Below, one piece after another: positions 1-64,000 of a DNA stretch of 64,000 nt. Within the stretch, counting starts at the first letter, position 1. Each line of letters begins with the position of its first letter. The stretch is from the NCBI RefSeq assembly GCF_040219335.1, contig NZ_JAVJSQ010000019.1, positions 434,001 through 498,000 of the forward strand. The letters run 5' to 3'. The stretch comes from Gimesia sp. Lineage in GTDB: Bacteria > Planctomycetota > Planctomycetia > Planctomycetales > Planctomycetaceae. The position numbers and the translations under genes were made by a program. The notes under the pieces were generated by a model. The model did not search any database. It was given only the letters and a program-made list of their open reading frames with translations, and was not told the origin of the DNA.

Positions 1-992
1 TCGACCGGGTCCACGATGCCTCGACCAAAAAACAGACTCCAGATTCGATTGACCGACGCTTTGGCGAAATAGGGGTTCTGTGAAGATGTGATCCATTCCG
101 ATAGCCGTTCTCGGGGGCCACGCTGATTCTGTTCCCAGTCGATCTCTTTTCCGTTCAGAAGACTGGCTTCGACCAGTCGATTTGTATCGGGAATTTTGAT
201 GGCGGGTTTGCCGGTGACTTCTCTCAGGCTGAATCCGGTAATCAAATTATTCTGCTGGGACTGATCGAAATTGGCAAAGAAGGCTGCAAACTTCCAGAAC
301 TGCTCCTGCTTCCAGGTATCGAAGGGATGATCATGGCACTGGGCACATTCAATCCGGACTCCCAGAAAGGCACGGGAAGTACTGGCAGCCAGGCTCTCTG
401 GTTTGAGCTGCTTAGCCACATAGAAAGCCCGCGGAGTGGGTTCCATTGTCTCTGCCTGTGCTGCGTCCTGATCAAAGGACGCTCCAATGATGGCACGTGC
501 CAGAGCAGCGTAGGAAGTGTCGTTTCTCAGTTGAGTTCGCAGCCAGGCTTCGAATTCCGGCACCTGTTGGCGTGCAAATGGATCTGTGCCAGCTTCGGGA
601 ATCAAGATCTCCCGCCAAAGACTGGTGAAGTGGACCACGAACCCCGGACTGGCCAATAAGCGTTCAATCAACTGAGACCGTTTATCTGGAGTGGTATCTG
701 CCAGAAACTGGCGTACTTCCGCTACCGGTGGAATTTTGCCGGACAGATCCAGGTAGACCCGCCTCATGAATTCCGCATCCGAAGCACAGGGGGCGATCTG
801 AACGTGTTCGCGCTGGTGAGCCTGCCTGATAAACTGATCGATCTGACCGGCCAGCCGCTGTGGTTCGCTGTCGGTAGCAGACTTTTCCGCGGCCATGATA
901 CTCGACTGCATGCAGATGAGCAGTAGTCCTGCCAGTAGCAGACTGCCCACCTGAGTACCTCGGTTGTGCTGATTTTCGCTGGCACTTAACAC
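1..992 (-). CDS. DUF1549-domain protein, N-terminal part (cut by window edge)
   Basis: The minus-strand frame is open from a GTG at 992 to the left edge, giving about 330 residues. I read it by hand. It has a hydrophobic leader near residues 17-33 (LLLAGLLLICMQSS) and then an RRVYLDLSGKIPP motif, the hallmark start of DUF1549. Further on comes the ECAQCHDHPFD motif with a following W and FW, also typical of the family. DUF1549 proteins are usually followed by a DUF1553 domain and are abundant in planctomycetes; their biochemical role is unknown. The CAQCH motif resembles a haem site but is not shown to bind haem. The GTG start is supported by an AAGGA Shine-Dalgarno 8 nt upstream (1001-1005). 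A DUF1501 partner, often adjacent in this phylum, is about 28 kb away here. The C-terminal part lies outside the window. Confidence 0.88.
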   Translation of the reverse strand, partial: MLSASENQHNRGTQVGSLLLAGLLLICMQSSIMAAEKSATDSEPQRLAGQIDQFIRQAHQREHVQIAPCASDAEFMRRVYLDLSGKIPPVAEVRQFLADTTPDKRSQLIERLLASPGFVVHFTSLWREILIPEAGTDPFARQQVPEFEAWLRTQLRNDTSYAALARAIIGASFDQDAAQAETMEPTPRAFYVAKQLKPESLAASTSRAFLGVRIECAQCHDHPFDTWKQEQFWKFAAFFANFDQSQQNNLITGFSLREVTGKPAIKIPDTNRLVEASLLNGKEIDWEQNQRGPRERLSEWITSSQNPYFAKASVNRIWSLFFGRGIVDPV

Positions 993-1289
993 GGGTGCAG
1001 TCCTTAATGAGAAACGGACAACGGATTCACTCAGTCTAAAAGAAATGATTGCCAGAAGTGGCCTGATTACATATAGTCAATTGTACAATGAGCTTGCAGC
1101 AATACAAGGGCGTTCCCGGTCTCGACTCCGGAACCGGGCAGATCGGAATTAGCTACAGAAGCACTGATCTTGAAATATTTTATGAAAGTTCATGAAATAC
1201 TGATGCCCCCTTAGTAAGTTAGAGGCGATAGTAAGTCCGTTTTGCTCAACTATTTCTCCAGATTCACGATTTTCTTACTGAAAGATGAC

Positions 1290-1487
1290 ATGTTGCTACT
1301 GTCGGGTCTGCGTCAACAGATGAAAAAACACAAAGATGATCTGCTGGTGATTGTCGGCGGTGCCGGATTGTTTATTTTCGGATTCCTGGACGAGGGCCTG
1401 GCCTGGTTTTTCAAGTCGTCGGGTGTGCTCATGTTTCTCTGGGGCTGTGCGACCCTGTATGTGAATCTCAAATCGAGCGAACAGTAA
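1290..1487 (+). CDS. Small two-helix membrane protein
   Basis: A short reading frame encodes about 65 residues with two hydrophobic segments (LLVIVGGAGLFIFGF and SSGVLMFLWGCATLYVNL) separated by an acidic and aromatic linker. A charged KKHKDD stretch precedes the first segment, which suggests the N terminus is cytoplasmic. I do not recognise a family. The start is uncertain: ATG at 1290 is used here; a TTG at 1242 would add 16 residues and an ATG at 1320 would leave only 55. No strong ribosome binding site favours any of them. It lies between a divergent DUF1549 gene and the PQQ-propeller gene and shares the latter's strand. It could be a chance frame, but the two clean membrane segments argue for a real gene. 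Confidence 0.5.
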   Translation: MLLLSGLRQQMKKHKDDLLVIVGGAGLFIFGFLDEGLAWFFKSSGVLMFLWGCATLYVNLKSSEQ

Positions 1488-1538
1488 TAACAACGTCTCC
1501 GTCCAGGGACTGGTCGGGCGTTTTTGAGTGTGTTAACC

Positions 1539-4500
1539 ATGAAAATCATTTCTATGACTCGATCTATATTTTACTTGCCATTCCTGATCTGTGTGACGGC
1601 CTGTCTCCATAGCGTCCCGGTTCTGGAGGCAGGCGACTGGCCGATGTGGCGCTATGACGCCGGTCATACGGCCTCCTCGCCTGCTGCCCTGCCCGACCAG
1701 TTGACGCCTGTCTGGACCCGGAAGTTCAGCCCACGGAAACAGGTCTGGGATGACCCGTTAAACAATGACCTGATGACGTACGACAAAGTCTTTGAACCGG
1801 TGGTGTCTGGCCAGCGAATGTTTGTCGGGTTTAATGACGCCGATAAACTCGTCGCTCTGGATACTCGGACCGGGGAGACGCTCTGGACGTTCTTCACCGA
1901 TGGTCCCGTTCGTTTTTCGCCGGTTGCGACGGAAGACAGGGTCTACCTGGTCAGTGATGACGGACACCTCTATTGCCTCAACAGCAGCGACGGAACTTTG
2001 ATCTGGAAGTTTCGTGGCGCGCCAGCGGCACAGAAGACATTGGGAAATCAGCGGGTGATTTCTGCCTGGCCTGCCCGCGGCGGTCCTGTTTTATACGACG
2101 ATCAGATATATTTTGCAGCCAGTATCTGGCCGTTTATGGGGACGTTCATTTATGCTCTGGATGCAGAGACCGGAACGGTCACCTGGGTAAATGATTCGAC
2201 CAGCGCCAGCTACATCAAACAGCCGCATAGCGCCCCTTCTTTTGCGGGTGTGGCGCCACAGGGCACGCTCGTGGCAACTGAAGAACTGCTGCTGGTGCCC
2301 GGCGGTCGTTCCGTTCCCGCAGCCCTGGATCGCAAGACCGGCGAATTGAAGTACTTTCACCTGGGAGGCAAAGGGAACGGCGGTTCGTTCGTGATTTCAG
2401 GCGAGAAAGAATTCTTTGTGCATACCCGCTATCGGGGAGTTCGTGCTTACAATCTGGAAACCGGATTGCCCAACCTGTACGTGCACAATGAACCGGTGCT
2501 CCACGAAGAACAGATCTATTCCGCCAGTCTCAAAAATAAACAGCCGGTGCTGGAGGCCTTTAATAATCAGCATAAGGCACTCTGGTCTCTCCCCGTGGAT
2601 GGACAGGGAGATCTGATCCGAGCCGGAAATCGTCTCTACGCAGTGGGCGAGCAGACGCTTTCCGCTGTCGAACTGCCAGCCAGTCCAGATGCCAAACCGC
2701 AGGTTGCCTGGCAACAACCCATTTCCGGAACCGTCGCTCGTTTACTGGCTGCAGATAACAGGCTCTACGCGGTCACTCAGGAGGGCGCGATCATGGCGTT
2801 CGCCGCACCGGGAGAGCAAACTGAATCCATAATCACGGAGGCCACATCGGAAACGAAACCGGCCGTCGATCCCGCTGCCATGGAACTAGCTGCCAGGATT
2901 CTGAAACAGACCGAAACCCGTACCGGATATGCTGTCTGCGTGGGCGGGGATAATCCTGATTTACTGGACGCTTTCCTGCGACTCTCTCCGTTGCAACTGT
3001 TGGTGCTGGAGCCTGATGTGCAGCGTGTCGCTGCACTCCGCAAACGTTATGACGCTCGTGGGGAATATGGCACGCGTATCTCGGCTCACCAAGCAACTCC
3101 GACCCGTTTCAAGTCGCCACAACACATTGCCCGGGTGACGATCGTCAGCGCTCCGCAGGTGGAATCGCTGACCAGTGCCTCCCTGCAGCAAATTTATCGC
3201 TCGGTTCGCCCGTATGGCGGTGTCATCTGGATTCCTGCAGCAGACGAGCGACTTGATTCTCTCAAAAATATGATCCGTCAGGCGCAGCTTCCTAAAGCTG
3301 AGGTGGCTGAACTGGCCGATGGTCTCCTGATTCGCCGAGTGGGGGCACTGCCTGATTCGGCCGACTGGACGCACCAGTATGGGGATATCGCGAACAGTGT
3401 GAAATCGAATGACAAGCGAGTCAAACTCCCGTTAGGTGTCCTCTGGTTTGGCGGTAATTCGCACGACGATGTGCTCCCGCGACACGGGCATGGCCCGCCT
3501 GAGCAGGTCATCGGCGGTCGCACATTCCTGGAAGGGATGAACAGCCTGAGTGCCCGCGATGTTTACACGGGGGAAGTGCTCTGGAGACGTGAATTTGACG
3601 ACCTGGGCACGTTTGGCATCTATTTCAATTCGACTTATGCCGACACGCCACTAAGTACGCAATACAACCAGAAACATATTCCCGGAGCGAATGCCCGCGG
3701 CACCAACTATATCGCCACAGCGGAAGAGGTCTATCTGGCCATTGGCGCTGAGTGCCATGTGCTGAGTGCCGTTGATGGGCAGACGCAACGAATCGTCAAA
3801 CTGCCGGATCCTAAAAAAGACTGGGCCTTTATCGCTGTGGACCAGGATATCCTACTGGCTGGAAATGGATTTGCTCATTACGGCAAAAAAGTTGAGGAGA
3901 AAGCTGGCAAGGACGGCCCCGCGGCGACTGACTTGTCTGCCAGTCGAGGGTTGATCGCCTTTGATCGTCGGTCGGGAGAAAAACTCTGGCAGGTCGATGC
4001 CGTGCATTCATTCTTACACAACGGAATCGTCGCGGGACGGAATCGGTTGTACTGCCTCGACAAACTTCCTGCGAGTGCCGAGAAAAAACTGTCGCGGCGC
4101 GGCATGGCTGATCCTTCACAGTACCGCATTCTCTGCCTGGATCTGCAGACCGGGAAAGAACTCTGGTCGACAAAGGAAAGTATCTTTGGTTCCTGGCTGG
4201 GCTACTCTGAAAAACATGATCTGCTGTTGCAGGCCGGTGCCCGGGCCAGCGATCGCCTCAGTGATGAAGTGGGCCAGGGTATGATTGCCTACCAGGCCGA
4301 TGACGGCACCATTCTCTGGCAGAAAAAGGATCAGAAATATACCGGTCCGCTGGTGCTGCACAACGATCTGATTATCACTTCGGCTAATTCGTACCAGGTC
4401 TCAGGGGGCGCCTTTCACATCAGGGATGGCAGCCCTTACACGATTACGAATCCAATTACCCGCGAAAAAGAGCCGCTGAAGTTTTCCCGTACCTATGGCT

Positions 4501-5894
4501 GCAATTATGTGATTGCCAGTGAGAATCTGCTGACATTCCGATCTGGGGCTGCGGGGTTTTATGATCTGGCCAATCAGAGTGGGACCGGTAATTTCGGCGG
4601 GTTCAAATCGAGTTGTACTTCGAATTTGGTTGTGGCGAATGGTGTATTGAATGCCCCCGATTACACTCGCACCTGCAGTTGCTCCTATCAGAACCAGACC
4701 TCCCTGGCCTTGATCCACATGCCTGAAATCGAAATCTGGACCAACAGCCAGTTACAGGACGCTGCAGAGTCGACGGGAGTGGTGAAACAGGCGGGGATCA
4801 ATTTCGGTGCCCCCGGGGATCGCGGGGCAGACACCGGTACGCTCTGGCTGGATTATCCTAGCGTGGGTGGGGAGTCTCCTGACTTAGCAGTCACCATCTC
4901 AAACAAAAAATATCGCACCTTCCGCCACCATGCGCTTAAAATCAGCGATTCACCGTCGAAACCGGGTTTGAGCTGGGTCGCTGCCTCCGGCATTGAAGAT
5001 CCGAAGAAGATTACGATCGCCATCCGCCAGGAGGATTCAGCCAAACAAGGAGAAGGCATTCCTGTGGCCAGTGTAGATGATGACGCGGAAGAGAATCCCA
5101 AGGGGAACGTCAGCATGAACAGCAGCGATCTGGAGCTGACACTGGATGGCGGTAATCCACAGGTCGTGGCGATTCGTTTTACCGATATCCCCCTGTCACG
5201 CACCGACGAACTCGAAGCAGCCTATATTCAATTCACTGTCGATGAGACGGGCAAGGAAGAGTGCCAGCTGAAAATTCAAGGTGAGCTGACTGTCGATTCG
5301 AAACCACTGATGGAATCAAAACACAATCTCTCCGGCCGAAAACGGACGCGGGCTGTCGTCGCCTGGTCGCCTCCTGCCTGGACCAAGGTGGATGCTGCTG
5401 GTGAAGCACAACGGACGCCTGATTTAAAACCCATTCTCGATGAAATTCGCCAGCAGCCTGGTTGGAAACCGGGCAATCCGATTTCATTTATCATCACCGG
5501 TACGGGCACACGCACAGCCCGCTCTTATCGGGGACCGACTTCCGGATCGGCGCGACTGGTACTGAAAAAGAAAGAGACAGCGGCGGAGAACCGTCCTGAA
5601 GATGTTGCAGCGAAAACGAATGAAAATGCCCGACGATATTCAGTTCGCCTGACTTTCAATGAACCGAACATGAAACTCAAAATCGGGGAACGAAAGTTTG
5701 ATGTATTCCTGCAGGGAGAACGGGTGCTGCAGGACTTCGATATTCTGGCTGAGACTGGTCAGCCCATGCGAAGCCTGGTCAAGGAAATCCCCGGAGTGGT
5801 GGTGACCGATCAGCTGGAGCTGGAATTCAAGTCTGTCCGTGGCTCTCAGGCCGCTCCCCTCATCTCGGGGATCGAGTTGATCAGTGAAGACTGA
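1539..5894 (+). CDS. PQQ-like beta-propeller lipoprotein with methyltransferase-like and malectin-like domains
   Basis: This encodes 1451 residues from the ATG at 1539. An N-terminal hydrophobic stretch ends in VTAC, a plausible lipobox, so the protein is probably exported and lipid-anchored. Residues about 30-440 carry PQQ-type repeats (WPMWRYDAGHT, LVALDTRTGETLWTF, YALDAETGTVTWV). Residues about 447-600 look like a class I methyltransferase fold: a VCVGGD strand in the motif I position, LLVLEPD as the acidic strand 2, and RSVRPYGGVIWIP as strand 5. The motif I glycine pattern is degenerate, so catalysis is doubtful. A second PQQ propeller follows (about 600-1065; ARDVYTGEVLWRREFD, CLDLQTGKELW). 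Next is a beta-sandwich region (LEAAYIQFTVDE, RTPDLKPILDEI), and a malectin-like domain ends the protein (FNEPNMKLKIGERKFDVFLQG). The role is unknown; outer-surface binding of carbohydrates is an inference. It converges on recJ with 14 bp between the stops. Confidence 0.88.
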   Translation: MKIISMTRSIFYLPFLICVTACLHSVPVLEAGDWPMWRYDAGHTASSPAALPDQLTPVWTRKFSPRKQVWDDPLNNDLMTYDKVFEPVVSGQRMFVGFNDADKLVALDTRTGETLWTFFTDGPVRFSPVATEDRVYLVSDDGHLYCLNSSDGTLIWKFRGAPAAQKTLGNQRVISAWPARGGPVLYDDQIYFAASIWPFMGTFIYALDAETGTVTWVNDSTSASYIKQPHSAPSFAGVAPQGTLVATEELLLVPGGRSVPAALDRKTGELKYFHLGGKGNGGSFVISGEKEFFVHTRYRGVRAYNLETGLPNLYVHNEPVLHEEQIYSASLKNKQPVLEAFNNQHKALWSLPVDGQGDLIRAGNRLYAVGEQTLSAVELPASPDAKPQVAWQQPISGTVARLLAADNRLYAVTQEGAIMAFAAPGEQTESIITEATSETKPAVDPAAMELAARILKQTETRTGYAVCVGGDNPDLLDAFLRLSPLQLLVLEPDVQRVAALRKRYDARGEYGTRISAHQATPTRFKSPQHIARVTIVSAPQVESLTSASLQQIYRSVRPYGGVIWIPAADERLDSLKNMIRQAQLPKAEVAELADGLLIRRVGALPDSADWTHQYGDIANSVKSNDKRVKLPLGVLWFGGNSHDDVLPRHGHGPPEQVIGGRTFLEGMNSLSARDVYTGEVLWRREFDDLGTFGIYFNSTYADTPLSTQYNQKHIPGANARGTNYIATAEEVYLAIGAECHVLSAVDGQTQRIVKLPDPKKDWAFIAVDQDILLAGNGFAHYGKKVEEKAGKDGPAATDLSASRGLIAFDRRSGEKLWQVDAVHSFLHNGIVAGRNRLYCLDKLPASAEKKLSRRGMADPSQYRILCLDLQTGKELWSTKESIFGSWLGYSEKHDLLLQAGARASDRLSDEVGQGMIAYQADDGTILWQKKDQKYTGPLVLHNDLIITSANSYQVSGGAFHIRDGSPYTITNPITREKEPLKFSRTYGCNYVIASENLLTFRSGAAGFYDLANQSGTGNFGGFKSSCTSNLVVANGVLNAPDYTRTCSCSYQNQTSLALIHMPEIEIWTNSQLQDAAESTGVVKQAGINFGAPGDRGADTGTLWLDYPSVGGESPDLAVTISNKKYRTFRHHALKISDSPSKPGLSWVAASGIEDPKKITIAIRQEDSAKQGEGIPVASVDDDAEENPKGNVSMNSSDLELTLDGGNPQVVAIRFTDIPLSRTDELEAAYIQFTVDETGKEECQLKIQGELTVDSKPLMESKHNLSGRKRTRAVVAWSPPAWTKVDAAGEAQRTPDLKPILDEIRQQPGWKPGNPISFIITGTGTRTARSYRGPTSGSARLVLKKKETAAENRPEDVAAKTNENARRYSVRLTFNEPNMKLKIGERKFDVFLQGERVLQDFDILAETGQPMRSLVKEIPGVVVTDQLELEFKSVRGSQAAPLISGIELISED

Positions 5895-5908
5895 GAGCGC
5901 CTTTCGGC

Positions 5909-7672
5909 TCAGGAAGTAACGGGAGTATCAGCTGTTTCAGAAATCCAGTCCTTCAGTTGGAGCTGTACGCTTTCAAAACCACGAAAGCGGTTGATATTCG
6001 GAGCGAAGCTGATCGAAAAAGGACCGCCGGCTTCTTCCATCTGGCTGGCCCACTCCCCTTTGCCGAAAGCGATGGCACGAATGCGGGTTTTGTGCTGCTG
6101 GAAGACCAGTGAAAGGTGCCGTCCCCCTTCTCCCATCGTTTTGGGAGGCTCGGCCAGTTCGACCCGGGTGGCGACAAACTGAGGCCGTGGATTCTCCTGC
6201 CCGAAGGGGCCCAGGCAATCCAGTTCCAGAACCGCCTGTTTGGTGATCTCATTCAGACATACTTCCGCATCGATCTTCACCAGTAGATCGTCGTCTGACG
6301 GTGGTGGTGCCGTAGCCGCATAGGCGGCGAACGCCTGACGAAAGTCTTCGATTTTGTCCTCTTCGATGCGCAAGCCTGCGGCAGCCTGGTGACCGCCGAA
6401 GCGCATCAGGTGCTCAGCACAGGATGAGAAACCGGCATGCAGATCGAAGCCGGCGAAGGACCGCGCCGATCCCTGACCGGTGCGGGTCGCGGCTTCAAGG
6501 GCGATCAATACCGTTGGTTTTTCAAAATGCTCGGCGACTCGGTTTGCAACGATGCCGATCACACCGGGGTGCCAGTCCGGATGGGCGAGGACCAGGGTCT
6601 GATGCTCTTCCCACTCGGCGTTCTCTTCGACCATCTCGCGTGCCTGTTTGAGAATCCGGCGTTCGACCGTGCGACGGTTTTTATTGAGTTCATCCAGGTA
6701 GAGTGCCAGCTGCACGGCCCGTTCCCGATTACTGGTGGTGAGCAGTTCCACTGCCAGGCGGGCCTGCCCCAGTCGACCGGCGGCATTCAGTCGGGGCGCG
6801 ATGGCAAAACCGATGTCTTCGGTATCGAGTGGCTGACCGGTTTTGATCTCCGCGACTTTCATCAGTTCCTGCAGTCCCAGGGGAGCCAGTTCTGCAAGTG
6901 CCCCGAGTCCGTAGCGAACAATAATCCGATTTTCACCAACGAGGGGAACCACATCGGCAATAGTCCCAATTGCAGCCAACCCGACGGCACATTTGAGAAA
7001 CTCGCGCATCTGGGGAGAGGCTTTCTGGCCATCACCCAGTTTCTGACAAACGGCCCAGGCCAGTTTTAAAGCGACACCGGCACCACAGAGGTGAGGAAAT
7101 CCATAGTCGCCTCCGGGGAGACGAGGATGTACGAGGCAGGCCGCAGCCGGCAGCTCTTCATCCATCTGATGGTGATCGGTAATGATCAGTTCCAGGCCGA
7201 GTTCTTTTGCGAGAGCAGCCTCTGTGACACTGGTGATCCCACAGTCGACGGTAATCAACAGCCGCTCGGGATCTTCTTCGTGTAATTCGCGAATGGCATC
7301 GCAGTTCAGGCCGTAGCCATCATCCAGGCGGTTGGGGATGAAATAGTCACATTGTCCGTTGGCCAGGGTGATGCACTGCAGCAGAATACTGGTGGCGGTC
7401 ATGCCGTCGACGTCGTAGTCGCCGTAGATAGTAATCCGACGTTTAGAGTTCAGGGCAGCGATCACACGGTCGGTAGCTTCTTCGATGCCGGGCATACTGC
7501 AGGGATCGAGCAGCTCATTCATGCGAGCGTTGATAAAACTGCGGGCAGTGCCCACATCCTGGAGCCCGCGGGCGATCAAAACCTGGGCCAGGAGGGGAGA
7601 AATCCGCATTTCAGAACTGAGGCGGCGTACCTGAGATTCATCGTGGGGGGCAAATCGCCAGTTTTGAGTCAT
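5909..7672 (-). CDS. recJ: Single-stranded-DNA-specific exonuclease RecJ
   Basis: RecJ degrades single-stranded DNA 5' to 3' in recombination and mismatch repair, in the cytoplasm. The 587-residue product has the DHH phosphoesterase motifs: DYDVDGM (85-91), VDCG near 142 and TDHH (165-168). The DHHA1 part follows, with HPDWHPGVIGIVANR and the GGHQAAAG glycine motif. The length matches bacterial RecJ. The ATG start at 7672 follows a leaderless cytoplasmic-type N terminus. The gene is divergent from ilvN across a 340-bp gap and convergent with the PQQ-propeller gene. All catalytic Asp and His motifs expected of the family are visible. Confidence 0.97.
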   Translation of the reverse strand: MTQNWRFAPHDESQVRRLSSEMRISPLLAQVLIARGLQDVGTARSFINARMNELLDPCSMPGIEEATDRVIAALNSKRRITIYGDYDVDGMTATSILLQCITLANGQCDYFIPNRLDDGYGLNCDAIRELHEEDPERLLITVDCGITSVTEAALAKELGLELIITDHHQMDEELPAAACLVHPRLPGGDYGFPHLCGAGVALKLAWAVCQKLGDGQKASPQMREFLKCAVGLAAIGTIADVVPLVGENRIIVRYGLGALAELAPLGLQELMKVAEIKTGQPLDTEDIGFAIAPRLNAAGRLGQARLAVELLTTSNRERAVQLALYLDELNKNRRTVERRILKQAREMVEENAEWEEHQTLVLAHPDWHPGVIGIVANRVAEHFEKPTVLIALEAATRTGQGSARSFAGFDLHAGFSSCAEHLMRFGGHQAAAGLRIEEDKIEDFRQAFAAYAATAPPPSDDDLLVKIDAEVCLNEITKQAVLELDCLGPFGQENPRPQFVATRVELAEPPKTMGEGGRHLSLVFQQHKTRIRAIAFGKGEWASQMEEAGGPFSISFAPNINRFRGFESVQLQLKDWISETADTPVTS

Positions 7673-8012
7673 CCTTGCTCTCGCTCTTCTTCGTCAGAGG
7701 GCCAAATTCCGCTTGTATCGGGTATTTATTAAAACAGAGTCCAGGCTGGCTGTCAAAACCCCCGCTCCGGGAACTGGCGAAAATGCCCGAGTCGTGGGGT
7801 TTTCTACGCAAATGAACCCAATCGGAGGTAAACCTGTCTGTTCCGGAAGTAAGGTAGAGGCATAACCGGTCTAATCGTCCTGATCATAAGCCGAGTCTGA
7901 GAGTTATCGACTGCGGGACTTGCCGCGACTCACTGCCGCGACTAGACTGTATGCTTCAATCACTTGTCACGTATTTTTGAGTTTCTGATTGTACACGGAT
8001 TAAGGTTTTGGG
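7673..8012. promoter_or_regulatory. Divergent recJ / ilvN intergenic region with direct repeat
   Basis: This 340-bp region lies between two divergent genes and must hold both promoters. I could not assign a convincing -35/-10 pair. The sequence TGCCGCGACT occurs twice in direct orientation, at 7921-7930 and 7934-7943, with a related CGACTGCGGGACT just before it. The 13-bp spacing is close to one helical turn, so the pair could be a regulator site for ilvN, though chance cannot be excluded. Confidence 0.35.
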
Positions 8013-8531
8013 ATGAAACACGTTCTTTCTGCTCTGGTCATGAATCAACCGGGTGTCCTGGCCCAGATTTCAGGCATGCTGGCCTCACGCTCTTTTAACA
8101 TTGAGAGTCTGGCGGTCGGTGAAACCGAAGAACCCCAGTTTTCCCGAATTACTTTTGTCGTCGGCGATTACAACAAGCTGGATCAGGTCAGAAAACAGCT
8201 GGAAAAGCTGGTTACCGTAGTGAAAGTGGTCGATTTTTCCGGACAGGACTTTGTCGAACGCGACCTGATGCTGATGAAAGTAGCGACTCCCGGAAAAACC
8301 CGCTCAGAAATTCGCGAATTAGTCGAAATTTTCCGTGCGAAAATCGTTGACGTGAGCACCGAAAACGTAATGATCGAGATTTCCGGTCAGGAATCGAAGA
8401 TCAATGCATTTATTGACGTGATGCGACCGTTTGGGATTCTTGAAATGGTTCGTACAGGTCGGATTGCCCTGTTACGCTCTGAAGTCGTGAAAGCAGAAGC
8501 TCCCACTGAGGAACCTGTGGAAACAGCTTAA
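8013..8531 (+). CDS. ilvN: Acetolactate synthase small (regulatory) subunit
   Basis: This is the regulatory subunit of acetohydroxyacid synthase, the first common enzyme of branched-chain amino acid synthesis, and it confers valine feedback control. The 172-residue product begins with the ACT-domain pattern VLSALVMNQPGVLAQISGML, followed by RSFNIESLAVGETE. The C-terminal half has the second domain (ELVEIFRAKIVDVS, RPFGILEMVRTGRIAL). The length and domain order match the long bacterial IlvN/IlvH form. It is followed after 173 bp by ilvC on the same strand. The catalytic subunit gene, commonly just upstream, is absent here; recJ occupies that side on the other strand. Confidence 0.96.
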   Translation: MKHVLSALVMNQPGVLAQISGMLASRSFNIESLAVGETEEPQFSRITFVVGDYNKLDQVRKQLEKLVTVVKVVDFSGQDFVERDLMLMKVATPGKTRSEIRELVEIFRAKIVDVSTENVMIEISGQESKINAFIDVMRPFGILEMVRTGRIALLRSEVVKAEAPTEEPVETA

Positions 8532-8542
8532 GAATCCGCCGC

Positions 8543-8578
8543 GAACAAACAAAAATGTGAATCACGGTTGTTTTGTTC
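8543..8578 (+). other. Imperfect hairpin between ilvN and ilvC
   Basis: GAACAAACAA at 8543-8552 can pair with TTGTTTTGTTC at 8568-8578 with a one-base bulge. No T-tract follows, so it is not an ordinary terminator. It lies within the 173-bp ilvN-ilvC spacer and could modulate transcript processing or read-through. The evidence is weak. Confidence 0.25.
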
Positions 8579-8704
8579 TCTCTGGACGGCCTGTTGTGTT
8601 CCGAACTTCATTCGAATCAACGTGTGGCTGTTCAAGTTCCCTTTTGTAGAAGCGGATCCGGTTCTGCTTCTAACCGCCTTACAACAATACAAGAGATCAG
8701 GATT

Positions 8705-9709
8705 ATGGCAGTAACAATTTATTACGATGACGATGCAGACTTGTCGCTGTTGAAAGACAAAACCATTGCCATCCTCGGCTACGGAAGCCAGGGACACGCT
8801 CAAGCTCAAAACCTTCGCGACAGTGGCTGTAACGTCATTATCGGTCAGCGGAAAGGCAGTGAAAACTACGATCTGGCCGTCAGCCATGGATTTGAACCGG
8901 TCTCAATCGCAGAAGCCACCAAACAGGGCGACCTGATCAACATTCTGCTTCCCGACGAAGTTCAGGGCGATCTCTACAAGAGCGACATCCTGCCGAACCT
9001 GAGCAAAGGTAACCTGCTGCTCTGCTCACATGGTTTCAACATTCACTTCAACCAGGTTGTTCCGCCTGCTGGCGTAGACGCAGCCCTGGTTGCTCCCAAA
9101 GGTCCCGGTCACCTGGTTCGCAGCGAATACGTCAAAGGGGGCGGTGTTCCCTCGCTGATCGCTCTGGTTGAAGGGGCTTCTGAAAGCACCCGTCAACTGG
9201 CTCTGGCCTATGCCAAAGGTATCGGTGGTACTCGTGGTGGTGTGATCGAAACATCTTTCGCTGAAGAAACCGAAACCGACCTGTTCGGCGAGCAGGTTGT
9301 CCTCTGTGGTGGTGTCAGCGAACTGGTTAAAGCCGGTTTTGATACTCTGGTTGAAGCCGGATATCAGCCCGAAATGGCCTACTTTGAATGTATGCACGAA
9401 CTCAAACTGATCGTCGACCTGTTCTACCAGGGTGGTCTGAACTACATGCGGTATAGTGTCTCCAACACTGCTGAATACGGCGATTACTCCAGCGGTCCAC
9501 GGATCATCACCGACGAAACCCGCAAAGAAATGAAGAAGATTCTGGAAGAAATCCAGACCGGTGAATTTGCGAAGAACTGGTTGCTCGAAAACAAAGCCAA
9601 CCAGGCTTCCTTCAAGGCGATTCGTCGTCTGAACCGGCAGCATCCCATCGAAGCCGTTGGTAAAGAACTGCGGCGGATGATGAGCTGGATTGATTCCAAA
9701 GAAGTCTAA
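8705..9709 (+). CDS. ilvC: Ketol-acid reductoisomerase (class I)
   Basis: IlvC converts acetolactate or acetohydroxybutyrate to the dihydroxy acids of valine and isoleucine synthesis, using NADPH and Mg2+. The 334-residue length is that of class I enzymes. Residues about 20-50 form the Rossmann nucleotide site ([20 protein letters not shown]), with GQRKGS in the cofactor-selecting loop. The knotted C-terminal domain carries [12 protein letters not shown] and [18 protein letters not shown], which include metal ligands. The ATG at 8705 is chosen because the family starts just before the [12 protein letters not shown] stretch. The frame stays open further upstream to 8573, but that extension has no family counterpart. 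The gene is downstream of ilvN and closed by a strong terminator at 9739-9780. Confidence 0.98.
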
Positions 9710-9738
9710 TCCAGGTCAATTCCATCGAATGACATTGC

Positions 9739-9780
9739 AACGCGTCGGGAACGGATCTCTGTTTCCGACGCGTTTTTTAT
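9739..9780 (+). terminator. Rho-independent terminator of ilvC
   Basis: A 14-bp stem (AACGCGTCGGGAAC at 9739-9752 with GTTTCCGACGCGTT at 9761-9774, one G-U pair) encloses an 8-nt loop and runs into a T-rich tail. It sits 30 bp after the ilvC stop. Confidence 0.9.
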
Positions 9781-9902
9781 TTGACTGAACTTCACGATTC
9801 CACTCACTGCCGGGCGATAACTTACCAGCGGCCTCTTGTCTTTCCGGGTGACGACTCATATAAAACAGGTAGAACCGCTGTTTTTTCACGGGAAATCGAA
9901 TC

Positions 9903-10772
9903 ATGACTTCTTCACTCCCCCTGCACTCCCAGCACCAGCGAACTTATCACGAGAATAAGTTCGTCTACCCGGTTTTATCCCGGCGGAGTAAGGGGATTTC
10001 TATCGGCGTGAACCTGAATCCGGACAAGATCTGCAACTTTGACTGTATCTACTGTCAGGTGGATCGCCGTGAGGAGTCAGAAACACGATTCGTGGGCTTC
10101 GAGCAGCTGCTGCAGGAGCTCGATCATATGCTCAAGTTCGTGCTGAGTGGTGAGATCTACCAGGACGAAAAGTTCCAATCAGTCCCCCAGGAATTACGCC
10201 GCCTGAATGACATCGCCTTTTCCGGTGATGGTGAGCCGACAACCTATAAGAACTTTGACCAGATTGTCGCTGCTGTTGCAGATCTCAAGCGCAAGCATGG
10301 CGTTGATGACGTGAAGCTGGTCCTGATCAGCAATGCGAGCATGTTCCACCGTCCGGGCACACAGGCTGCCTTGAAGATTTTCGATGAGAATCAGGGAGAG
10401 GTCTGGGCAAAGCTGGATGCGGGAACGGAAGAGTACTTCAAACTCATCGATCGTACGAAAATCCGATTTTCACAGATCCTGGAGAACATCACCGCAGCTG
10501 CAAAACAGCGGCCAATTGTGATTCAGAGCCTGTTCATGCTCGTGAATGAGGAGCCGCCGAGTGATGCGGAAATCGACGCTTATTGCACGCGTCTGAATGA
10601 ATTCGTCGCTGCGGGAGGGCAGATCAAGCTGGTGCAGGTCTATACGATTGCCCGCAGTACAGCGGAAGCTTATGTGACTTCCCTCAAGTCAGAACAGGTT
10701 GACGAGATTGCCCGTAAAGTGCGCGAAGCGACTGGCTTGACAACCGAAGTCTATTACGGCAACGCCGACTGA
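9903..10772 (+). CDS. Radical SAM protein
   Basis: The 289-residue product carries the radical SAM cluster motif CNFDCIYCQ near residues 44-52, in the context GISIGVNLNPDKICNFDC. A downstream FSGDGEPT segment matches the glycine-rich SAM-binding region. The overall pattern resembles the COG0731-type Fe-S oxidoreductases (TYW1-related radical SAM proteins), which often act in RNA modification or remain uncharacterised. The substrate cannot be told from the sequence. No second Fe-S domain is evident. The gene stands alone between the ilvC terminator and a convergent DUF4912 gene. The ATG start fits the conserved HENKFVYPVLSRRSKG beginning. Confidence 0.88.
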   Translation: MTSSLPLHSQHQRTYHENKFVYPVLSRRSKGISIGVNLNPDKICNFDCIYCQVDRREESETRFVGFEQLLQELDHMLKFVLSGEIYQDEKFQSVPQELRRLNDIAFSGDGEPTTYKNFDQIVAAVADLKRKHGVDDVKLVLISNASMFHRPGTQAALKIFDENQGEVWAKLDAGTEEYFKLIDRTKIRFSQILENITAAAKQRPIVIQSLFMLVNEEPPSDAEIDAYCTRLNEFVAAGGQIKLVQVYTIARSTAEAYVTSLKSEQVDEIARKVREATGLTTEVYYGNAD

Positions 10773-10795
10773 CAGAGAAGCGCACTCTGTCAGTC
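10767..10795. terminator. Perfect dyad overlapping the radical SAM stop codon
   Basis: GACTGACAGAG (10767-10777) and CTCTGTCAGTC (10785-10795) form a perfect 11-bp stem around a 7-nt loop. The TGA stop (10770-10772) is inside the left arm. It lies between convergent genes, so it may block transcripts from both sides, but no T-tract follows on either strand. It is therefore a possible terminator only. Confidence 0.45.
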
Positions 10796-10822
10796 ATCTG
10801 GCGAGGCGAGCGCAAATTCGAG

Positions 10823-11950
10823 TTATTCGTCGAGTTGAACGGGTTCCAGATCTTTGGTATTCCGTTCGATAGCCAGAACGATCGTCTGCTGACGTCGCTT
10901 GTTGGATGAGGTGTTGACTGCAGGAATCACCTGACGCCCGTTGGGCAGGCTTAACCGCAGGGCAAAACGCCCTTCCTTGCTGACCGGGATCTTTTCGCCG
11001 AGCAGTGTCACTTCTGCCTGGGGATCGGAAGTGCCGTGAATCAACAGTTCCGTTTCAACATGGAATTCCTTTTTCGCCTGCTTGGCACGGGAACCGTTGG
11101 ATTCGCCGCTGGGATCCAGACTTAAAGGTAAAGCGAGTCGTGAGGGAACGCCATTTCCGTTTTCCGCACGGGACGTATAACGCCGCGAACGGGTTGCGGA
11201 ATAGTTGTTGTCCAGTCGACGCTTGATGCGTCCGCCTTTATCACAGACTTCCGGCATCGGAGGTGTGAGTTTGTGCGAGTAGACCAGTCCGAAAAACTTG
11301 TTTTGCGGAGTCACAAAGCCCAGTTGCAGTTTGTAAGAGCGGGCCGGTTGATCGATCTGCACAAACCACAGACCGGAATCAATTTTGACTTCGACATCTT
11401 TCACATAGGCTTTGCTGGTGCGGCTGTTCTCGTTGGTTGTGATGTCGTAGACACGGATCACCGGAACGGCCTGATACCAGTAGGCCCCCAGGGCTGCTTT
11501 TGCCCGATCCAGACTGGATTGGGTAATTGTCCAGTTCGCCATTAACCAGTGGGAGTCTTTGACCTGTGCGGTCAGTTTTGTCTCAACTGATTCTGAAGTG
11601 GGGAGCATTCGATCACTCTGAGGCTTCTGACTATTCGATTTGAGAAGCTTCTGGATCCGAGCTGGTTGTTCGGAAGGAGTTTGAGTGGTCGAATTCTGAG
11701 AGGGATAAGCAGGGACAGCTGCCGGGTTCGGAGTAGACGAAGGGGTTGGTGAGGAACTGGTAGATTTTTTATTGCTGGCAGTGGTGGTTTTGCGTTTGGG
11801 CTTGGACTTCGCCATCTTGATTTTAGCGATGGCATTAACCAGTTCTTGCTTACGCATACCGTGCCAGCCTGCAATTCCGTGAGATTTGGCGGTGGCCGCT
11901 AAATCGCGACGTGTTTGGCTCTCAAGGGACTTTAGAATCGCTGGGGACAT
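10823..11950 (-). CDS. DUF4912 protein with N-terminal Rho-N/SAP-like domain
   Basis: The 375-residue product has three parts. Residues 1-45 (LKSLESQTRRDLAATAKSHG, WHGMRKQELVNAIAKIK) look like a Rho N-terminal or SAP-like helical domain, which in other proteins binds nucleic acid. Residues about 46-120 are a low-complexity Lys/Ser/Pro/Thr linker. Residues about 135-235 match DUF4912 (AYWYQAVPVIRVYDIT, GLWFVQIDQPARSYKLQLGF). The C-terminal third includes a beta-rich stretch (ETELLIHGTSDPQAEVTLLG, GRFALRLSLPNGRQVIPA). Function is unknown; DNA- or RNA-linked regulation is inference from the N-terminal domain. A GGAG sits upstream of the ATG at 11950. No neighbour on the same strand. Confidence 0.85.
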   Translation of the reverse strand: MSPAILKSLESQTRRDLAATAKSHGIAGWHGMRKQELVNAIAKIKMAKSKPKRKTTTASNKKSTSSSPTPSSTPNPAAVPAYPSQNSTTQTPSEQPARIQKLLKSNSQKPQSDRMLPTSESVETKLTAQVKDSHWLMANWTITQSSLDRAKAALGAYWYQAVPVIRVYDITTNENSRTSKAYVKDVEVKIDSGLWFVQIDQPARSYKLQLGFVTPQNKFFGLVYSHKLTPPMPEVCDKGGRIKRRLDNNYSATRSRRYTSRAENGNGVPSRLALPLSLDPSGESNGSRAKQAKKEFHVETELLIHGTSDPQAEVTLLGEKIPVSKEGRFALRLSLPNGRQVIPAVNTSSNKRRQQTIVLAIERNTKDLEPVQLDE

Positions 11951-12870
11951 TTGGAATGACTCCCAAAATCAACCAAGACACTGGTCGGCGTCTTGATCAT
12001 GCTCTTAGTCTTCCATGACACTCAGGATCAATGTAAAGCATATCTGCCCCGTTCCACACACTCTTATGGCCGCAGACCACATAAATCCTTTGATGCTAAC
12101 GGCCCGAATGGTATGAACACCTTGTAAACGTCAAATCAATATTTCGACCAGGACGCTACTCTCCCAGAACAGAAAGCCACTAGTAGTAATTCTCACTTTC
12201 AGGAACCAGAACTGAACCAAAGAGTTAGTCCTGAGATTCCTTACCCTTCAAGTCTGCACGTCTAAACAGTCACAAATCGTCGTATACAGTCTGGTAAAGC
12301 GATTATTACCGGGTCTGGAAACGCGTTTGAACGGTGTTTGAGATGTCGGCTGACACATGAAACATGTTTGAAGCGTTAGGACACTTTTTAACACGGGCGT
12401 TGATAAAAAGCAACTAATGGGGCATTTGCAATTACACAAAAACTTATCAGAATGTTCGCTATCCTGTTATATATTTATCACTTAAGAATTTAGCCTCATC
12501 AAAAATTCATAGAGTTGATCAAGAGCCTGGTCAACGAAACCCCACGTGATCATACGCTTCACATTTCCCGTCCTCCCCAGAGTCTAAGTGGTTGTACTGA
12601 TTTCAGATCAGCAGACTCTCTTGTAACCGTCGCCTGCAAACTAGAGAAAGATCTCGGTAGCATAGATCTATTCTTACGCCTAATAGACCCCCCGTATCCA
12701 GAATGCCAATTTTGAGAAAACCGGTAATCACATATTTCAGGTTGCAGATACTTTGACTCCTGGGAGACATCTCTTTACAGTCTGAACAAGTCAGTTCGGA
12801 TTGGTTCTTTAAGTACGTGCTGACTGCGACACGATCTTCTGTTTTTGATACATCATCGAAAGCATCCTCC
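11951..12870. other. 920-bp non-coding leader before the atp operon
   Basis: This stretch has no convincing gene on either strand. Short frames at 12248-12439 (minus) and 12515-12715 (plus) lack family features and good start signals. The middle is AT-rich (around 12440-12500). I saw no tRNA-like fold and no clear riboswitch. Its unusual length in a compact region suggests regulatory content for atp, or an unrecognised small RNA. Confidence 0.5.
12753..12781 (+). promoter_or_regulatory. Candidate promoter of the atp operon
   Basis: TTGACT (12753-12758) and TACAGT (12776-12781) are separated by 17 bp and resemble a sigma70-type -35/-10 pair (5/6 and 4/6 matches). This lies 90 bp before the first atp start codon. 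The assignment rests on consensus matching only. Confidence 0.35.
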
Positions 12871-13176
12871 ATGCCTCAACCGGACCGGCGCGGTCGTTCT
12901 GCCCTGGTAGAAGCCCATCAATGGGTCAGCCGCCTGACAACAGTCAGTCTGGAAATGGTACTACCTGCTTTTCTGGGATATTGGCTCGATAAGCAGTGGG
13001 GAACTCTGCCCTGGCTGACCGCAGTCGGTGCAGTGTTTGGTTTTATAGCCGGGATGATGCATTTGCTGCAAATGGCTAAAGAAGCCGAGCAGAAGGAACG
13101 AAAAAGGAAAGATCGGTCAACCGACAAAAAGAATTCAAATCAGAGGGATGACCAATCGTCTGCAACAGACTCCTGA
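12871..13176 (+). CDS. atpZ: AtpZ/AtpI-family small membrane protein
   Basis: This 101-residue protein begins the ATP synthase operon. It has two hydrophobic helices (TVSLEMVLPAFLGYWLD and WLTAVGAVFGFIAGMMHLL) followed by a highly charged tail rich in Lys, Glu and Asp. That pattern matches the AtpZ/AtpI family, small accessory proteins linked to c-ring assembly or Mg2+/Ca2+ transport. The YWLDKQWGTLPWL stretch between the helices is typical. ATG at 12871 is chosen; a GTG at 12817 would add 18 residues without obvious homology. It is followed by a second membrane gene after 50 bp. Confidence 0.8.
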   Translation: MPQPDRRGRSALVEAHQWVSRLTTVSLEMVLPAFLGYWLDKQWGTLPWLTAVGAVFGFIAGMMHLLQMAKEAEQKERKRKDRSTDKKNSNQRDDQSSATDS

Positions 13177-13226
13177 ATCTCTCGAATGATAACCGCCAGT
13201 AATACACACAACACTACCCGCTGACC

Positions 13227-13628
13227 ATGCAATCAACGCCAAAGACATCAGACTCAGCTTTCAAACAGTGCGGCATTCTTACCGCTACACTGTTGGGTCT
13301 GTTTGCAGTGCTTTATCTGCCGGCTCAGCGACTGGTTGGCCCCCTTGCAGTGGAAGGCTTAACCTATGCCACCCTGCTCTGCCTGATTCCGGGCCTGATC
13401 CTCTTTCCGGTGGTCGGATTTCTGAATCGTGAAATCGCTCCTGTTGCCATCGTGGGTATCTCCACGTTACTGCGACTGATGACAGTCGGGCTAGGTGCCT
13501 TGATTGTTTTGAAAGTCAAACCTGATTTTGGTTTACCCGAATTTTTGATTTGGTTATTGATTTGTTACTTTGCGTCTCTATTGGTTGAAACATTACTGCT
13601 CGTTCGGTACTCTGCCGAAGCCGTTTAG
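13227..13628 (+). CDS. Four-helix membrane protein in the atpI position
   Basis: The 133-residue protein has about four hydrophobic segments (GILTATLLGLFAVLYLP, LTYATLLCLIPGLILFPVVGF, VAIVGISTLLRLMTVGLGAL, EFLIWLLICYFASLLVETLLL). Its size and helix count match AtpI or the second small subunit (AtpR/AtpQ type) often encoded before atpB, but no motif allows a firm assignment. It lies 50 bp after atpZ and 49 bp before atpB, so it is almost surely co-transcribed. A role in Fo assembly is inferred from position. Confidence 0.7.
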   Translation: MQSTPKTSDSAFKQCGILTATLLGLFAVLYLPAQRLVGPLAVEGLTYATLLCLIPGLILFPVVGFLNREIAPVAIVGISTLLRLMTVGLGALIVLKVKPDFGLPEFLIWLLICYFASLLVETLLLVRYSAEAV

Positions 13629-13677
13629 AGTTAACAGAGTTTTGATCAGAAACATTTTTTAATATCGAGCTGAAGCA

Positions 13678-14544
13678 ATGGCCGCGGGTCACTCTGATAC
13701 CTTCCATCATGTTCGCGATTTCGCTCATTTCGACCTTCCCACCGGTTTGCAGGTTGAGCTGCCACGTATTTTGGGCTTCCAGATTACGAAATTCATGCTG
13801 CTTCAGCTGATCGCAGTCGCATTCCTGTTCTTTGTTTTCCGGGGACTGGCGAAACGGGCCGCAGGCGGTCAGGTCGTCACCGGACGCTGGTGGAACTTCT
13901 GGGAATCCATCGTGATCTACATGCGGGACGAAGTCGTCCGGCCAACGATTGGTGAAGGACATCACCACGATGATGACGATCACGATCATGGTCATCACCA
14001 CGAACAACAGGTAGGACACCCTGCCGATAAATATCTGCCGTTTGTGCTCTCCTGCTTCTTCTACGTTCTGATCTGCAACCTGCTGGGTGCGATTCCCTGG
14101 CTGGGTTCCGCAACCGGCGAGTTGAACGTGACGATCGCCTTGGCATTCACCACATTCTGTGCCGTCATCATGTACGGCGTCAGAGAACTGGGCTTCTTCC
14201 GTTTCTGGATGTCGCTGGCACCGTCAATGGAACTGCCTTTTCTGCTCAAGATTATTCTGGTACCCATGATCTGGGTGATCGAGCTGGTCGGCTTTCTGAT
14301 TAAGCATGCCGTACTGGCCATTCGATTGTTTGCCAATATCATGGCAGGTCATACCGTGATTGCCGTCTTCCTCGGCTTCATCGCTTTGACTGCTGATTCA
14401 AGTATGTGGGCCGTAGTGATGCCATCCAGTATCATTGCCCAGGTCCTCGTTGGTCTGCTGGAACTGTTCGTTGCATTCCTGCAGGCATATGTTTTTGCGT
14501 TTCTTGCAACTCTGTTTATTGGAACCGCAGTACATCCTCACTGA
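13678..14544 (+). CDS. atpB: ATP synthase Fo subunit a
   Basis: Subunit a forms the two proton half-channels beside the c-ring in the membrane. The 288-residue product has the signature IRLFANIMAGHTV, with R216 as the essential arginine of the stator. Typical C-terminal helices follow (GLLELFVAFLQAYVFAFLATLFIG). The N-terminal region up to residue 90 fits subunit a (KFMLLQLIAVAFLFFVFRG). An odd insert at residues 95-114 holds nine His and five Asp in a loop between the first two membrane helices. The insert is reported separately. It follows the small membrane gene after 49 bp and precedes atpE. Confidence 0.97.
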   Translation: MAAGHSDTFHHVRDFAHFDLPTGLQVELPRILGFQITKFMLLQLIAVAFLFFVFRGLAKRAAGGQVVTGRWWNFWESIVIYMRDEVVRPTIGEGHHHDDDDHDHGHHHEQQVGHPADKYLPFVLSCFFYVLICNLLGAIPWLGSATGELNVTIALAFTTFCAVIMYGVRELGFFRFWMSLAPSMELPFLLKIILVPMIWVIELVGFLIKHAVLAIRLFANIMAGHTVIAVFLGFIALTADSSMWAVVMPSSIIAQVLVGLLELFVAFLQAYVFAFLATLFIGTAVHPH

Positions 14545-14626
14545 GATGTCCGTCGGTATCTGACTCAGACTTGCTGTGTATATTTCTAGAGTGTTCCTCG
14601 TTGAGAAAGGTCAGGGGATAATTACA

Positions 14627-14944
14627 ATGATCCAGGCTTTACGGATTATGTGCGTGACATGTGTTGTTGTATTGGCCACAGCTGTTCCAGCATTGGCTCA
14701 AGAAGGTGGCGCAGCTGAAGAAGGTGCTGCCGCAGCACAGGCAGCTGGTATCTCTCTGGGTGCCATTGGTGCCGGTATCACCATTATTGGTGCTGCTCTG
14801 GGGATTGGCAAAATCGGTGCATCTGCTGTTGAAGCAATCGCCCGTCAGCCAGAAGCCGGTGGTAAGATTCAGACTGCAATGATTATTGCTGCAGCGTTGA
14901 TCGAAGGTGCTACCTTCTTCGCGCTCATCATCTGTCTGATCTGA
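14627..14944 (+). CDS. atpE: ATP synthase Fo subunit c with N-terminal signal-like extension
   Basis: Subunit c forms the rotating proteolipid ring. The 105-residue product is longer than the common 70-80 because residues 1-25 look like a cleavable signal peptide (VTCVVVLATAVPALAQE), followed by an Ala/Glu-rich spacer. Helix 1 is glycine-rich (GAIGAGITIIGAALGIGKIG), the loop is ARQPEA, and helix 2 carries the ion-binding E93 in ALIEGATFFAL. The residues after the Glu (Gly, Ala) do not match the Na+-binding pattern, so proton coupling is inferred. ATG at 14627 is preferred to the upstream frame opening at 14576. Confidence 0.95.
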   Translation: MIQALRIMCVTCVVVLATAVPALAQEGGAAEEGAAAAQAAGISLGAIGAGITIIGAALGIGKIGASAVEAIARQPEAGGKIQTAMIIAAALIEGATFFALIICLI

Positions 14945-15052
14945 TTCTGCTCAGGCAGAGAACAGACGGTCGAATCGTCAGACATGAACCGCTGACGTGA
15001 TTTCGGGCAATATCTTTAACCTCCTTCAGACAACAATGTGAGATTTTTGATC

Positions 15053-15679
15053 ATGTTTAAAAGTCTTTTTTCAAGCCGATGCATGATCATGCTGCTCGTA
15101 TTCGGTGGCATGATTCTGGGTACTGCCCTGCTGGGCTCAGATGCATCCTTGTATGCAGCAGAAGACGCAGGTCACCATGCAGGCCCGCCCCTGCACTGGA
15201 AAACCGACCTGGCATTATGGTCATTCGTTGTGTTCGTGGCATTCATCGTTGTACTCAAGTCATTTGCCTGGGGACCACTTATCCAGGCTCTGGACGAACG
15301 GGAACAGCGGGTTGTCACGGCTATCAGCGATGCGGAATCAAAACAACGAGAGTCTGAAGAACTGGTTAAAGAGCATACCCGAAAGATCGAAGCAGCTCAG
15401 GACGAAATCCAGGCAATGATGGTCGAGGCCCGCTCCGATGCAGAACGCATCAAGCAGGATGTTCTCGAACAGGCGCGTCAGGAAGCAGAGTCAATTAAAT
15501 CTCATGCTGTCGATGAAATCGAACGTGCCCGGGAACTGGCATTGAAAGATCTGTTCGACCAGATGAACTCCCGCGTAATCGATGCTACCGAGCATGTTCT
15601 GGGGCGTGCCCTCAACGAGTCCGATCGTGATCGGCTCGTTGAAGAAGCTCTGGCACAGATTTCCGGAAGTTCGAACTGA
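15053..15679 (+). CDS. atpF: ATP synthase Fo subunit b
   Basis: Subunit b is the peripheral stalk that holds F1 against rotation. The 208-residue product starts with a hydrophobic leader (MIMLLVFGGMILGTALLG) and a short His-bearing spacer, then the membrane anchor (WSFVVFVAFIVVLKSF). The conserved WGPLIQALDEREQRV follows. The rest is a long charged coiled coil (residues about 85-205) typical of b. The first hydrophobic stretch before the anchor is longer than in standard b subunits and may be a signal peptide, as in the c subunit here. ATG at 15053 is used; a GTG at 15038 is possible. Only one b-type gene is present. Confidence 0.93.
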   Translation: MFKSLFSSRCMIMLLVFGGMILGTALLGSDASLYAAEDAGHHAGPPLHWKTDLALWSFVVFVAFIVVLKSFAWGPLIQALDEREQRVVTAISDAESKQRESEELVKEHTRKIEAAQDEIQAMMVEARSDAERIKQDVLEQARQEAESIKSHAVDEIERARELALKDLFDQMNSRVIDATEHVLGRALNESDRDRLVEEALAQISGSSN

Positions 15680-15746
15680 ACTAACGACAAAACTTTTTCA
15701 AACCTGTTGTATCAAGTTTGAAGTATTCATCCTTTAGCAGTGAGTT

Positions 15747-17868
<2,122 letters not shown>

Positions 17869-17926
17869 TCGACTCGTTACCGTATTCATTGCTTGCACAG
17901 TTAATCGAAAACAGGTTTAGAATCTA

Positions 17927-18799
17927 ATGGCCAAAGCACGTGCCATCGTCAAACGATTAAAGGCAGTTAAAAACATCCGTAAGATCACACGGACCATGGA
18001 ATTGATCGCCACCGCGCGATTCAAGAAAGCCATGGACCGTGCTGCGGAAGCTGCTGCCTATACCCGCAAGATTTCCGAGCTCGTCGCCGATCTGTCCCAG
18101 GCAAATCTGGAATTCCACCATCCCCTGCTGGAAAAACACGAAACCGAAAAGAACTCGGTACTGCTCGTGCTGACATCCAACCGGGGATTGTGTGGCGGTT
18201 ACAATACCGGCGTTTTGAAACTGGCACTCAAGCGTTACCAGGAACTGCAGAGCGAAGGACAGAATGTCCGTCTGGAAGTTTCCGGTAAGCGTGGCATCAG
18301 CTTTTTGAAATTCCAGGGAGTTACGGCCGACAACAGCTACACGCACTTCGAAGATCGTCCGACCTTTGAAGAAGTAGACGATCTGGCCAGCCGTTACATC
18401 ACGGAATACATCGAAGGCAAAATCGATCGACTCGACGTCGCCTATACCGAATTCATCTCGTCTTCCCGCCAGGCAGCGGTAGTGCACTCACTGCTGCCGA
18501 TTGGTGCACTGGAAACATCAGCGACGGATTCGGATGAACAATACGACTATGAATTCCTGCCTTCTGCTCAGGAAATCCTTGAGGAAATTGTTCCGACTGC
18601 ATTTAAGGCCCGTCTGTTTAAGTGCTTCCTTGATGCCGCGGTGAGTGAGCAGATTGCCCGCATGGTCGCCATGAAAGGCGCCACGGAAAATGCGAATGAA
18701 ATGGTGGGAACCCTGTCGGCTCAGTATAACCGGGCTCGACAGACCCAGATTACATCGGAAATCCTGGAAATCATCGGTGGGGCAGCAGCTCTCGAGTAA
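17927..18799 (+). CDS. atpG: ATP synthase F1 subunit gamma
   Basis: Gamma is the central rotor shaft. The 290-residue product has the conserved N-terminal helix (RLKAVKNIRKITRTMELIATARFKKA interrupted here only for brevity; key residues K, T, M, A), the SNRGLCGGYN segment in the Rossmann-like core, and the C-terminal helix (ASEQIARMVAMKGATENA-like, seen as VSEQIARMVAMKGATENA). The QYNRARQTQITSEILEIIGG ending is typical of the family. It lies between atpA and atpD in the usual order. Confidence 0.97.
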   Translation: MAKARAIVKRLKAVKNIRKITRTMELIATARFKKAMDRAAEAAAYTRKISELVADLSQANLEFHHPLLEKHETEKNSVLLVLTSNRGLCGGYNTGVLKLALKRYQELQSEGQNVRLEVSGKRGISFLKFQGVTADNSYTHFEDRPTFEEVDDLASRYITEYIEGKIDRLDVAYTEFISSSRQAAVVHSLLPIGALETSATDSDEQYDYEFLPSAQEILEEIVPTAFKARLFKCFLDAAVSEQIARMVAMKGATENANEMVGTLSAQYNRARQTQITSEILEIIGGAAALE

Positions 18800-18845
18800 T
18801 TTCCGGCCATCCCGGCATGGCACATTATGGTTTTTTACAGATTGA

Positions 18846-20327
<1,482 letters not shown>

Positions 20328-20422
20328 GACGTTTTTGAACGTCGTGATCAGATTGTGGCCGAAACTGGTTTCGGTCACAATTTCCATTTGAATATCCTGT
20401 TTTGAATGTGGTTAGAGCACCC

Positions 20423-20824
20423 ATGGCTCAAGAATTTCGCCTGTTATTAGTCACACCGGAAACGACTCTGCTGGATCAGCCCATCCAGAGCCTGCGTTGT
20501 ACTCTGTATGACGGTCAAATCGGAATTCTCCCCGGTCGTATGCCCATGGTGGGACGTCTGGGTTATGGCGAACTGGTGTTTGAAGCCACTGACGGTAAAG
20601 AAGAACGCTACTTTGTCGATGGTGGCTTCCTGCAGGTCAAAGGCTCCGTGATCTCCGTTTTGACCGAACAGGCGATTCCGGCCAGCAAGTTGAATGCTGC
20701 CGATGCGGAAAAGATGCTCGAGGAAGCCCTCGATCGCACCGCAGTTGGCGATGAGCAGTGCCAGGCCCGTCAACGGGATCAGGATCGTGCCCGGGCGATG
20801 CTCGCACTGGCCCATCAGAAATAA
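20423..20824 (+). CDS. atpC: ATP synthase F1 subunit epsilon
   Basis: Epsilon sits at the foot of gamma and can inhibit ATP hydrolysis. The 133-residue product has the N-terminal beta sandwich (FRLLLVTPETTLLDQPIQSL, GQIGILPGRMPMVGRLGYGE, YFVDGGFLQVKGSVISVL) and a C-terminal helical pair (AADAEKMLEEALDR, ARQRDQDRARAMLALA). ATG at 20423 gives the family-typical start; the frame opens at 20402. The usual HxP loop reads GRMPMVG here. It is the last gene before the operon terminator. Confidence 0.95.
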   Translation: MAQEFRLLLVTPETTLLDQPIQSLRCTLYDGQIGILPGRMPMVGRLGYGELVFEATDGKEERYFVDGGFLQVKGSVISVLTEQAIPASKLNAADAEKMLEEALDRTAVGDEQCQARQRDQDRARAMLALAHQK

Positions 20825-20875
20825 CCTGAACTTCAGGTTCCAGATACATCTTGATCTACAGCTCTGAATCTCATA

Positions 20876-20916
20876 AATAAGCTGAAATGCCTCGCGCGTT
20901 TCAGCTTATTTTTTTA
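20876..20916 (+). terminator. Rho-independent terminator of the atp operon
   Basis: AATAAGCTGAAA (20876-20887) and TTTCAGCTTATT (20899-20910) form a perfect 12-bp stem with an 11-nt loop, followed by a run of T. It lies 51 bp after the atpC stop. Confidence 0.93.
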
Positions 20917-20928
20917 CTGGAGCCGTAC

Positions 20929-21129
20929 ATGACCGACGCGGAATCCCGCCAACCCGCCCCGCGCCCCTCGGTTGGAGTTCTCTTCAAATGCTGTAATGTC
21001 TACAGCAGAATCTACTCAAACCACAACCAGAGTGCCTACGCCGGGCATTGTCCCCGCTGTGCGGCCCGGATTGAGGTACCCATTTCGAAATCAGGGGGAT
21101 CGAACAGTCGATTCCTCTCTGGATCCTAA
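20929..21129 (+). CDS. Small Cys-rich, zinc-ribbon-like protein
   Basis: This 66-residue protein begins 13 bp after the atp terminator stem and T-tract. A GGAG lies 6 nt before the ATG at 20929. The core has a CC pair (VLFKCCNVYSRIY) and, about 20 residues later, a CPRC knuckle (HCPRCAARIEV), so four cysteines could bind one zinc. The C-terminal tail is Ser/Gly-rich (SKSGGSNSRFLSGS). I recall similar short proteins in planctomycetes but no assigned function. The good ribosome site and the Cys pairing support a real gene; how it is transcribed so close to a terminator is unclear. Confidence 0.7.
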   Translation: MTDAESRQPAPRPSVGVLFKCCNVYSRIYSNHNQSAYAGHCPRCAARIEVPISKSGGSNSRFLSGS

Positions 21130-21315
21130 CTTATTACTGGAAAGAGGCTTATCTCACCTGAAAATCTGACTTTCTCAGGAAGAAAAATGCTCCTCACCGC
21201 CAGAAACCTCTTGAGCTAAATCCTGAATTGCTCTAGGATTCGCCGCATTGATCAAATCAACAAACCAGAAATAACTTCCATTCTGACCTGCCTCTTCCTG
21301 ATTTGAGCCTGATCC

Positions 21316-21804
21316 ATGGATTATCATCTCAAACCTCTGGGTAAAACCTGTTCTTCGACGGGCAAGGAATTTGCGCCCGGTGAAACGGTGCATTCTGTGA
21401 TCGTCGATCAGAACGGCCACCTGATCCGGATGGATTTTGCCGAAGATGCCTGGACGGGTCCTCCAGAAGGGGCAGTGGGAGACTGGACATTACAAGTACC
21501 GGAACCGGCTGCTCAGGGAGCACGCAAAATCGATCCCGATGCGTTGATGCAGTACTTTGAGCAGCTTTACGAGAATCCAAATCAGGTCCAGGAGAAATTC
21601 CTGTATGTCCTGGCACTGTTCCTGGTACAGAAACGTCGCCTGAAGCTGGATGGCTCGCGGAATGAGGATCAGAACTCCTATCTGCAACTGTCGGGAACAC
21701 ACGGTGAAGGCAGTTTTGAAATCCGCGATCAAAACCTGGAAGAGTCAGAAATCGAAGCCCTGCAGCAACAGTTAAACACACAGTTTTTAGAAGAGTGGGA
21801 ATAA
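21316..21804 (+). CDS. Conserved hypothetical protein
   Basis: The 162-residue product has no signal peptide or membrane segment. It starts with a compact region (YHLKPLGKTCSSTGKEFAPG, VHSVIVDQNGHLIRMDF) that has one Cys and the look of a small beta domain. The second half is helical (DALMQYFEQLYENPNQVQEKFLYVLALFLVQKRRLKL) and acidic. I do not recognise the family with certainty; similar proteins are known to me only as planctomycete hypotheticals. Its stop overlaps the open frame of the next gene, and the real start of that gene is 56 bp further on, so the two are probably co-transcribed. Confidence 0.75.
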   Translation: MDYHLKPLGKTCSSTGKEFAPGETVHSVIVDQNGHLIRMDFAEDAWTGPPEGAVGDWTLQVPEPAAQGARKIDPDALMQYFEQLYENPNQVQEKFLYVLALFLVQKRRLKLDGSRNEDQNSYLQLSGTHGEGSFEIRDQNLEESEIEALQQQLNTQFLEEWE

Positions 21805-21860
21805 GGGACGTCCCCACTTTCGGACCATTCAACATGTCGCATGTTCAAGGAAGAACAGAA

Positions 21861-23003
21861 ATGAAGAGATCCAGGCTGATCTTTCGACGGCTGCGTGCCG
21901 TGACGCAAGTTTGTGCCTTGATCTGCTGTCTTCTGCTGCTCTCAGCGTGTTCTTCGGTCCGCACTTTTCTACCCCAGGAAGCTCCTGTCTGCGTTCTGCC
22001 TCCCAATGCCAGCTACACACAAATTGTGAATCACCTGAATTCACAGACTGACGGCGTCTTTGGCTGGCAGTCATCTTCTGTCAAAATCCGGGCACGACAG
22101 AAAGGGGGCATCCCTGTCAGTCTGAGTGCGATGCTGGCTGTAGAACAGCCCCAGCGTTTTCGCCTGGTGGCCAGTTCTCCCCTGGGACCCGAGGTTGATT
22201 TCGGCTCGAATGACGAACGATTCTGGTTCTGGGTTAAACGCAGCGATCAGAAAAACATTTTTACCGTCCGGCATGACCAGTACGAGGCCATGGGCTCTCA
22301 GCTGAATATTCCCTTCGAACCGGGCTGGCTGCTGGAAGCCCTGCGGGTAGTGCCGCTGAATGACAAAGAACTTGCGATTCAAAAAGAAGGTCAGAATTCA
22401 CCAAACGTGAAACTGATCTCCGATCGCCTGCTGCCCAACGGCAAACTGGTACAGAAGATTATTGTCGTCAATCTTTGTACCGGGCATATCATCGAACAGT
22501 CCCTGTATGACAGCCAGGGACAACGGATCGCGACTGCTACGCTGGGTGAATACCACACCTGTGGTGCCACCAATGCGGTTCTGCCACACGTCATCAAGCT
22601 CGACTGGCCCCAGGCGGGAATCGTGATGACGATGACCATGTCACAGATCAGCGTCAATCCGGGAGTTCCTTCCGATGTCTGGGGACTGCCACAGATTCCG
22701 GGCTACCCCGTGCTGGACCTTGCTGCAGGCCTGCCCCAGGTCAGGCATCAGGAAGCCTCCATAAGACATCGCCCGACACCAATTGAATCACGGGTTGCCG
22801 AGCGGGTCGAACCCGCCTGGGCCGATTCACCGGGTCCGGAGCCTCAGTGGAGACCGACGCAGGAAGAACCTCAGTTCGGTTTCGAAGAGCCGGACACCTT
22901 CCCTGCCAGCGACACAATGCCTGCCCCCGATGGAAATCCCTTCCGCGCGCCAGGCTCGTTTGAAGGGGTGGCAGAAGAACCGCCGGGGCGCGTGAAGCTC
23001 TAA
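21861..23003 (+). CDS. Lipoprotein, possibly LolA/LolB-like fold
   Basis: The 380-residue product has a typical lipoprotein leader with Arg/Lys-rich start, hydrophobic core and LLSAC lipobox near residue 30. An AAGGAAG upstream supports ATG at 21861. The central region (FGWQSSSVKIRARQKGG, AMLAVEQPQRFRLVASS, PEVDFGSNDERFWFWVKR) is a beta-rich pattern like LolB/DUF4292 outer-membrane lipoprotein-handling proteins; the fold assignment is inference. The C-terminal 100 residues are Pro/Glu-rich and look disordered. Its neighbours give no further hint. Confidence 0.75.
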   Translation: MKRSRLIFRRLRAVTQVCALICCLLLLSACSSVRTFLPQEAPVCVLPPNASYTQIVNHLNSQTDGVFGWQSSSVKIRARQKGGIPVSLSAMLAVEQPQRFRLVASSPLGPEVDFGSNDERFWFWVKRSDQKNIFTVRHDQYEAMGSQLNIPFEPGWLLEALRVVPLNDKELAIQKEGQNSPNVKLISDRLLPNGKLVQKIIVVNLCTGHIIEQSLYDSQGQRIATATLGEYHTCGATNAVLPHVIKLDWPQAGIVMTMTMSQISVNPGVPSDVWGLPQIPGYPVLDLAAGLPQVRHQEASIRHRPTPIESRVAERVEPAWADSPGPEPQWRPTQEEPQFGFEEPDTFPASDTMPAPDGNPFRAPGSFEGVAEEPPGRVKL

Positions 23004-23133
23004 CTTCGGCTGACTAAAGCCTAGATCAGCCAGGCACGCATTTCCTGCAGAATCCCCGTCGTAATTTCGCCCCGATTCGGTTATACCTTGATTCCGGTGG
23101 TTTTCGAATTACTTATCTGGGGAGAGCTCATCC

Positions 23134-23571
23134 ATGGATGAATTCATGCAGGCGGCGATTGAGGAAGCGGAACAAGGCTTAAAAGAGGGAGGCGTTCCCA
23201 TTGGTTCGGTGATCGTGCATGAAGGCAAAATCATTGGCCGGGGGCATAACATGCGTCAGCAGCAGGGAAGTGCCATCCTGCACGGCGAAATGTCAGCTTT
23301 GGAAAATGCAGGACGACAGCCGGCGTCTGTCTATCGCAACTCGGTTCTTTACACCACGCTCTCCCCTTGTCCCATGTGCAGCGGTGCCATTCGCCTGTAT
23401 CAGATTCCCCGCGTGATCATCGGCGAAAATCAGACCTTTCTGGGTGATGAAGAACTGCTGAAAGCAAGCGGCGTTGAACTGGAAGTGCTGCAGGACCAGC
23501 GGTGTATTGATCTGATGAACCAGTTTATTGCAGCGCATCCGGATGTGTGGAACGAAGATATCGGCGAGTGA
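23134..23571 (+). CDS. Cytosine/nucleoside deaminase family protein
   Basis: The 145-residue protein has the zinc-deaminase motifs HGEMSAL (His and catalytic Glu) and SPCPMCSGA (two zinc Cys). The remainder (YQIPRVIIGENQTFLG, EELLKASGVELEVL) resembles yeast-type cytosine deaminases more than tRNA adenosine deaminase TadA. Likely reaction: hydrolytic deamination of cytosine or a related base, in the cytoplasm. Substrate choice is inferred from the short C terminus (MNQFIAAHPDVWNEDIGE). Its stop is followed at once by the start of the next gene. Confidence 0.88.
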   Translation: MDEFMQAAIEEAEQGLKEGGVPIGSVIVHEGKIIGRGHNMRQQQGSAILHGEMSALENAGRQPASVYRNSVLYTTLSPCPMCSGAIRLYQIPRVIIGENQTFLGDEELLKASGVELEVLQDQRCIDLMNQFIAAHPDVWNEDIGE

Positions 23572-23572
23572 T

Positions 23573-24550
23573 ATGACTATGAGTGTGTCTATTTTAACAA
23601 AACCTGCGTATGACCTTTTCAGGCGTCACAGAAATTTTAACCTGCTGTCGTTCCTGCTCATTGTCGGCTCTGTACTGCCAATACCCCGCCTGCAGGCGCA
23701 GCCTTATCTTATTAAACTTGACCGCCCTCTCGTTGAAAATACGAACTACCAGGTTTTCTATTCCGTTACCATAGAAGGGGGAGCTGAGTTTCAGGATGCC
23801 GACCGGGTTATTGTCCCCTATTCCGATTCCAAATATGTTTCAACTCATACCATTGAACTTCAAGGAGAGTTGAAACTGATGCGAACACCACAAGGACTGC
23901 AGAAAAACATCCAGGTCCACTCGTTTAAAGTGAATGAAGAACTGCAGAGTGATGATTTCTTCTTAGAGCTGACCGAAAAAGAGTTAGTGATCATCGAACA
24001 GGGAAACAGAAAGCAGTTTTTCGTTAACGAAAAAAAGGTGACTGGATATGACCAGGAAGTTTTAACCAAGCTGTTTTTTATAGACCGGATTGGTGCAGTC
24101 GGGACAGATATACTTCTAGGGACTGAATCTGAACAGCAGATTGGCGGTACCTGGAAGTTCTCACAAAATACGATCGACTGGAGTGAATATCTTGCGTCCT
24201 TCTCGGCTGTGGATGACTTGGACCTGAATATGGACCGATCAGGGACGGTCAAACTGTTATCGACAGGGAAAGTTCACGGCATCGACTGTCTGCAATTGCA
24301 TTGCTCGGAAGAATATTCTGATTACATGACAGGCTATATTCTCGACAATCTGAAAATTCTGGATTCCAGTCTGAAACAGACTGTTACCGGCTCGATCCCC
24401 AAAGATCCTGCTTTGCCCTGGAGAAAAGTGGAACTCGTCAGTCAGGCCGAATGCACGACCCATCAACGGAATGAGCCATTCCACGATGTTTTTCACACAC
24501 AATGGATCGCCATTAAGGCATCCAGGGAAATCTTGCTTCCCTCAAAATAA
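23573..24550 (+). CDS. Secreted hypothetical protein
   Basis: The 325-residue product begins with a likely signal peptide (FNLLSFLLIVGSVLPIPRLQAQ). The start is ATG at 23573, one base after the stop of the deaminase gene, with ATG at 23579 also possible. The mature part is beta-rich and charged (ENTNYQVFYSVTIEGGAEF, MRTPQGLQKNIQVHSFKVN, VDDLDLNMDRSGTVKLLSTG). I do not recognise a domain. Tight spacing to the deaminase gene suggests a shared transcript, though a functional link is not evident. It converges on the porin gene with 17 bp between stops. Confidence 0.75.
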   Translation: MTMSVSILTKPAYDLFRRHRNFNLLSFLLIVGSVLPIPRLQAQPYLIKLDRPLVENTNYQVFYSVTIEGGAEFQDADRVIVPYSDSKYVSTHTIELQGELKLMRTPQGLQKNIQVHSFKVNEELQSDDFFLELTEKELVIIEQGNRKQFFVNEKKVTGYDQEVLTKLFFIDRIGAVGTDILLGTESEQQIGGTWKFSQNTIDWSEYLASFSAVDDLDLNMDRSGTVKLLSTGKVHGIDCLQLHCSEEYSDYMTGYILDNLKILDSSLKQTVTGSIPKDPALPWRKVELVSQAECTTHQRNEPFHDVFHTQWIAIKASREILLPSK

Positions 24551-24567
24551 ATCCGTCACGAACAGAA

Positions 24568-25998
24568 TCACGGCAGATCAAAGATGAACGAGGTCTGCAG
24601 GCGGTGTGCATCGCCTGTCCCGCCGCCGACGTCTTCCTTGGTTCCGTACAGATACTCAACACCGATCTTAACGTTCTCGATCGGATTCCAGATCAGGTTT
24701 GCCGCCAGGTAAGTGGTCTGTTTGACATCTGTGGCCGTTTGAAAGGTTGAGGTATCAAGGGTATTTTCGGCATAGGTGAAGTTGGAGCTGAGTTCGTCAT
24801 TCCAGTCATGGGTCAGACCGACCATCCAGCCGAACATGGGTAACAGATCACCCTTGTTGGCGGCTGTCGGCGCGGCATCAGGCAAAGCCCGGTAACTGCC
24901 GATCCCCTCACCGAATACGATCTGTGAATAGACCTTTGTGCGTTCAGTAATCAGCCGCACCCCAGTGAAGTTGAATCCATAGGCGAAGCTGGTAACAACA
25001 TCCTGCCCTGTCGGCTGGAAGCCGACGACACGATACAGGCCCGCGACCTGGTATTGACCACAGTCATTCTCATAACGCAGTCGGGTGACAAAATCAGGGG
25101 AGGGACTGCGAGGTTCCCCTGTGATTCCCTGAGGAGGTTCGATAATAAAATTTGAATCTTCTACCGAGACCGCGAACGTTGTATTATCATTGAAGACTTT
25201 CTCTGTCCAGCGAACCTGCGCCTGTCTGCGGTTCACGGCTGAAACGGAGCCTTCAAAGTCGAGTGTCGCAGGAGCTGCTGCCACGTCGGTGAATGTCGTC
25301 CAGGTCTGTCCTACCAGCAGTGAACCAGACTGACCGAAAGCATGCCTTAACCGAAAACGGTCTCCGTCACTGAAGAAGTCACCTTCCACGTAGACGCGAA
25401 CCAGGCGGCCATTTGTCAGCCAGCGGGTATCAAAACTCAAGCGGGACTGTCGCGCATGAAACCGGGCATTCGTCCGATGCGGGGCACCGATGGGAATGTC
25501 AGTCGTCACAAACGAGTCTGTCGAATCGATAGGATCGAAATCGTAGATGAAATCAGCTTTGACAAAGCCACCGATTTTCATCGCGGCTTCTTTTCCAAAG
25601 ATAATTAATCCGTCGGAGAACGAGGGAGCCGCGTAGAGATCCAAACCGACGTTAAACTGGCGGGCATCTGTGATATAGGGATCCGAGAGGAGCTCCGGGT
25701 TGACTTCGCCACTCCCGACGCCCATGGTCAGCGGAGGCACAATCGCCTGACTGGACTCGGGCTCATCCGGAAGCGGACTGTTGTCTAAATTGTTCGCCTC
25801 ATCCAGCGAGATATTCACCCGGCCGGGCTCATCCGTCATTACTCCCGGTGCAAAGGGCTGATCAACAGACAGAAACGGATCGTAAGCGGATCGCGCAGCA
25901 GGCTCCGGTGGCAAAGACCGACTTTGTGCCCCGACTGTGGCGGGAACAACGGTCAGTGCCAGCAGCAACGTACAGGCAAGCTTCGTATTCCAGTGCAT
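24568..25998 (-). CDS. DcaP-like outer-membrane porin
   Basis: The 476-residue product has a signal peptide (LACTLLLALTVVPATVGAQS), a Pro-rich spacer to about residue 105, and then a beta-barrel pattern. Key stretches are MKIGGFVKADFIYDFDP, HARQSRLSFDTRW, VYVEGDFF and LLVGQTWTTFTD, which match DcaP-type trimeric porins. It ends in alternating hydrophobic strands and a terminal aromatic-Asp-Leu-Pro. The role is passive uptake of small, probably anionic, molecules across the outer membrane; the substrate cannot be told. The N-terminal spacer before the barrel is longer than usual for porins. Confidence 0.85.
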   Translation of the reverse strand: MHWNTKLACTLLLALTVVPATVGAQSRSLPPEPAARSAYDPFLSVDQPFAPGVMTDEPGRVNISLDEANNLDNSPLPDEPESSQAIVPPLTMGVGSGEVNPELLSDPYITDARQFNVGLDLYAAPSFSDGLIIFGKEAAMKIGGFVKADFIYDFDPIDSTDSFVTTDIPIGAPHRTNARFHARQSRLSFDTRWLTNGRLVRVYVEGDFFSDGDRFRLRHAFGQSGSLLVGQTWTTFTDVAAAPATLDFEGSVSAVNRRQAQVRWTEKVFNDNTTFAVSVEDSNFIIEPPQGITGEPRSPSPDFVTRLRYENDCGQYQVAGLYRVVGFQPTGQDVVTSFAYGFNFTGVRLITERTKVYSQIVFGEGIGSYRALPDAAPTAANKGDLLPMFGWMVGLTHDWNDELSSNFTYAENTLDTSTFQTATDVKQTTYLAANLIWNPIENVKIGVEYLYGTKEDVGGGTGDAHRLQTSFIFDLP

Positions 25999-26254
25999 GG
26001 GATGAGAAGTGGGGAATTGGATTTTGAGCTGAGAGAGTTGAGGAGAGACAGATTTATAGCAGAAACTGTAAAATGTGAAAACCTCGATTTCCAGCTGGAG
26101 AACGACATTCAGGCACTCATATCTAGCTGTTTGACATACACTTACGACTCGCTGCCAATTGTGATCATGGCTTGCGTTCTGTTAATTTATCTGACTATGA
26201 TGGACGCCAGGACTCGCGTCTGATTCAAATCAACCTGCTGGAAAGACCGCCATT

Positions 26255-26947
26255 ATGCTGAAACTGATCTACCTGCTGTTGCTGGCAACTCTCCTGCTTT
26301 GTAATGAAACCTGTTCTGCTGCAGAGGTCATCAATGCGGGCGTCGGCGGTAATCGCAGTTCACAGCTGCTGAAGCGACTGGAGCGGGATGTAATCTCGAA
26401 GCAGCCGACCGTGGTCGTGCTGATGGTGGGCACGAATGACCGGCTTAACTCGGGAGGCTTTATTGACATCAAGGCGTACCGCAAGAATGTGGTATCGCTG
26501 GTCGATCAGATTCACGCAGGTGGTGCGAAGGTTGTCCTGATGACGCCCCCCACCTGTATTCCGGAGCTTTTGTTTACCCGTCATGACCCCACAAAGTACG
26601 CCGACCAGGCGCCGCAAGCACGCATGCAGGAAGTACGAACGGTCCTGCTGGATCTTTCGCGTCAAAAGCAGATTCCGGTAATCGACTTTCATGACTATCT
26701 GATCGACCACAAAATCGCGGACGCTTCTAAAACCAGCGTCATCCGTAATCCAGCGAACAGCGGCGTCAAAGATGGCGTGCATCTGACACCAGCCGGTTAT
26801 CAGCTGCTGGCCAGACTCGTCGCTGAGAAACTGAATGCAGAGCAGTTGGATGTCACAAAAGTGATCTGTTTCGGTGACAGCCTGACGAAGGGATCCAAAC
26901 AGGCGAACTACCCGGCTTATCTACAGCAACTCCTTTCAGACAAGTAA
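26255..26947 (+). CDS. SGNH/GDSL-type hydrolase with circularly permuted motif order
   Basis: The 230-residue protein has a signal peptide (LIYLLLLATLLLCNETCSA) and looks like an exported SGNH esterase. The SGNH blocks are in an unusual order. Block II comes first (NAGVGGN, 27-33), then block III (VGTND, 58-62), then block V (DGVHLTPAGY, 173-182), and last block I with the nucleophile (CFGDSLTKG, 205-213; Ser209), followed by YPAYLQQLL. In normal SGNH enzymes the GDS block is at the N terminus. Here the chain seems cut just before the second strand and rejoined at the end. The catalytic Ser, Gly, Asn, Asp and His are all present, so activity is plausible. Substrate is unknown. Confidence 0.9.
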   Translation: MLKLIYLLLLATLLLCNETCSAAEVINAGVGGNRSSQLLKRLERDVISKQPTVVVLMVGTNDRLNSGGFIDIKAYRKNVVSLVDQIHAGGAKVVLMTPPTCIPELLFTRHDPTKYADQAPQARMQEVRTVLLDLSRQKQIPVIDFHDYLIDHKIADASKTSVIRNPANSGVKDGVHLTPAGYQLLARLVAEKLNAEQLDVTKVICFGDSLTKGSKQANYPAYLQQLLSDK

Positions 26948-26958
26948 ACCCACCACGA

Positions 26959-28287
<1,329 letters not shown>

Positions 28288-28569
28288 ACGGAAGGCTCTC
28301 TTTCGGATCAGGGAGGGATTGGGCAGTAACGGGTACTGGCGAGATGGCAGTCAGGTCACTCAGCTGGTGACAGGAGAGAGCTTCCCTTTACCGGGAACAG
28401 CAAAGGAAACTACCGGAGAGCCCACGAACTCAGACCGCAGATTAATCCCCGCGGCTGGTAATTCGTTTCGATCGCGGCGAAATTATTTTCAGGAAATCAG
28501 AAAACGTCAACTCACGCGAGGGTGGGAAAATTAAATATTTATTTCAGAGGGGCTCACGCTAGGCGCAAC
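28288..28569. other. MFS upstream non-coding region
   Basis: Together with the terminator at 28570-28608 this forms the 336-bp gap between the DUF1501 and MFS genes. It must contain the MFS promoter on the minus strand, but I could not assign one. A short dyad GTCAC-7-GTGAC lies around 28352-28370. Confidence 0.35.
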
Positions 28570-28608
28570 AAAAAACGGCAGTCTCCCGGGAAACGAAAGA
28601 CTGCCGTT
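28570..28608 (-). terminator. Rho-independent terminator of the DUF1501 gene
   Basis: An 11-bp perfect stem, AACGGCAGTCT (28574-28584) with AGACTGCCGTT (28598-28608), encloses a 13-nt loop. Read on the minus strand it is followed by TTTTTTGTTG. A T-run also flanks it on the plus side. It lies 16 bp past the DUF1501 stop. Confidence 0.9.
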
Positions 28609-28623
28609 CGGTTTTTTGTTCTC

Positions 28624-29997
28624 TCAGATGAGCTCGCGAATCGGTTCGATTCCCTGGTCGACCAGGTATTGAGGTGTGCCCGCCGTGTCGAAGATACGGG
28701 TTCCGTTGAGATCGAGGCCGATGTTCTGGTACAGCGTGGCAAAGACTTCCTGGAATTTTACAGGGCGATCTTCGGCGTATTCCCCTTTGCGGTTGGTACG
28801 GCCAATGACCTGGCCGGCGTTCATGCCGCCTCCGGCGAGCATGGCACAGGAGACCCGGGGCCAGTGATCGCGGCTATTGTTTTTATTGATCTTGGGCGTA
28901 CGTCCGAATTCGCCCCAGACCACGACCGAAACGTCTTTGTCGAGCCCCCGTTCGTGCAGGTCGGTCACCAAGGCTGCTAACCCCTGGTCGAGACGTGGAA
29001 ATTCTTCACGTGACTTGGGGAAGTTCATCCCGTCCGGACCGTGCCAGTCCCAGCGACTGTAATTCAGCGATACGAATCGCGCCCCTGCTTCGACCAGCCG
29101 GCGTGCCATGCAGAAGTTTTCAATCATGGGGGGAGCACCGTCCCGCTGGAATTTCTCACTGCTTTCGCCGTAGCGGGCAAGGATCTGGGGATCTTCCTTG
29201 GACAGGTCCAGGGCATCGGCGAGTTTCGAAGTCGTAAGAATATTCATCGCCTGCTGCGAGTAAACGTCCATGCTTTCCATGAGACCACTGGTGTCAGCAT
29301 CGCGGCGGAAGGAGTCGAAGGCTTTCTGCAGTTTTACTCGATCACGTAATCGTTCGAGCGTGATGCCCTGCAGGATCATATTGTCTGGCGAACTACGTGC
29401 CTTACGGCCCACCAGATTGAAGGGAGCATAGGGTACGCCCAGAAACCCACCGGTTCCCGGTTCACCCCAGGTACCATTACCCGTCTTGTACATCAGGGCG
29501 ACATGCGCGGGGACAGCTGTATTAACGGGGCCCTGCAGTTTGGAGACGAAAGCGCCGGCGGCGGGCCAGCCTCCGGGGGGCTGACGACTGCCAAAGGTTC
29601 GCCCCGTCATACACTGATATGCATCGTGTCGGCCGTCGGCATCAGAGATCGTGCGGACGGGAATGAACTTATCCATCATGCTGGCCATGCGCGGAAACAG
29701 TTCGCAGATTTCCACGCCGGGCACGTTGGTCTTGATGGGAGCAAATTCACCGCGGATTTCTTTGGGCGCGTCCGGCTTGGGATCCCAGAGATCGATGTGC
29801 GATGGCCCGCCGGGCAGATAGATGTTGATGATCGCTTTGTGATTACTGCCGGTCTGGCTGTCGGCTTCGGCTCGCAGGGCACCGGGTAGAGAAATTCCAC
29901 CCAGGGCCATGCCACCAATTTTCAGAAAGCTGCGGCGCGAGACGCCGTCACAAAAGGTTCCATTTTTCGCGGTCGGTTTACCCAGAATTGTCAGCAT
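28624..29997 (-). CDS. DUF1501 protein (sulfatase-like fold)
   Basis: The 457-residue product carries a Tat-type leader (SRRSFLKIGGMALGG), so it is probably exported folded. The body matches DUF1501: INIYLPGGPSHIDLWDPKPD near the start and VVWGEFGRTPKINKNNSRDH near the end, with the His/Asp residues expected of an alkaline-phosphatase/sulfatase-like fold. The family is abundant in planctomycetes, commonly paired with DUF1549/DUF1553 proteins, and is of unknown function. Here no DUF1549 neighbour is present; the one in this window is at the left edge. It is closed by its own terminator. Confidence 0.92.
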   Translation of the reverse strand: MLTILGKPTAKNGTFCDGVSRRSFLKIGGMALGGISLPGALRAEADSQTGSNHKAIINIYLPGGPSHIDLWDPKPDAPKEIRGEFAPIKTNVPGVEICELFPRMASMMDKFIPVRTISDADGRHDAYQCMTGRTFGSRQPPGGWPAAGAFVSKLQGPVNTAVPAHVALMYKTGNGTWGEPGTGGFLGVPYAPFNLVGRKARSSPDNMILQGITLERLRDRVKLQKAFDSFRRDADTSGLMESMDVYSQQAMNILTTSKLADALDLSKEDPQILARYGESSEKFQRDGAPPMIENFCMARRLVEAGARFVSLNYSRWDWHGPDGMNFPKSREEFPRLDQGLAALVTDLHERGLDKDVSVVVWGEFGRTPKINKNNSRDHWPRVSCAMLAGGGMNAGQVIGRTNRKGEYAEDRPVKFQEVFATLYQNIGLDLNGTRIFDTAGTPQYLVDQGIEPIRELI

Positions 29998-30134
29998 CGG
30001 ATCACTTCCCTGGAGGCGATGATTTGCAGCACAATCAAATCAACATAAACATGCGTTGATATGATAGCACGCTCGAATCAGGGACGCAAACCGAATCTGA
30101 CTGCGAAAAGCCGATTTTATGACCACGATATAAC

Positions 30135-30160
30135 ACGCCATTCACAAAAGTGAATGGCGT
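30135..30160 (-). terminator. Hairpin after the M56 gene
   Basis: ACGCCATTCAC (30135-30145) and GTGAATGGCGT (30150-30160) form a perfect 11-bp stem with an AAAA loop. It lies 30 bp after the M56-DUF1559 stop on the minus strand and is followed by GTTATAT rather than a full T-tract, so it is a weaker terminator candidate. Confidence 0.55.
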
Positions 30161-30189
30161 CTGAAAATGTAAAGTTTCTCTAAGCAAAA

Positions 30190-33012
30190 TCAAGGCCAGT
30201 CGGTCACATGACTGTCATTGATCAGCAGCAGATATTTGAGTGTTTCAGGCTTGAGTGTATCCGGGAGATAACGGGCTGCACCGTCACACAGGCCGACACA
30301 GAATCCTCCGGGATAAAAACCACCAAGCTCGGGAACGGTTTTCCCGTCAAAGGAAATGTCCTCTGGCTTGGTCCAGGGAATCTCACGCCTGGCTTCAACA
30401 ATCGCGATTGTGTTGGACGTTCCGTCGGTGATCTCACGCATGCGGACCCCGGCTACCGGTTCTGCCTTTGATTCGACACCACCGCCTCCTGCCAGTCCGC
30501 CAGTGGCAAACGGCTCTGTGCTCATCTCTATCCCTGCCCCACCAGCGGGGCGCGTTGATTTGCCAAACACGGTATTGGGACCTGCCACAGCCAGATAGGA
30601 AGTCAGATGGCCGGGACGATTATCGCCGGGATTTTTAAAGACCGCAGGCATTTTTGCCAGGACTTGTTTGTTATGCTCGCTGTCCCAGGGTTCGTTCAGG
30701 CGATATTCCTTGTAGAGTTTTTCCTGATCCAGGAAGGGCAACAGTGCGACTCGCCAGCTGTGAGGCGTTTTCCCATCTGGCCCGATCACAACCGCGGGAG
30801 GAAAATGCTTGTGTTTGCCATGAAAGAGATGCATGGCCAGCACCAGGCGTCTGAGATTGCTAAAAGATTCCATCCGCAGGGCCGCTTTACGTGCTTCAAT
30901 CATCGCGGGAACGAAAGATGATAGCGTATTGTTGAGAACAGTCATGTCGGTCATTGAAGTTGTCAAACTGACATTTTCCCCGGCTTGATCAAAGTGGAGT
31001 GATTTGACGAGATCCAGAGATGACTCCACAAGCGGCACCATTGCCAGCTGTTCCCGGTTTTGACCTTGAACTATCTGTTGCAGATGCTGTTGCAGGAGAT
31101 TGGTCCCGAGCACCTGTGCCGCCTCCAGGGTCTTACGGATCTCCCCACCGTTCTGCTGTTGATAGAGCGTAGACTGCAACGAGAACTTGTGTTCCAGATT
31201 CACTCCCAGGGATATCAGATCCGTGTGTTCCCAGACCGGTGCCAGGGATCCTTTCCAGACCGAGTCGTTTAATTCCAGTTTCCACTGATTCTTCCAGACC
31301 AGTTCGCGAAACTGACGCAGGTTGAACAGTGCGGCGATGGAATCTTGTGACACAGGTTTCCAGGGCTCTATCCAGCGGCTCGACTGTCGGTTACTGCGGG
31401 CTGTAATAACCTGTTCCAGACCTTTTGTCGTTTTCGAGACGATCAATTCATGGTCGTTGACGATCGACAGGCAATATCCAGGGTAAGTCTCTGACTGCAG
31501 GTAGTGAACTCTCCCATCAGTCACGCCGCTGAATATTTTGCCTTCACCACCAAATGATTTGGTGACTTGCTTCAAATCGAGAGTCGTCTGAATGACGGCC
31601 ACATGATTCAGTGGCTGGCTTTGGGGCTGACCTGGTTCGGGCGCTAACAGAATCAGGGTAACCGACTGGATTTCTGAAAACGGTATATCCAGTGGATACA
31701 ATCGAGAGTTCTCTCTTGCCGCTTTCAACAACTGCAGCCGGGCCATCAGCAGTGCCTGCTGCGCGAGCAACTCGGCTGGTCGCAGGGCTACAACCCCCAG
31801 GGCATTATTGGGAACCATGTCGATCTCAAATGGAACCTGCTTTCCCCGTACTATTTTATCGCGATCAACCGCACCTGCTGCGGATAGTGGGTCGCTTTCT
31901 GCCGAAGGTTGTTGGGCCAGGCTGATCTGATTGCTCCGGAAACCTGACGCGCAAAGGCCGATTACCAGCATCACACCGAACACCAATATTCGCTGGGTAC
32001 GCGAGACGATATTTCCTGGAGTACGCCTCTGTTTCAACATCTCAATCCTCCTTAAAAAAGTGGAATGTGTGGGGAGAAAGGCCCGGGCCGGCCCCGTAAG
32101 TCGATGACTTGTCTGCGAAACAGCCATTTCTGCCAGGACAACCAGATAAGGAGCGGTACCGCCACTGATCGTCGCCGCGGTGGCATCTGCCGACAACTCC
32201 TGTTCCAGGCGCAATCGTGCGACAAGCCAGTGAATCAGCGGGTGATAAAAATAGAGGGAGCGGCTGAGTTCAGCCCCCAGAATCGCCAGGTAATCGCGAT
32301 GCCTGATATGAGCCAGTTCATGGGCGAGTACAGCCCGTAGTTGTTCGGAATTCCATTCGCGCCAGGCAGTCGGCAGGAGGATCACTGGTCGCCACCACCC
32401 AATCACTGCCGCTGTTGTGAGTGAAGCATGCTCGCTGATTTTCAACGGGCAGGAAATCTGTTGTTGAGCTACCAGGATATCCAGCGTCTGCTCTGCAACT
32501 GATCCGCTAAGCGAAGTTGCCTGACGCAGTAATCGATTGAGTGAATAGAATGCGAACACCAGTCGGATTGCCGCCAGCAGGAAGCCCACCACGAACATCC
32601 AACCAACGATCCCTGCCGGTGTGGAAATACTGGCGGACTGATTGGCTACCGGTTTCTGTTGCAAGCCTTTTAGAAAACCTTCCCAGACGGTTGACCATTC
32701 CGTTTCCTGCGGGGATTGCTTCAAAATCGGCGTCTGTAATTCATTCTCGGGAGCTTCAGTTACGGTTGTATTCTGGATGTCTGAAGCGTCATTGATAGCG
32801 GGAGTTGTTTGCTTCCCGGTTGTCTGCCAGCGGGGCCAGGGGCTGAGGGCGAACATTGCCAGCAGCAAAGTCATTCCGATCGAACAGGAGAGGAGAAACG
32901 AGCGTGTACGGGGACCAAGTCGTTTCGTCGTACTGTAAATGAGTAATCCAGCGGCGGAGACCAGCGTTACCTGCAGTCCCAGCCAGAACAGGCTGATTCC
33001 AAGTTGATGCAT
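30190..33012 (-). CDS. BlaR1-type M56 peptidase fused to DUF1559 domain
   Basis: The 940-residue membrane protein has BlaR1/MecR1 architecture at the N terminus: hydrophobic helices at about 5-25, 38-56 and 135-158, and a zinc peptidase motif HELAH (231-235) followed by EQELSADATAA. A further helix near residue 340 (ILVFGVMLVIGLCASGF) ends the membrane part. BlaR1 has a penicillin-binding sensor after this point. Here the extracellular part instead holds about 350 residues of unknown type and a C-terminal DUF1559 region (NLRRLVLAMHLFHGKHKHFP, WRVALLPFLDQEKLY, MREITDGTSNTIAIVEA, GLCDGAARYLPDTL). The likely role is to sense an external signal and cleave the BlaI repressor encoded just upstream; the signal is unknown. 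The start overlaps the blaI stop by one base (TGATG). Confidence 0.88.
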   Translation of the reverse strand: MHQLGISLFWLGLQVTLVSAAGLLIYSTTKRLGPRTRSFLLSCSIGMTLLLAMFALSPWPRWQTTGKQTTPAINDASDIQNTTVTEAPENELQTPILKQSPQETEWSTVWEGFLKGLQQKPVANQSASISTPAGIVGWMFVVGFLLAAIRLVFAFYSLNRLLRQATSLSGSVAEQTLDILVAQQQISCPLKISEHASLTTAAVIGWWRPVILLPTAWREWNSEQLRAVLAHELAHIRHRDYLAILGAELSRSLYFYHPLIHWLVARLRLEQELSADATAATISGGTAPYLVVLAEMAVSQTSHRLTGPARAFLPTHSTFLRRIEMLKQRRTPGNIVSRTQRILVFGVMLVIGLCASGFRSNQISLAQQPSAESDPLSAAGAVDRDKIVRGKQVPFEIDMVPNNALGVVALRPAELLAQQALLMARLQLLKAARENSRLYPLDIPFSEIQSVTLILLAPEPGQPQSQPLNHVAVIQTTLDLKQVTKSFGGEGKIFSGVTDGRVHYLQSETYPGYCLSIVNDHELIVSKTTKGLEQVITARSNRQSSRWIEPWKPVSQDSIAALFNLRQFRELVWKNQWKLELNDSVWKGSLAPVWEHTDLISLGVNLEHKFSLQSTLYQQQNGGEIRKTLEAAQVLGTNLLQQHLQQIVQGQNREQLAMVPLVESSLDLVKSLHFDQAGENVSLTTSMTDMTVLNNTLSSFVPAMIEARKAALRMESFSNLRRLVLAMHLFHGKHKHFPPAVVIGPDGKTPHSWRVALLPFLDQEKLYKEYRLNEPWDSEHNKQVLAKMPAVFKNPGDNRPGHLTSYLAVAGPNTVFGKSTRPAGGAGIEMSTEPFATGGLAGGGGVESKAEPVAGVRMREITDGTSNTIAIVEARREIPWTKPEDISFDGKTVPELGGFYPGGFCVGLCDGAARYLPDTLKPETLKYLLLINDSHVTDWP

Positions 33013-33410
33013 CAGGACTTCTCCTTCAGAATTTCCTGGATTGCTTTGAGTTCCCGAGGGCTCAGCTGCCGCTCATCAAGCAAACGCAGTAACAGTTTTT
33101 CTCGTGAGCCTCCAAACACCTTTTGAATCATGTCTCCCAGCATGCTGCCCGATACATCATCAAAAGAACGGACAGATCGGTAAAAATACGGACGGACCTC
33201 GTTCGTCTGCTCCAGAAAATCTTTTTCGACAAGGATTCGAATCAGAGTGGCAACTGTGGTATAGGCCAGGTCGCGCCCCGCAGCTTCCAGGGCATCGCGA
33301 ACCTGAGTGACAGTCAGTTCGACGAGGGACTCAGCTGACTGCTGATCCCAGAATACATGCATGATTTCCAGCTCACGCGTCGTTAATTCTTTGGCTTTCG
33401 GTCTGGCCAT
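33012..33410 (-). CDS. BlaI/MecI/CopY-family transcriptional repressor
   Basis: The 132-residue protein is a winged-helix repressor (LTTRELEIMHVFWDQQSAES, VTQVRDALEAAGRDLAYTTV, TLIRILVEKDFLEQ) with the C-terminal dimerisation helices typical of BlaI. In known systems the repressor is inactivated by proteolysis started by the partner M56 membrane peptidase, whose gene overlaps this one by one base. It is cytoplasmic and DNA-bound. Autoregulation is expected; a direct repeat upstream is a candidate operator. Confidence 0.93.
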   Translation of the reverse strand: MARPKAKELTTRELEIMHVFWDQQSAESLVELTVTQVRDALEAAGRDLAYTTVATLIRILVEKDFLEQTNEVRPYFYRSVRSFDDVSGSMLGDMIQKVFGGSREKLLLRLLDERQLSPRELKAIQEILKEKS

Positions 33411-33451
33411 GTGCGCTCCTGCTTAATGAGAGAACAGTCAGTCAGGCTTAG

Positions 33452-33474
33452 TTTGGTTTTTTAGATTTGGTTTT
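33452..33474. promoter_or_regulatory. Direct repeat upstream of blaI-like gene, candidate operator
   Basis: TTTGGTTTT occurs at 33452-33460 and again at 33466-33474, 14 bp apart, about 45-65 bp before the repressor start. BlaI operators are normally inverted repeats, so this is a low-confidence call. Confidence 0.3.
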
Positions 33475-33545
33475 ATAGTAATCAATGATACGAAGAAGTC
33501 AAACGCATTTCTGAAAAAACAAAGAGCACCGCTGAAGCATGAAAA

Positions 33546-33581
33546 AAGGTGTCCCCCCAAACTTATGAGAGAGGACACCTT
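33546..33581 (-). terminator. Terminator of hpnH
   Basis: AAGGTGTCC (33546-33554) pairs with GGACACCTT (33573-33581). On the minus strand the stem runs into TTTTTTC. It lies 41 bp after the hpnH stop. Confidence 0.85.
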
Positions 33582-33621
33582 CAGTCGAAAGACCTGTCTG
33601 ATTATTTTGCGGTTGTAGAGT

Positions 33622-34788
33622 TCAGCGTTCCACGAGTGCTTCGGTTTCTGACTCACAGGACTCGTCTTCGGCCGGGAGTTCCAGCTGATACAGATCGCGG
33701 TCGCTGACGGTATAGTGAGGAGCCGGGATCGGTTCCGATGTGGGAAGAGGCTGCTGGTTATCCTTCGACCCGAACAGGGTCAGCGAGACGACTTTCATGA
33801 AGCCTTTCCAGGAGGAGAAAGTCTGGTCGACCGCCGTCGGCTCGTGTCCGCAGTGCACCATGCAGTCCCGGCATTTTTCATTGCCGCTCTTACGGCCATA
33901 TGCTTCCCAGCTGGTGGATGACATCAGCTCTTCGAAGGTTTCGGCGTAGCCCTCTTCCAGCAGATAGCAGGGTTTCTGCCAGCCGAAGATGTTATAGGTC
34001 GGGTTCCCCCAGGGGGTGCATTCCAGTTCCCAGTTCCCTTTGAGGAACTCGAGAAATAATGGCGAATGATTGAACTTCCAGGCCTTTTTCGGGGCGGACA
34101 GAATCCGGCGGAACATCGAAACCGTCTGATTCCGTTTGAGAAAATGCTCCTGGTCGGGGGCTTTTTCGTACTGGTATCCCGGGGAGAGCATCATGCTTTC
34201 GATGCCCAGTTCGGCGAGTTGATCAAACATCTGCCGCACGCGTTCCGGATCGGCATTGTTGAACAGGGTGGAATTGGTTGTGACCCGGTGCCCTGCTTTC
34301 ACAGCGGCTTTAATCGCGCTGATCGCTTTATCGTAGATCCCTTCACGACAGACGGCTGCATCGTGATCTTCCTTGATGCCATCCAGGTGAATGGAAAATG
34401 TGAGATACTTCGAAGGAGGATAGTTTTCCAGATGTTTTTCGAGCAGAATCGCATTCGTGCAGAGATAGACGAATTTCTTACGGGCAACCAGACCCGCAAC
34501 GATTTCCGGCATCTGGGGGTGCAACAGTGGTTCACCGCCGGGGATCGAAACGATGGGAGCACCACACTCTTCGACTGCCTGGAAGCACTTTTCGGGGCTC
34601 AAATTCTGCTTGAGAATATTCGCGGGGAACTGGATCTTCCCACAGCCGGCACAGGCCAGATTGCAGCGGAACAAGGGTTCCAGCATCAGCACCAGGGGAT
34701 AGCGTTTGACGCCTTTGAGTCGTTGCGTTACGACATATTTTGCTACAGTCCACATCTGGGAAAGGGGAACACCCACAGTCGCCTCCAT
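33622..34788 (-). CDS. hpnH: Adenosyl-hopene transferase HpnH (radical SAM)
   Basis: HpnH joins the adenosyl group to the C5 side-chain position of hopene, the first step to extended hopanoids, at the membrane. The 388-residue product has the radical SAM motif CNLACAGC (42-49), then GGEPLLHPQM and FVYLCTNA. The start MEATVGVPLSQMW matches the family, so ATG at 34788 is chosen; a longer frame to 34977 would overlap the divergent neighbour. The C-terminal Cys cluster (CRDCMVHCGHEP) fits the SPASM-like tail of HpnH. No other hopanoid gene is nearby. Confidence 0.95.
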   Translation of the reverse strand: MEATVGVPLSQMWTVAKYVVTQRLKGVKRYPLVLMLEPLFRCNLACAGCGKIQFPANILKQNLSPEKCFQAVEECGAPIVSIPGGEPLLHPQMPEIVAGLVARKKFVYLCTNAILLEKHLENYPPSKYLTFSIHLDGIKEDHDAAVCREGIYDKAISAIKAAVKAGHRVTTNSTLFNNADPERVRQMFDQLAELGIESMMLSPGYQYEKAPDQEHFLKRNQTVSMFRRILSAPKKAWKFNHSPLFLEFLKGNWELECTPWGNPTYNIFGWQKPCYLLEEGYAETFEELMSSTSWEAYGRKSGNEKCRDCMVHCGHEPTAVDQTFSSWKGFMKVVSLTLFGSKDNQQPLPTSEPIPAPHYTVSDRDLYQLELPAEDESCESETEALVER

Positions 34789-34914
34789 GTTGCGAAAAAT
34801 TCTAAATCCGTTCAGAATAGAGGTTTCATAGCAGTTTTCAGAAACGCTGTCACCCCCAAATCGCGCGTATCTCGCAATCCAGCAAAGAGTTATTGAAGGT
34901 TTAACCCGGTCCAC

Positions 34915-36105
34915 ATGAAAATCGCCAGCCTGAAGGCTTATCGCATCCATGTTCCGCTGAAGCGTAAGGTGACGCACGCTTCATACAGCAGGACGGAATC
35001 GGAGTCGATCCTGGTCCGCTGTGAGCTGGAGGATGGCACCGTGGGCTGGGGGGAATCTGTGCCCCGCCCCTACGTGACCGGGGATACCGCCGATTCGGTG
35101 CTATCACAATACCAGGCGACCGATTTTCGGCCGCTGACGGACTGGCGGTGGGACAGTGCCGCGGAAATGGTGTCACTTTGTCTTTCTTTGAAGCTCGCAG
35201 CGCCGCTTGATGGACCAGCCGCATATGAGTCACGGGGCTGCCTGGGAAATGCCGCCCGTTGTGCATTGGAGCTGAGCCTGCTGGATGCGGCAACCCACTC
35301 TCTCAATGTTCCCATCTCGGAAGCGCTGACGTGTCTGGATGAGGGGCAGACACTGACTCAGCAGCTTCCCGAAGTGCGTTACAGTGCCGTGCTGACATCA
35401 ATGAAACCGGTCAAACAGACTTTATTATCGTTACTCTATCGTCTGACGGGCTTTCGTCAGTGCAAAATCAAAGTTGGCATGCCTGGCTGCGATGATCTGG
35501 CACTGCTCCGGAAAGTCCGCCGTCTGACAGGCCGCCGCATGGGGCTGCGGATTGACGCTAATGAAGCCTGGAGCCGCTCTGAACTGGAAGCATACGATGC
35601 TGCTTTGAGTACGCTGGAGATCCAGTCGATCGAACAACCAGTGGCCCATGCTTCTCTCACAGACTTGAAGGGCATTCACGGACAATTGAAAGCCTGGGTG
35701 ATGCTCGATGAGTCATTGTGCAGCTATCAGGATGCAGAACGGGCGATCGCCGAGGGGTACTGTGACGCCTTCAATTTACGGATTTCCAAGCTGGGTGGGT
35801 TGATTCCCACGTTTCAAATTGCCCGTCTCGCACAGCAGGCAGGGATCTACTGTCAACTGGGTTGCCAGGTGGGAGAGACAGGCGTTCTCTCGGCAGCAGG
35901 CAGGCAATTTGCCAGCCATATCAGGGGAATCGAGTTTCTGGAGGGGAGCTTTGATCGCTATCTGCTGAGACAGAACATCATCAATGAGGAGATCTCGTTT
36001 CAATGGGGGGGCAGAGCGCCCGCGCTGAAAGGACCAGGGTTGGGTGTTACTGTGAATGCAGAGCGTCTGTCAGAGTTCATGCAGCAGGAAATGCAACTGA
36101 TCTGA
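34915..36105 (+). CDS. Enolase-superfamily enzyme (mandelate racemase / muconate-lactonizing type)
   Basis: The 396-residue product has the capping-domain start (KIASLKAYRIHVPLKRKVTH) and the barrel motifs of the MLE / dipeptide epimerase subgroup: KIKVG (K184, K186), metal ligands D214 (RIDANEAW), E240 (SIEQP) and D265 (LDES), and K292 (RISKLGG). All catalytic positions are intact, so it should be active. The reaction could be epimerisation, cycloisomerisation or o-succinylbenzoate synthesis; the sequence does not decide. It is divergent from hpnH and convergent with the next gene by 5 bp. Confidence 0.9.
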   Translation: MKIASLKAYRIHVPLKRKVTHASYSRTESESILVRCELEDGTVGWGESVPRPYVTGDTADSVLSQYQATDFRPLTDWRWDSAAEMVSLCLSLKLAAPLDGPAAYESRGCLGNAARCALELSLLDAATHSLNVPISEALTCLDEGQTLTQQLPEVRYSAVLTSMKPVKQTLLSLLYRLTGFRQCKIKVGMPGCDDLALLRKVRRLTGRRMGLRIDANEAWSRSELEAYDAALSTLEIQSIEQPVAHASLTDLKGIHGQLKAWVMLDESLCSYQDAERAIAEGYCDAFNLRISKLGGLIPTFQIARLAQQAGIYCQLGCQVGETGVLSAAGRQFASHIRGIEFLEGSFDRYLLRQNIINEEISFQWGGRAPALKGPGLGVTVNAERLSEFMQQEMQLI

Positions 36106-36110
36106 TACGA

Positions 36111-37136
36111 TCAGGGAATCAGGAAGACAAGGCCGGTAACGGTTAAGCTCTCAAACAGAGCACCGCGAGCACTGAGCGGAAGCCGCTCAACCTGATAAGG
36201 GGGACAGTTTCCTGGTTTTTCATAGCCCAGAGTGTACTGGCACTCATACAGCGGGTATGCACCAATCATGTAAGGCAGTGCGGGAATGCGACCGAAGAAA
36301 CGACCTGCAGAAATGAATGGTTGAATCGCAGGACCGTAGTTATAGCCATACCGTTCGAGGTAAGGTTCTTCGAAGTAGAGCGGATTGTGTGGAACCGCTG
36401 CTGCAACCCAGTCTTTATTCATGAGCTGCCAGTCGCGGGTGGTGCCCATCGTCACTTTTTCCGCAGGAATGTCAGCCAGGTGCTCGGCTGCCGTGTTGGT
36501 GGGCAGGTCACCTGTGGGTGGTTTGGTATTCAGAGTCAGCGACGTTAAAGGCTTTAATCCCAGTTCCACCAGTCGGGGTGCTTTCTTTGCGGCAGGCGGA
36601 TTCGTCGGTGCTGGCGTCATCGGAGAATCGGGTGCAGGCGGTACAGGAGCCGGTTGTGTCTGCTGCTGAATAAAGTGAAATTCTGGTTCTTCCGTCGTCG
36701 TGATCACTGGCTTCTGAGCAACAACGGGAGTTTCTGGCTCTGGATCGACAGCTGGTGCAGGCTGAGGGAAGCGGATCCCTGTCAGCTCGATCGGCTGGAA
36801 ATCCTTTGTTTCATCGAATTCGATGGTGAGTTCTCGTGATTCCGGCAACGGAGGAAGTTCAACGGGTTTAGAAACCGGTTTCGGACTGGTTTTCTCTGAA
36901 ACCTGGAATTTATTGAAGCCGGTAATCGTGATCTGGTCAGATTTTACGTCGTCAAGCGTCTTATCTGGTGATAACTGTCTGCGGGAGGCTGCGGCTTGCG
37001 CGAGTGCAGACATTTTCACTTTGTCATATTCGGGAGCGACTGAAAAATGCGCGCCGTGATTGACTGCACAACCGCTGAAAACCAGACAGCTGAGACAGAG
37101 CAGTAATCGAGACGATTTGACGGTCAACCGAACCAA
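36111..37136 (-). CDS. Pro-rich lipoprotein with planctomycete-type C-terminal domain
   Basis: The 341-residue product starts at a TTG with a GGAG 8 nt upstream; no ATG is available before the lipobox. The leader ends in VFSGC, so it should be a lipoprotein. Residues about 60-220 are Pro/Thr/Glu-rich and likely disordered. The C-terminal 110 residues contain HNPLYFEEPYLERYGYNYGP, ALPYMIGAYPLYECQYTLG and YEKPGNCPPY, a pattern I recall from several planctomycete hypothetical proteins. Function is unknown. An envelope-spanning role is inferred. Confidence 0.8.
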   Translation of the reverse strand: MVRLTVKSSRLLLCLSCLVFSGCAVNHGAHFSVAPEYDKVKMSALAQAAASRRQLSPDKTLDDVKSDQITITGFNKFQVSEKTSPKPVSKPVELPPLPESRELTIEFDETKDFQPIELTGIRFPQPAPAVDPEPETPVVAQKPVITTTEEPEFHFIQQQTQPAPVPPAPDSPMTPAPTNPPAAKKAPRLVELGLKPLTSLTLNTKPPTGDLPTNTAAEHLADIPAEKVTMGTTRDWQLMNKDWVAAAVPHNPLYFEEPYLERYGYNYGPAIQPFISAGRFFGRIPALPYMIGAYPLYECQYTLGYEKPGNCPPYQVERLPLSARGALFESLTVTGLVFLIP

Positions 37137-37824
37137 AACAGGCGCTCCAGTGAATAAACAGTTGATATCACAGTACTTAAGAACTGAATATCAGATACGA
37201 ATTCGTAGAAACAGGAGTACTCATTCTCAGTTATCGGCTCTGGGAGTGCCCCGGGGACATCAGTGTCTGACTGAGTCGTAAGGTCATTGCAAACCCCCCA
37301 GTCATTCAGAGAATCCAGTATTAAGGCCAAATCCAATGGACATACAGTTACTCTCTGCAGGTGAATCCCGTTATTCCCCCTTCTTTCAGTGTGATTATTC
37401 AATTTGTGCTCGAACAACGTTCGTATTTTATCAGTTCCTATACGTAGGAAGATTAGTCCGGTTAAGGCACACTGATCAATCATGACTGGAGTCGCGGTTC
37501 AGATAACATGATTAAAACGGCTGTATTACTTATGAAGACAGCAGCTTTCCATTTTTGACAGATGATTCTGCTCCGTTAAAAATGATTGACATACCTTTTA
37601 GTGAGCAAAGATAATGTGGGGAGTCTTTCTGCAACACCATCGACCTGATCGCAGGTGCACATGTCGGCCAGGGGTAACGTGGTTTTCGCAGAAATGCAGG
37701 GTCGGTGTGCGTAAAACGCTCCCTGTTTGTGTTCCCCTCTACTGTATTGCCTCTTGAATGGTATTCGCGAACTCATGCCATTAATTTTCTGTGCATTACA
37801 AGGAACTCGAAGGAGCATCTCAAC
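37137..37824. other. 688-bp non-coding region before the giant gene
   Basis: No supported gene lies here. A minus-strand frame at 37124-37483 has no family features. The right part contains a good promoter candidate (37586-37615) and a long leader to the giant gene. No tRNA or repeat was seen. Confidence 0.5.
37586..37615 (+). promoter_or_regulatory. Promoter candidate of the giant surface protein gene
   Basis: TTGACA (37586-37591) and GATAAT (37610-37615) are spaced 18 bp, matching a sigma70-type promoter at 11 of 12 positions. Transcripts would have a leader of about 200 nt. A second TTGACA lies at 37555-37560. Confidence 0.55.
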
Positions 37825-40800
37825 GTGCGATTTTTAGAATGGCTGAATCGATGCCTCGGCAAGACTCCCCCTGCCCCTAATCTCGAGTTCAATTCACTCC
37901 GCGCTGACAGTCACGCAGGACTGGAACTGGTACGTCTGGAAGAACGTATCGTTTTGAACGTGGATGCTGGCCTCTCAGGTGCCGCCAGCGATGTTCTGCA
38001 GATTAACCTTGATGCTGCCAACGATGAAGCGACCGTCTCCGTCGTTGATGGCGGCGCTACGATTCAGGTCGACGATGGTCTGGGCCTGCCCGACAGCATC
38101 ATGCAGTTTGATGCAACGCAAATTAACTCCATTCTCGTTACGGGCGTCGATACATCACAATCAATTCAATTCTTGGGGCAGAATGACCTGATCATCCCAG
38201 ACTCACTGGATCTGACCGGTTTTAGCGGTGATGTAAAAATCGGCATTGAAATCCAGCTTGGAACCGCTGGTGCTCCTGACTTCAGCACCCAGTCTACGGT
38301 CACCTACCTGGGACAGTACGACCGGGTCGGAGACCAGTTGAATGTCGTATTGCAGAATCAAATCGGTGCTGATGATTCGTTTGCCGTACAAATCAATGGC
38401 AATGATGTCGAGATCCTCGATCGAAACAACGCGAACGCCCTGCTCTTTTCCACTTCCCTGACCGGCTTGAATTCGATCCAGATCCAGGGAGCCGACGGTG
38501 AGACTGATCTGCTCGCACTCAATTACGGCGATGCCCAGCTGACTCAGCTTTCAATCTCATTTGACGGTGGTCTGGGAGGCAATGACGCTCTTGAATTCTT
38601 CGGGGGCACCTTTGATACCGTTACTCACAACCTGACTGGTCCGGGTGCCGGTGCCGTCGATTTCAGCGGAAATGCAGTTACGGAAATCAGCTACACCGGT
38701 CTGGAACCGGTGTTCGGCGGAAGTAATACGGCTAACAACGTCGTCATCAATCTCCCCACTGCCACGACCGATGCGATTCTGGAAAATGCCGCTCTGCCGG
38801 GAGAAATGCAGATTCGCAGCCTGAGCAGCAGCTTCGAGCTGACGACATTCGCTTCTCCAGCAGACTCCCTGCAAATTACTACAGCCGGTGGTGCGTCGAT
38901 TGTTGAACTCGATTCCTATGACGCCAGCTTTGCCCCGACCGATCTGATTCTGTCTGGTCAGGCTGGTGACACCTATCAACTTGCCGGTAGTGACCTGCTC
39001 GACGACAGTGTCGCGCTGACTCTCTCTGGTGGCGCCACACTCGATCTGGGCAGCTTCGATGAAACCATCGCACAGTTCACGCTGGAAGATGGTACCGTCA
39101 TCGCGACCGGGGGCATCTTGACGTCCCAGTCTGATCTGGATCTCCGCTCCGGCAGTGTCAAAGCTCAGTTGAACGGGAATAACCTCATCAAGAACGGTTC
39201 GGGGACTGTCATCCTGGACGCTTTAAACGGATACATCGGATCGACCACTGTCAACGACGGTACCCTGCAACTGGCCCAGTCAGCTGCGATTCCTGATACA
39301 TCCAGCGTCGATCTGACGTCTGCAACCAGTGTGCTGGATCTGAACGGGTTCTCTGTCTCTCTCACCTCCCTGACCGGGACGGGGAGTGTGCTGCTGGGAG
39401 GTCCTGCCAGTTCGCTGACTCTGAATCAGGCGATTTCGACCTCAGCTACGTTTGAAGGTGGTATCTCCGGTGACGGAAGCCTGACGATCGCTGGTGCGGG
39501 GGAAGTCATTCTTTCCGGAAACAGCTCGTTTACGGGTGCCACCAACGTGCAGGACGGCGTTCTCAAAGTTGAGGGAACCCTGGCGACATCGGAAGTGATC
39601 GTCGCGACCGGTGCCACCCTGGGTGGTTCCGGCAGCATCTCAGCGCCCGTGACCATCAATGCCGATGCAACCCTGGTGCCGGGATCAAGTCCGGGAATCC
39701 TCAGTACAGGCGACCTGACACTCGACGCAGATGCAGATCTCAATATTGAAATCAATGGTACGACAGCGGGCTCAGAGTACGACCAGATCCAAGTGGCAGG
39801 CGAAATCGATTTGACCGGAGCGACGCTGAATATCAGCAGTTCTTTTACGGCCGCTGCCGGTGACCAGTTCCTGCTGATTGACAATGATGATGTCGATGCA
39901 GTCACAGGCAATTTCGCCGGACTGGCCGAAGGGACCTTGTTCAGTTTCAACGGCAACCAGGTCTATATCACTTATCAGGGCGGAGATGGTAATGATGTTG
40001 TATTGACGGTCAATTCACCGCCCGATACGACATTCCAGTCATTTCACATTGATGAAAATAGTCCCAATACAACTTCAGTCGGCACAATTCTGGCAACTGA
40101 CCCTGATGCTCCGCCGGACAATATTACATTCAGTCTGATTGGTGGATCCGGAGCAACTGCCTTCGCTGTGAGCAGCAGTGGAGAAATTACCGTTATCGAT
40201 CAGGCGCAATTGGATTACGAATCGACGGTTGCATTTTATCCACTGATCAAGGTGACAGATGATTCCGGCGCATTTGATACCGCATCCATCGCAATCATTC
40301 TGAACCCTGTCAACGATAATACCCCGGTTGTTCTGGATCAGGTTCGTGATATCGACGAAAATTCGACCAATGGAACTTCTGTTGGTGCTGCAATCGTCGC
40401 TTCAGATGACGACCTGCCGAACGACACACTGACTTTTACAGAAGTCGGGGGCACCGGCACAGCAGCGTTTGACATTTCTCCCAGTGGTCAGATTGTCGTC
40501 GCTGACCAGAGCCTGCTCGACTACGAAACGACAACGTCCTTCACTCTGGACATTCTGGTGTCGGATGGTGTGAACGCAACCGATACCGCAACAATCACCA
40601 TCAATCTCAATCCGCTGAATGACAATGATCCGGTTATCGCCAACCAGACTCGCGAAGTCGATGAGAACGCAGCCAACGGCACATTGGTCGGCGCGCTGAT
40701 TGTTGCCAGTGATGCTGATCAACCGGGAGACACCCTGACCTTCACCGAAGCAGGAGGCACAGGTTCTGCTGCGTTTGATATTACTTCTACAGGGCAGATC

Positions 40801-43800
40801 ATTGTTGCTGATCAGAGTCTGCTCAACTTTGAAACCAATCCCAGTTACACACTGGACGTGATTGTCGATGACAACAAGGGCTCTACCGCCACCGCGACTG
40901 TGACGATCAACCTGAATGACCTCGTGGAAAGTATGGTCGTGACTGCCGGCGACTGGTCCAGCAATGACATTACGATCATTCGGGACGGCAGTCAGTTGCG
41001 CATTCTGGAAACGGGCACTTCCAACGAGATCGTGCCTTCACATGAGTTCGATAAGGTCTCCAGTATTATCATCACCGGAAATGGTTCCGATAATACCGTA
41101 CGGCTGGATATGAGCGTCGACACTATTCTGCCACCAAGTGGCATCAGCTTTAATGGTGCGGGGGGATCGAATACGCTGGTCAGTGCCGATCAGACGACCG
41201 ACTGGCTCATCAATGGCTTGAACTCCGGCAGCCTGCTCTCTGGTACCGTCAATTTCAGCAACGTGGAGAATCTGACGGGGAACGCGGGCGCCGACACCTT
41301 CACCTTCCAGGATGGCGGACAGCTTACCGGTACCCTCAGCGGAGGGGACGGAACGGATCACATTGACTTCTCAGCTGTGACCAGTGCTGTGACTGTCGAT
41401 CTGCAAACCAGCAGTGCCTCAGGCGTGAATCTGTTTAACACGATCGAAAGCCTCAGTGGAGACGACACACAGGATGCCATCAGCGGACTGAGTGCAGGCA
41501 CCACTTACCTGATCAATGGTACCAACCAGGGATCGGTCTCCGGGATTGACTTTGATGGTTTCAATCACCTGGCTGGATCGACAGGCAGCGACACATTCCA
41601 GTTCAGCGGTAGTGGCCAGATCACAGGCAGCATCGACGGCCTGGGCGGCGGTGACATTCTGGACTATTCAACGTCTACATTCAGTCTCGATCTCACTTTG
41701 TCAACAACAGGAGCAACCGATGGCTTTACAGGGTCGGAAGCTTCCACTTTAGCTGATTTTGATAATATCGACACGATTCAGGGGAGCAGCAACACTGATG
41801 CCCTGACAGGGATCAATGCGGCTGCAGCCTGGTCGCTGGATGGCACGAATCAGTACACAGCATCGAACACGCTGAACTTCAGTGATTTTGAGAATCTGAC
41901 CGGGGGAACCGACGTTGATGAGTTCAATATCAGCGGCAGCCAGTCTTTGAATCTCTCAGGTAATTCCGGTAACGATGTCTTCGCTTTTGCGGATGGCGCA
42001 ACCCTGACGGGAACAATTGACGGTCAGGCGGGTGCCGACCAGATCGATTTCAGTGCCCTGACCTCTTCGATTGACGTGGTTCTTGTTGCCAACGGAACCT
42101 TTGACGGATTCCAGGGAACCGAGGCGTCGATCAGTGGCGGGTTTGACAATATCAACAACATCACCGCAGGATCGGGAACTGCCGATAAACTGACCGGACA
42201 GAACGCGGCCGCTACGTGGTCGATTCAGCCGGCGAGCGTCTACGGCAGCGGGACTTCCCTCTCCTTCTCCAGTTTTGAAACCCTCCAGGGGGGCAATGAT
42301 GTTGACCAGTTCAACATCAACGGATCGCATACGCTCGATTTGCTGGGCGGTCAGGGGGCGGATGTCTTCCGCTTCAGCAATAATGGGTCTACTCTGAACG
42401 GAACGATCGATGGTGAAGCCGGCGAAGATCATCTGAACCTCGACAACTATTCTTCCGATTTGAACGTCACGCTCAGTGCACTCGGGGGAATTGACGGCTT
42501 CGCTGGCAGTGAATCTGCCAAGTCCGTCAGCTTCGCAAATATCGACGTGCTCACCGGGGGCAGCGGCAGTAACACGCTGACGGGGATAGACAGTGCCGCC
42601 ACCTGGACACTGAATGGCGTCAACATTTACAACAGCACCAACACACTGACCTTCAGTAACTTTGTGAACCTGACCGGAGGCAGTGCCGCCGACAGTTTCC
42701 AGGTCACTCCGAATGCGGAAGCCTTTAACATTGTCGGCGGTGACCCAACCAGTAACCCGCTGGGTGATGAGCTGCACGTGGATACTTCCGCAGCCGGAAC
42801 GGCAGTCGTCTCAAATAATGGGAACGGCTCAGGATCGGTTACCGGCGGCTTCCCTACTGTGACCTACAGTGAAATTGAAAACTTCACGATTACGGGTACC
42901 GTCGACATTGAACTGCAGGGAACTGCAAACGCTGATGACATTGAAATTCTGGTCAACGGTTCGGACATCGAATACCGTCTGGGCGGGACATTGATCGGCA
43001 CCAGTACTCTCTCAGGTACGACTTCAATCACAGTGAACGGCGGGGATGGCGATGACAGTCTGACCATCGATGCTGCACTCGCTGCGGCCGGGATCACTGT
43101 CGATTACGATGGCGAAGGCCAGGACTCGACCAGCCCGGGGGATGTGCTGAACCTGCTGGGAACGACCACTTCTGTTGAGTATTTCTTCGTTGACAGCAGT
43201 TCTGGTTCGATCCGCATTGATGGTGCAGGCACTGATTTCATCACCTACAGCGGCCTGGAACCGATCACCTCAACGATCAACACGACCAACGTGACTCTGA
43301 ATTACAGTGCTGTCGCGGAGATCATTACAATCAGCGATGCCGGCGGTGGGCAGACCACCGTCACTTCGACAGCCGGCGAACTATTGACGTTTACCAACCC
43401 CGATGGTCTGCTGACGATCAATACAGGCGATGGCGCTGACCAGATCGAACTGAATTCACTGGCCAGCGATTTTACTGCTTCACTGACCATAAACGGGGAA
43501 GGTGCAGCAGACATCCTGAACGTTAATGGCAGTCTGACTTTCGACTCCGGGAAAAACTTGGAACTGAATGTCGAGTCGATTACCGTTGCCAATGGTACGG
43601 TGCTGACCGCAGCCAGTATCGCCTTGAATGCCGACACTGTCGACCTGGATGGTGACCTCGTTGCAGCGACCGTCTCCGGTGATGCTGCGACCGTGAATGT
43701 ACTGGGATCAGCCGGAGGCGCCGATATTCAGGATGCCGTCGATGTTGCAGGTACCGGTGGTATCATCAACATTGCCGCCGGCATCTATCATACAACGGGC

Positions 43801-46800
43801 ACACTGGAAATTGATGAATCGGTCTCACTGATCGGAGCCGGTAAAGACGTTGTCGAAATCCGCAAGGCGGGAGCTCCTACGAATACTTTTGACATCGCCG
43901 TGAATATCAGTGCGAACAACGTTTCTATCTCAGGAGCCCAGCTGGGCTGGGAGACGCATACCTCCGCGACCGATTATCGAGGCTACGTGGTTTACACGAA
44001 TGCAGACAACACCACACTGAATAATCTGCTCTTCGGCGACAATTACCGTAGTGCGGTCGTCTTTGAGGGAGCGAACAACCTGGAGGTCTCCGACTCTATC
44101 TTCGAAGGGAATTACGGCCGTGCCGCGATCCGCGACGGAGACGGGGGCAGCGGTGAAAACTTCCTGATTACGCGGAACGAATTCCGTGAAAATCATTTCC
44201 GCTGGGGACCTATCGCAATTGGACCACAGGGGACCTTTGGTGATCCCAACAACCACGCTTTCAGTGGTGAGATCTCCTTTAACTACTTCGGCAACGGTCT
44301 TGAAGCGGGCGCATTTCAGGAAGCCGGCGACCAGAATTATACGGTCACGATTACCAACCGGGGAATGACGGCCGACGGTATCGACGTCAATCACAATACA
44401 TTCGACTGGCAGGATTCTTCCACGACGAACTCAAACGGAATCTATGCACAGCCCGGGGGGATCTATTTCGATCCATCCCTCGCAGTACCAGCGAATTCAG
44501 TGAATATCACCAATAATATTTTCAATGGTTTCAGCTATGAGGGGCCGCAGCCTTCCGCTACGACTCCCGCCTGGGATCCTACCGGTGGCGTCTTCGGCGG
44601 TGCCCTGGAATTTGACGGCGTCGATGATTTCGGCCTCTTCCAGTCGGCGAACTTCGATGTAGGAGAATCCGGTACTCTCAGTTTCTGGGTGAACATGGAT
44701 GACCAGGGACGTCGCAACCAGTTCTTCGAAGGTCCGAATAACGGGGGCATGGAGTTCCAGTACCGCACGAACGGTGGTGGTCAGTTCTTCGGCAGCCCTA
44801 ATCGTAATGACGGAAACGGCAATACCTACATCATTCAGAATGGTGGTGCGGGCGGGACGACCGGTGTCTGGCAGAATCTCCAATATACCTGGGACTTCAA
44901 TGGCGGCGTCAATCCGGAAATGCACCTTTACATTGATGGTGTCGAGGTCGGTTATCTGAGCGGGACCTATGATTCGGATCTCGCCCAGTGGACTGCGACC
45001 GTCAGTACCATCAATGAAATGATGAACGTCGGACGCGACCCGGGCGACAGCAGCCGCTTCTTTGACGGTAAGATGGACGATGTCGGCTGGTTTGATCAGG
45101 CACTCGGACAGACCGATCTGGATACCATCCGCACGACCGGCGTCAGTGCCCTGTCCGGAGATGCACGGCTGGTGGCTCACTGGGACTTCGATCAGAATTC
45201 AGGAGATATCGCCGTTGACAACGTGAGCGGCATTCAGATGTACCTGGTCACCGATGGGATTGTGCCTTTTGGTCCGGAATTCCAGGAAACGGCAGGTGTC
45301 TTTGGTGGTGCCCTCGAATTCGACGGCATCGACGATTTCGCAACCTTCCAGGATGCCTCATTCGATGTGGGACGTAAAGGAACGTTGAACTTCTGGGTCA
45401 AAATGGATGAGACAGGCCGTCGAAACCAGTTCTTCGAAGGTCCTGATAACGGGGGCTTCGAGTTCCAGTATCGAACCAACTCCGGGGGGCAGTTCTACGG
45501 CCGCACTCAGGATGGCGGAGATTACACGATCCAGTCGGGAGGCCAGTCGGTCAACGGAGGCGTCTGGACCAACATCCAGTATACGTGGGATGCTGACTCG
45601 GGCGAGATGCACATCTACATCAATGGTTCAGAACAACCTTATCTCTCCTCGTTCGATGAGAATCTGTCCGGATTTGACAGCACACACTTCACCGACACGG
45701 TCAATGGATTAATGAATGTCGGCCAGGACCCGGGTGACAGTGGGCGTTTCTTTGACGGTCTGATGGATGATATCGGCTGGTTCAATGATGTGCTGGACTC
45801 CACCGATCGTGCCACGATTATGAACACGGGCGTTTCCAGCATGACCGGCGATTCTCGTCTGGTCGCGCACTGGAACCTGGATGATCCTGCGGGAACCGAA
45901 ATCGTTTCCGGCGACAGTGGTACCAACATCACACTGTACCTGCAGGCGAATCCTCCCCTGCCCCCGATTGAAGGTTTCGGTGTCATTGCACCGCTGAATG
46001 CGAATGTGACCTACAACGCCTTTAACGGGAATGACCTCGACTCGAACGTAACCCTCGATTCTACCAACACGTTTGGCGACCCGCTGTTTGCGTATGCCAA
46101 CGATCCCAATTATATCCCGACCGACTCTCTGGCTACTCAATACGTGATCGGCTTTGGTTCCTCGGCCGCCTACGGTTCCTCGGAATTCGCTGCAGATACA
46201 AACACCAGCATACCTCACATTGGAGCCTTCCAGAACCTGCCCACCGTATATCCGGGAATCTACGGGTCTGGTGATATTGTCGTCTACGGAACGGGTGAAG
46301 ATGATCAACTGGTATTGACGCTGACCGGCGAAAACACGGCAACCTTCGTGTTAACACGCGACTTCGGCGGACCGAATGAACTGGTTCTGGCCAGCGTGTC
46401 AATTACTGACATTACCTCAATCACCTTCAACGGTCTGGGGGGTGACGATGTCTTGATTGTCAATCAGCCCGACAACCTGTTCTTCAACCCCACCGACGGC
46501 ATCACCTTCAACGGGGGCACCCAGAACAACGACGGTAACTCGCTGGGAATCGCTGGCATTCCAGGGGACACGCTGGTCCTCAATCACAGTACGCCTCTGG
46601 AAGCGGATTCGGTTGGTTATGTCTTTACACCGGACAGTGTGCCTGCGGAAGGAGAAGATGGCATCATCACCATTTCCGACAGCAGCATGACGGATGGTTC
46701 GACAACAATTGCCTTCACCGGCCTGGAACCCATTCTGGATAATCTGCTGGTGGCTGATCGAGATTTTGACTTTACCGATGCTGATGAAACCATTTCGCTG

Positions 46801-49800
46801 TCCGACGATGGCGTTATTGGTGACAATTATTCATTCATCGATTCGACGCTTAGTGAATCGGTACTGTTCCTGAATCCGACGAACTCGATCACAATCCGCA
46901 CTGATAGTGTGGGGACACCAGCTGGCATTGATACTGTTCTGGTAAATTCGCTGGACAGTCTGTTTAGTGCCAGTCTGTCGATCTTCGCTGGTGCTGACGA
47001 CCCGGTCACCTTCCAGAGTACGGTCAACCTGGGAACCGGCGACCTGTTTGTCACCGCAGAAAGTGTGAATATCCTGGCAGACATCGACGCCGCTTCGGTG
47101 GAAATCAGTTCGTCCGGAGTGACCAGCACAACCTTCAACGGCGGAACCGTTACCACGACAGGTTCTCAGCTTTACCATAATGCGGTCATTTTTGTAACTA
47201 ATTCCACGCTCACCAGCAGCGGCGGAAGCAATATCCAGTTCAATGACTCCGTCGATGGTGCGATTGATCTGCAGATTGACACGGCTGGGACAACGATTTT
47301 CAATGGTGCGATCGGCAGTAACTCCCCACTCAGCAGTTTGACAACCAACGCAGGGGGCACCACACAGATCAATGGTGGCAGCATAGACACGACTGGCAAC
47401 CAGATCTTCAACGACGATGTCGAACTGGGGGCGAATACTAGCCTCACCAGTACTGGTAGTGGCGCAATTACCTTCAATCAGCGATTGAACGGTACATTTT
47501 CGCTGGAATTGAATACAAATGGGGACACAACCTTCAATGGGACCGTGGGTGACACCAACGAACTGGCCAGCCTGACCACGGATGCCAACGGTACAACGTT
47601 CATTAACGGGGCCAGCATCGCCACTGAAGGCGGCCAATTATTCAACGATGCCGTGCTGTTGGGAGCCAATACGGTTCTCTCCAGCTCAGCCTCGGGTTCG
47701 ATTAATTTCAAGTCGACGTTGAACGGTGCCCACACACTCAACATTAATACTGCAGGAGCCACAATCTTTGATGACCAGGTCGGCAATTCAACTCCCCTGA
47801 CGAGTCTGACGACCGATGTGGATGGCACGACGGAAGTCAACGGTGGCACAATCACCACGACCGGCGGGCAGACCTTCCACGACGTTGTCTCGCTGGGAGC
47901 ATCCGTGGTCTTCACTTCAACTACCGTGGACGATATCACCTTCGATCAGACACTGACGGGCGGAGCCGGTATTACGATCGAGGTCAGTTCGCGAGACAAC
48001 GTGATTCTCAAGGGGGCAGTCAGCACCGATGGGGCTGTTACGGTAACTGCGGATTCAGACACTTCCGGCACCGGCAATGTGACTATGGAAACCGGGTCCA
48101 GCCTGGATGCTGGTACGGGGACAATCGACATTGATGGTGCGAACGTGCTGACGCGTTCGCTGACCACCACCAACGGAACTGCGAGTGCAATTACCATTGA
48201 TGCTCATAACGGAAATGTGATTACTCGGGACAATGGTGTAAATGCTCTGGGAGACATCAAGATCAACGCCACCGGCAGTATCACCCTGGAAGACAACGGT
48301 GTCAATACGGGTGAAGGTGGCAGCGTGATTGTACAGGCTGACGGGGATGTCATCTCGACAGGCACTGGAATCGACACCACCAATGGTGCTGCTGCGGGAG
48401 GGAACATTGCTGTCACTTCTAACGCAGGCCAGGTCGATCTTTCCAATGGCTCATTGCTCACCGGATACGGAGGCAGCATTACGGTCAATGCGGTTACCGG
48501 ATTCACCACACTGAATACCAGCCTCGATACAACGGCTGGCACCGGTGGAGGCTCTGTTGAAGCGAATGTTACGGACGGAACGATGTCGATCACCGGTGGT
48601 GATGCGACAGTCAATGGTGCCGGTTCTATCCTGCTGACGGCTAAAGGTACAACCTCCGATATTCAACTGGACACAAACCTGACCAGCGCTGACGGCAGTA
48701 TTACGCTGCTGGCGGATAATGACATCACCCTGTCGGCGACGACCAGCATCATCAGTCAGGCAAGTGGAAGCATTACCCTGACGGCTGACAATGATGGTTC
48801 GAACGTCGGCAGTATCACCATGGATTCCGGCAGTCGGGTCGAATCACAGGGGGGACAGATTCAAATCTCCGCTGCGGGGGACATTGCCCTCTCCGGCATT
48901 ACGACGACTGGTGGCCGCGTCGATATTACTTCGACCCTGGGAGGAATTACGGACAACGACAGCACAGGCGTCAACAATGTGACCGCCAGCCAACTCGTAC
49001 TGAATTCGAATCTGAGTATTGGTCAGCTTGCGGATGCCATCGACACCGCCATTGCCTCCCTCGAAGCAGATGCGGGAACGGGAGGCCTGTTCCTGGACAA
49101 CACGGGAGCCCTGACAATTGGGGGTATCACTGCCCAGGATGGTCTGGACGCAGACCAGGACATTGTAGTTCACAACACGGGAACGCTGAATGTCACGGAA
49201 ACCGTGCAGTCAGCCACCGGTTCAGTCACCCTGGATGCGACAGACACGTTGACTGTCGACCTCGCGACGACCATCAGCACACTGGGAACCGGTGCGATTC
49301 TGCTGACATCAGACCGGAATATCAAATTGAACAGCGGCAGCAACCTGAAAACGGTCAACGGCGGTATCACAGTGCTGGCCAATGACGGGGGCTTGACCAT
49401 GGGCGATTTCATCGGTGTAGAGGCAGACAATGCGACGATCTCGACTACCGGAACAGGCAACATCCTGATTACCGGCTTCGGCGGAGCGGATGTCGTGACC
49501 AGTGATCATCATGGGGTCTTCCTACATTCCGGAACGACAGTTTCGTCCTCAGCCAGTGGAATCGATGCCGGCACGATCACCATCAATGGGACCGCGGGAG
49601 AGGGAATCAACGACAATCATGGTGTCTTGATTGATGGTACAGGCACGAATGTCACGTCTGCCGACGGTGTGATTGGAATCACTGGTACCACGGATTACGG
49701 CACTGGTTTTGTGCTCTCCGATCAGGCACAGGTTGTCTCGAACGGAGCGGGTGTTAATGCAGCCGACATCACCATTTTAGGAACAACGACTGCAGATCGG

Positions 49801-52800
49801 GCGGGAGTACAGATCAGGAGCCTGATTCAATCGACGGCAGGAGCCATTTCCATCACCGGTGAATCAACGGGCGGAGGAACAACCTCACAGGGCACACTGA
49901 TCGAGACGACCAACGGAATCGTGATCAACGAAAACGGTCAGATCACGATCAACGGCACCTCGAACGGTGACGATGGAATTGAGATCTCGAATGACGCAGT
50001 GGTCTCGGCCTCGGGTACTGGAAATATTGAACTGCTGGGCGAATCGACGGGTTCCGGCAGCGGGATTCACCTGGATGCCACACTGAAAAGTAATACAGGA
50101 ACGGTCATCCTGACTGCAGAAGACGACCTGCTGCTCGGTAGTGTCGCTCTGATCGATTCAACCTCCGGCACCGTGACTCTCATCGCAGACAATGCAGCGG
50201 GCAGTAACGGCAATCCGATTACGATGACAGACGGATCACTGATTGATGCGGGAACAGGTACCATTAACCTGACTGCAGACGGGGATGTGTTTCTGGCTGG
50301 TCTGCTGACCACGGGGACGGTTAATGTTGATTCCCTGTCGGCTGCGATCAGCGACAATGGTGACAGTCATACAGATATCGTCGCTTCCACTGCCGTTCTG
50401 AACGCCGTGACTGGGATTGGTGTTGGAAATCCACTGGAAACAGAGATCGGCACGCTTTCCGCGACCGTCTCGGGAGTCGGCAATCTGCTGATTGACAACG
50501 GGATCGCCGTCGAGTTACTGGACCTGTCGACATTTGACGGTGCGATCACCGTGAATAATACGGCGAGTCTTACAGCAACTTCGGTCGTTTCACAGAACAA
50601 CTCCAACAGCGACGATAACGATATCACTCTCAATGCCACCGGAACCAACAGCGACATTCTGGTCACCACAATTATAGCGACCGGCCTGGCGGATGTCATA
50701 CTGACTGCAGAAGACGGTATTCTGGATACGAACGGTGCCGACTCGAACCGGATCGCCGCCGATGACTTGAACATGTCATCCAGCAGTGCCGGTGGTACGC
50801 AGGACGGTATCGACGTAGATACGAACGTCAACAGCGTGACGGCTGACGTGAACACCAACGCCGGAGGCCTTCGCATCGATGAAGTGGACGGCATTACGCT
50901 GACGCAACTCACGACGTTTGACGGTTTCATCAGCGTCAATGCTGCCGGAACCATTGAAGTACTGGATGTTACTTCTACGAACAACTCGTCTTCTGACTTA
51001 AACAATGGCATCACTCTGACAGCAACCGGAGTCGACAGCGATATTCTGGTGACATCTCTGACCGCTGAGAATACGGCTGATATCACATTGAACGCCGACC
51101 GGGACGTACTCGACTCAGACAGCACCGACAGTCAACTGACCAGTGGCGACCTGCTGACGATTGTCGCTGGCCGCAATATTGGTGGCATTACGAATGTCTT
51201 TACTGCAAATGGCTTTGATCCCTTGCAGACCAGTGTGGGCCATCTGAACCTGACCAGCGGTGACCAGATCGTGATTGACAACACGGGCACTACGCCGGAA
51301 CTGATCAACCTGGATGCGGGCACAGGTACCGCGGGCACAACCTATATCAGAGCGACCGGCGGGGCTCTGGATGCTTCCACAACTACTGGTATCAGCAACA
51401 CCCAGGATTCCATCAGCTTTATTTCCGATGTTTCCATCACTGTTCCGACTGGTCTGCAGACTGCGAATCTGCGGCTGGATGCACCGGACATTATCGACGC
51501 TGGTGGGGGCGCAATCGACGTCAATGCGGTGAACTCCATCCTGTTCAAATCCGGTTCTGCAGAGACCGTGAATATCACCGCACAGCAGTTCGACGGTACT
51601 GTGCTCGGTTCTGATTTCGTTATCAACAACGACTCCCCTGCCCTGGAACTGGTTGACCTCAATGAAGACAACCTGAGCCTGACCGGGGGGACGGACACCA
51701 ATATTTCGTTGAGTTCTGCCGGCAGCATCACTGTCAGCGACCTGGTACAGACACTGGGAACCGGTACACTGTTTCTGGAAACGACGAATACCGACGCCGA
51801 TCTGATTCTGAATCATAGTCTGCTGAGTGATACTGGCTCGGTCACGATTTCGACAGCCAACGATATCCTCTTCAACGGGACGACGAATCTGACCAGCACG
51901 TCGGGGGCCGTGAGCCTGACCGCCGATGCAGACAATGGAGCGGGAGGCCTGTTTGGTGGCATCACCATGGCCGATGGAACATTCATCAATGCCGGGGATG
52001 GGGCAGTCAGCCTGATCGCCAGCGATGACATCGTCCTCAGCCAGATTATCACGACCAACAACACCAGTTCTGCGATTCTGATCGATACTGACTCCAGCCT
52101 GGTAGACGCCGGCGACAGCACGGGAGAAGACCTGATTGCCAATGAGTCGGGAGCCCGGGTCACGATTATCGCGTCCCTCGGAGCCGGTAAAGTGGCCGAT
52201 CTGAACGGCCATCTGGAAACACACATCGATCAGATCAATGTCACGAACCAGACAGCGGGCGAAATCCGGATTTTCGAGACGGATGATCTGATTGTGCACG
52301 ATCTGATCCAGTCCACAGCGGGAGACATTGAAGTCTTCACCACAGGTAATATCCTGCTCAACGGCTTGATTGAAACTGTATCTGACAATGTGCTGCTCGA
52401 TTCCAAGGCGGCGATCATCGACCAGAACGATGGTGTCCCGGGTGAACTCAACATTCATGCCACCAGCCTGGATATGAATGCGGTTACAGGGATCGGCACC
52501 GGTGACACACTTGAGATGAGTGTCGATACCTTCTCAGCAGATACTACCGATGGAGACGTCCTGCTGCACAACACCGCGACAACGGGTGTGACTGCAACCA
52601 GCATCACTACCGGTACCGGCAACATCGATCTGAAACAGGTGGGCGATGAGTCCCTGGCCATCGAACTGGCGACAACCGTCGACGGTTCGATTACGGTCGC
52701 CAACACTGGAGATGCCCAGAGTGACACGTTGACGCTGACCTCATTGTCTACCGGAGGCGCAACACCGGCCATCGATGTTTCCACGTTGAACTTCGGTAAC

Positions 52801-55263
52801 ATTCTACTGGGTGATCTTATCGCCCTGGAGGGGGCAATCGCCGTCACTTCCGCTGGTGAGATCAATGACGCGGTCGACGATCAGGGTGCCCCGGAAGTCG
52901 ATCTGAATGCGGCATCAGGCTCAATCACACTGGAAGCGGTCAACGGGATTGGTAACACAGATCCGATCGAGGTCTCTGCGGGAACCTTAGCGGTCAACAG
53001 TAACACCGGTGATTTGAACCTGCACCACGTGTCCTCGGTCGCGACCGGATCAGTGAGAGTCACGAAGCTGACAACGGGGACCGGTGACATCGACTACGAG
53101 CAGACAGGACAAGAATTTGCATCATTTGAAGAGATCTCAACTACGGACTCTGATATTACTGTGAAAGCGGATGGTTCTCTGCTCTTTGAAAATCCTGGCG
53201 TTCTGCTGAATGTTGTTGAAACGGATGGTATCGGTACCATTGATGTCACAGCAACAGGCGTTAATTCCTCGATTGAAATCAACGATAGCTTCAGCACGGC
53301 TGGTGGAACGATTGACCTGACCGCACAGCACAGTCTGAATTTTGGCAGTGAGGGCGATTTGAGTTCCTCAGATGGGAAAATCAAGCTGCTGGCCGATTCT
53401 GCTTCTGTCGGGGCCGGAGGTGGTGGTATTACCATGTCAAATGGAACCATCTTTGACGCCGGGGTGGGAATTGTCGATCTCCAGGCCGGGGATTCGATCA
53501 CCGTTGGCCAGTTGATGACGACCACCCTGACCCGCCTGACTACCACAGACGGCGGGATTGTGGACGCCGGCGATGCCGGTGGCCGCGACATCATCGCGGA
53601 TGAACTGGTGATCCGCAGCGCAACCGGTGCTGGCTCTGCGAATGCTCTGGAAACTGCGGTCGCCCTGCTGGCTGCACACAATACCGCTTCCGGCGATGTT
53701 CTGATTCATAACGACCTGGGAGGCGCACTACTGACGATTGGAACTGTCGATGGACTGGCGGGGATCACTCATGCGGGAAGCGTTGCCGGAGACATTTTCG
53801 TCTCGAACGCCAGTCCCCTGACAGTGGATTCCCCGGTCACCAACGGTTCGGGTGGTAACATCGGCCTGGAATCGACGGGGCCCGGGGATTTAACCCTGAA
53901 TGCCTCTGTGCGTGCCTTTGGCGGAAACGGAAATATCGATCTGCAGGCAGGCTTTGGATTCCTGGCCATCAATGATACGGGAGTCGCCTCCGATCACAGT
54001 GTTGCGGGGACCGGAGTTCTCTCCGGACACGGTGACAGCGGTGTCTTGATCGATGCCAATACCACAATGAATTCTGAAACGGGGGCAATTGCCGGCCTGC
54101 CACCTGATCTGCGGAATATTCTGACACCTCAGATTGAGCCCACAGGACTGGCGACGGTCACTGGCGACTTCGGACGCTTTACCGAACAGAATTTCTTTAT
54201 CACCATCGACTGGGGTGATGGGACAGTGGAGACGTTCAACTTCTCCGATCCTGGTTCGTTCGTGTTTGAGCATACCTATACCGCCAACCCGGATGCGGGA
54301 AACCCTGCCGCTGATATTCCGATCCTGGTGACCATGCAGGGAGATAAGCAGTTTACCTTCTCTGATGGGAATGGCACTCTCGATTTCACCAGCGAAGCCG
54401 ACGTTCTGGAAACGCCTGGTGAGGGCCTGGCGACTGTCGCCATCGATACGACTCCCCAGGTACCGCAGCTGATCTTCCCACAACAGGAAGTGATCCTCGA
54501 TGCTTCTTCGCTCCAGCAGACCGTGTTCAGCATGCGGGAAACTCAATTGCTGGAAACGGCCATCAATGAAGCCAATCGGAATGCAGAACGTCTGGTCTTC
54601 CTGCGGATCCTGGCTCCTAACGGCGATGTGATTGAGGATGTGCCGCTGCAGGAATCTGACCTGGATAACCTGCCGAAACTGTTCAGCACACTGCCTGACG
54701 GCCGCTACCAGATTTATCTGAAGGAAGCGGGTGAAGAGCGGGTACGTCTGCTGATGGATGTCGATATCCGCAACGGGAAAGCCAGCGATGTCACCGAGGA
54801 ACAGTCCAATCCTCCCACCGGTTCAGAGCAGCAGCCCCCGCCGAATAGCACTATCAATTCCCAACTTGAAGACCAGGAGCAGCGGACGTTGTCCTTCAGC
54901 GACCTGGAGCAATTAACGACGATCGTCATGGCGGACGCGGGTGAAGCAGACCTTTCCGACCGGATTGACCTGCTCCTGCAGATCCTGATTGACGAAACCT
55001 CAGACTGGCAACCTCTCCTGACGCCTGGATCTGACGTAGAATATGTACAGGAACAGCCGACCCTCCCCTTACCTGCTGAAGCGACGGCACAACTCGAAAC
55101 CAGTGAAAAAGCCTGGGGCAGTGCCGCTTTACTTTCCGGTTATTTCCACGGTCGTTCATTATTCCGCAAGCCGGTGACGCAGAACGAATGCGAATCCGCG
55201 ATGGAAAAATATGGCAGCCGTCTGTTGAATCGGCGATATAAACTGAATCGCAGGCAGAAATAA
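37825..55263 (+). CDS. Giant mosaic surface protein (5812 residues)
   Basis: The start is GTG at 37825, with AAGGAG 9 nt upstream; the frame opens earlier but lacks a site. The N terminus ends in LVRLEERIVLNVDAG, the LEER motif of planctomycete extracellular proteins, and has no classic signal peptide. Domains in order: autotransporter-type beta-strand repeats (about 445-730; GSGTVILDALNGYIGSTTV, GAGEVILSGNSSFTGATNV); three cadherin-like repeats (about 732-1034; DENSPNTTSVG, DENSTNGTSVG, DENAANGTLVG); FxFxxG-type repeats (about 1150-1630); a right-handed beta-helix (about 1955-2245); two LamG-like domains (from 2256 and 2492); filamentous-haemagglutinin-like repeats (about 3070-5390); a PKD-like domain near 5440 (ITIDWGDGTVETFNFSD); and a charged tail rich in Glu, Gln and Pro. 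It is likely a cell-surface adhesin or polysaccharide-binding fibre. No LPXTG or barrel anchor is visible. Confidence 0.93.
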   Translation: MRFLEWLNRCLGKTPPAPNLEFNSLRADSHAGLELVRLEERIVLNVDAGLSGAASDVLQINLDAANDEATVSVVDGGATIQVDDGLGLPDSIMQFDATQINSILVTGVDTSQSIQFLGQNDLIIPDSLDLTGFSGDVKIGIEIQLGTAGAPDFSTQSTVTYLGQYDRVGDQLNVVLQNQIGADDSFAVQINGNDVEILDRNNANALLFSTSLTGLNSIQIQGADGETDLLALNYGDAQLTQLSISFDGGLGGNDALEFFGGTFDTVTHNLTGPGAGAVDFSGNAVTEISYTGLEPVFGGSNTANNVVINLPTATTDAILENAALPGEMQIRSLSSSFELTTFASPADSLQITTAGGASIVELDSYDASFAPTDLILSGQAGDTYQLAGSDLLDDSVALTLSGGATLDLGSFDETIAQFTLEDGTVIATGGILTSQSDLDLRSGSVKAQLNGNNLIKNGSGTVILDALNGYIGSTTVNDGTLQLAQSAAIPDTSSVDLTSATSVLDLNGFSVSLTSLTGTGSVLLGGPASSLTLNQAISTSATFEGGISGDGSLTIAGAGEVILSGNSSFTGATNVQDGVLKVEGTLATSEVIVATGATLGGSGSISAPVTINADATLVPGSSPGILSTGDLTLDADADLNIEINGTTAGSEYDQIQVAGEIDLTGATLNISSSFTAAAGDQFLLIDNDDVDAVTGNFAGLAEGTLFSFNGNQVYITYQGGDGNDVVLTVNSPPDTTFQSFHIDENSPNTTSVGTILATDPDAPPDNITFSLIGGSGATAFAVSSSGEITVIDQAQLDYESTVAFYPLIKVTDDSGAFDTASIAIILNPVNDNTPVVLDQVRDIDENSTNGTSVGAAIVASDDDLPNDTLTFTEVGGTGTAAFDISPSGQIVVADQSLLDYETTTSFTLDILVSDGVNATDTATITINLNPLNDNDPVIANQTREVDENAANGTLVGALIVASDADQPGDTLTFTEAGGTGSAAFDITSTGQIIVADQSLLNFETNPSYTLDVIVDDNKGSTATATVTINLNDLVESMVVTAGDWSSNDITIIRDGSQLRILETGTSNEIVPSHEFDKVSSIIITGNGSDNTVRLDMSVDTILPPSGISFNGAGGSNTLVSADQTTDWLINGLNSGSLLSGTVNFSNVENLTGNAGADTFTFQDGGQLTGTLSGGDGTDHIDFSAVTSAVTVDLQTSSASGVNLFNTIESLSGDDTQDAISGLSAGTTYLINGTNQGSVSGIDFDGFNHLAGSTGSDTFQFSGSGQITGSIDGLGGGDILDYSTSTFSLDLTLSTTGATDGFTGSEASTLADFDNIDTIQGSSNTDALTGINAAAAWSLDGTNQYTASNTLNFSDFENLTGGTDVDEFNISGSQSLNLSGNSGNDVFAFADGATLTGTIDGQAGADQIDFSALTSSIDVVLVANGTFDGFQGTEASISGGFDNINNITAGSGTADKLTGQNAAATWSIQPASVYGSGTSLSFSSFETLQGGNDVDQFNINGSHTLDLLGGQGADVFRFSNNGSTLNGTIDGEAGEDHLNLDNYSSDLNVTLSALGGIDGFAGSESAKSVSFANIDVLTGGSGSNTLTGIDSAATWTLNGVNIYNSTNTLTFSNFVNLTGGSAADSFQVTPNAEAFNIVGGDPTSNPLGDELHVDTSAAGTAVVSNNGNGSGSVTGGFPTVTYSEIENFTITGTVDIELQGTANADDIEILVNGSDIEYRLGGTLIGTSTLSGTTSITVNGGDGDDSLTIDAALAAAGITVDYDGEGQDSTSPGDVLNLLGTTTSVEYFFVDSSSGSIRIDGAGTDFITYSGLEPITSTINTTNVTLNYSAVAEIITISDAGGGQTTVTSTAGELLTFTNPDGLLTINTGDGADQIELNSLASDFTASLTINGEGAADILNVNGSLTFDSGKNLELNVESITVANGTVLTAASIALNADTVDLDGDLVAATVSGDAATVNVLGSAGGADIQDAVDVAGTGGIINIAAGIYHTTGTLEIDESVSLIGAGKDVVEIRKAGAPTNTFDIAVNISANNVSISGAQLGWETHTSATDYRGYVVYTNADNTTLNNLLFGDNYRSAVVFEGANNLEVSDSIFEGNYGRAAIRDGDGGSGENFLITRNEFRENHFRWGPIAIGPQGTFGDPNNHAFSGEISFNYFGNGLEAGAFQEAGDQNYTVTITNRGMTADGIDVNHNTFDWQDSSTTNSNGIYAQPGGIYFDPSLAVPANSVNITNNIFNGFSYEGPQPSATTPAWDPTGGVFGGALEFDGVDDFGLFQSANFDVGESGTLSFWVNMDDQGRRNQFFEGPNNGGMEFQYRTNGGGQFFGSPNRNDGNGNTYIIQNGGAGGTTGVWQNLQYTWDFNGGVNPEMHLYIDGVEVGYLSGTYDSDLAQWTATVSTINEMMNVGRDPGDSSRFFDGKMDDVGWFDQALGQTDLDTIRTTGVSALSGDARLVAHWDFDQNSGDIAVDNVSGIQMYLVTDGIVPFGPEFQETAGVFGGALEFDGIDDFATFQDASFDVGRKGTLNFWVKMDETGRRNQFFEGPDNGGFEFQYRTNSGGQFYGRTQDGGDYTIQSGGQSVNGGVWTNIQYTWDADSGEMHIYINGSEQPYLSSFDENLSGFDSTHFTDTVNGLMNVGQDPGDSGRFFDGLMDDIGWFNDVLDSTDRATIMNTGVSSMTGDSRLVAHWNLDDPAGTEIVSGDSGTNITLYLQANPPLPPIEGFGVIAPLNANVTYNAFNGNDLDSNVTLDSTNTFGDPLFAYANDPNYIPTDSLATQYVIGFGSSAAYGSSEFAADTNTSIPHIGAFQNLPTVYPGIYGSGDIVVYGTGEDDQLVLTLTGENTATFVLTRDFGGPNELVLASVSITDITSITFNGLGGDDVLIVNQPDNLFFNPTDGITFNGGTQNNDGNSLGIAGIPGDTLVLNHSTPLEADSVGYVFTPDSVPAEGEDGIITISDSSMTDGSTTIAFTGLEPILDNLLVADRDFDFTDADETISLSDDGVIGDNYSFIDSTLSESVLFLNPTNSITIRTDSVGTPAGIDTVLVNSLDSLFSASLSIFAGADDPVTFQSTVNLGTGDLFVTAESVNILADIDAASVEISSSGVTSTTFNGGTVTTTGSQLYHNAVIFVTNSTLTSSGGSNIQFNDSVDGAIDLQIDTAGTTIFNGAIGSNSPLSSLTTNAGGTTQINGGSIDTTGNQIFNDDVELGANTSLTSTGSGAITFNQRLNGTFSLELNTNGDTTFNGTVGDTNELASLTTDANGTTFINGASIATEGGQLFNDAVLLGANTVLSSSASGSINFKSTLNGAHTLNINTAGATIFDDQVGNSTPLTSLTTDVDGTTEVNGGTITTTGGQTFHDVVSLGASVVFTSTTVDDITFDQTLTGGAGITIEVSSRDNVILKGAVSTDGAVTVTADSDTSGTGNVTMETGSSLDAGTGTIDIDGANVLTRSLTTTNGTASAITIDAHNGNVITRDNGVNALGDIKINATGSITLEDNGVNTGEGGSVIVQADGDVISTGTGIDTTNGAAAGGNIAVTSNAGQVDLSNGSLLTGYGGSITVNAVTGFTTLNTSLDTTAGTGGGSVEANVTDGTMSITGGDATVNGAGSILLTAKGTTSDIQLDTNLTSADGSITLLADNDITLSATTSIISQASGSITLTADNDGSNVGSITMDSGSRVESQGGQIQISAAGDIALSGITTTGGRVDITSTLGGITDNDSTGVNNVTASQLVLNSNLSIGQLADAIDTAIASLEADAGTGGLFLDNTGALTIGGITAQDGLDADQDIVVHNTGTLNVTETVQSATGSVTLDATDTLTVDLATTISTLGTGAILLTSDRNIKLNSGSNLKTVNGGITVLANDGGLTMGDFIGVEADNATISTTGTGNILITGFGGADVVTSDHHGVFLHSGTTVSSSASGIDAGTITINGTAGEGINDNHGVLIDGTGTNVTSADGVIGITGTTDYGTGFVLSDQAQVVSNGAGVNAADITILGTTTADRAGVQIRSLIQSTAGAISITGESTGGGTTSQGTLIETTNGIVINENGQITINGTSNGDDGIEISNDAVVSASGTGNIELLGESTGSGSGIHLDATLKSNTGTVILTAEDDLLLGSVALIDSTSGTVTLIADNAAGSNGNPITMTDGSLIDAGTGTINLTADGDVFLAGLLTTGTVNVDSLSAAISDNGDSHTDIVASTAVLNAVTGIGVGNPLETEIGTLSATVSGVGNLLIDNGIAVELLDLSTFDGAITVNNTASLTATSVVSQNNSNSDDNDITLNATGTNSDILVTTIIATGLADVILTAEDGILDTNGADSNRIAADDLNMSSSSAGGTQDGIDVDTNVNSVTADVNTNAGGLRIDEVDGITLTQLTTFDGFISVNAAGTIEVLDVTSTNNSSSDLNNGITLTATGVDSDILVTSLTAENTADITLNADRDVLDSDSTDSQLTSGDLLTIVAGRNIGGITNVFTANGFDPLQTSVGHLNLTSGDQIVIDNTGTTPELINLDAGTGTAGTTYIRATGGALDASTTTGISNTQDSISFISDVSITVPTGLQTANLRLDAPDIIDAGGGAIDVNAVNSILFKSGSAETVNITAQQFDGTVLGSDFVINNDSPALELVDLNEDNLSLTGGTDTNISLSSAGSITVSDLVQTLGTGTLFLETTNTDADLILNHSLLSDTGSVTISTANDILFNGTTNLTSTSGAVSLTADADNGAGGLFGGITMADGTFINAGDGAVSLIASDDIVLSQIITTNNTSSAILIDTDSSLVDAGDSTGEDLIANESGARVTIIASLGAGKVADLNGHLETHIDQINVTNQTAGEIRIFETDDLIVHDLIQSTAGDIEVFTTGNILLNGLIETVSDNVLLDSKAAIIDQNDGVPGELNIHATSLDMNAVTGIGTGDTLEMSVDTFSADTTDGDVLLHNTATTGVTATSITTGTGNIDLKQVGDESLAIELATTVDGSITVANTGDAQSDTLTLTSLSTGGATPAIDVSTLNFGNILLGDLIALEGAIAVTSAGEINDAVDDQGAPEVDLNAASGSITLEAVNGIGNTDPIEVSAGTLAVNSNTGDLNLHHVSSVATGSVRVTKLTTGTGDIDYEQTGQEFASFEEISTTDSDITVKADGSLLFENPGVLLNVVETDGIGTIDVTATGVNSSIEINDSFSTAGGTIDLTAQHSLNFGSEGDLSSSDGKIKLLADSASVGAGGGGITMSNGTIFDAGVGIVDLQAGDSITVGQLMTTTLTRLTTTDGGIVDAGDAGGRDIIADELVIRSATGAGSANALETAVALLAAHNTASGDVLIHNDLGGALLTIGTVDGLAGITHAGSVAGDIFVSNASPLTVDSPVTNGSGGNIGLESTGPGDLTLNASVRAFGGNGNIDLQAGFGFLAINDTGVASDHSVAGTGVLSGHGDSGVLIDANTTMNSETGAIAGLPPDLRNILTPQIEPTGLATVTGDFGRFTEQNFFITIDWGDGTVETFNFSDPGSFVFEHTYTANPDAGNPAADIPILVTMQGDKQFTFSDGNGTLDFTSEADVLETPGEGLATVAIDTTPQVPQLIFPQQEVILDASSLQQTVFSMRETQLLETAINEANRNAERLVFLRILAPNGDVIEDVPLQESDLDNLPKLFSTLPDGRYQIYLKEAGEERVRLLMDVDIRNGKASDVTEEQSNPPTGSEQQPPPNSTINSQLEDQEQRTLSFSDLEQLTTIVMADAGEADLSDRIDLLLQILIDETSDWQPLLTPGSDVEYVQEQPTLPLPAEATAQLETSEKAWGSAALLSGYFHGRSLFRKPVTQNECESAMEKYGSRLLNRRYKLNRRQK
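41887..42660 (+). repeat. Two 129-residue FxFxxG-type repeats
   Basis: Unit starts at 41887 (FENLTGGTDVDEFN) and 42274 (FETLQGGNDVDQFN), and a third begins at 42661 (FVNLTGG). The spacing is exactly 387 bp both times. Two earlier units of 99 and 109 residues precede them. All are coding, inside the giant protein. Confidence 0.85.
44590..45970 (+). repeat. Duplicated LamG-like domain
   Basis: Two domains begin with VFGGALEFDG(V/I)DDF at 44590 and 45298, 708 bp apart (236 residues). Shared stretches include RRNQFFEGP, GG(M/F)EFQYRTN and MNVG(R/Q)DPGDS. This is a recent internal duplication within the coding sequence. Confidence 0.85.
47137..47960 (+). repeat. Tandem 78-residue repeats
   Basis: Units start at 47137, 47371, 47605 and 47839, each exactly 234 bp apart; the fourth is partial. 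Each begins NG(G/A)(T/S)(V/I)xTxGxQ and contains TxFNG or a close form and SLTT(N/D). They form part of the haemagglutinin-like region of the giant protein. Confidence 0.88.
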
Positions 55264-55374
55264 CTGATATAATCGAGCCACCGAACTCGTGCAAATAACC
55301 GTAAGAATAGAAACAGACCAACGCTCAAACAGAACTGAGATCGTCGCCATGAGCGACAACATGCGGGTATCATT

Positions 55375-58300
55375 ATGAATGAATTTCCGGACAAAGAAGA
55401 ACAGAACGAAGCAGCGGCCGACGACGATCTGAGCCTGCGCAACGATCAGACGCTGCCCGATTCGATCTCTGATTCTGATGAGGCTGGTAGTGACATCGAC
55501 CAGACGATTATTTCGGATCAATGGGATTCCGAAGCGCTGGCTGATGAAGCGCGAGATACGTCGGATGCCACAATGTCTGATGATCAATTCCAGACAATGG
55601 AAGAGTCTGATTCGGAAAATGATACCTATGAAGACCTGGCAGGCAACGATCAGACCATGGTCGACAACGGGGTGTCCGATGAGATCAATGCCACCATTGT
55701 CGATCCGAACCTGAATGATCTGGACCGGACGATCACCGAGGAAGAGCATGAAGGCTGGGCCGGCATGCAGACGGTCAGCGAAAATCCTAACGATCAGCCC
55801 GAACAAGGTAACGACCAGACCCTGATTATCGATGAGCCGCTGGACCAATCCGATATTGGCGCGACCCTGGTCGAGGATGGCAGCTCGCCTGCCGACATTG
55901 ACGCCACCATTGTCTCTGACGATGTACCACCGGAACTGGTGGCGACCATGAACGATGCCTGGGGACCGGGGATGGCTACAATTCCGGAAGGTCCGGAAAT
56001 GACCATCAAGGCCCGGGAAGTTCCCCTGGAGGAACTGACGAACCAGACTTCGCTGGTGATCAAAAAACGGGACTTCAGCGACAAGATTAAATCAGAATAC
56101 CTGGAGAATGCGGAATACGAACTGCTGGAAGTCCTGGGACAGGGAGGAATGGGAGTAGTCTATACCGCCCGCCAGACTTCGATTGACCGCCAGGTTGCGG
56201 TCAAGATGCTCAAGGGCAAAACCGCCAAGAACAAAGACCAGCGGCATAAGTTCCTGGCCGAAGCGGTCGTCACCGGGGAACTGGATCACCCGAATATTGT
56301 TCCCATCTACGATGTGGGGAGCAACAACAGCGGTGCGCTCTTCTACTCGATGAAAAAGGTTGAAGGACGTCCCTGGCTGAAAACGATCCGCAAAAATTCC
56401 CTGGGCGAAAATCTGAACATTCTGATGAAGGTGGCCGATGCGGTCGCGTTTGCCCACTCGCGAAGCGTGGTCCACCGCGACCTGAAGCCGGAAAACGTGA
56501 TGCTGGGTGAATTTGGCGAAGTGCTCGTAATGGACTGGGGGCTTGCCCAGTCGACGTCAGGCTTCCGGAAATCAGAGAGCATTATCACTACATCCAGCAT
56601 GGGTGGGACCCCCGCCTATATGGCTCCGGAAATGGCAACCGGCCCCGTCGATAAGATCTCACCGCTGTCAGATATTTATCTGCTGGGGGCGATTCTGTAT
56701 GAAATTCTGACAGGACGTCCGCCGCATACCGGCAAAACCGCCATGAAGTGTCTGATGGCGGCGGCCAAGAACGAAATCGTGCCGACCGAGAAAACGGGTG
56801 AGCTGGTTGACATCGCGATGAAGGCGATGGCCCTGAGACAGGAAGATCGCTACCAGAGTGTACAGGAACTTCAGCAGGCCATTCTGCAATATCAGTCGCA
56901 CTCAGAGAGTATCTCACTGGCGACCCGCGCCGAAGAAGACCTGAAACAGGCCATCGATACCGAGAATTACGAAATGTTCTCTCGTGCCCTGTTCGGATTC
57001 CAGGAAGCCGTTTCCCTCTGGCCGGAAAACAAGACAGCCCGGGAAGGCGTCGAAAAGACAACCTTGTGTTATGCGAACACCGCTTATGCCAAGGGGGACT
57101 ACGATCTCGCACTCTCCCTGTTGAAGGAAGAAGAAGCCGGACACGCCGATCTGATCGACACCATCCGCGAAGCCCAGACAGAACGCGATGCCCGTCAGCA
57201 GCGTCTGAAAACCGCCAAGCGGGTGTTCGTGGGCATGCTGACGACCGTGCTGGTCATCGTGACCGGTGCTTTCTTCTGGATTCGCGCTGAAGCGGAAAAC
57301 GCGCGTCAGGCCGAAAAAGTGGCGGCAGAAGAACGTGACAATGCCTTGAAAGCAAAAGAAAAAGAAACGATCGCATTAACCCAGGCGATTGAGTCGGAAA
57401 AAGTCGCCATTGCACAAAAAATAGAGGCGGATAAAGCGCGAGAGAAAGAAGAAATTGCGCGTGAACAGGCGGTCAAGAACCGGGAAGTCGCTATCAAGGA
57501 ACGCGACCGGGCTAATGTCGAGCGAATTAAAGCAGAACAGGCCAAAGAGAAGGAAGAGTACGAAGCCTATATTGCCCGTATCGGACTGGCGGCAGCCAAG
57601 ATCGATGAGAATGCTTTCGAAAGTGCAACCGAACTGCTCAAGGGATGTCCCGAGCGGCTGCGGAACTGGGAATGGGGCCGACTGATGCATCTCTGTTCGC
57701 AGAGCAGTCGGACCTACGACGCCAAGGCGCCCGTAGACTCTTTGGCGTTGTCGCAGGACAATACACAGTATGTCACAGGGAGCCGCGACGGTTATGCCCG
57801 GCTCTGGGATCGTGCAACCGGTCAGATCCTGGCAACATTCGATCATAAAAATCACCCGGTGCTGGCAGCAGCCATCAGCCCGGATGGGACAATCCTGGCG
57901 ACCGGCAGTGAAGACCCGAATGGCTATATCAAGCTCTGGGACCTGGAAACACATCTGCCGATCGCCCGCAAGTTTGAAGATCCGAGCCAGAGTGCACCAT
58001 TCGACCGGGGACATACCGAAGGTATTCTGAGTATCAGCTTCTCCAAAGACGGCGAGCGTCTGCTGACCAGCTCGTATGATAAGACGGCCCGTTTGTGGGA
58101 CGTCGATTCCGGTCAACAGATTCGGCGTTTCTGGGGACACAACTGGTGGGTCTGGGATGCGAATTTCTCGACTGATGAACGGCGGATTGTCACTGCCAGC
58201 CAGGACGGAACCGCCGTGATCTGGTCGGTCGAGACGGGAGAAAAAGGCGCTCCGTTCACCGGACACCAGGGGCCGATCTATTCCGCTCATTTTTCACCTG

Positions 58301-60528
58301 ATCCGCAAAGCACGCATGTTGTGACCAGCGGCTATGATCGCCGGGTTCTGCTCTGGAAACCGGAAGACATTGTGCCCTTCGATTTCTCGAAAATCGTTTC
58401 TGGACAAAAAGTCAATGCGCCTCCCTACCTCGCATTCGAAGGTCACCAGGACAGCGTCCAGTCTGCCGAATTCTCGCAGGATGGTTCGATGATCATCTCT
58501 GCCAGCCATGACAACACGGTCAAACTCTGGGACGTGGAAACGGTGAAAGCCATTAAGACCTTCCGCGGACATGACAGCTGGGTCCAGGCGGCAACGTTAC
58601 TGAACGATGGTAAGTGGATCCTTTCCGCGAGTCACGATGCGCATACGAAATTGTGGAACATCGCCGGTTATGCCGAGATCCGCACTCTGAAAGGGCGCGT
58701 TCTGGAGAAGCATGTCGATGCGGTTCTGGATGTCTCCTTCTCGAAAGATGGCAAGCATCTGGTTACTGCCAGCCGCGATAAAACGGCCATTTCCTGGGAT
58801 GTCGCGACCGGCACACCGGAAAAAGAATTTACGGAAGGTCATGCATTCCTGGCTTCCAGCGCCGTCTTTCTGCCGGACCGGAAACGCCTGGCAACGGCCG
58901 CCGTGGATAACTCGGTTCGGATCTGGGATATTCAGACAGGAACCGAACACAAACGCTTCGAACACACGGGACGGAGTGCCGCCATTGATGTTTCGGCCGA
59001 TTCCCGACTACTGCTGACCGGCAGTGATACAAAGACCGTGCGGATCTGGAACATTGAAACCGGTAAATTGATCCGGGAACTGCGCGGTCATAAATCAGAG
59101 GTCAGTGCCGTCGCTTTTTCCGATGACATGCGCTACTGTGCCAGTGGAGACGCCCGTGGACGCTGCATGCTGTGGGAAGTCGCCAGCGGGAAACTGCTAC
59201 ATCGCCTGGAAGCACATACGCGTCGGATTAATGGGCTGGCCTTCCTGCCGGACGGAAAAACGCTGTTGTCCGCCAGCGGTGACAATACCGTGGGTAACTG
59301 GGATATCACGACTGGGGAAGAGAATCAGCAAAAGATTCTGAAGCACCCCGATGCCATCATGTCGATGGATGTGTTTGACAACGGCACCAAAGCTGTCACC
59401 AGTTGTGCGGATGGACTGGTCCGGATCTGGAATTTATCAACGCCGGAAGTTGCGCAGACAATTCATCCTGCCAACGGGTTGATCAATTCCGTCAGCGTTT
59501 CCCATGATAACAAGCGGCTGTTGACTGCCAATGTGCAGCAGCGGGTGATTCAAGTCTGGGCTCTGGACACCGGAAAAGAACTGCAGGTTCCCGGCAATAA
59601 CGGACACTTGCAACCATTCCTGGATTTCAAAACCCGGGGCGGCATGCTCTGGACGGCAGTCTTCTCTCCCTATCATGATTCCATTCTGACGGTCGGCGGT
59701 CGTGATGCCCGGCTCTGGAATGGGGTAACCGCCCAGCAATTGATGGCCTTCCACCCGCACGGCGTGGTCGCCTCAGCTTCGTTTTCTCCGGACGGTAAAT
59801 GGCTGGTGACCGGCAGCTGGGATAATTCTGCCAAGATCTGGAGTACCGAAACCGGACAGGCAGAAAAGAAACTGGAACAGAAACATACGGGCTATGTAAA
59901 TACGGTACGCTACTCTCCCCAGGGGAATCGGATTGTGACCGCCAGCGATGACGGGACTTCAAAAATCTGGGATGCACAATCGGGCGAGATGCTGCTAAGC
60001 CTCGATCAACCCGACACGCACGTGAAGAGCGCCGTCTTCTCTCCCGACGGAAAGAAAGTTGTGACCGCCTCCGATGACAAAACCCTGGTGATGTGGGATG
60101 CTCAGACAGGCAAGAAACTGTCCACCTTCAAGGGACACGACTGGCCTGTTCTGGAAGTCGCATTTTCACACGATGGCACGCGGCTGATCTCCGGTTCCGA
60201 AGATAATACGGCGATTATCTGGGATATCGCGACTAAGGAGAAAAAGGTACTGGCCGGGCATACGGCGTCGGTGGAATCTGTCGTCTTTTCACCGGATGAT
60301 ACGCGAGCCTTCACGGCCAGCGACGATGGTACCGCCAAACTGTGGGATACGAAATCGGGTAAGGAAATTCTGACGTTGAGCAGCCACTCACAGGGTGTGA
60401 CCTCGGTCGATTTTTCTCCCGATGGACGTTTCGTCGCAACAGGCAGCCAGGACGGACAGGCTATATTGTGGCTGACCGTCGACTGGAAAGACAAAGCGGT
60501 CGCCCGCGTCGTCAGCCGCGCCCCTTAA
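55375..60528 (+). CDS. Ser/Thr protein kinase with 21 WD40 repeats
   Basis: The 1717-residue product has four parts. Residues 1-240 are very acidic and carry about ten D/N-x-T-(I/L/M) motifs (NDQTLPD, DQTIISD, DATMSD, NATIVD, DRTITE and others). Residues about 248-510 are a Pkn-type kinase: GQGGMG loop near 255, VAVK lysine K277, HRDLKPEN with D369, and DWG (387-389) in the DFG position. A membrane helix lies at about 617-636, followed by a Lys/Glu/Ala coiled coil to about 725 and a CPERLRNWEWG motif. Residues about 780-1710 hold 21 WD40 repeats, enough for three seven-bladed propellers. The kinase should be cytoplasmic and the propellers on the other side of the membrane. It follows the giant protein gene by 111 bp and overlaps the next, convergent gene by 4 bp. 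Confidence 0.95.
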   Translation: MNEFPDKEEQNEAAADDDLSLRNDQTLPDSISDSDEAGSDIDQTIISDQWDSEALADEARDTSDATMSDDQFQTMEESDSENDTYEDLAGNDQTMVDNGVSDEINATIVDPNLNDLDRTITEEEHEGWAGMQTVSENPNDQPEQGNDQTLIIDEPLDQSDIGATLVEDGSSPADIDATIVSDDVPPELVATMNDAWGPGMATIPEGPEMTIKAREVPLEELTNQTSLVIKKRDFSDKIKSEYLENAEYELLEVLGQGGMGVVYTARQTSIDRQVAVKMLKGKTAKNKDQRHKFLAEAVVTGELDHPNIVPIYDVGSNNSGALFYSMKKVEGRPWLKTIRKNSLGENLNILMKVADAVAFAHSRSVVHRDLKPENVMLGEFGEVLVMDWGLAQSTSGFRKSESIITTSSMGGTPAYMAPEMATGPVDKISPLSDIYLLGAILYEILTGRPPHTGKTAMKCLMAAAKNEIVPTEKTGELVDIAMKAMALRQEDRYQSVQELQQAILQYQSHSESISLATRAEEDLKQAIDTENYEMFSRALFGFQEAVSLWPENKTAREGVEKTTLCYANTAYAKGDYDLALSLLKEEEAGHADLIDTIREAQTERDARQQRLKTAKRVFVGMLTTVLVIVTGAFFWIRAEAENARQAEKVAAEERDNALKAKEKETIALTQAIESEKVAIAQKIEADKAREKEEIAREQAVKNREVAIKERDRANVERIKAEQAKEKEEYEAYIARIGLAAAKIDENAFESATELLKGCPERLRNWEWGRLMHLCSQSSRTYDAKAPVDSLALSQDNTQYVTGSRDGYARLWDRATGQILATFDHKNHPVLAAAISPDGTILATGSEDPNGYIKLWDLETHLPIARKFEDPSQSAPFDRGHTEGILSISFSKDGERLLTSSYDKTARLWDVDSGQQIRRFWGHNWWVWDANFSTDERRIVTASQDGTAVIWSVETGEKGAPFTGHQGPIYSAHFSPDPQSTHVVTSGYDRRVLLWKPEDIVPFDFSKIVSGQKVNAPPYLAFEGHQDSVQSAEFSQDGSMIISASHDNTVKLWDVETVKAIKTFRGHDSWVQAATLLNDGKWILSASHDAHTKLWNIAGYAEIRTLKGRVLEKHVDAVLDVSFSKDGKHLVTASRDKTAISWDVATGTPEKEFTEGHAFLASSAVFLPDRKRLATAAVDNSVRIWDIQTGTEHKRFEHTGRSAAIDVSADSRLLLTGSDTKTVRIWNIETGKLIRELRGHKSEVSAVAFSDDMRYCASGDARGRCMLWEVASGKLLHRLEAHTRRINGLAFLPDGKTLLSASGDNTVGNWDITTGEENQQKILKHPDAIMSMDVFDNGTKAVTSCADGLVRIWNLSTPEVAQTIHPANGLINSVSVSHDNKRLLTANVQQRVIQVWALDTGKELQVPGNNGHLQPFLDFKTRGGMLWTAVFSPYHDSILTVGGRDARLWNGVTAQQLMAFHPHGVVASASFSPDGKWLVTGSWDNSAKIWSTETGQAEKKLEQKHTGYVNTVRYSPQGNRIVTASDDGTSKIWDAQSGEMLLSLDQPDTHVKSAVFSPDGKKVVTASDDKTLVMWDAQTGKKLSTFKGHDWPVLEVAFSHDGTRLISGSEDNTAIIWDIATKEKKVLAGHTASVESVVFSPDDTRAFTASDDGTAKLWDTKSGKEILTLSSHSQGVTSVDFSPDGRFVATGSQDGQAILWLTVDWKDKAVARVVSRAP

Positions 60529-61130
60529 AAGTGGAAGTGCCCGTGTACGCCATAGTGCGGGCGAACATATCGTGGACGCGGACGGGGTCGAACGTAGACC
60601 ACCGAAGGTGATGTCACAACCGCCCGTTCCCGGACAATGACTGGCTCGGCAGTGGTACTGACGTAGTTGTGTTGCTGCATGTACTCGATCAGCTGGTCAC
60701 TGAGTCCCTGCTGTTTGAGCATGATCAGCGTCTGGGGACTGAGGTCGAAGGCACCGCCGCGACTGCGAATGGCGCCCATGATGACGGAATCGCTGACGCC
60801 GCTGTGGGCCATCTGAATGACGTCGCTGTTGCTGATCGCCCCACGTGCCATGCGTTCGTGATTCGCCTGGGCGATGGCGACATCGCGTTCTTCCCGGGCA
60901 TCTTCAGCGTTGCCGATCAAACCGCCGGCGAGTCCACCGGTGGCGGCACCGATCAGGGCCCCTGCTCCGGCATCGCCGGAATTACTGCCAATAATCGCAC
61001 CGGCCAGAGCACCGATGCCCGCGCCACTGGCCATGCCGGCTTCCGTATGGTTTCTGGCAGCGCAGCCTGTCTGAACTAACAGACCTGCGAAAATAAGAGT
61101 GATACCAGCCCGATACGATAACGCGTTCAT
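60525..61130 (-). CDS. Glycine-zipper lipoprotein
   Basis: The 201-residue product, from ATG at 61130, has a hydrophobic leader ending in VQTGC, a slightly atypical lipobox. Residues about 35-75 form a glycine-zipper (GAGIGALAGAIIG, GALIGAATGGLAGGLIG) as in outer-membrane small lipoproteins. A helical part (NSDVIQMAHSGVSDSVIMGA) and a Pro/Arg/His-rich tail (VRPRPRPRYVRPHYG) follow. Function is unknown; membrane insertion or oligomerisation is inferred from the zipper. Its stop codon overlaps that of the kinase (TTAA, 4 bp overlap). Confidence 0.82.
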   Translation of the reverse strand: MNALSYRAGITLIFAGLLVQTGCAARNHTEAGMASGAGIGALAGAIIGSNSGDAGAGALIGAATGGLAGGLIGNAEDAREERDVAIAQANHERMARGAISNSDVIQMAHSGVSDSVIMGAIRSRGGAFDLSPQTLIMLKQQGLSDQLIEYMQQHNYVSTTAEPVIVRERAVVTSPSVVYVRPRPRPRYVRPHYGVHGHFHF

Positions 61131-61491
61131 TGATGTGAATCCTTCCACACAACACTTGCAGTTTTTACAACCCCTGAACAGATTCTCCACGCTGACGGGC
61201 AATCATCGTCCCCTCAGTTAATATATCGGGATCGCAGGCTTCCATTATCAGATTTTCTGGGGGTTGCCTAGATGAATTTCTCAATAGTAAACTGCCAGGT
61301 GCAAGTTTATGATTTGCGGTGTGCCTAAGATGTTATTTACAGGGCTTTTAACAGGCTGCAGAAAAGTCACGAAATAGACACTTCACAAAATGACACACCC
61401 GGGCGAACAATAGGTTCAATTCACGGGCACATCAGCGAACCGCCCGCTGACGACATTGATATTCCCCTGCACACAGGAAAGCATTGGACGC
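61131..61491. other. 361-bp divergent intergenic region
   Basis: This separates the glycine-zipper lipoprotein and the ABM-domain gene. It should hold both promoters. I see no repeats, RNA fold or coding frame. Confidence 0.4.
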
Positions 61492-62061
61492 ATGCACTCA
61501 ACCGATTCTGACCCCGTCACCATGGTTGTGACGGCCCACCCTGCCCCCGGAAATCAAAAGGAATGGGAGCAGACACTGACGAATACCATACAGGCCTCGC
61601 TGAAATTTCCCGGTCACCTGGGAACGACGGTCCTCAAACAGGAATCTCGCTCCCGGCCCACCTACCAGATCGTGTTGAGGTTCGATCGGTTGGAGAATCT
61701 CGAACGCTGGAAGAATTCACCCGAACGGGAGCACTGGATCTCTCGCCTGCATGCCCTTGAGCACCGTCCTCCGGTGATCACTCACAACACGGGGCTGGAA
61801 ACCTGGTTTGAATTTTCACACCAGGACGAGCACCACCCGCATCCGCCTAAATACAAGATGGCCATCATTATCTGGATCGCCGTCTACGTGAGTATCATAC
61901 CGATCATCAACCTGATTCGTCCTTTTACCAGCGAGCTGCATTTCCTGATCGGAAGCGCGATCACCACCTCGATTACAGTTCCGCTGATGACCTGGGTAAT
62001 GATCCCGCTGCTGAGCTGGCTGCTCCAGAACTGGCTCTATCCGAAACCGAACAATTCCTGA
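61492..62061 (+). CDS. Antibiotic biosynthesis monooxygenase (ABM) domain membrane protein
   Basis: The 189-residue product, from ATG at 61492 with AGGAAAG upstream, has an ABM-like ferredoxin fold at the N terminus (VTMVVTAHPAPGNQKEWEQT, SRPTYQIVLRFDRLENLERW). Residues about 105-120 are His/Pro-rich (HQDEHHPHPPK). The C-terminal half holds two hydrophobic helices (MAIIIWIAVYVSIIPIINLI and SAITTSITVPLMTWVMIPLLSWLL). This two-part form is known as an ABM protein fused to a membrane anchor; the substrate is unknown. It converges on the cytochrome gene with 3 bp between stops. Confidence 0.85.
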   Translation: MHSTDSDPVTMVVTAHPAPGNQKEWEQTLTNTIQASLKFPGHLGTTVLKQESRSRPTYQIVLRFDRLENLERWKNSPEREHWISRLHALEHRPPVITHNTGLETWFEFSHQDEHHPHPPKYKMAIIIWIAVYVSIIPIINLIRPFTSELHFLIGSAITTSITVPLMTWVMIPLLSWLLQNWLYPKPNNS

Positions 62062-62064
62062 CGG

Positions 62065-62913
62065 CTACTTCGTGGTAGACGAAGCGGGCTTCCAGTCGTA
62101 AACGCCGCGCTGTTCGACCGGGGGCAGATGCTCTTCCAGGATGAAATGCGGACGCGAATGCGAATTGACATAGACGGCGATATCCAGGGCTTCCTGCTCG
62201 GTCAGATCGGTTTCCCCCGGCGGCATGGCCACTTTGAGCCAGGCTGCCAGCTTATCGTTTCTGCTCAGTCCCGCGCCGTCGTTATAAGAATCTTTGCCCC
62301 ACACTGGTGGTCCTTCGGATGTTCCCGCGCCTGATGCGTCGTGACAGTCGGCACAGCGTGCTGCGTAGAGTTTCGCGCCCCGTCGTTCTTCTGCCAGTTC
62401 CGCCTGCAGACTGAGGGGTTGCACATGACGAGGGCCCAGTGGTTTCTGGTGATTCATTTTGATCTCAGCGCCCGAGGAGAGCCAGGTGATATACGCGGTA
62501 ATCGCCACTGATACTTTGCTGCCGAGGGGAGGACGAATTCCGTTCTGGCTGCGCATGAAACAGTTCAGCACTCGATCTTCCAGCGTGATCACCCGTTTTT
62601 CGCGGGGAGACCAGGCCGGGTAAGCGGAAGCCACTCCCAGAAAACTGGCGGCTTGCGGATTGGTGCCGTTCTCCAGATGACAGGAAGTGCAGTCGAGCTT
62701 ATTGCCGATATACTGTTTAGAAAGTGGATGCTCGTGAGTGCGTGCGACGATTTCTTCCCCCAGCTTGACGATGGCACCGAGTTCGCCGGGAGGATATGCC
62801 TCCGGGATGAGCGATTTCTGTGGTTCCTCAGAAGTCTCCCGTGCAGACAGTGTCGTCAACACAATTAACAGGGCCAGTCCAGTAACCGGTAGCGTCAGCC
62901 AGCGTCGTTGCAT
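62065..62913 (-). CDS. TsdA-like dihaem cytochrome c (thiosulfate dehydrogenase family)
   Basis: The exported product of about 282 residues has a leader (LTLPVTGLALLIVLTTLSA) and two haem sites, CTSCH and CADCH. The ARTHEHPLSKQYIGNKLDCTSC stretch, LEDRVLNCFMRSQNG and DIAVYVNSHSRPHF match TsdA. The Cys in LNCF lies 43 residues after the first haem Cys, fitting the unusual axial Cys ligand of TsdA haem 1. The likely reaction is oxidation of thiosulfate to tetrathionate or the reverse, in the periplasm. ATG at 62913 is preferred, with GGAAAG upstream; ATG at 62937 is an alternative. The upstream DsrE gene is on the same strand. Confidence 0.88.
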   Translation of the reverse strand: MQRRWLTLPVTGLALLIVLTTLSARETSEEPQKSLIPEAYPPGELGAIVKLGEEIVARTHEHPLSKQYIGNKLDCTSCHLENGTNPQAASFLGVASAYPAWSPREKRVITLEDRVLNCFMRSQNGIRPPLGSKVSVAITAYITWLSSGAEIKMNHQKPLGPRHVQPLSLQAELAEERRGAKLYAARCADCHDASGAGTSEGPPVWGKDSYNDGAGLSRNDKLAAWLKVAMPPGETDLTEQEALDIAVYVNSHSRPHFILEEHLPPVEQRGVYDWKPASSTTK

Positions 62914-63036
62914 CGTCTTCTTTCCAAATTCGGTCATCTCTTACAGGGAGCAGCAGGCGCGTATCTCCCCCGCTCTGCGCGTACGTCTGGGATTATACGC
63001 ACAGAAAGACCGGCAGTGGTGATTTTCTTCCGCTTT

Positions 63037-64000
63037 TTATTTCAGAGGGACATAGGCATAGCCGTCTGCCTGCAGATTCACCAGAGACGTGAGTGCGGAG
63101 ACCGCGACATCCGTGAACACAACCACCTGGTCCGGCTGCCCCCCTTTACCGACGAGTGACTGACCACAGACGTAGATCTCGACACCGGCTTCATGCAGTT
63201 CGTGCAGGCAATCCAGGTTCGGATTACTTTTCGTATCGAAGCGTTCCGCGTAGGCATCATCATTTAAGGCACAGAGCGTGGCGTCGCCATGCAGGACGAC
63301 CGCGATTTTTGCTGCCGCAGGATCCTTCCCGGCTCCCTCGTAAATATTCACAAAGCGGGCCACTTTTTCGATGGAGGGGTTCAGCTTGTCAGCAGGGCCT
63401 CCCTTGGTCAGGTCGACACAGATTTTACTCTGATCCCGTGGCTGCTGAGCTGCGCCTGGCAACTGGACGACCTTGCCATATTCCTTGATACGGGGATGAT
63501 GGTATTCCAGTGGTGCAGGATCTTTGGCTGACGTAGAGACCGGGTGGTTCTTCATTGCCTCGGGGAATCCCCGTTTGACGAATTCCGAAACGGTCTTCGC
63601 ATGCTGTTGAATAAGCTTCACAACGTAGGGGTTCTCTGAAGTCTCAATCACCCGCACACCTTTGGGTGTGTTTTCGGTGACCATTTTGATCTGTCTGGCA
63701 TGCTTGAAGAGTTCGGCGAACAGGGGATCCCGCATCCGAATGGGCTGCTGTTTTTCAACCCGCTCTTTCATCCAGTAGACGTGTTCCCGGATTTTCGCCG
63801 CGACCTGTGGATCGTCTGATTCGGTCAGCGTCTTGACGCCATTGGGAAGTAGTTGCACATCGCGACGAATCTTCTGATGATTCGTTAAGAGGTAACGGAA
63901 GTCGGCATGATCCCGGTCATGTGCCTGCGAATGACCATTTCCTTGACCCTGACCGACTCCCGCATGACCTCGTCCATGTCCCTGCCCCCGTCCGGGACCT
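63037..64000 (-). CDS. DsrE-family protein with Gly/His-rich N-terminal region (cut by window edge)
   Basis: The frame is open from the stop at 63037 to the right edge, so the true start is outside the window. The visible part is about 321 residues. It begins with a Gly/His/Gln-rich stretch (GRGQGHGRGHAGVGQGQGNG), followed by a helical domain (HADFRYLLTNHQKIRRDVQL, TESDDPQVAAKIREHVYWM, two copies of a T-S/E-D/N-P-x-V pattern). The C terminus is DsrE-like (IAVVLHGDATLCALND, EAGVEIYVCGQSLVGKGG, ALTSLVNLQADGYAYVPL) with a Cys in the position used for sulfur handling in the family. With the adjacent TsdA-like cytochrome this suggests sulfur-compound metabolism. A GTG at 63858 is only an internal codon. 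Confidence 0.85.
   Translation of the reverse strand, partial: GPGRGQGHGRGHAGVGQGQGNGHSQAHDRDHADFRYLLTNHQKIRRDVQLLPNGVKTLTESDDPQVAAKIREHVYWMKERVEKQQPIRMRDPLFAELFKHARQIKMVTENTPKGVRVIETSENPYVVKLIQQHAKTVSEFVKRGFPEAMKNHPVSTSAKDPAPLEYHHPRIKEYGKVVQLPGAAQQPRDQSKICVDLTKGGPADKLNPSIEKVARFVNIYEGAGKDPAAAKIAVVLHGDATLCALNDDAYAERFDTKSNPNLDCLHELHEAGVEIYVCGQSLVGKGGQPDQVVVFTDVAVSALTSLVNLQADGYAYVPLK

Follow-up and report, generated by a model that had tools for sequence, protein, structure and literature searches.

What kind of protein is encoded by an open reading frame that carries the conserved blocks of an SGNH/GDSL hydrolase in the wrong order? Within the 64,000 nt stretch of Gimesia sp. DNA analysed here (the window), one frame encodes blocks II, III and V first and the nucleophile-bearing block I last, and the original prediction read this as a natural circular permutation. 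Its coordinates, strand, frame and the numbering of Asn61, Asp173, His176 and Ser209 were found correct on re-reading, and the claimed order of II, III and V ahead of a C-terminal block I is indeed present. The relevant features are:

24,568 to 25,998, minus strand: gene for a DcaP-like outer membrane porin, oriented divergently to the esterase gene
26,255 to 26,947, plus strand: circularly permuted SGNH hydrolase, 230 aa, block order II-III-V-I (G-N-H-S)
26,255 to 26,320, plus strand: likely signal peptide, residues 1-22 (hydrophobic N terminus, from reading of the sequence)
26,333 to 26,353, plus strand: block II NAGVGGN, residues 27-33, with Gly32 taken as the oxyanion Gly
26,426 to 26,440, plus strand: block III VGTND, residues 58-62, with Asn61 (from the sequence)
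26,771 to 26,800, plus strand: block V DGVHLTPAGY, residues 173-182, with Asp173 and His176 (from the sequence)
26,840 to 26,857, plus strand: new linker, residues 196-201, from the old C-terminal helix to the block I strand (from model secondary structure and Asp-Ser spacing)
26,867 to 26,893, plus strand: block I CFGDSLTKG, residues 205-213, C-terminal, with nucleophile Ser209 (from the sequence)
26,909 to 26,938, plus strand: helix after block I, residues 219-228, counterpart of helix 1 in canonical SGNH domains (from models)

The protein matches Pfam PF13472 (Lipase_GDSL_2) with an E-value of 9.6e-26, the best stretch covering residues 23-184 and profile positions 33-178, with a second stretch counted by Pfam. 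It shares with this family blocks I, II, III and V with their Ser, Gly, Asn and Asp-x-x-His, as well as a modelled SGNH fold, and differs in having block I after block V, with the best profile stretch starting only at position 33. In an alignment of the window protein with 70 permuted relatives, the nucleophile Ser209 (in CFGDSLT), Asn61 of block III, and Asp173 and His176 of the block V DxxH are identical in 71/71 rows, and Gly32, which we take to be the oxyanion Gly of block II from knowledge of the family, is present in 70/71, so the claim that all catalytic residues are kept holds throughout the family; Arg109 (68/71) and His110 (64/71) are also common. The order of these residues is G-N-H-S and not the S-G-N-H given by an N-terminal block I, and we therefore file the protein as a permuted variant and not as a standard SGNH member. 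Block I is directly followed by YPAYLQQLL and the stop codon, while at the other end residues 1-22 are likely to be a signal peptide, in which case the mature protein would start nearly at the block II strand. The genome contains 23 places matching PF13472 at E ≤ 1e-3, and the window locus is the only one matched at E ≤ 1e-22 by a profile built from the orthologues of the genus.

The simplest way to obtain such an order would be an assembly or sequencing error joining two genes, and the genomes of the same genus bear directly on this. An orthologue is present in 15/17 of them (the window's genome included; 67-100% identity), several of which are single-contig assemblies, and the two genomes without it are 76% (G006) and 74% (G015) complete. 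All 15 orthologues were read; 14 are intact and CFGDSLT is identical in all 15. The remaining one (L023, in G002) is interrupted by an in-frame TAA codon immediately behind GDSLT. What is left of the conserved tail can still be read downstream, and the product would keep the catalytic Ser and lose the last helix. For the three closest pairs within the genus, for which dS is unsaturated, the tail has a dN of 0.015-0.030 versus a dS of 0.35-0.53, and judged by these substitution rates the C-terminal block is constrained and the tail under purifying selection. Because the same block order recurs in 15/17 genomes of the genus and in at least 70 other named records, a few of which overlap with the other genomes sampled, an error fusing two genes is rejected as the source of the arrangement, its probability being negligible.

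The permuted order extends far beyond the genus. With the genus-orthologue profile, 21/170 genomes of the order gave a match at E ≤ 1e-22 (15 from the window's genus, five from genus g47 and one from g45), and in every one of these 21 frames block I comes last. A draw of 397 genomes from the class (E ≤ 1e-21) gave matches reaching the C-terminal block only in the genus, in g47 and in G099, the last of which reaches profile position 216 and is canonical on reading; the other canonical-looking matches of this draw were read in part. A draw of 392 genomes from the phylum added permuted copies in G562 (two), G703 and G629, and a match in G696 which ends at the contig end ahead of block V. In block I of one of the G562 copies (L104), GDS is replaced by GAS, with the Ser retained.

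A scan of the genome_contigs collection with the single window protein as query confirmed no relative, and a scan with a mixed alignment gave at least 79 loci, a few of them from genomes also included in the taxon draws. By motif positions 70 of these are permuted and eight canonical (L177, L178, L180, L181 and L183-L186), and one (L156) was dropped as its frame is unclear. Among the matches listed, the 70 permuted loci are distributed over Bacteroidota (44), Lentisphaerota (11), Planctomycetota (8), Verrucomicrobiota (5), Kiritimatiellota (1) and Fibrobacterota (1), so that the search for homologues proposed with the original prediction finds the motif order conserved in planctomycetes and well beyond, in six phyla. 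The spacing between the block V Asp and the block I Ser is 34-39 residues in all 70, and 62/70 end within 35 residues of that Ser.

Whether the C-terminal tail corresponds to a canonical block I was assessed with a profile built from 37 canonical SGNH domains of the collected loci. In its native order the window protein aligns to this profile in two pieces of 125.3 and 15.1 bits (142.0 for the whole sequence), and when residues 199-230 are moved to the front it aligns in one piece of 154.5 bits (154.7 for the whole sequence). The whole-sequence gain is thus 12.7 bits, which is smaller than the gain of the best piece. None of 500 shuffled tails reached 154.5 bits (mean 128.3, maximum 135.5). 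Measured by best piece, 61/70 relatives gain on rotation, with a median of 24 bits, and 9/70 do not, the lowest value being -1.2 bits (L161). A PDB search with the family profile points the same way: columns 3-181 align with residues 39-193 of 1yzf, and the block I columns 182-195 with its residues 2-15, although at 9.4 bits the latter match is weak when taken alone. No PDB chain with the permuted order was seen among the best stretches listed and the two alignments shown, and a solved permuted structure may well exist beyond these.

The original prediction had also called for a predicted structure to be superposed on a standard SGNH hydrolase. The AlphaFold model made from the 71-row alignment is confident (mean pLDDT 95.6, pTM 0.90), including the block I region (mean pLDDT 98, 96 and 94 for residues 201-210, 211-220 and 221-230), with lower values (81, 72) in the signal peptide region, where residues 2-14 form a helix. 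A control model of the canonical sister L186, made from eight rows, has a pLDDT of 89.8 and a pTM of 0.88. By type and first residue, the elements of the permuted model are E24, H35, E53, H60, H72, E92, H103, H112, H120, H145, H166, H179, E202, H209 and H219, and those of the control E7, H20, E31, H43, E60, H67, H80, E100, H111, H120, H129, H154 and H174. Placing the last strand (E202-207) and the last helix (H219-228) of the permuted list first gives the element order of the control, apart from two short helices (166-169 and 209-212) which the control list lacks; the permuted model thus has the strands and main helices of its canonical sister in rotated order. Residues 18-197 align with 1yzf 35-190 (Z 18.2, rmsd 2.6, 156 aligned), and with the same aligner residues 5-198 of the control align with 1yzf 1-195 (Z 22.2, rmsd 3.1, 176 aligned). 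The best match is an Enterococcus lipase/acylhydrolase, and acetylxylan esterases and sialate O-acetylesterases are also among the close solved structures. AlgX-type structures are absent from the best 50 VIA-align matches, which in itself excludes nothing.

In the model, only about six residues link the former C-terminal helix with the strand of block I, and packing in cis or in trans looks the same at the level of sequence. Both points would fit a domain swap, in which the C-terminal strand and helix carrying Ser209 complete a neighbouring subunit, so that the enzyme would exist only as a swapped dimer or chain. We consider this improbable, as the monomer model has high confidence along its whole length, including block I, and since the N and C termini of canonical SGNH folds lie close together, a short linker is enough for packing in cis. 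A permuted chain folding into an active enzyme is very probable.

The origin of this chain can be approached through its canonical relatives. The nearest canonical sequences in the tree are SGNH domains of Rhodopirellula, Aporhodopirellula, Planctomycetes K23_9, Verrucomicrobiales and Opitutae (L178, L180, L181, L183 and L184, together with L186, which is not a row of the tree). They share with the permuted proteins a CFGDSIT-like block I and the RH pair, found in 7/8 rows of alignment A6 and common in permuted rows too, and two of them (L183, L186) have a PF12831 domain within the same protein; they differ in having an N-terminal block I, with its Ser located 20 residues ahead of the block II Asn. 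Across the canonical relatives this distance is 20-21 residues in 7/8 (29 in L185), from which it follows that the cut lies in a very short loop.

Trees were built on the shared part from block II to block V. A first tree of 113 rows, including four long rows, required three changes of label and not one. In a quick tree without these four rows, 74 permuted and 35 canonical rows are separated by a branch with an SH-aLRT of 97, and the AU test does not reject a constraint which groups the permuted rows with L178, L180, L181, L183 and L184 (p 0.815). The trees are thus compatible with a single origin of the permutation, which is favoured and not proven, since most of the canonical rows sampled come from planctomycetes.

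Circular permutations usually arise by duplication and subsequent trimming. Three loci of the same family (L025, L036, L038) each encode a tandem pair of canonical SGNH domains within one frame, an arrangement which could serve as the substrate for such a route. The same two considerations would also accommodate a less productive outcome, in which a stop codon truncated a second SGNH domain, leaving its start as the tail, while the first domain lost its own block I and is dead. We rejected a remnant of this kind as highly improbable in view of the narrow range of Asp-Ser spacing and the mostly short tails of the at least 70 relatives in six phyla, the purifying selection on the tail and the invariant catalytic residues. 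When the collected loci were searched with one pattern requiring block I on each side, the only frame recovered was L025, which consists of two whole canonical domains, and hence no intermediate of a tandem duplication was seen; this pattern is not exhaustive, as it missed the tandem domains of L036 and L038. The preferred reading, in which the tail is the block I of the same domain, is that of what looks like an old and working circular permutation, given that the rearranged order recurs, the catalytic residues are kept and the relatives are found in several phyla.

Permuted SGNH proteins as such are already known. AlgX, AlgJ, PatB1 (DHHW family) and WssI are described as permuted SGNH-like O-acetyltransferases (PMC9487903, PMC4148444, PMC10302187), with which the window family shares a permuted SGNH core with block V ahead of block I. 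Their order as described there is H-S-G-N (H-S-G-Y in AlgJ/AlgX, H-S-G-D in WssI), with the cut between blocks III and V, whereas the order in the window family is G-N-H-S, with the cut between blocks I and II. The blocks are also altered in AlgJ and PatB1 (GTSYS or KDS; DxH or TDHHW) and canonical in the window family, which has DxxH and Asn where AlgJ and AlgX have DxH and a Tyr in place of the block III Asn. Membership of the AlgX/PatB1 type was therefore rejected, as both block order and blocks differ. Another likeness is to CE25 (BcCE25, PMC13276840), an SGNH-type carbohydrate esterase of Bacteroides acting as a mannan deacetylase, which has the canonical order Ser37, Asn134, Asp238, His241. 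Literature searches of open-licence papers found no description of the G-N-H-S order with canonical blocks.

The activity reported for AlgJ, AlgX, PatB1 and WssI does raise the alternative that the window protein is an O-acyltransferase and not a hydrolase, since these permuted SGNH proteins are described as O-acetyltransferases. Against this stand the canonical hydrolase blocks, with the invariant Asn61 and DxxH at which AlgJ and AlgX differ, and the absence of MBOAT from the 25 listed of the 58 Pfam families found when 91 of 179 listed neighbour proteins were run against Pfam; we consider a transferase unlikely. The reading as a hydrolase is retained below; to our knowledge, no activity is known for any permuted member found in this analysis.

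The surroundings of the permuted genes give some indication of what is hydrolysed. Of the same 91 neighbour proteins, 19 match PF12831 (FAD_oxidored) and 12 match SusD, and by tblastn PF12831-like genes are present in 30/44 and SusD-like genes in 24/44 Bacteroidota loci. The PF12831-like matches in Bacteroidota are on the same strand as the permuted gene, and 22/30 lie within 200 bases of its open frame (the one of L138 was unplaced). Elsewhere such a match was found in 1/1 Fibrobacterota, 1/11 Lentisphaerota and 0/14 loci of the remaining three phyla. As background, about 53.6 Mb from eight of these genomes contain 42 PF12831 places, or about 0.01 per 12.6 kb, a rate which is if anything high, because the eight genomes were picked among loci with a match. 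The canonical sisters L183 and L186, and likewise the canonical relative L177, combine SGNH and PF12831 in one protein.

Fusions offer further context. The permuted domain is fused to a right-handed beta-helix in L126 (above the Pfam cut-off) and L123 (below it), while the fused beta-helix regions of L125 and L134 had no Pfam match at the limits used, and in L149, L161 and L173 it forms the N-terminal part of proteins of about 1150 residues with DUF6259. In L055, L058 and L059 (genus g47), L111 and L112 it follows a segment of some 300 residues which contains a GFSRG motif and looks like a serine esterase; this partner had no Pfam match in L055, L111 and L112 (E ≤ 1e-3 in L055 and L111). A planctomycete protein encoded by L180 (ORF 4969-7866) fuses a SASA esterase, a canonical SGNH domain and a sulfatase.

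The window gene itself lies beside the DcaP porin gene and an MFS transporter gene, which within 1.5 kb flanks recur in 4/14 and 3/14 loci of the genus, respectively, and conservation of the neighbourhood in the genus is a weak guide to function. The window also contains, at 30,190-33,012 on the minus strand, a BlaR1-like M56 peptidase fused to a PF07596 (DUF1559) domain. As 0/8 Planctomycetota loci have an FAD oxidoreductase or SusD match, any glycan role of the window protein is derived from its relatives.

Taken together, the recurrence of the order in at least 70 relatives, the invariant residues, the rotation test, the AlphaFold model and the PDB profile support the natural circular permutation first proposed, and we favour, with a probability of about 0.8, a secreted serine esterase with an SGNH/GDSL fold and a chain which has been circularly permuted, most likely once. 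The cut would have fallen in the short loop between the first helix, which follows block I, and the block II strand, with the old C-terminal helix joined via about six residues to the strand carrying the GDS motif. Ser209 would attack an acyl ester, with His176 and Asp173 presumably forming the relay and Gly32, Asn61 and the Ser209 backbone the oxyanion hole. The substrate may, with less certainty, be a glycan located outside the inner membrane and carrying O-acyl groups, most likely O-acetyl. Many relatives occur in loci with SusD, beside the gene of an FAD-dependent oxidoreductase; in some the domain is joined to a beta-helix or DUF6259 module; and esterases acting on acetylxylan and on O-acetylated sialic acids are among the close structural matches. 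On these grounds a role as glycan deacylase seems slightly better than an even bet. More tentatively, and at somewhat less than even odds, the G-N-H-S proteins may form a multi-phylum branch of single origin which works with the PF12831 FAD-dependent oxidoreductase in oxidative glycan processing, a partnership which would predate the permutation, since canonical sisters are fused to PF12831 and permuted members are encoded beside it.

These proteins allow a circular permutation that arose naturally in a large enzyme family to be read as a historical event, as the canonical sister group, at least 70 permuted members in six phyla and a likely partner on both sides of the event are all present. 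It also means that annotation built around an N-terminal block I could mistake such proteins for truncated or inactive ones, while the neighbouring FAD oxidoreductase and SusD genes point to an uncharacterised glycan pathway which is directly testable.
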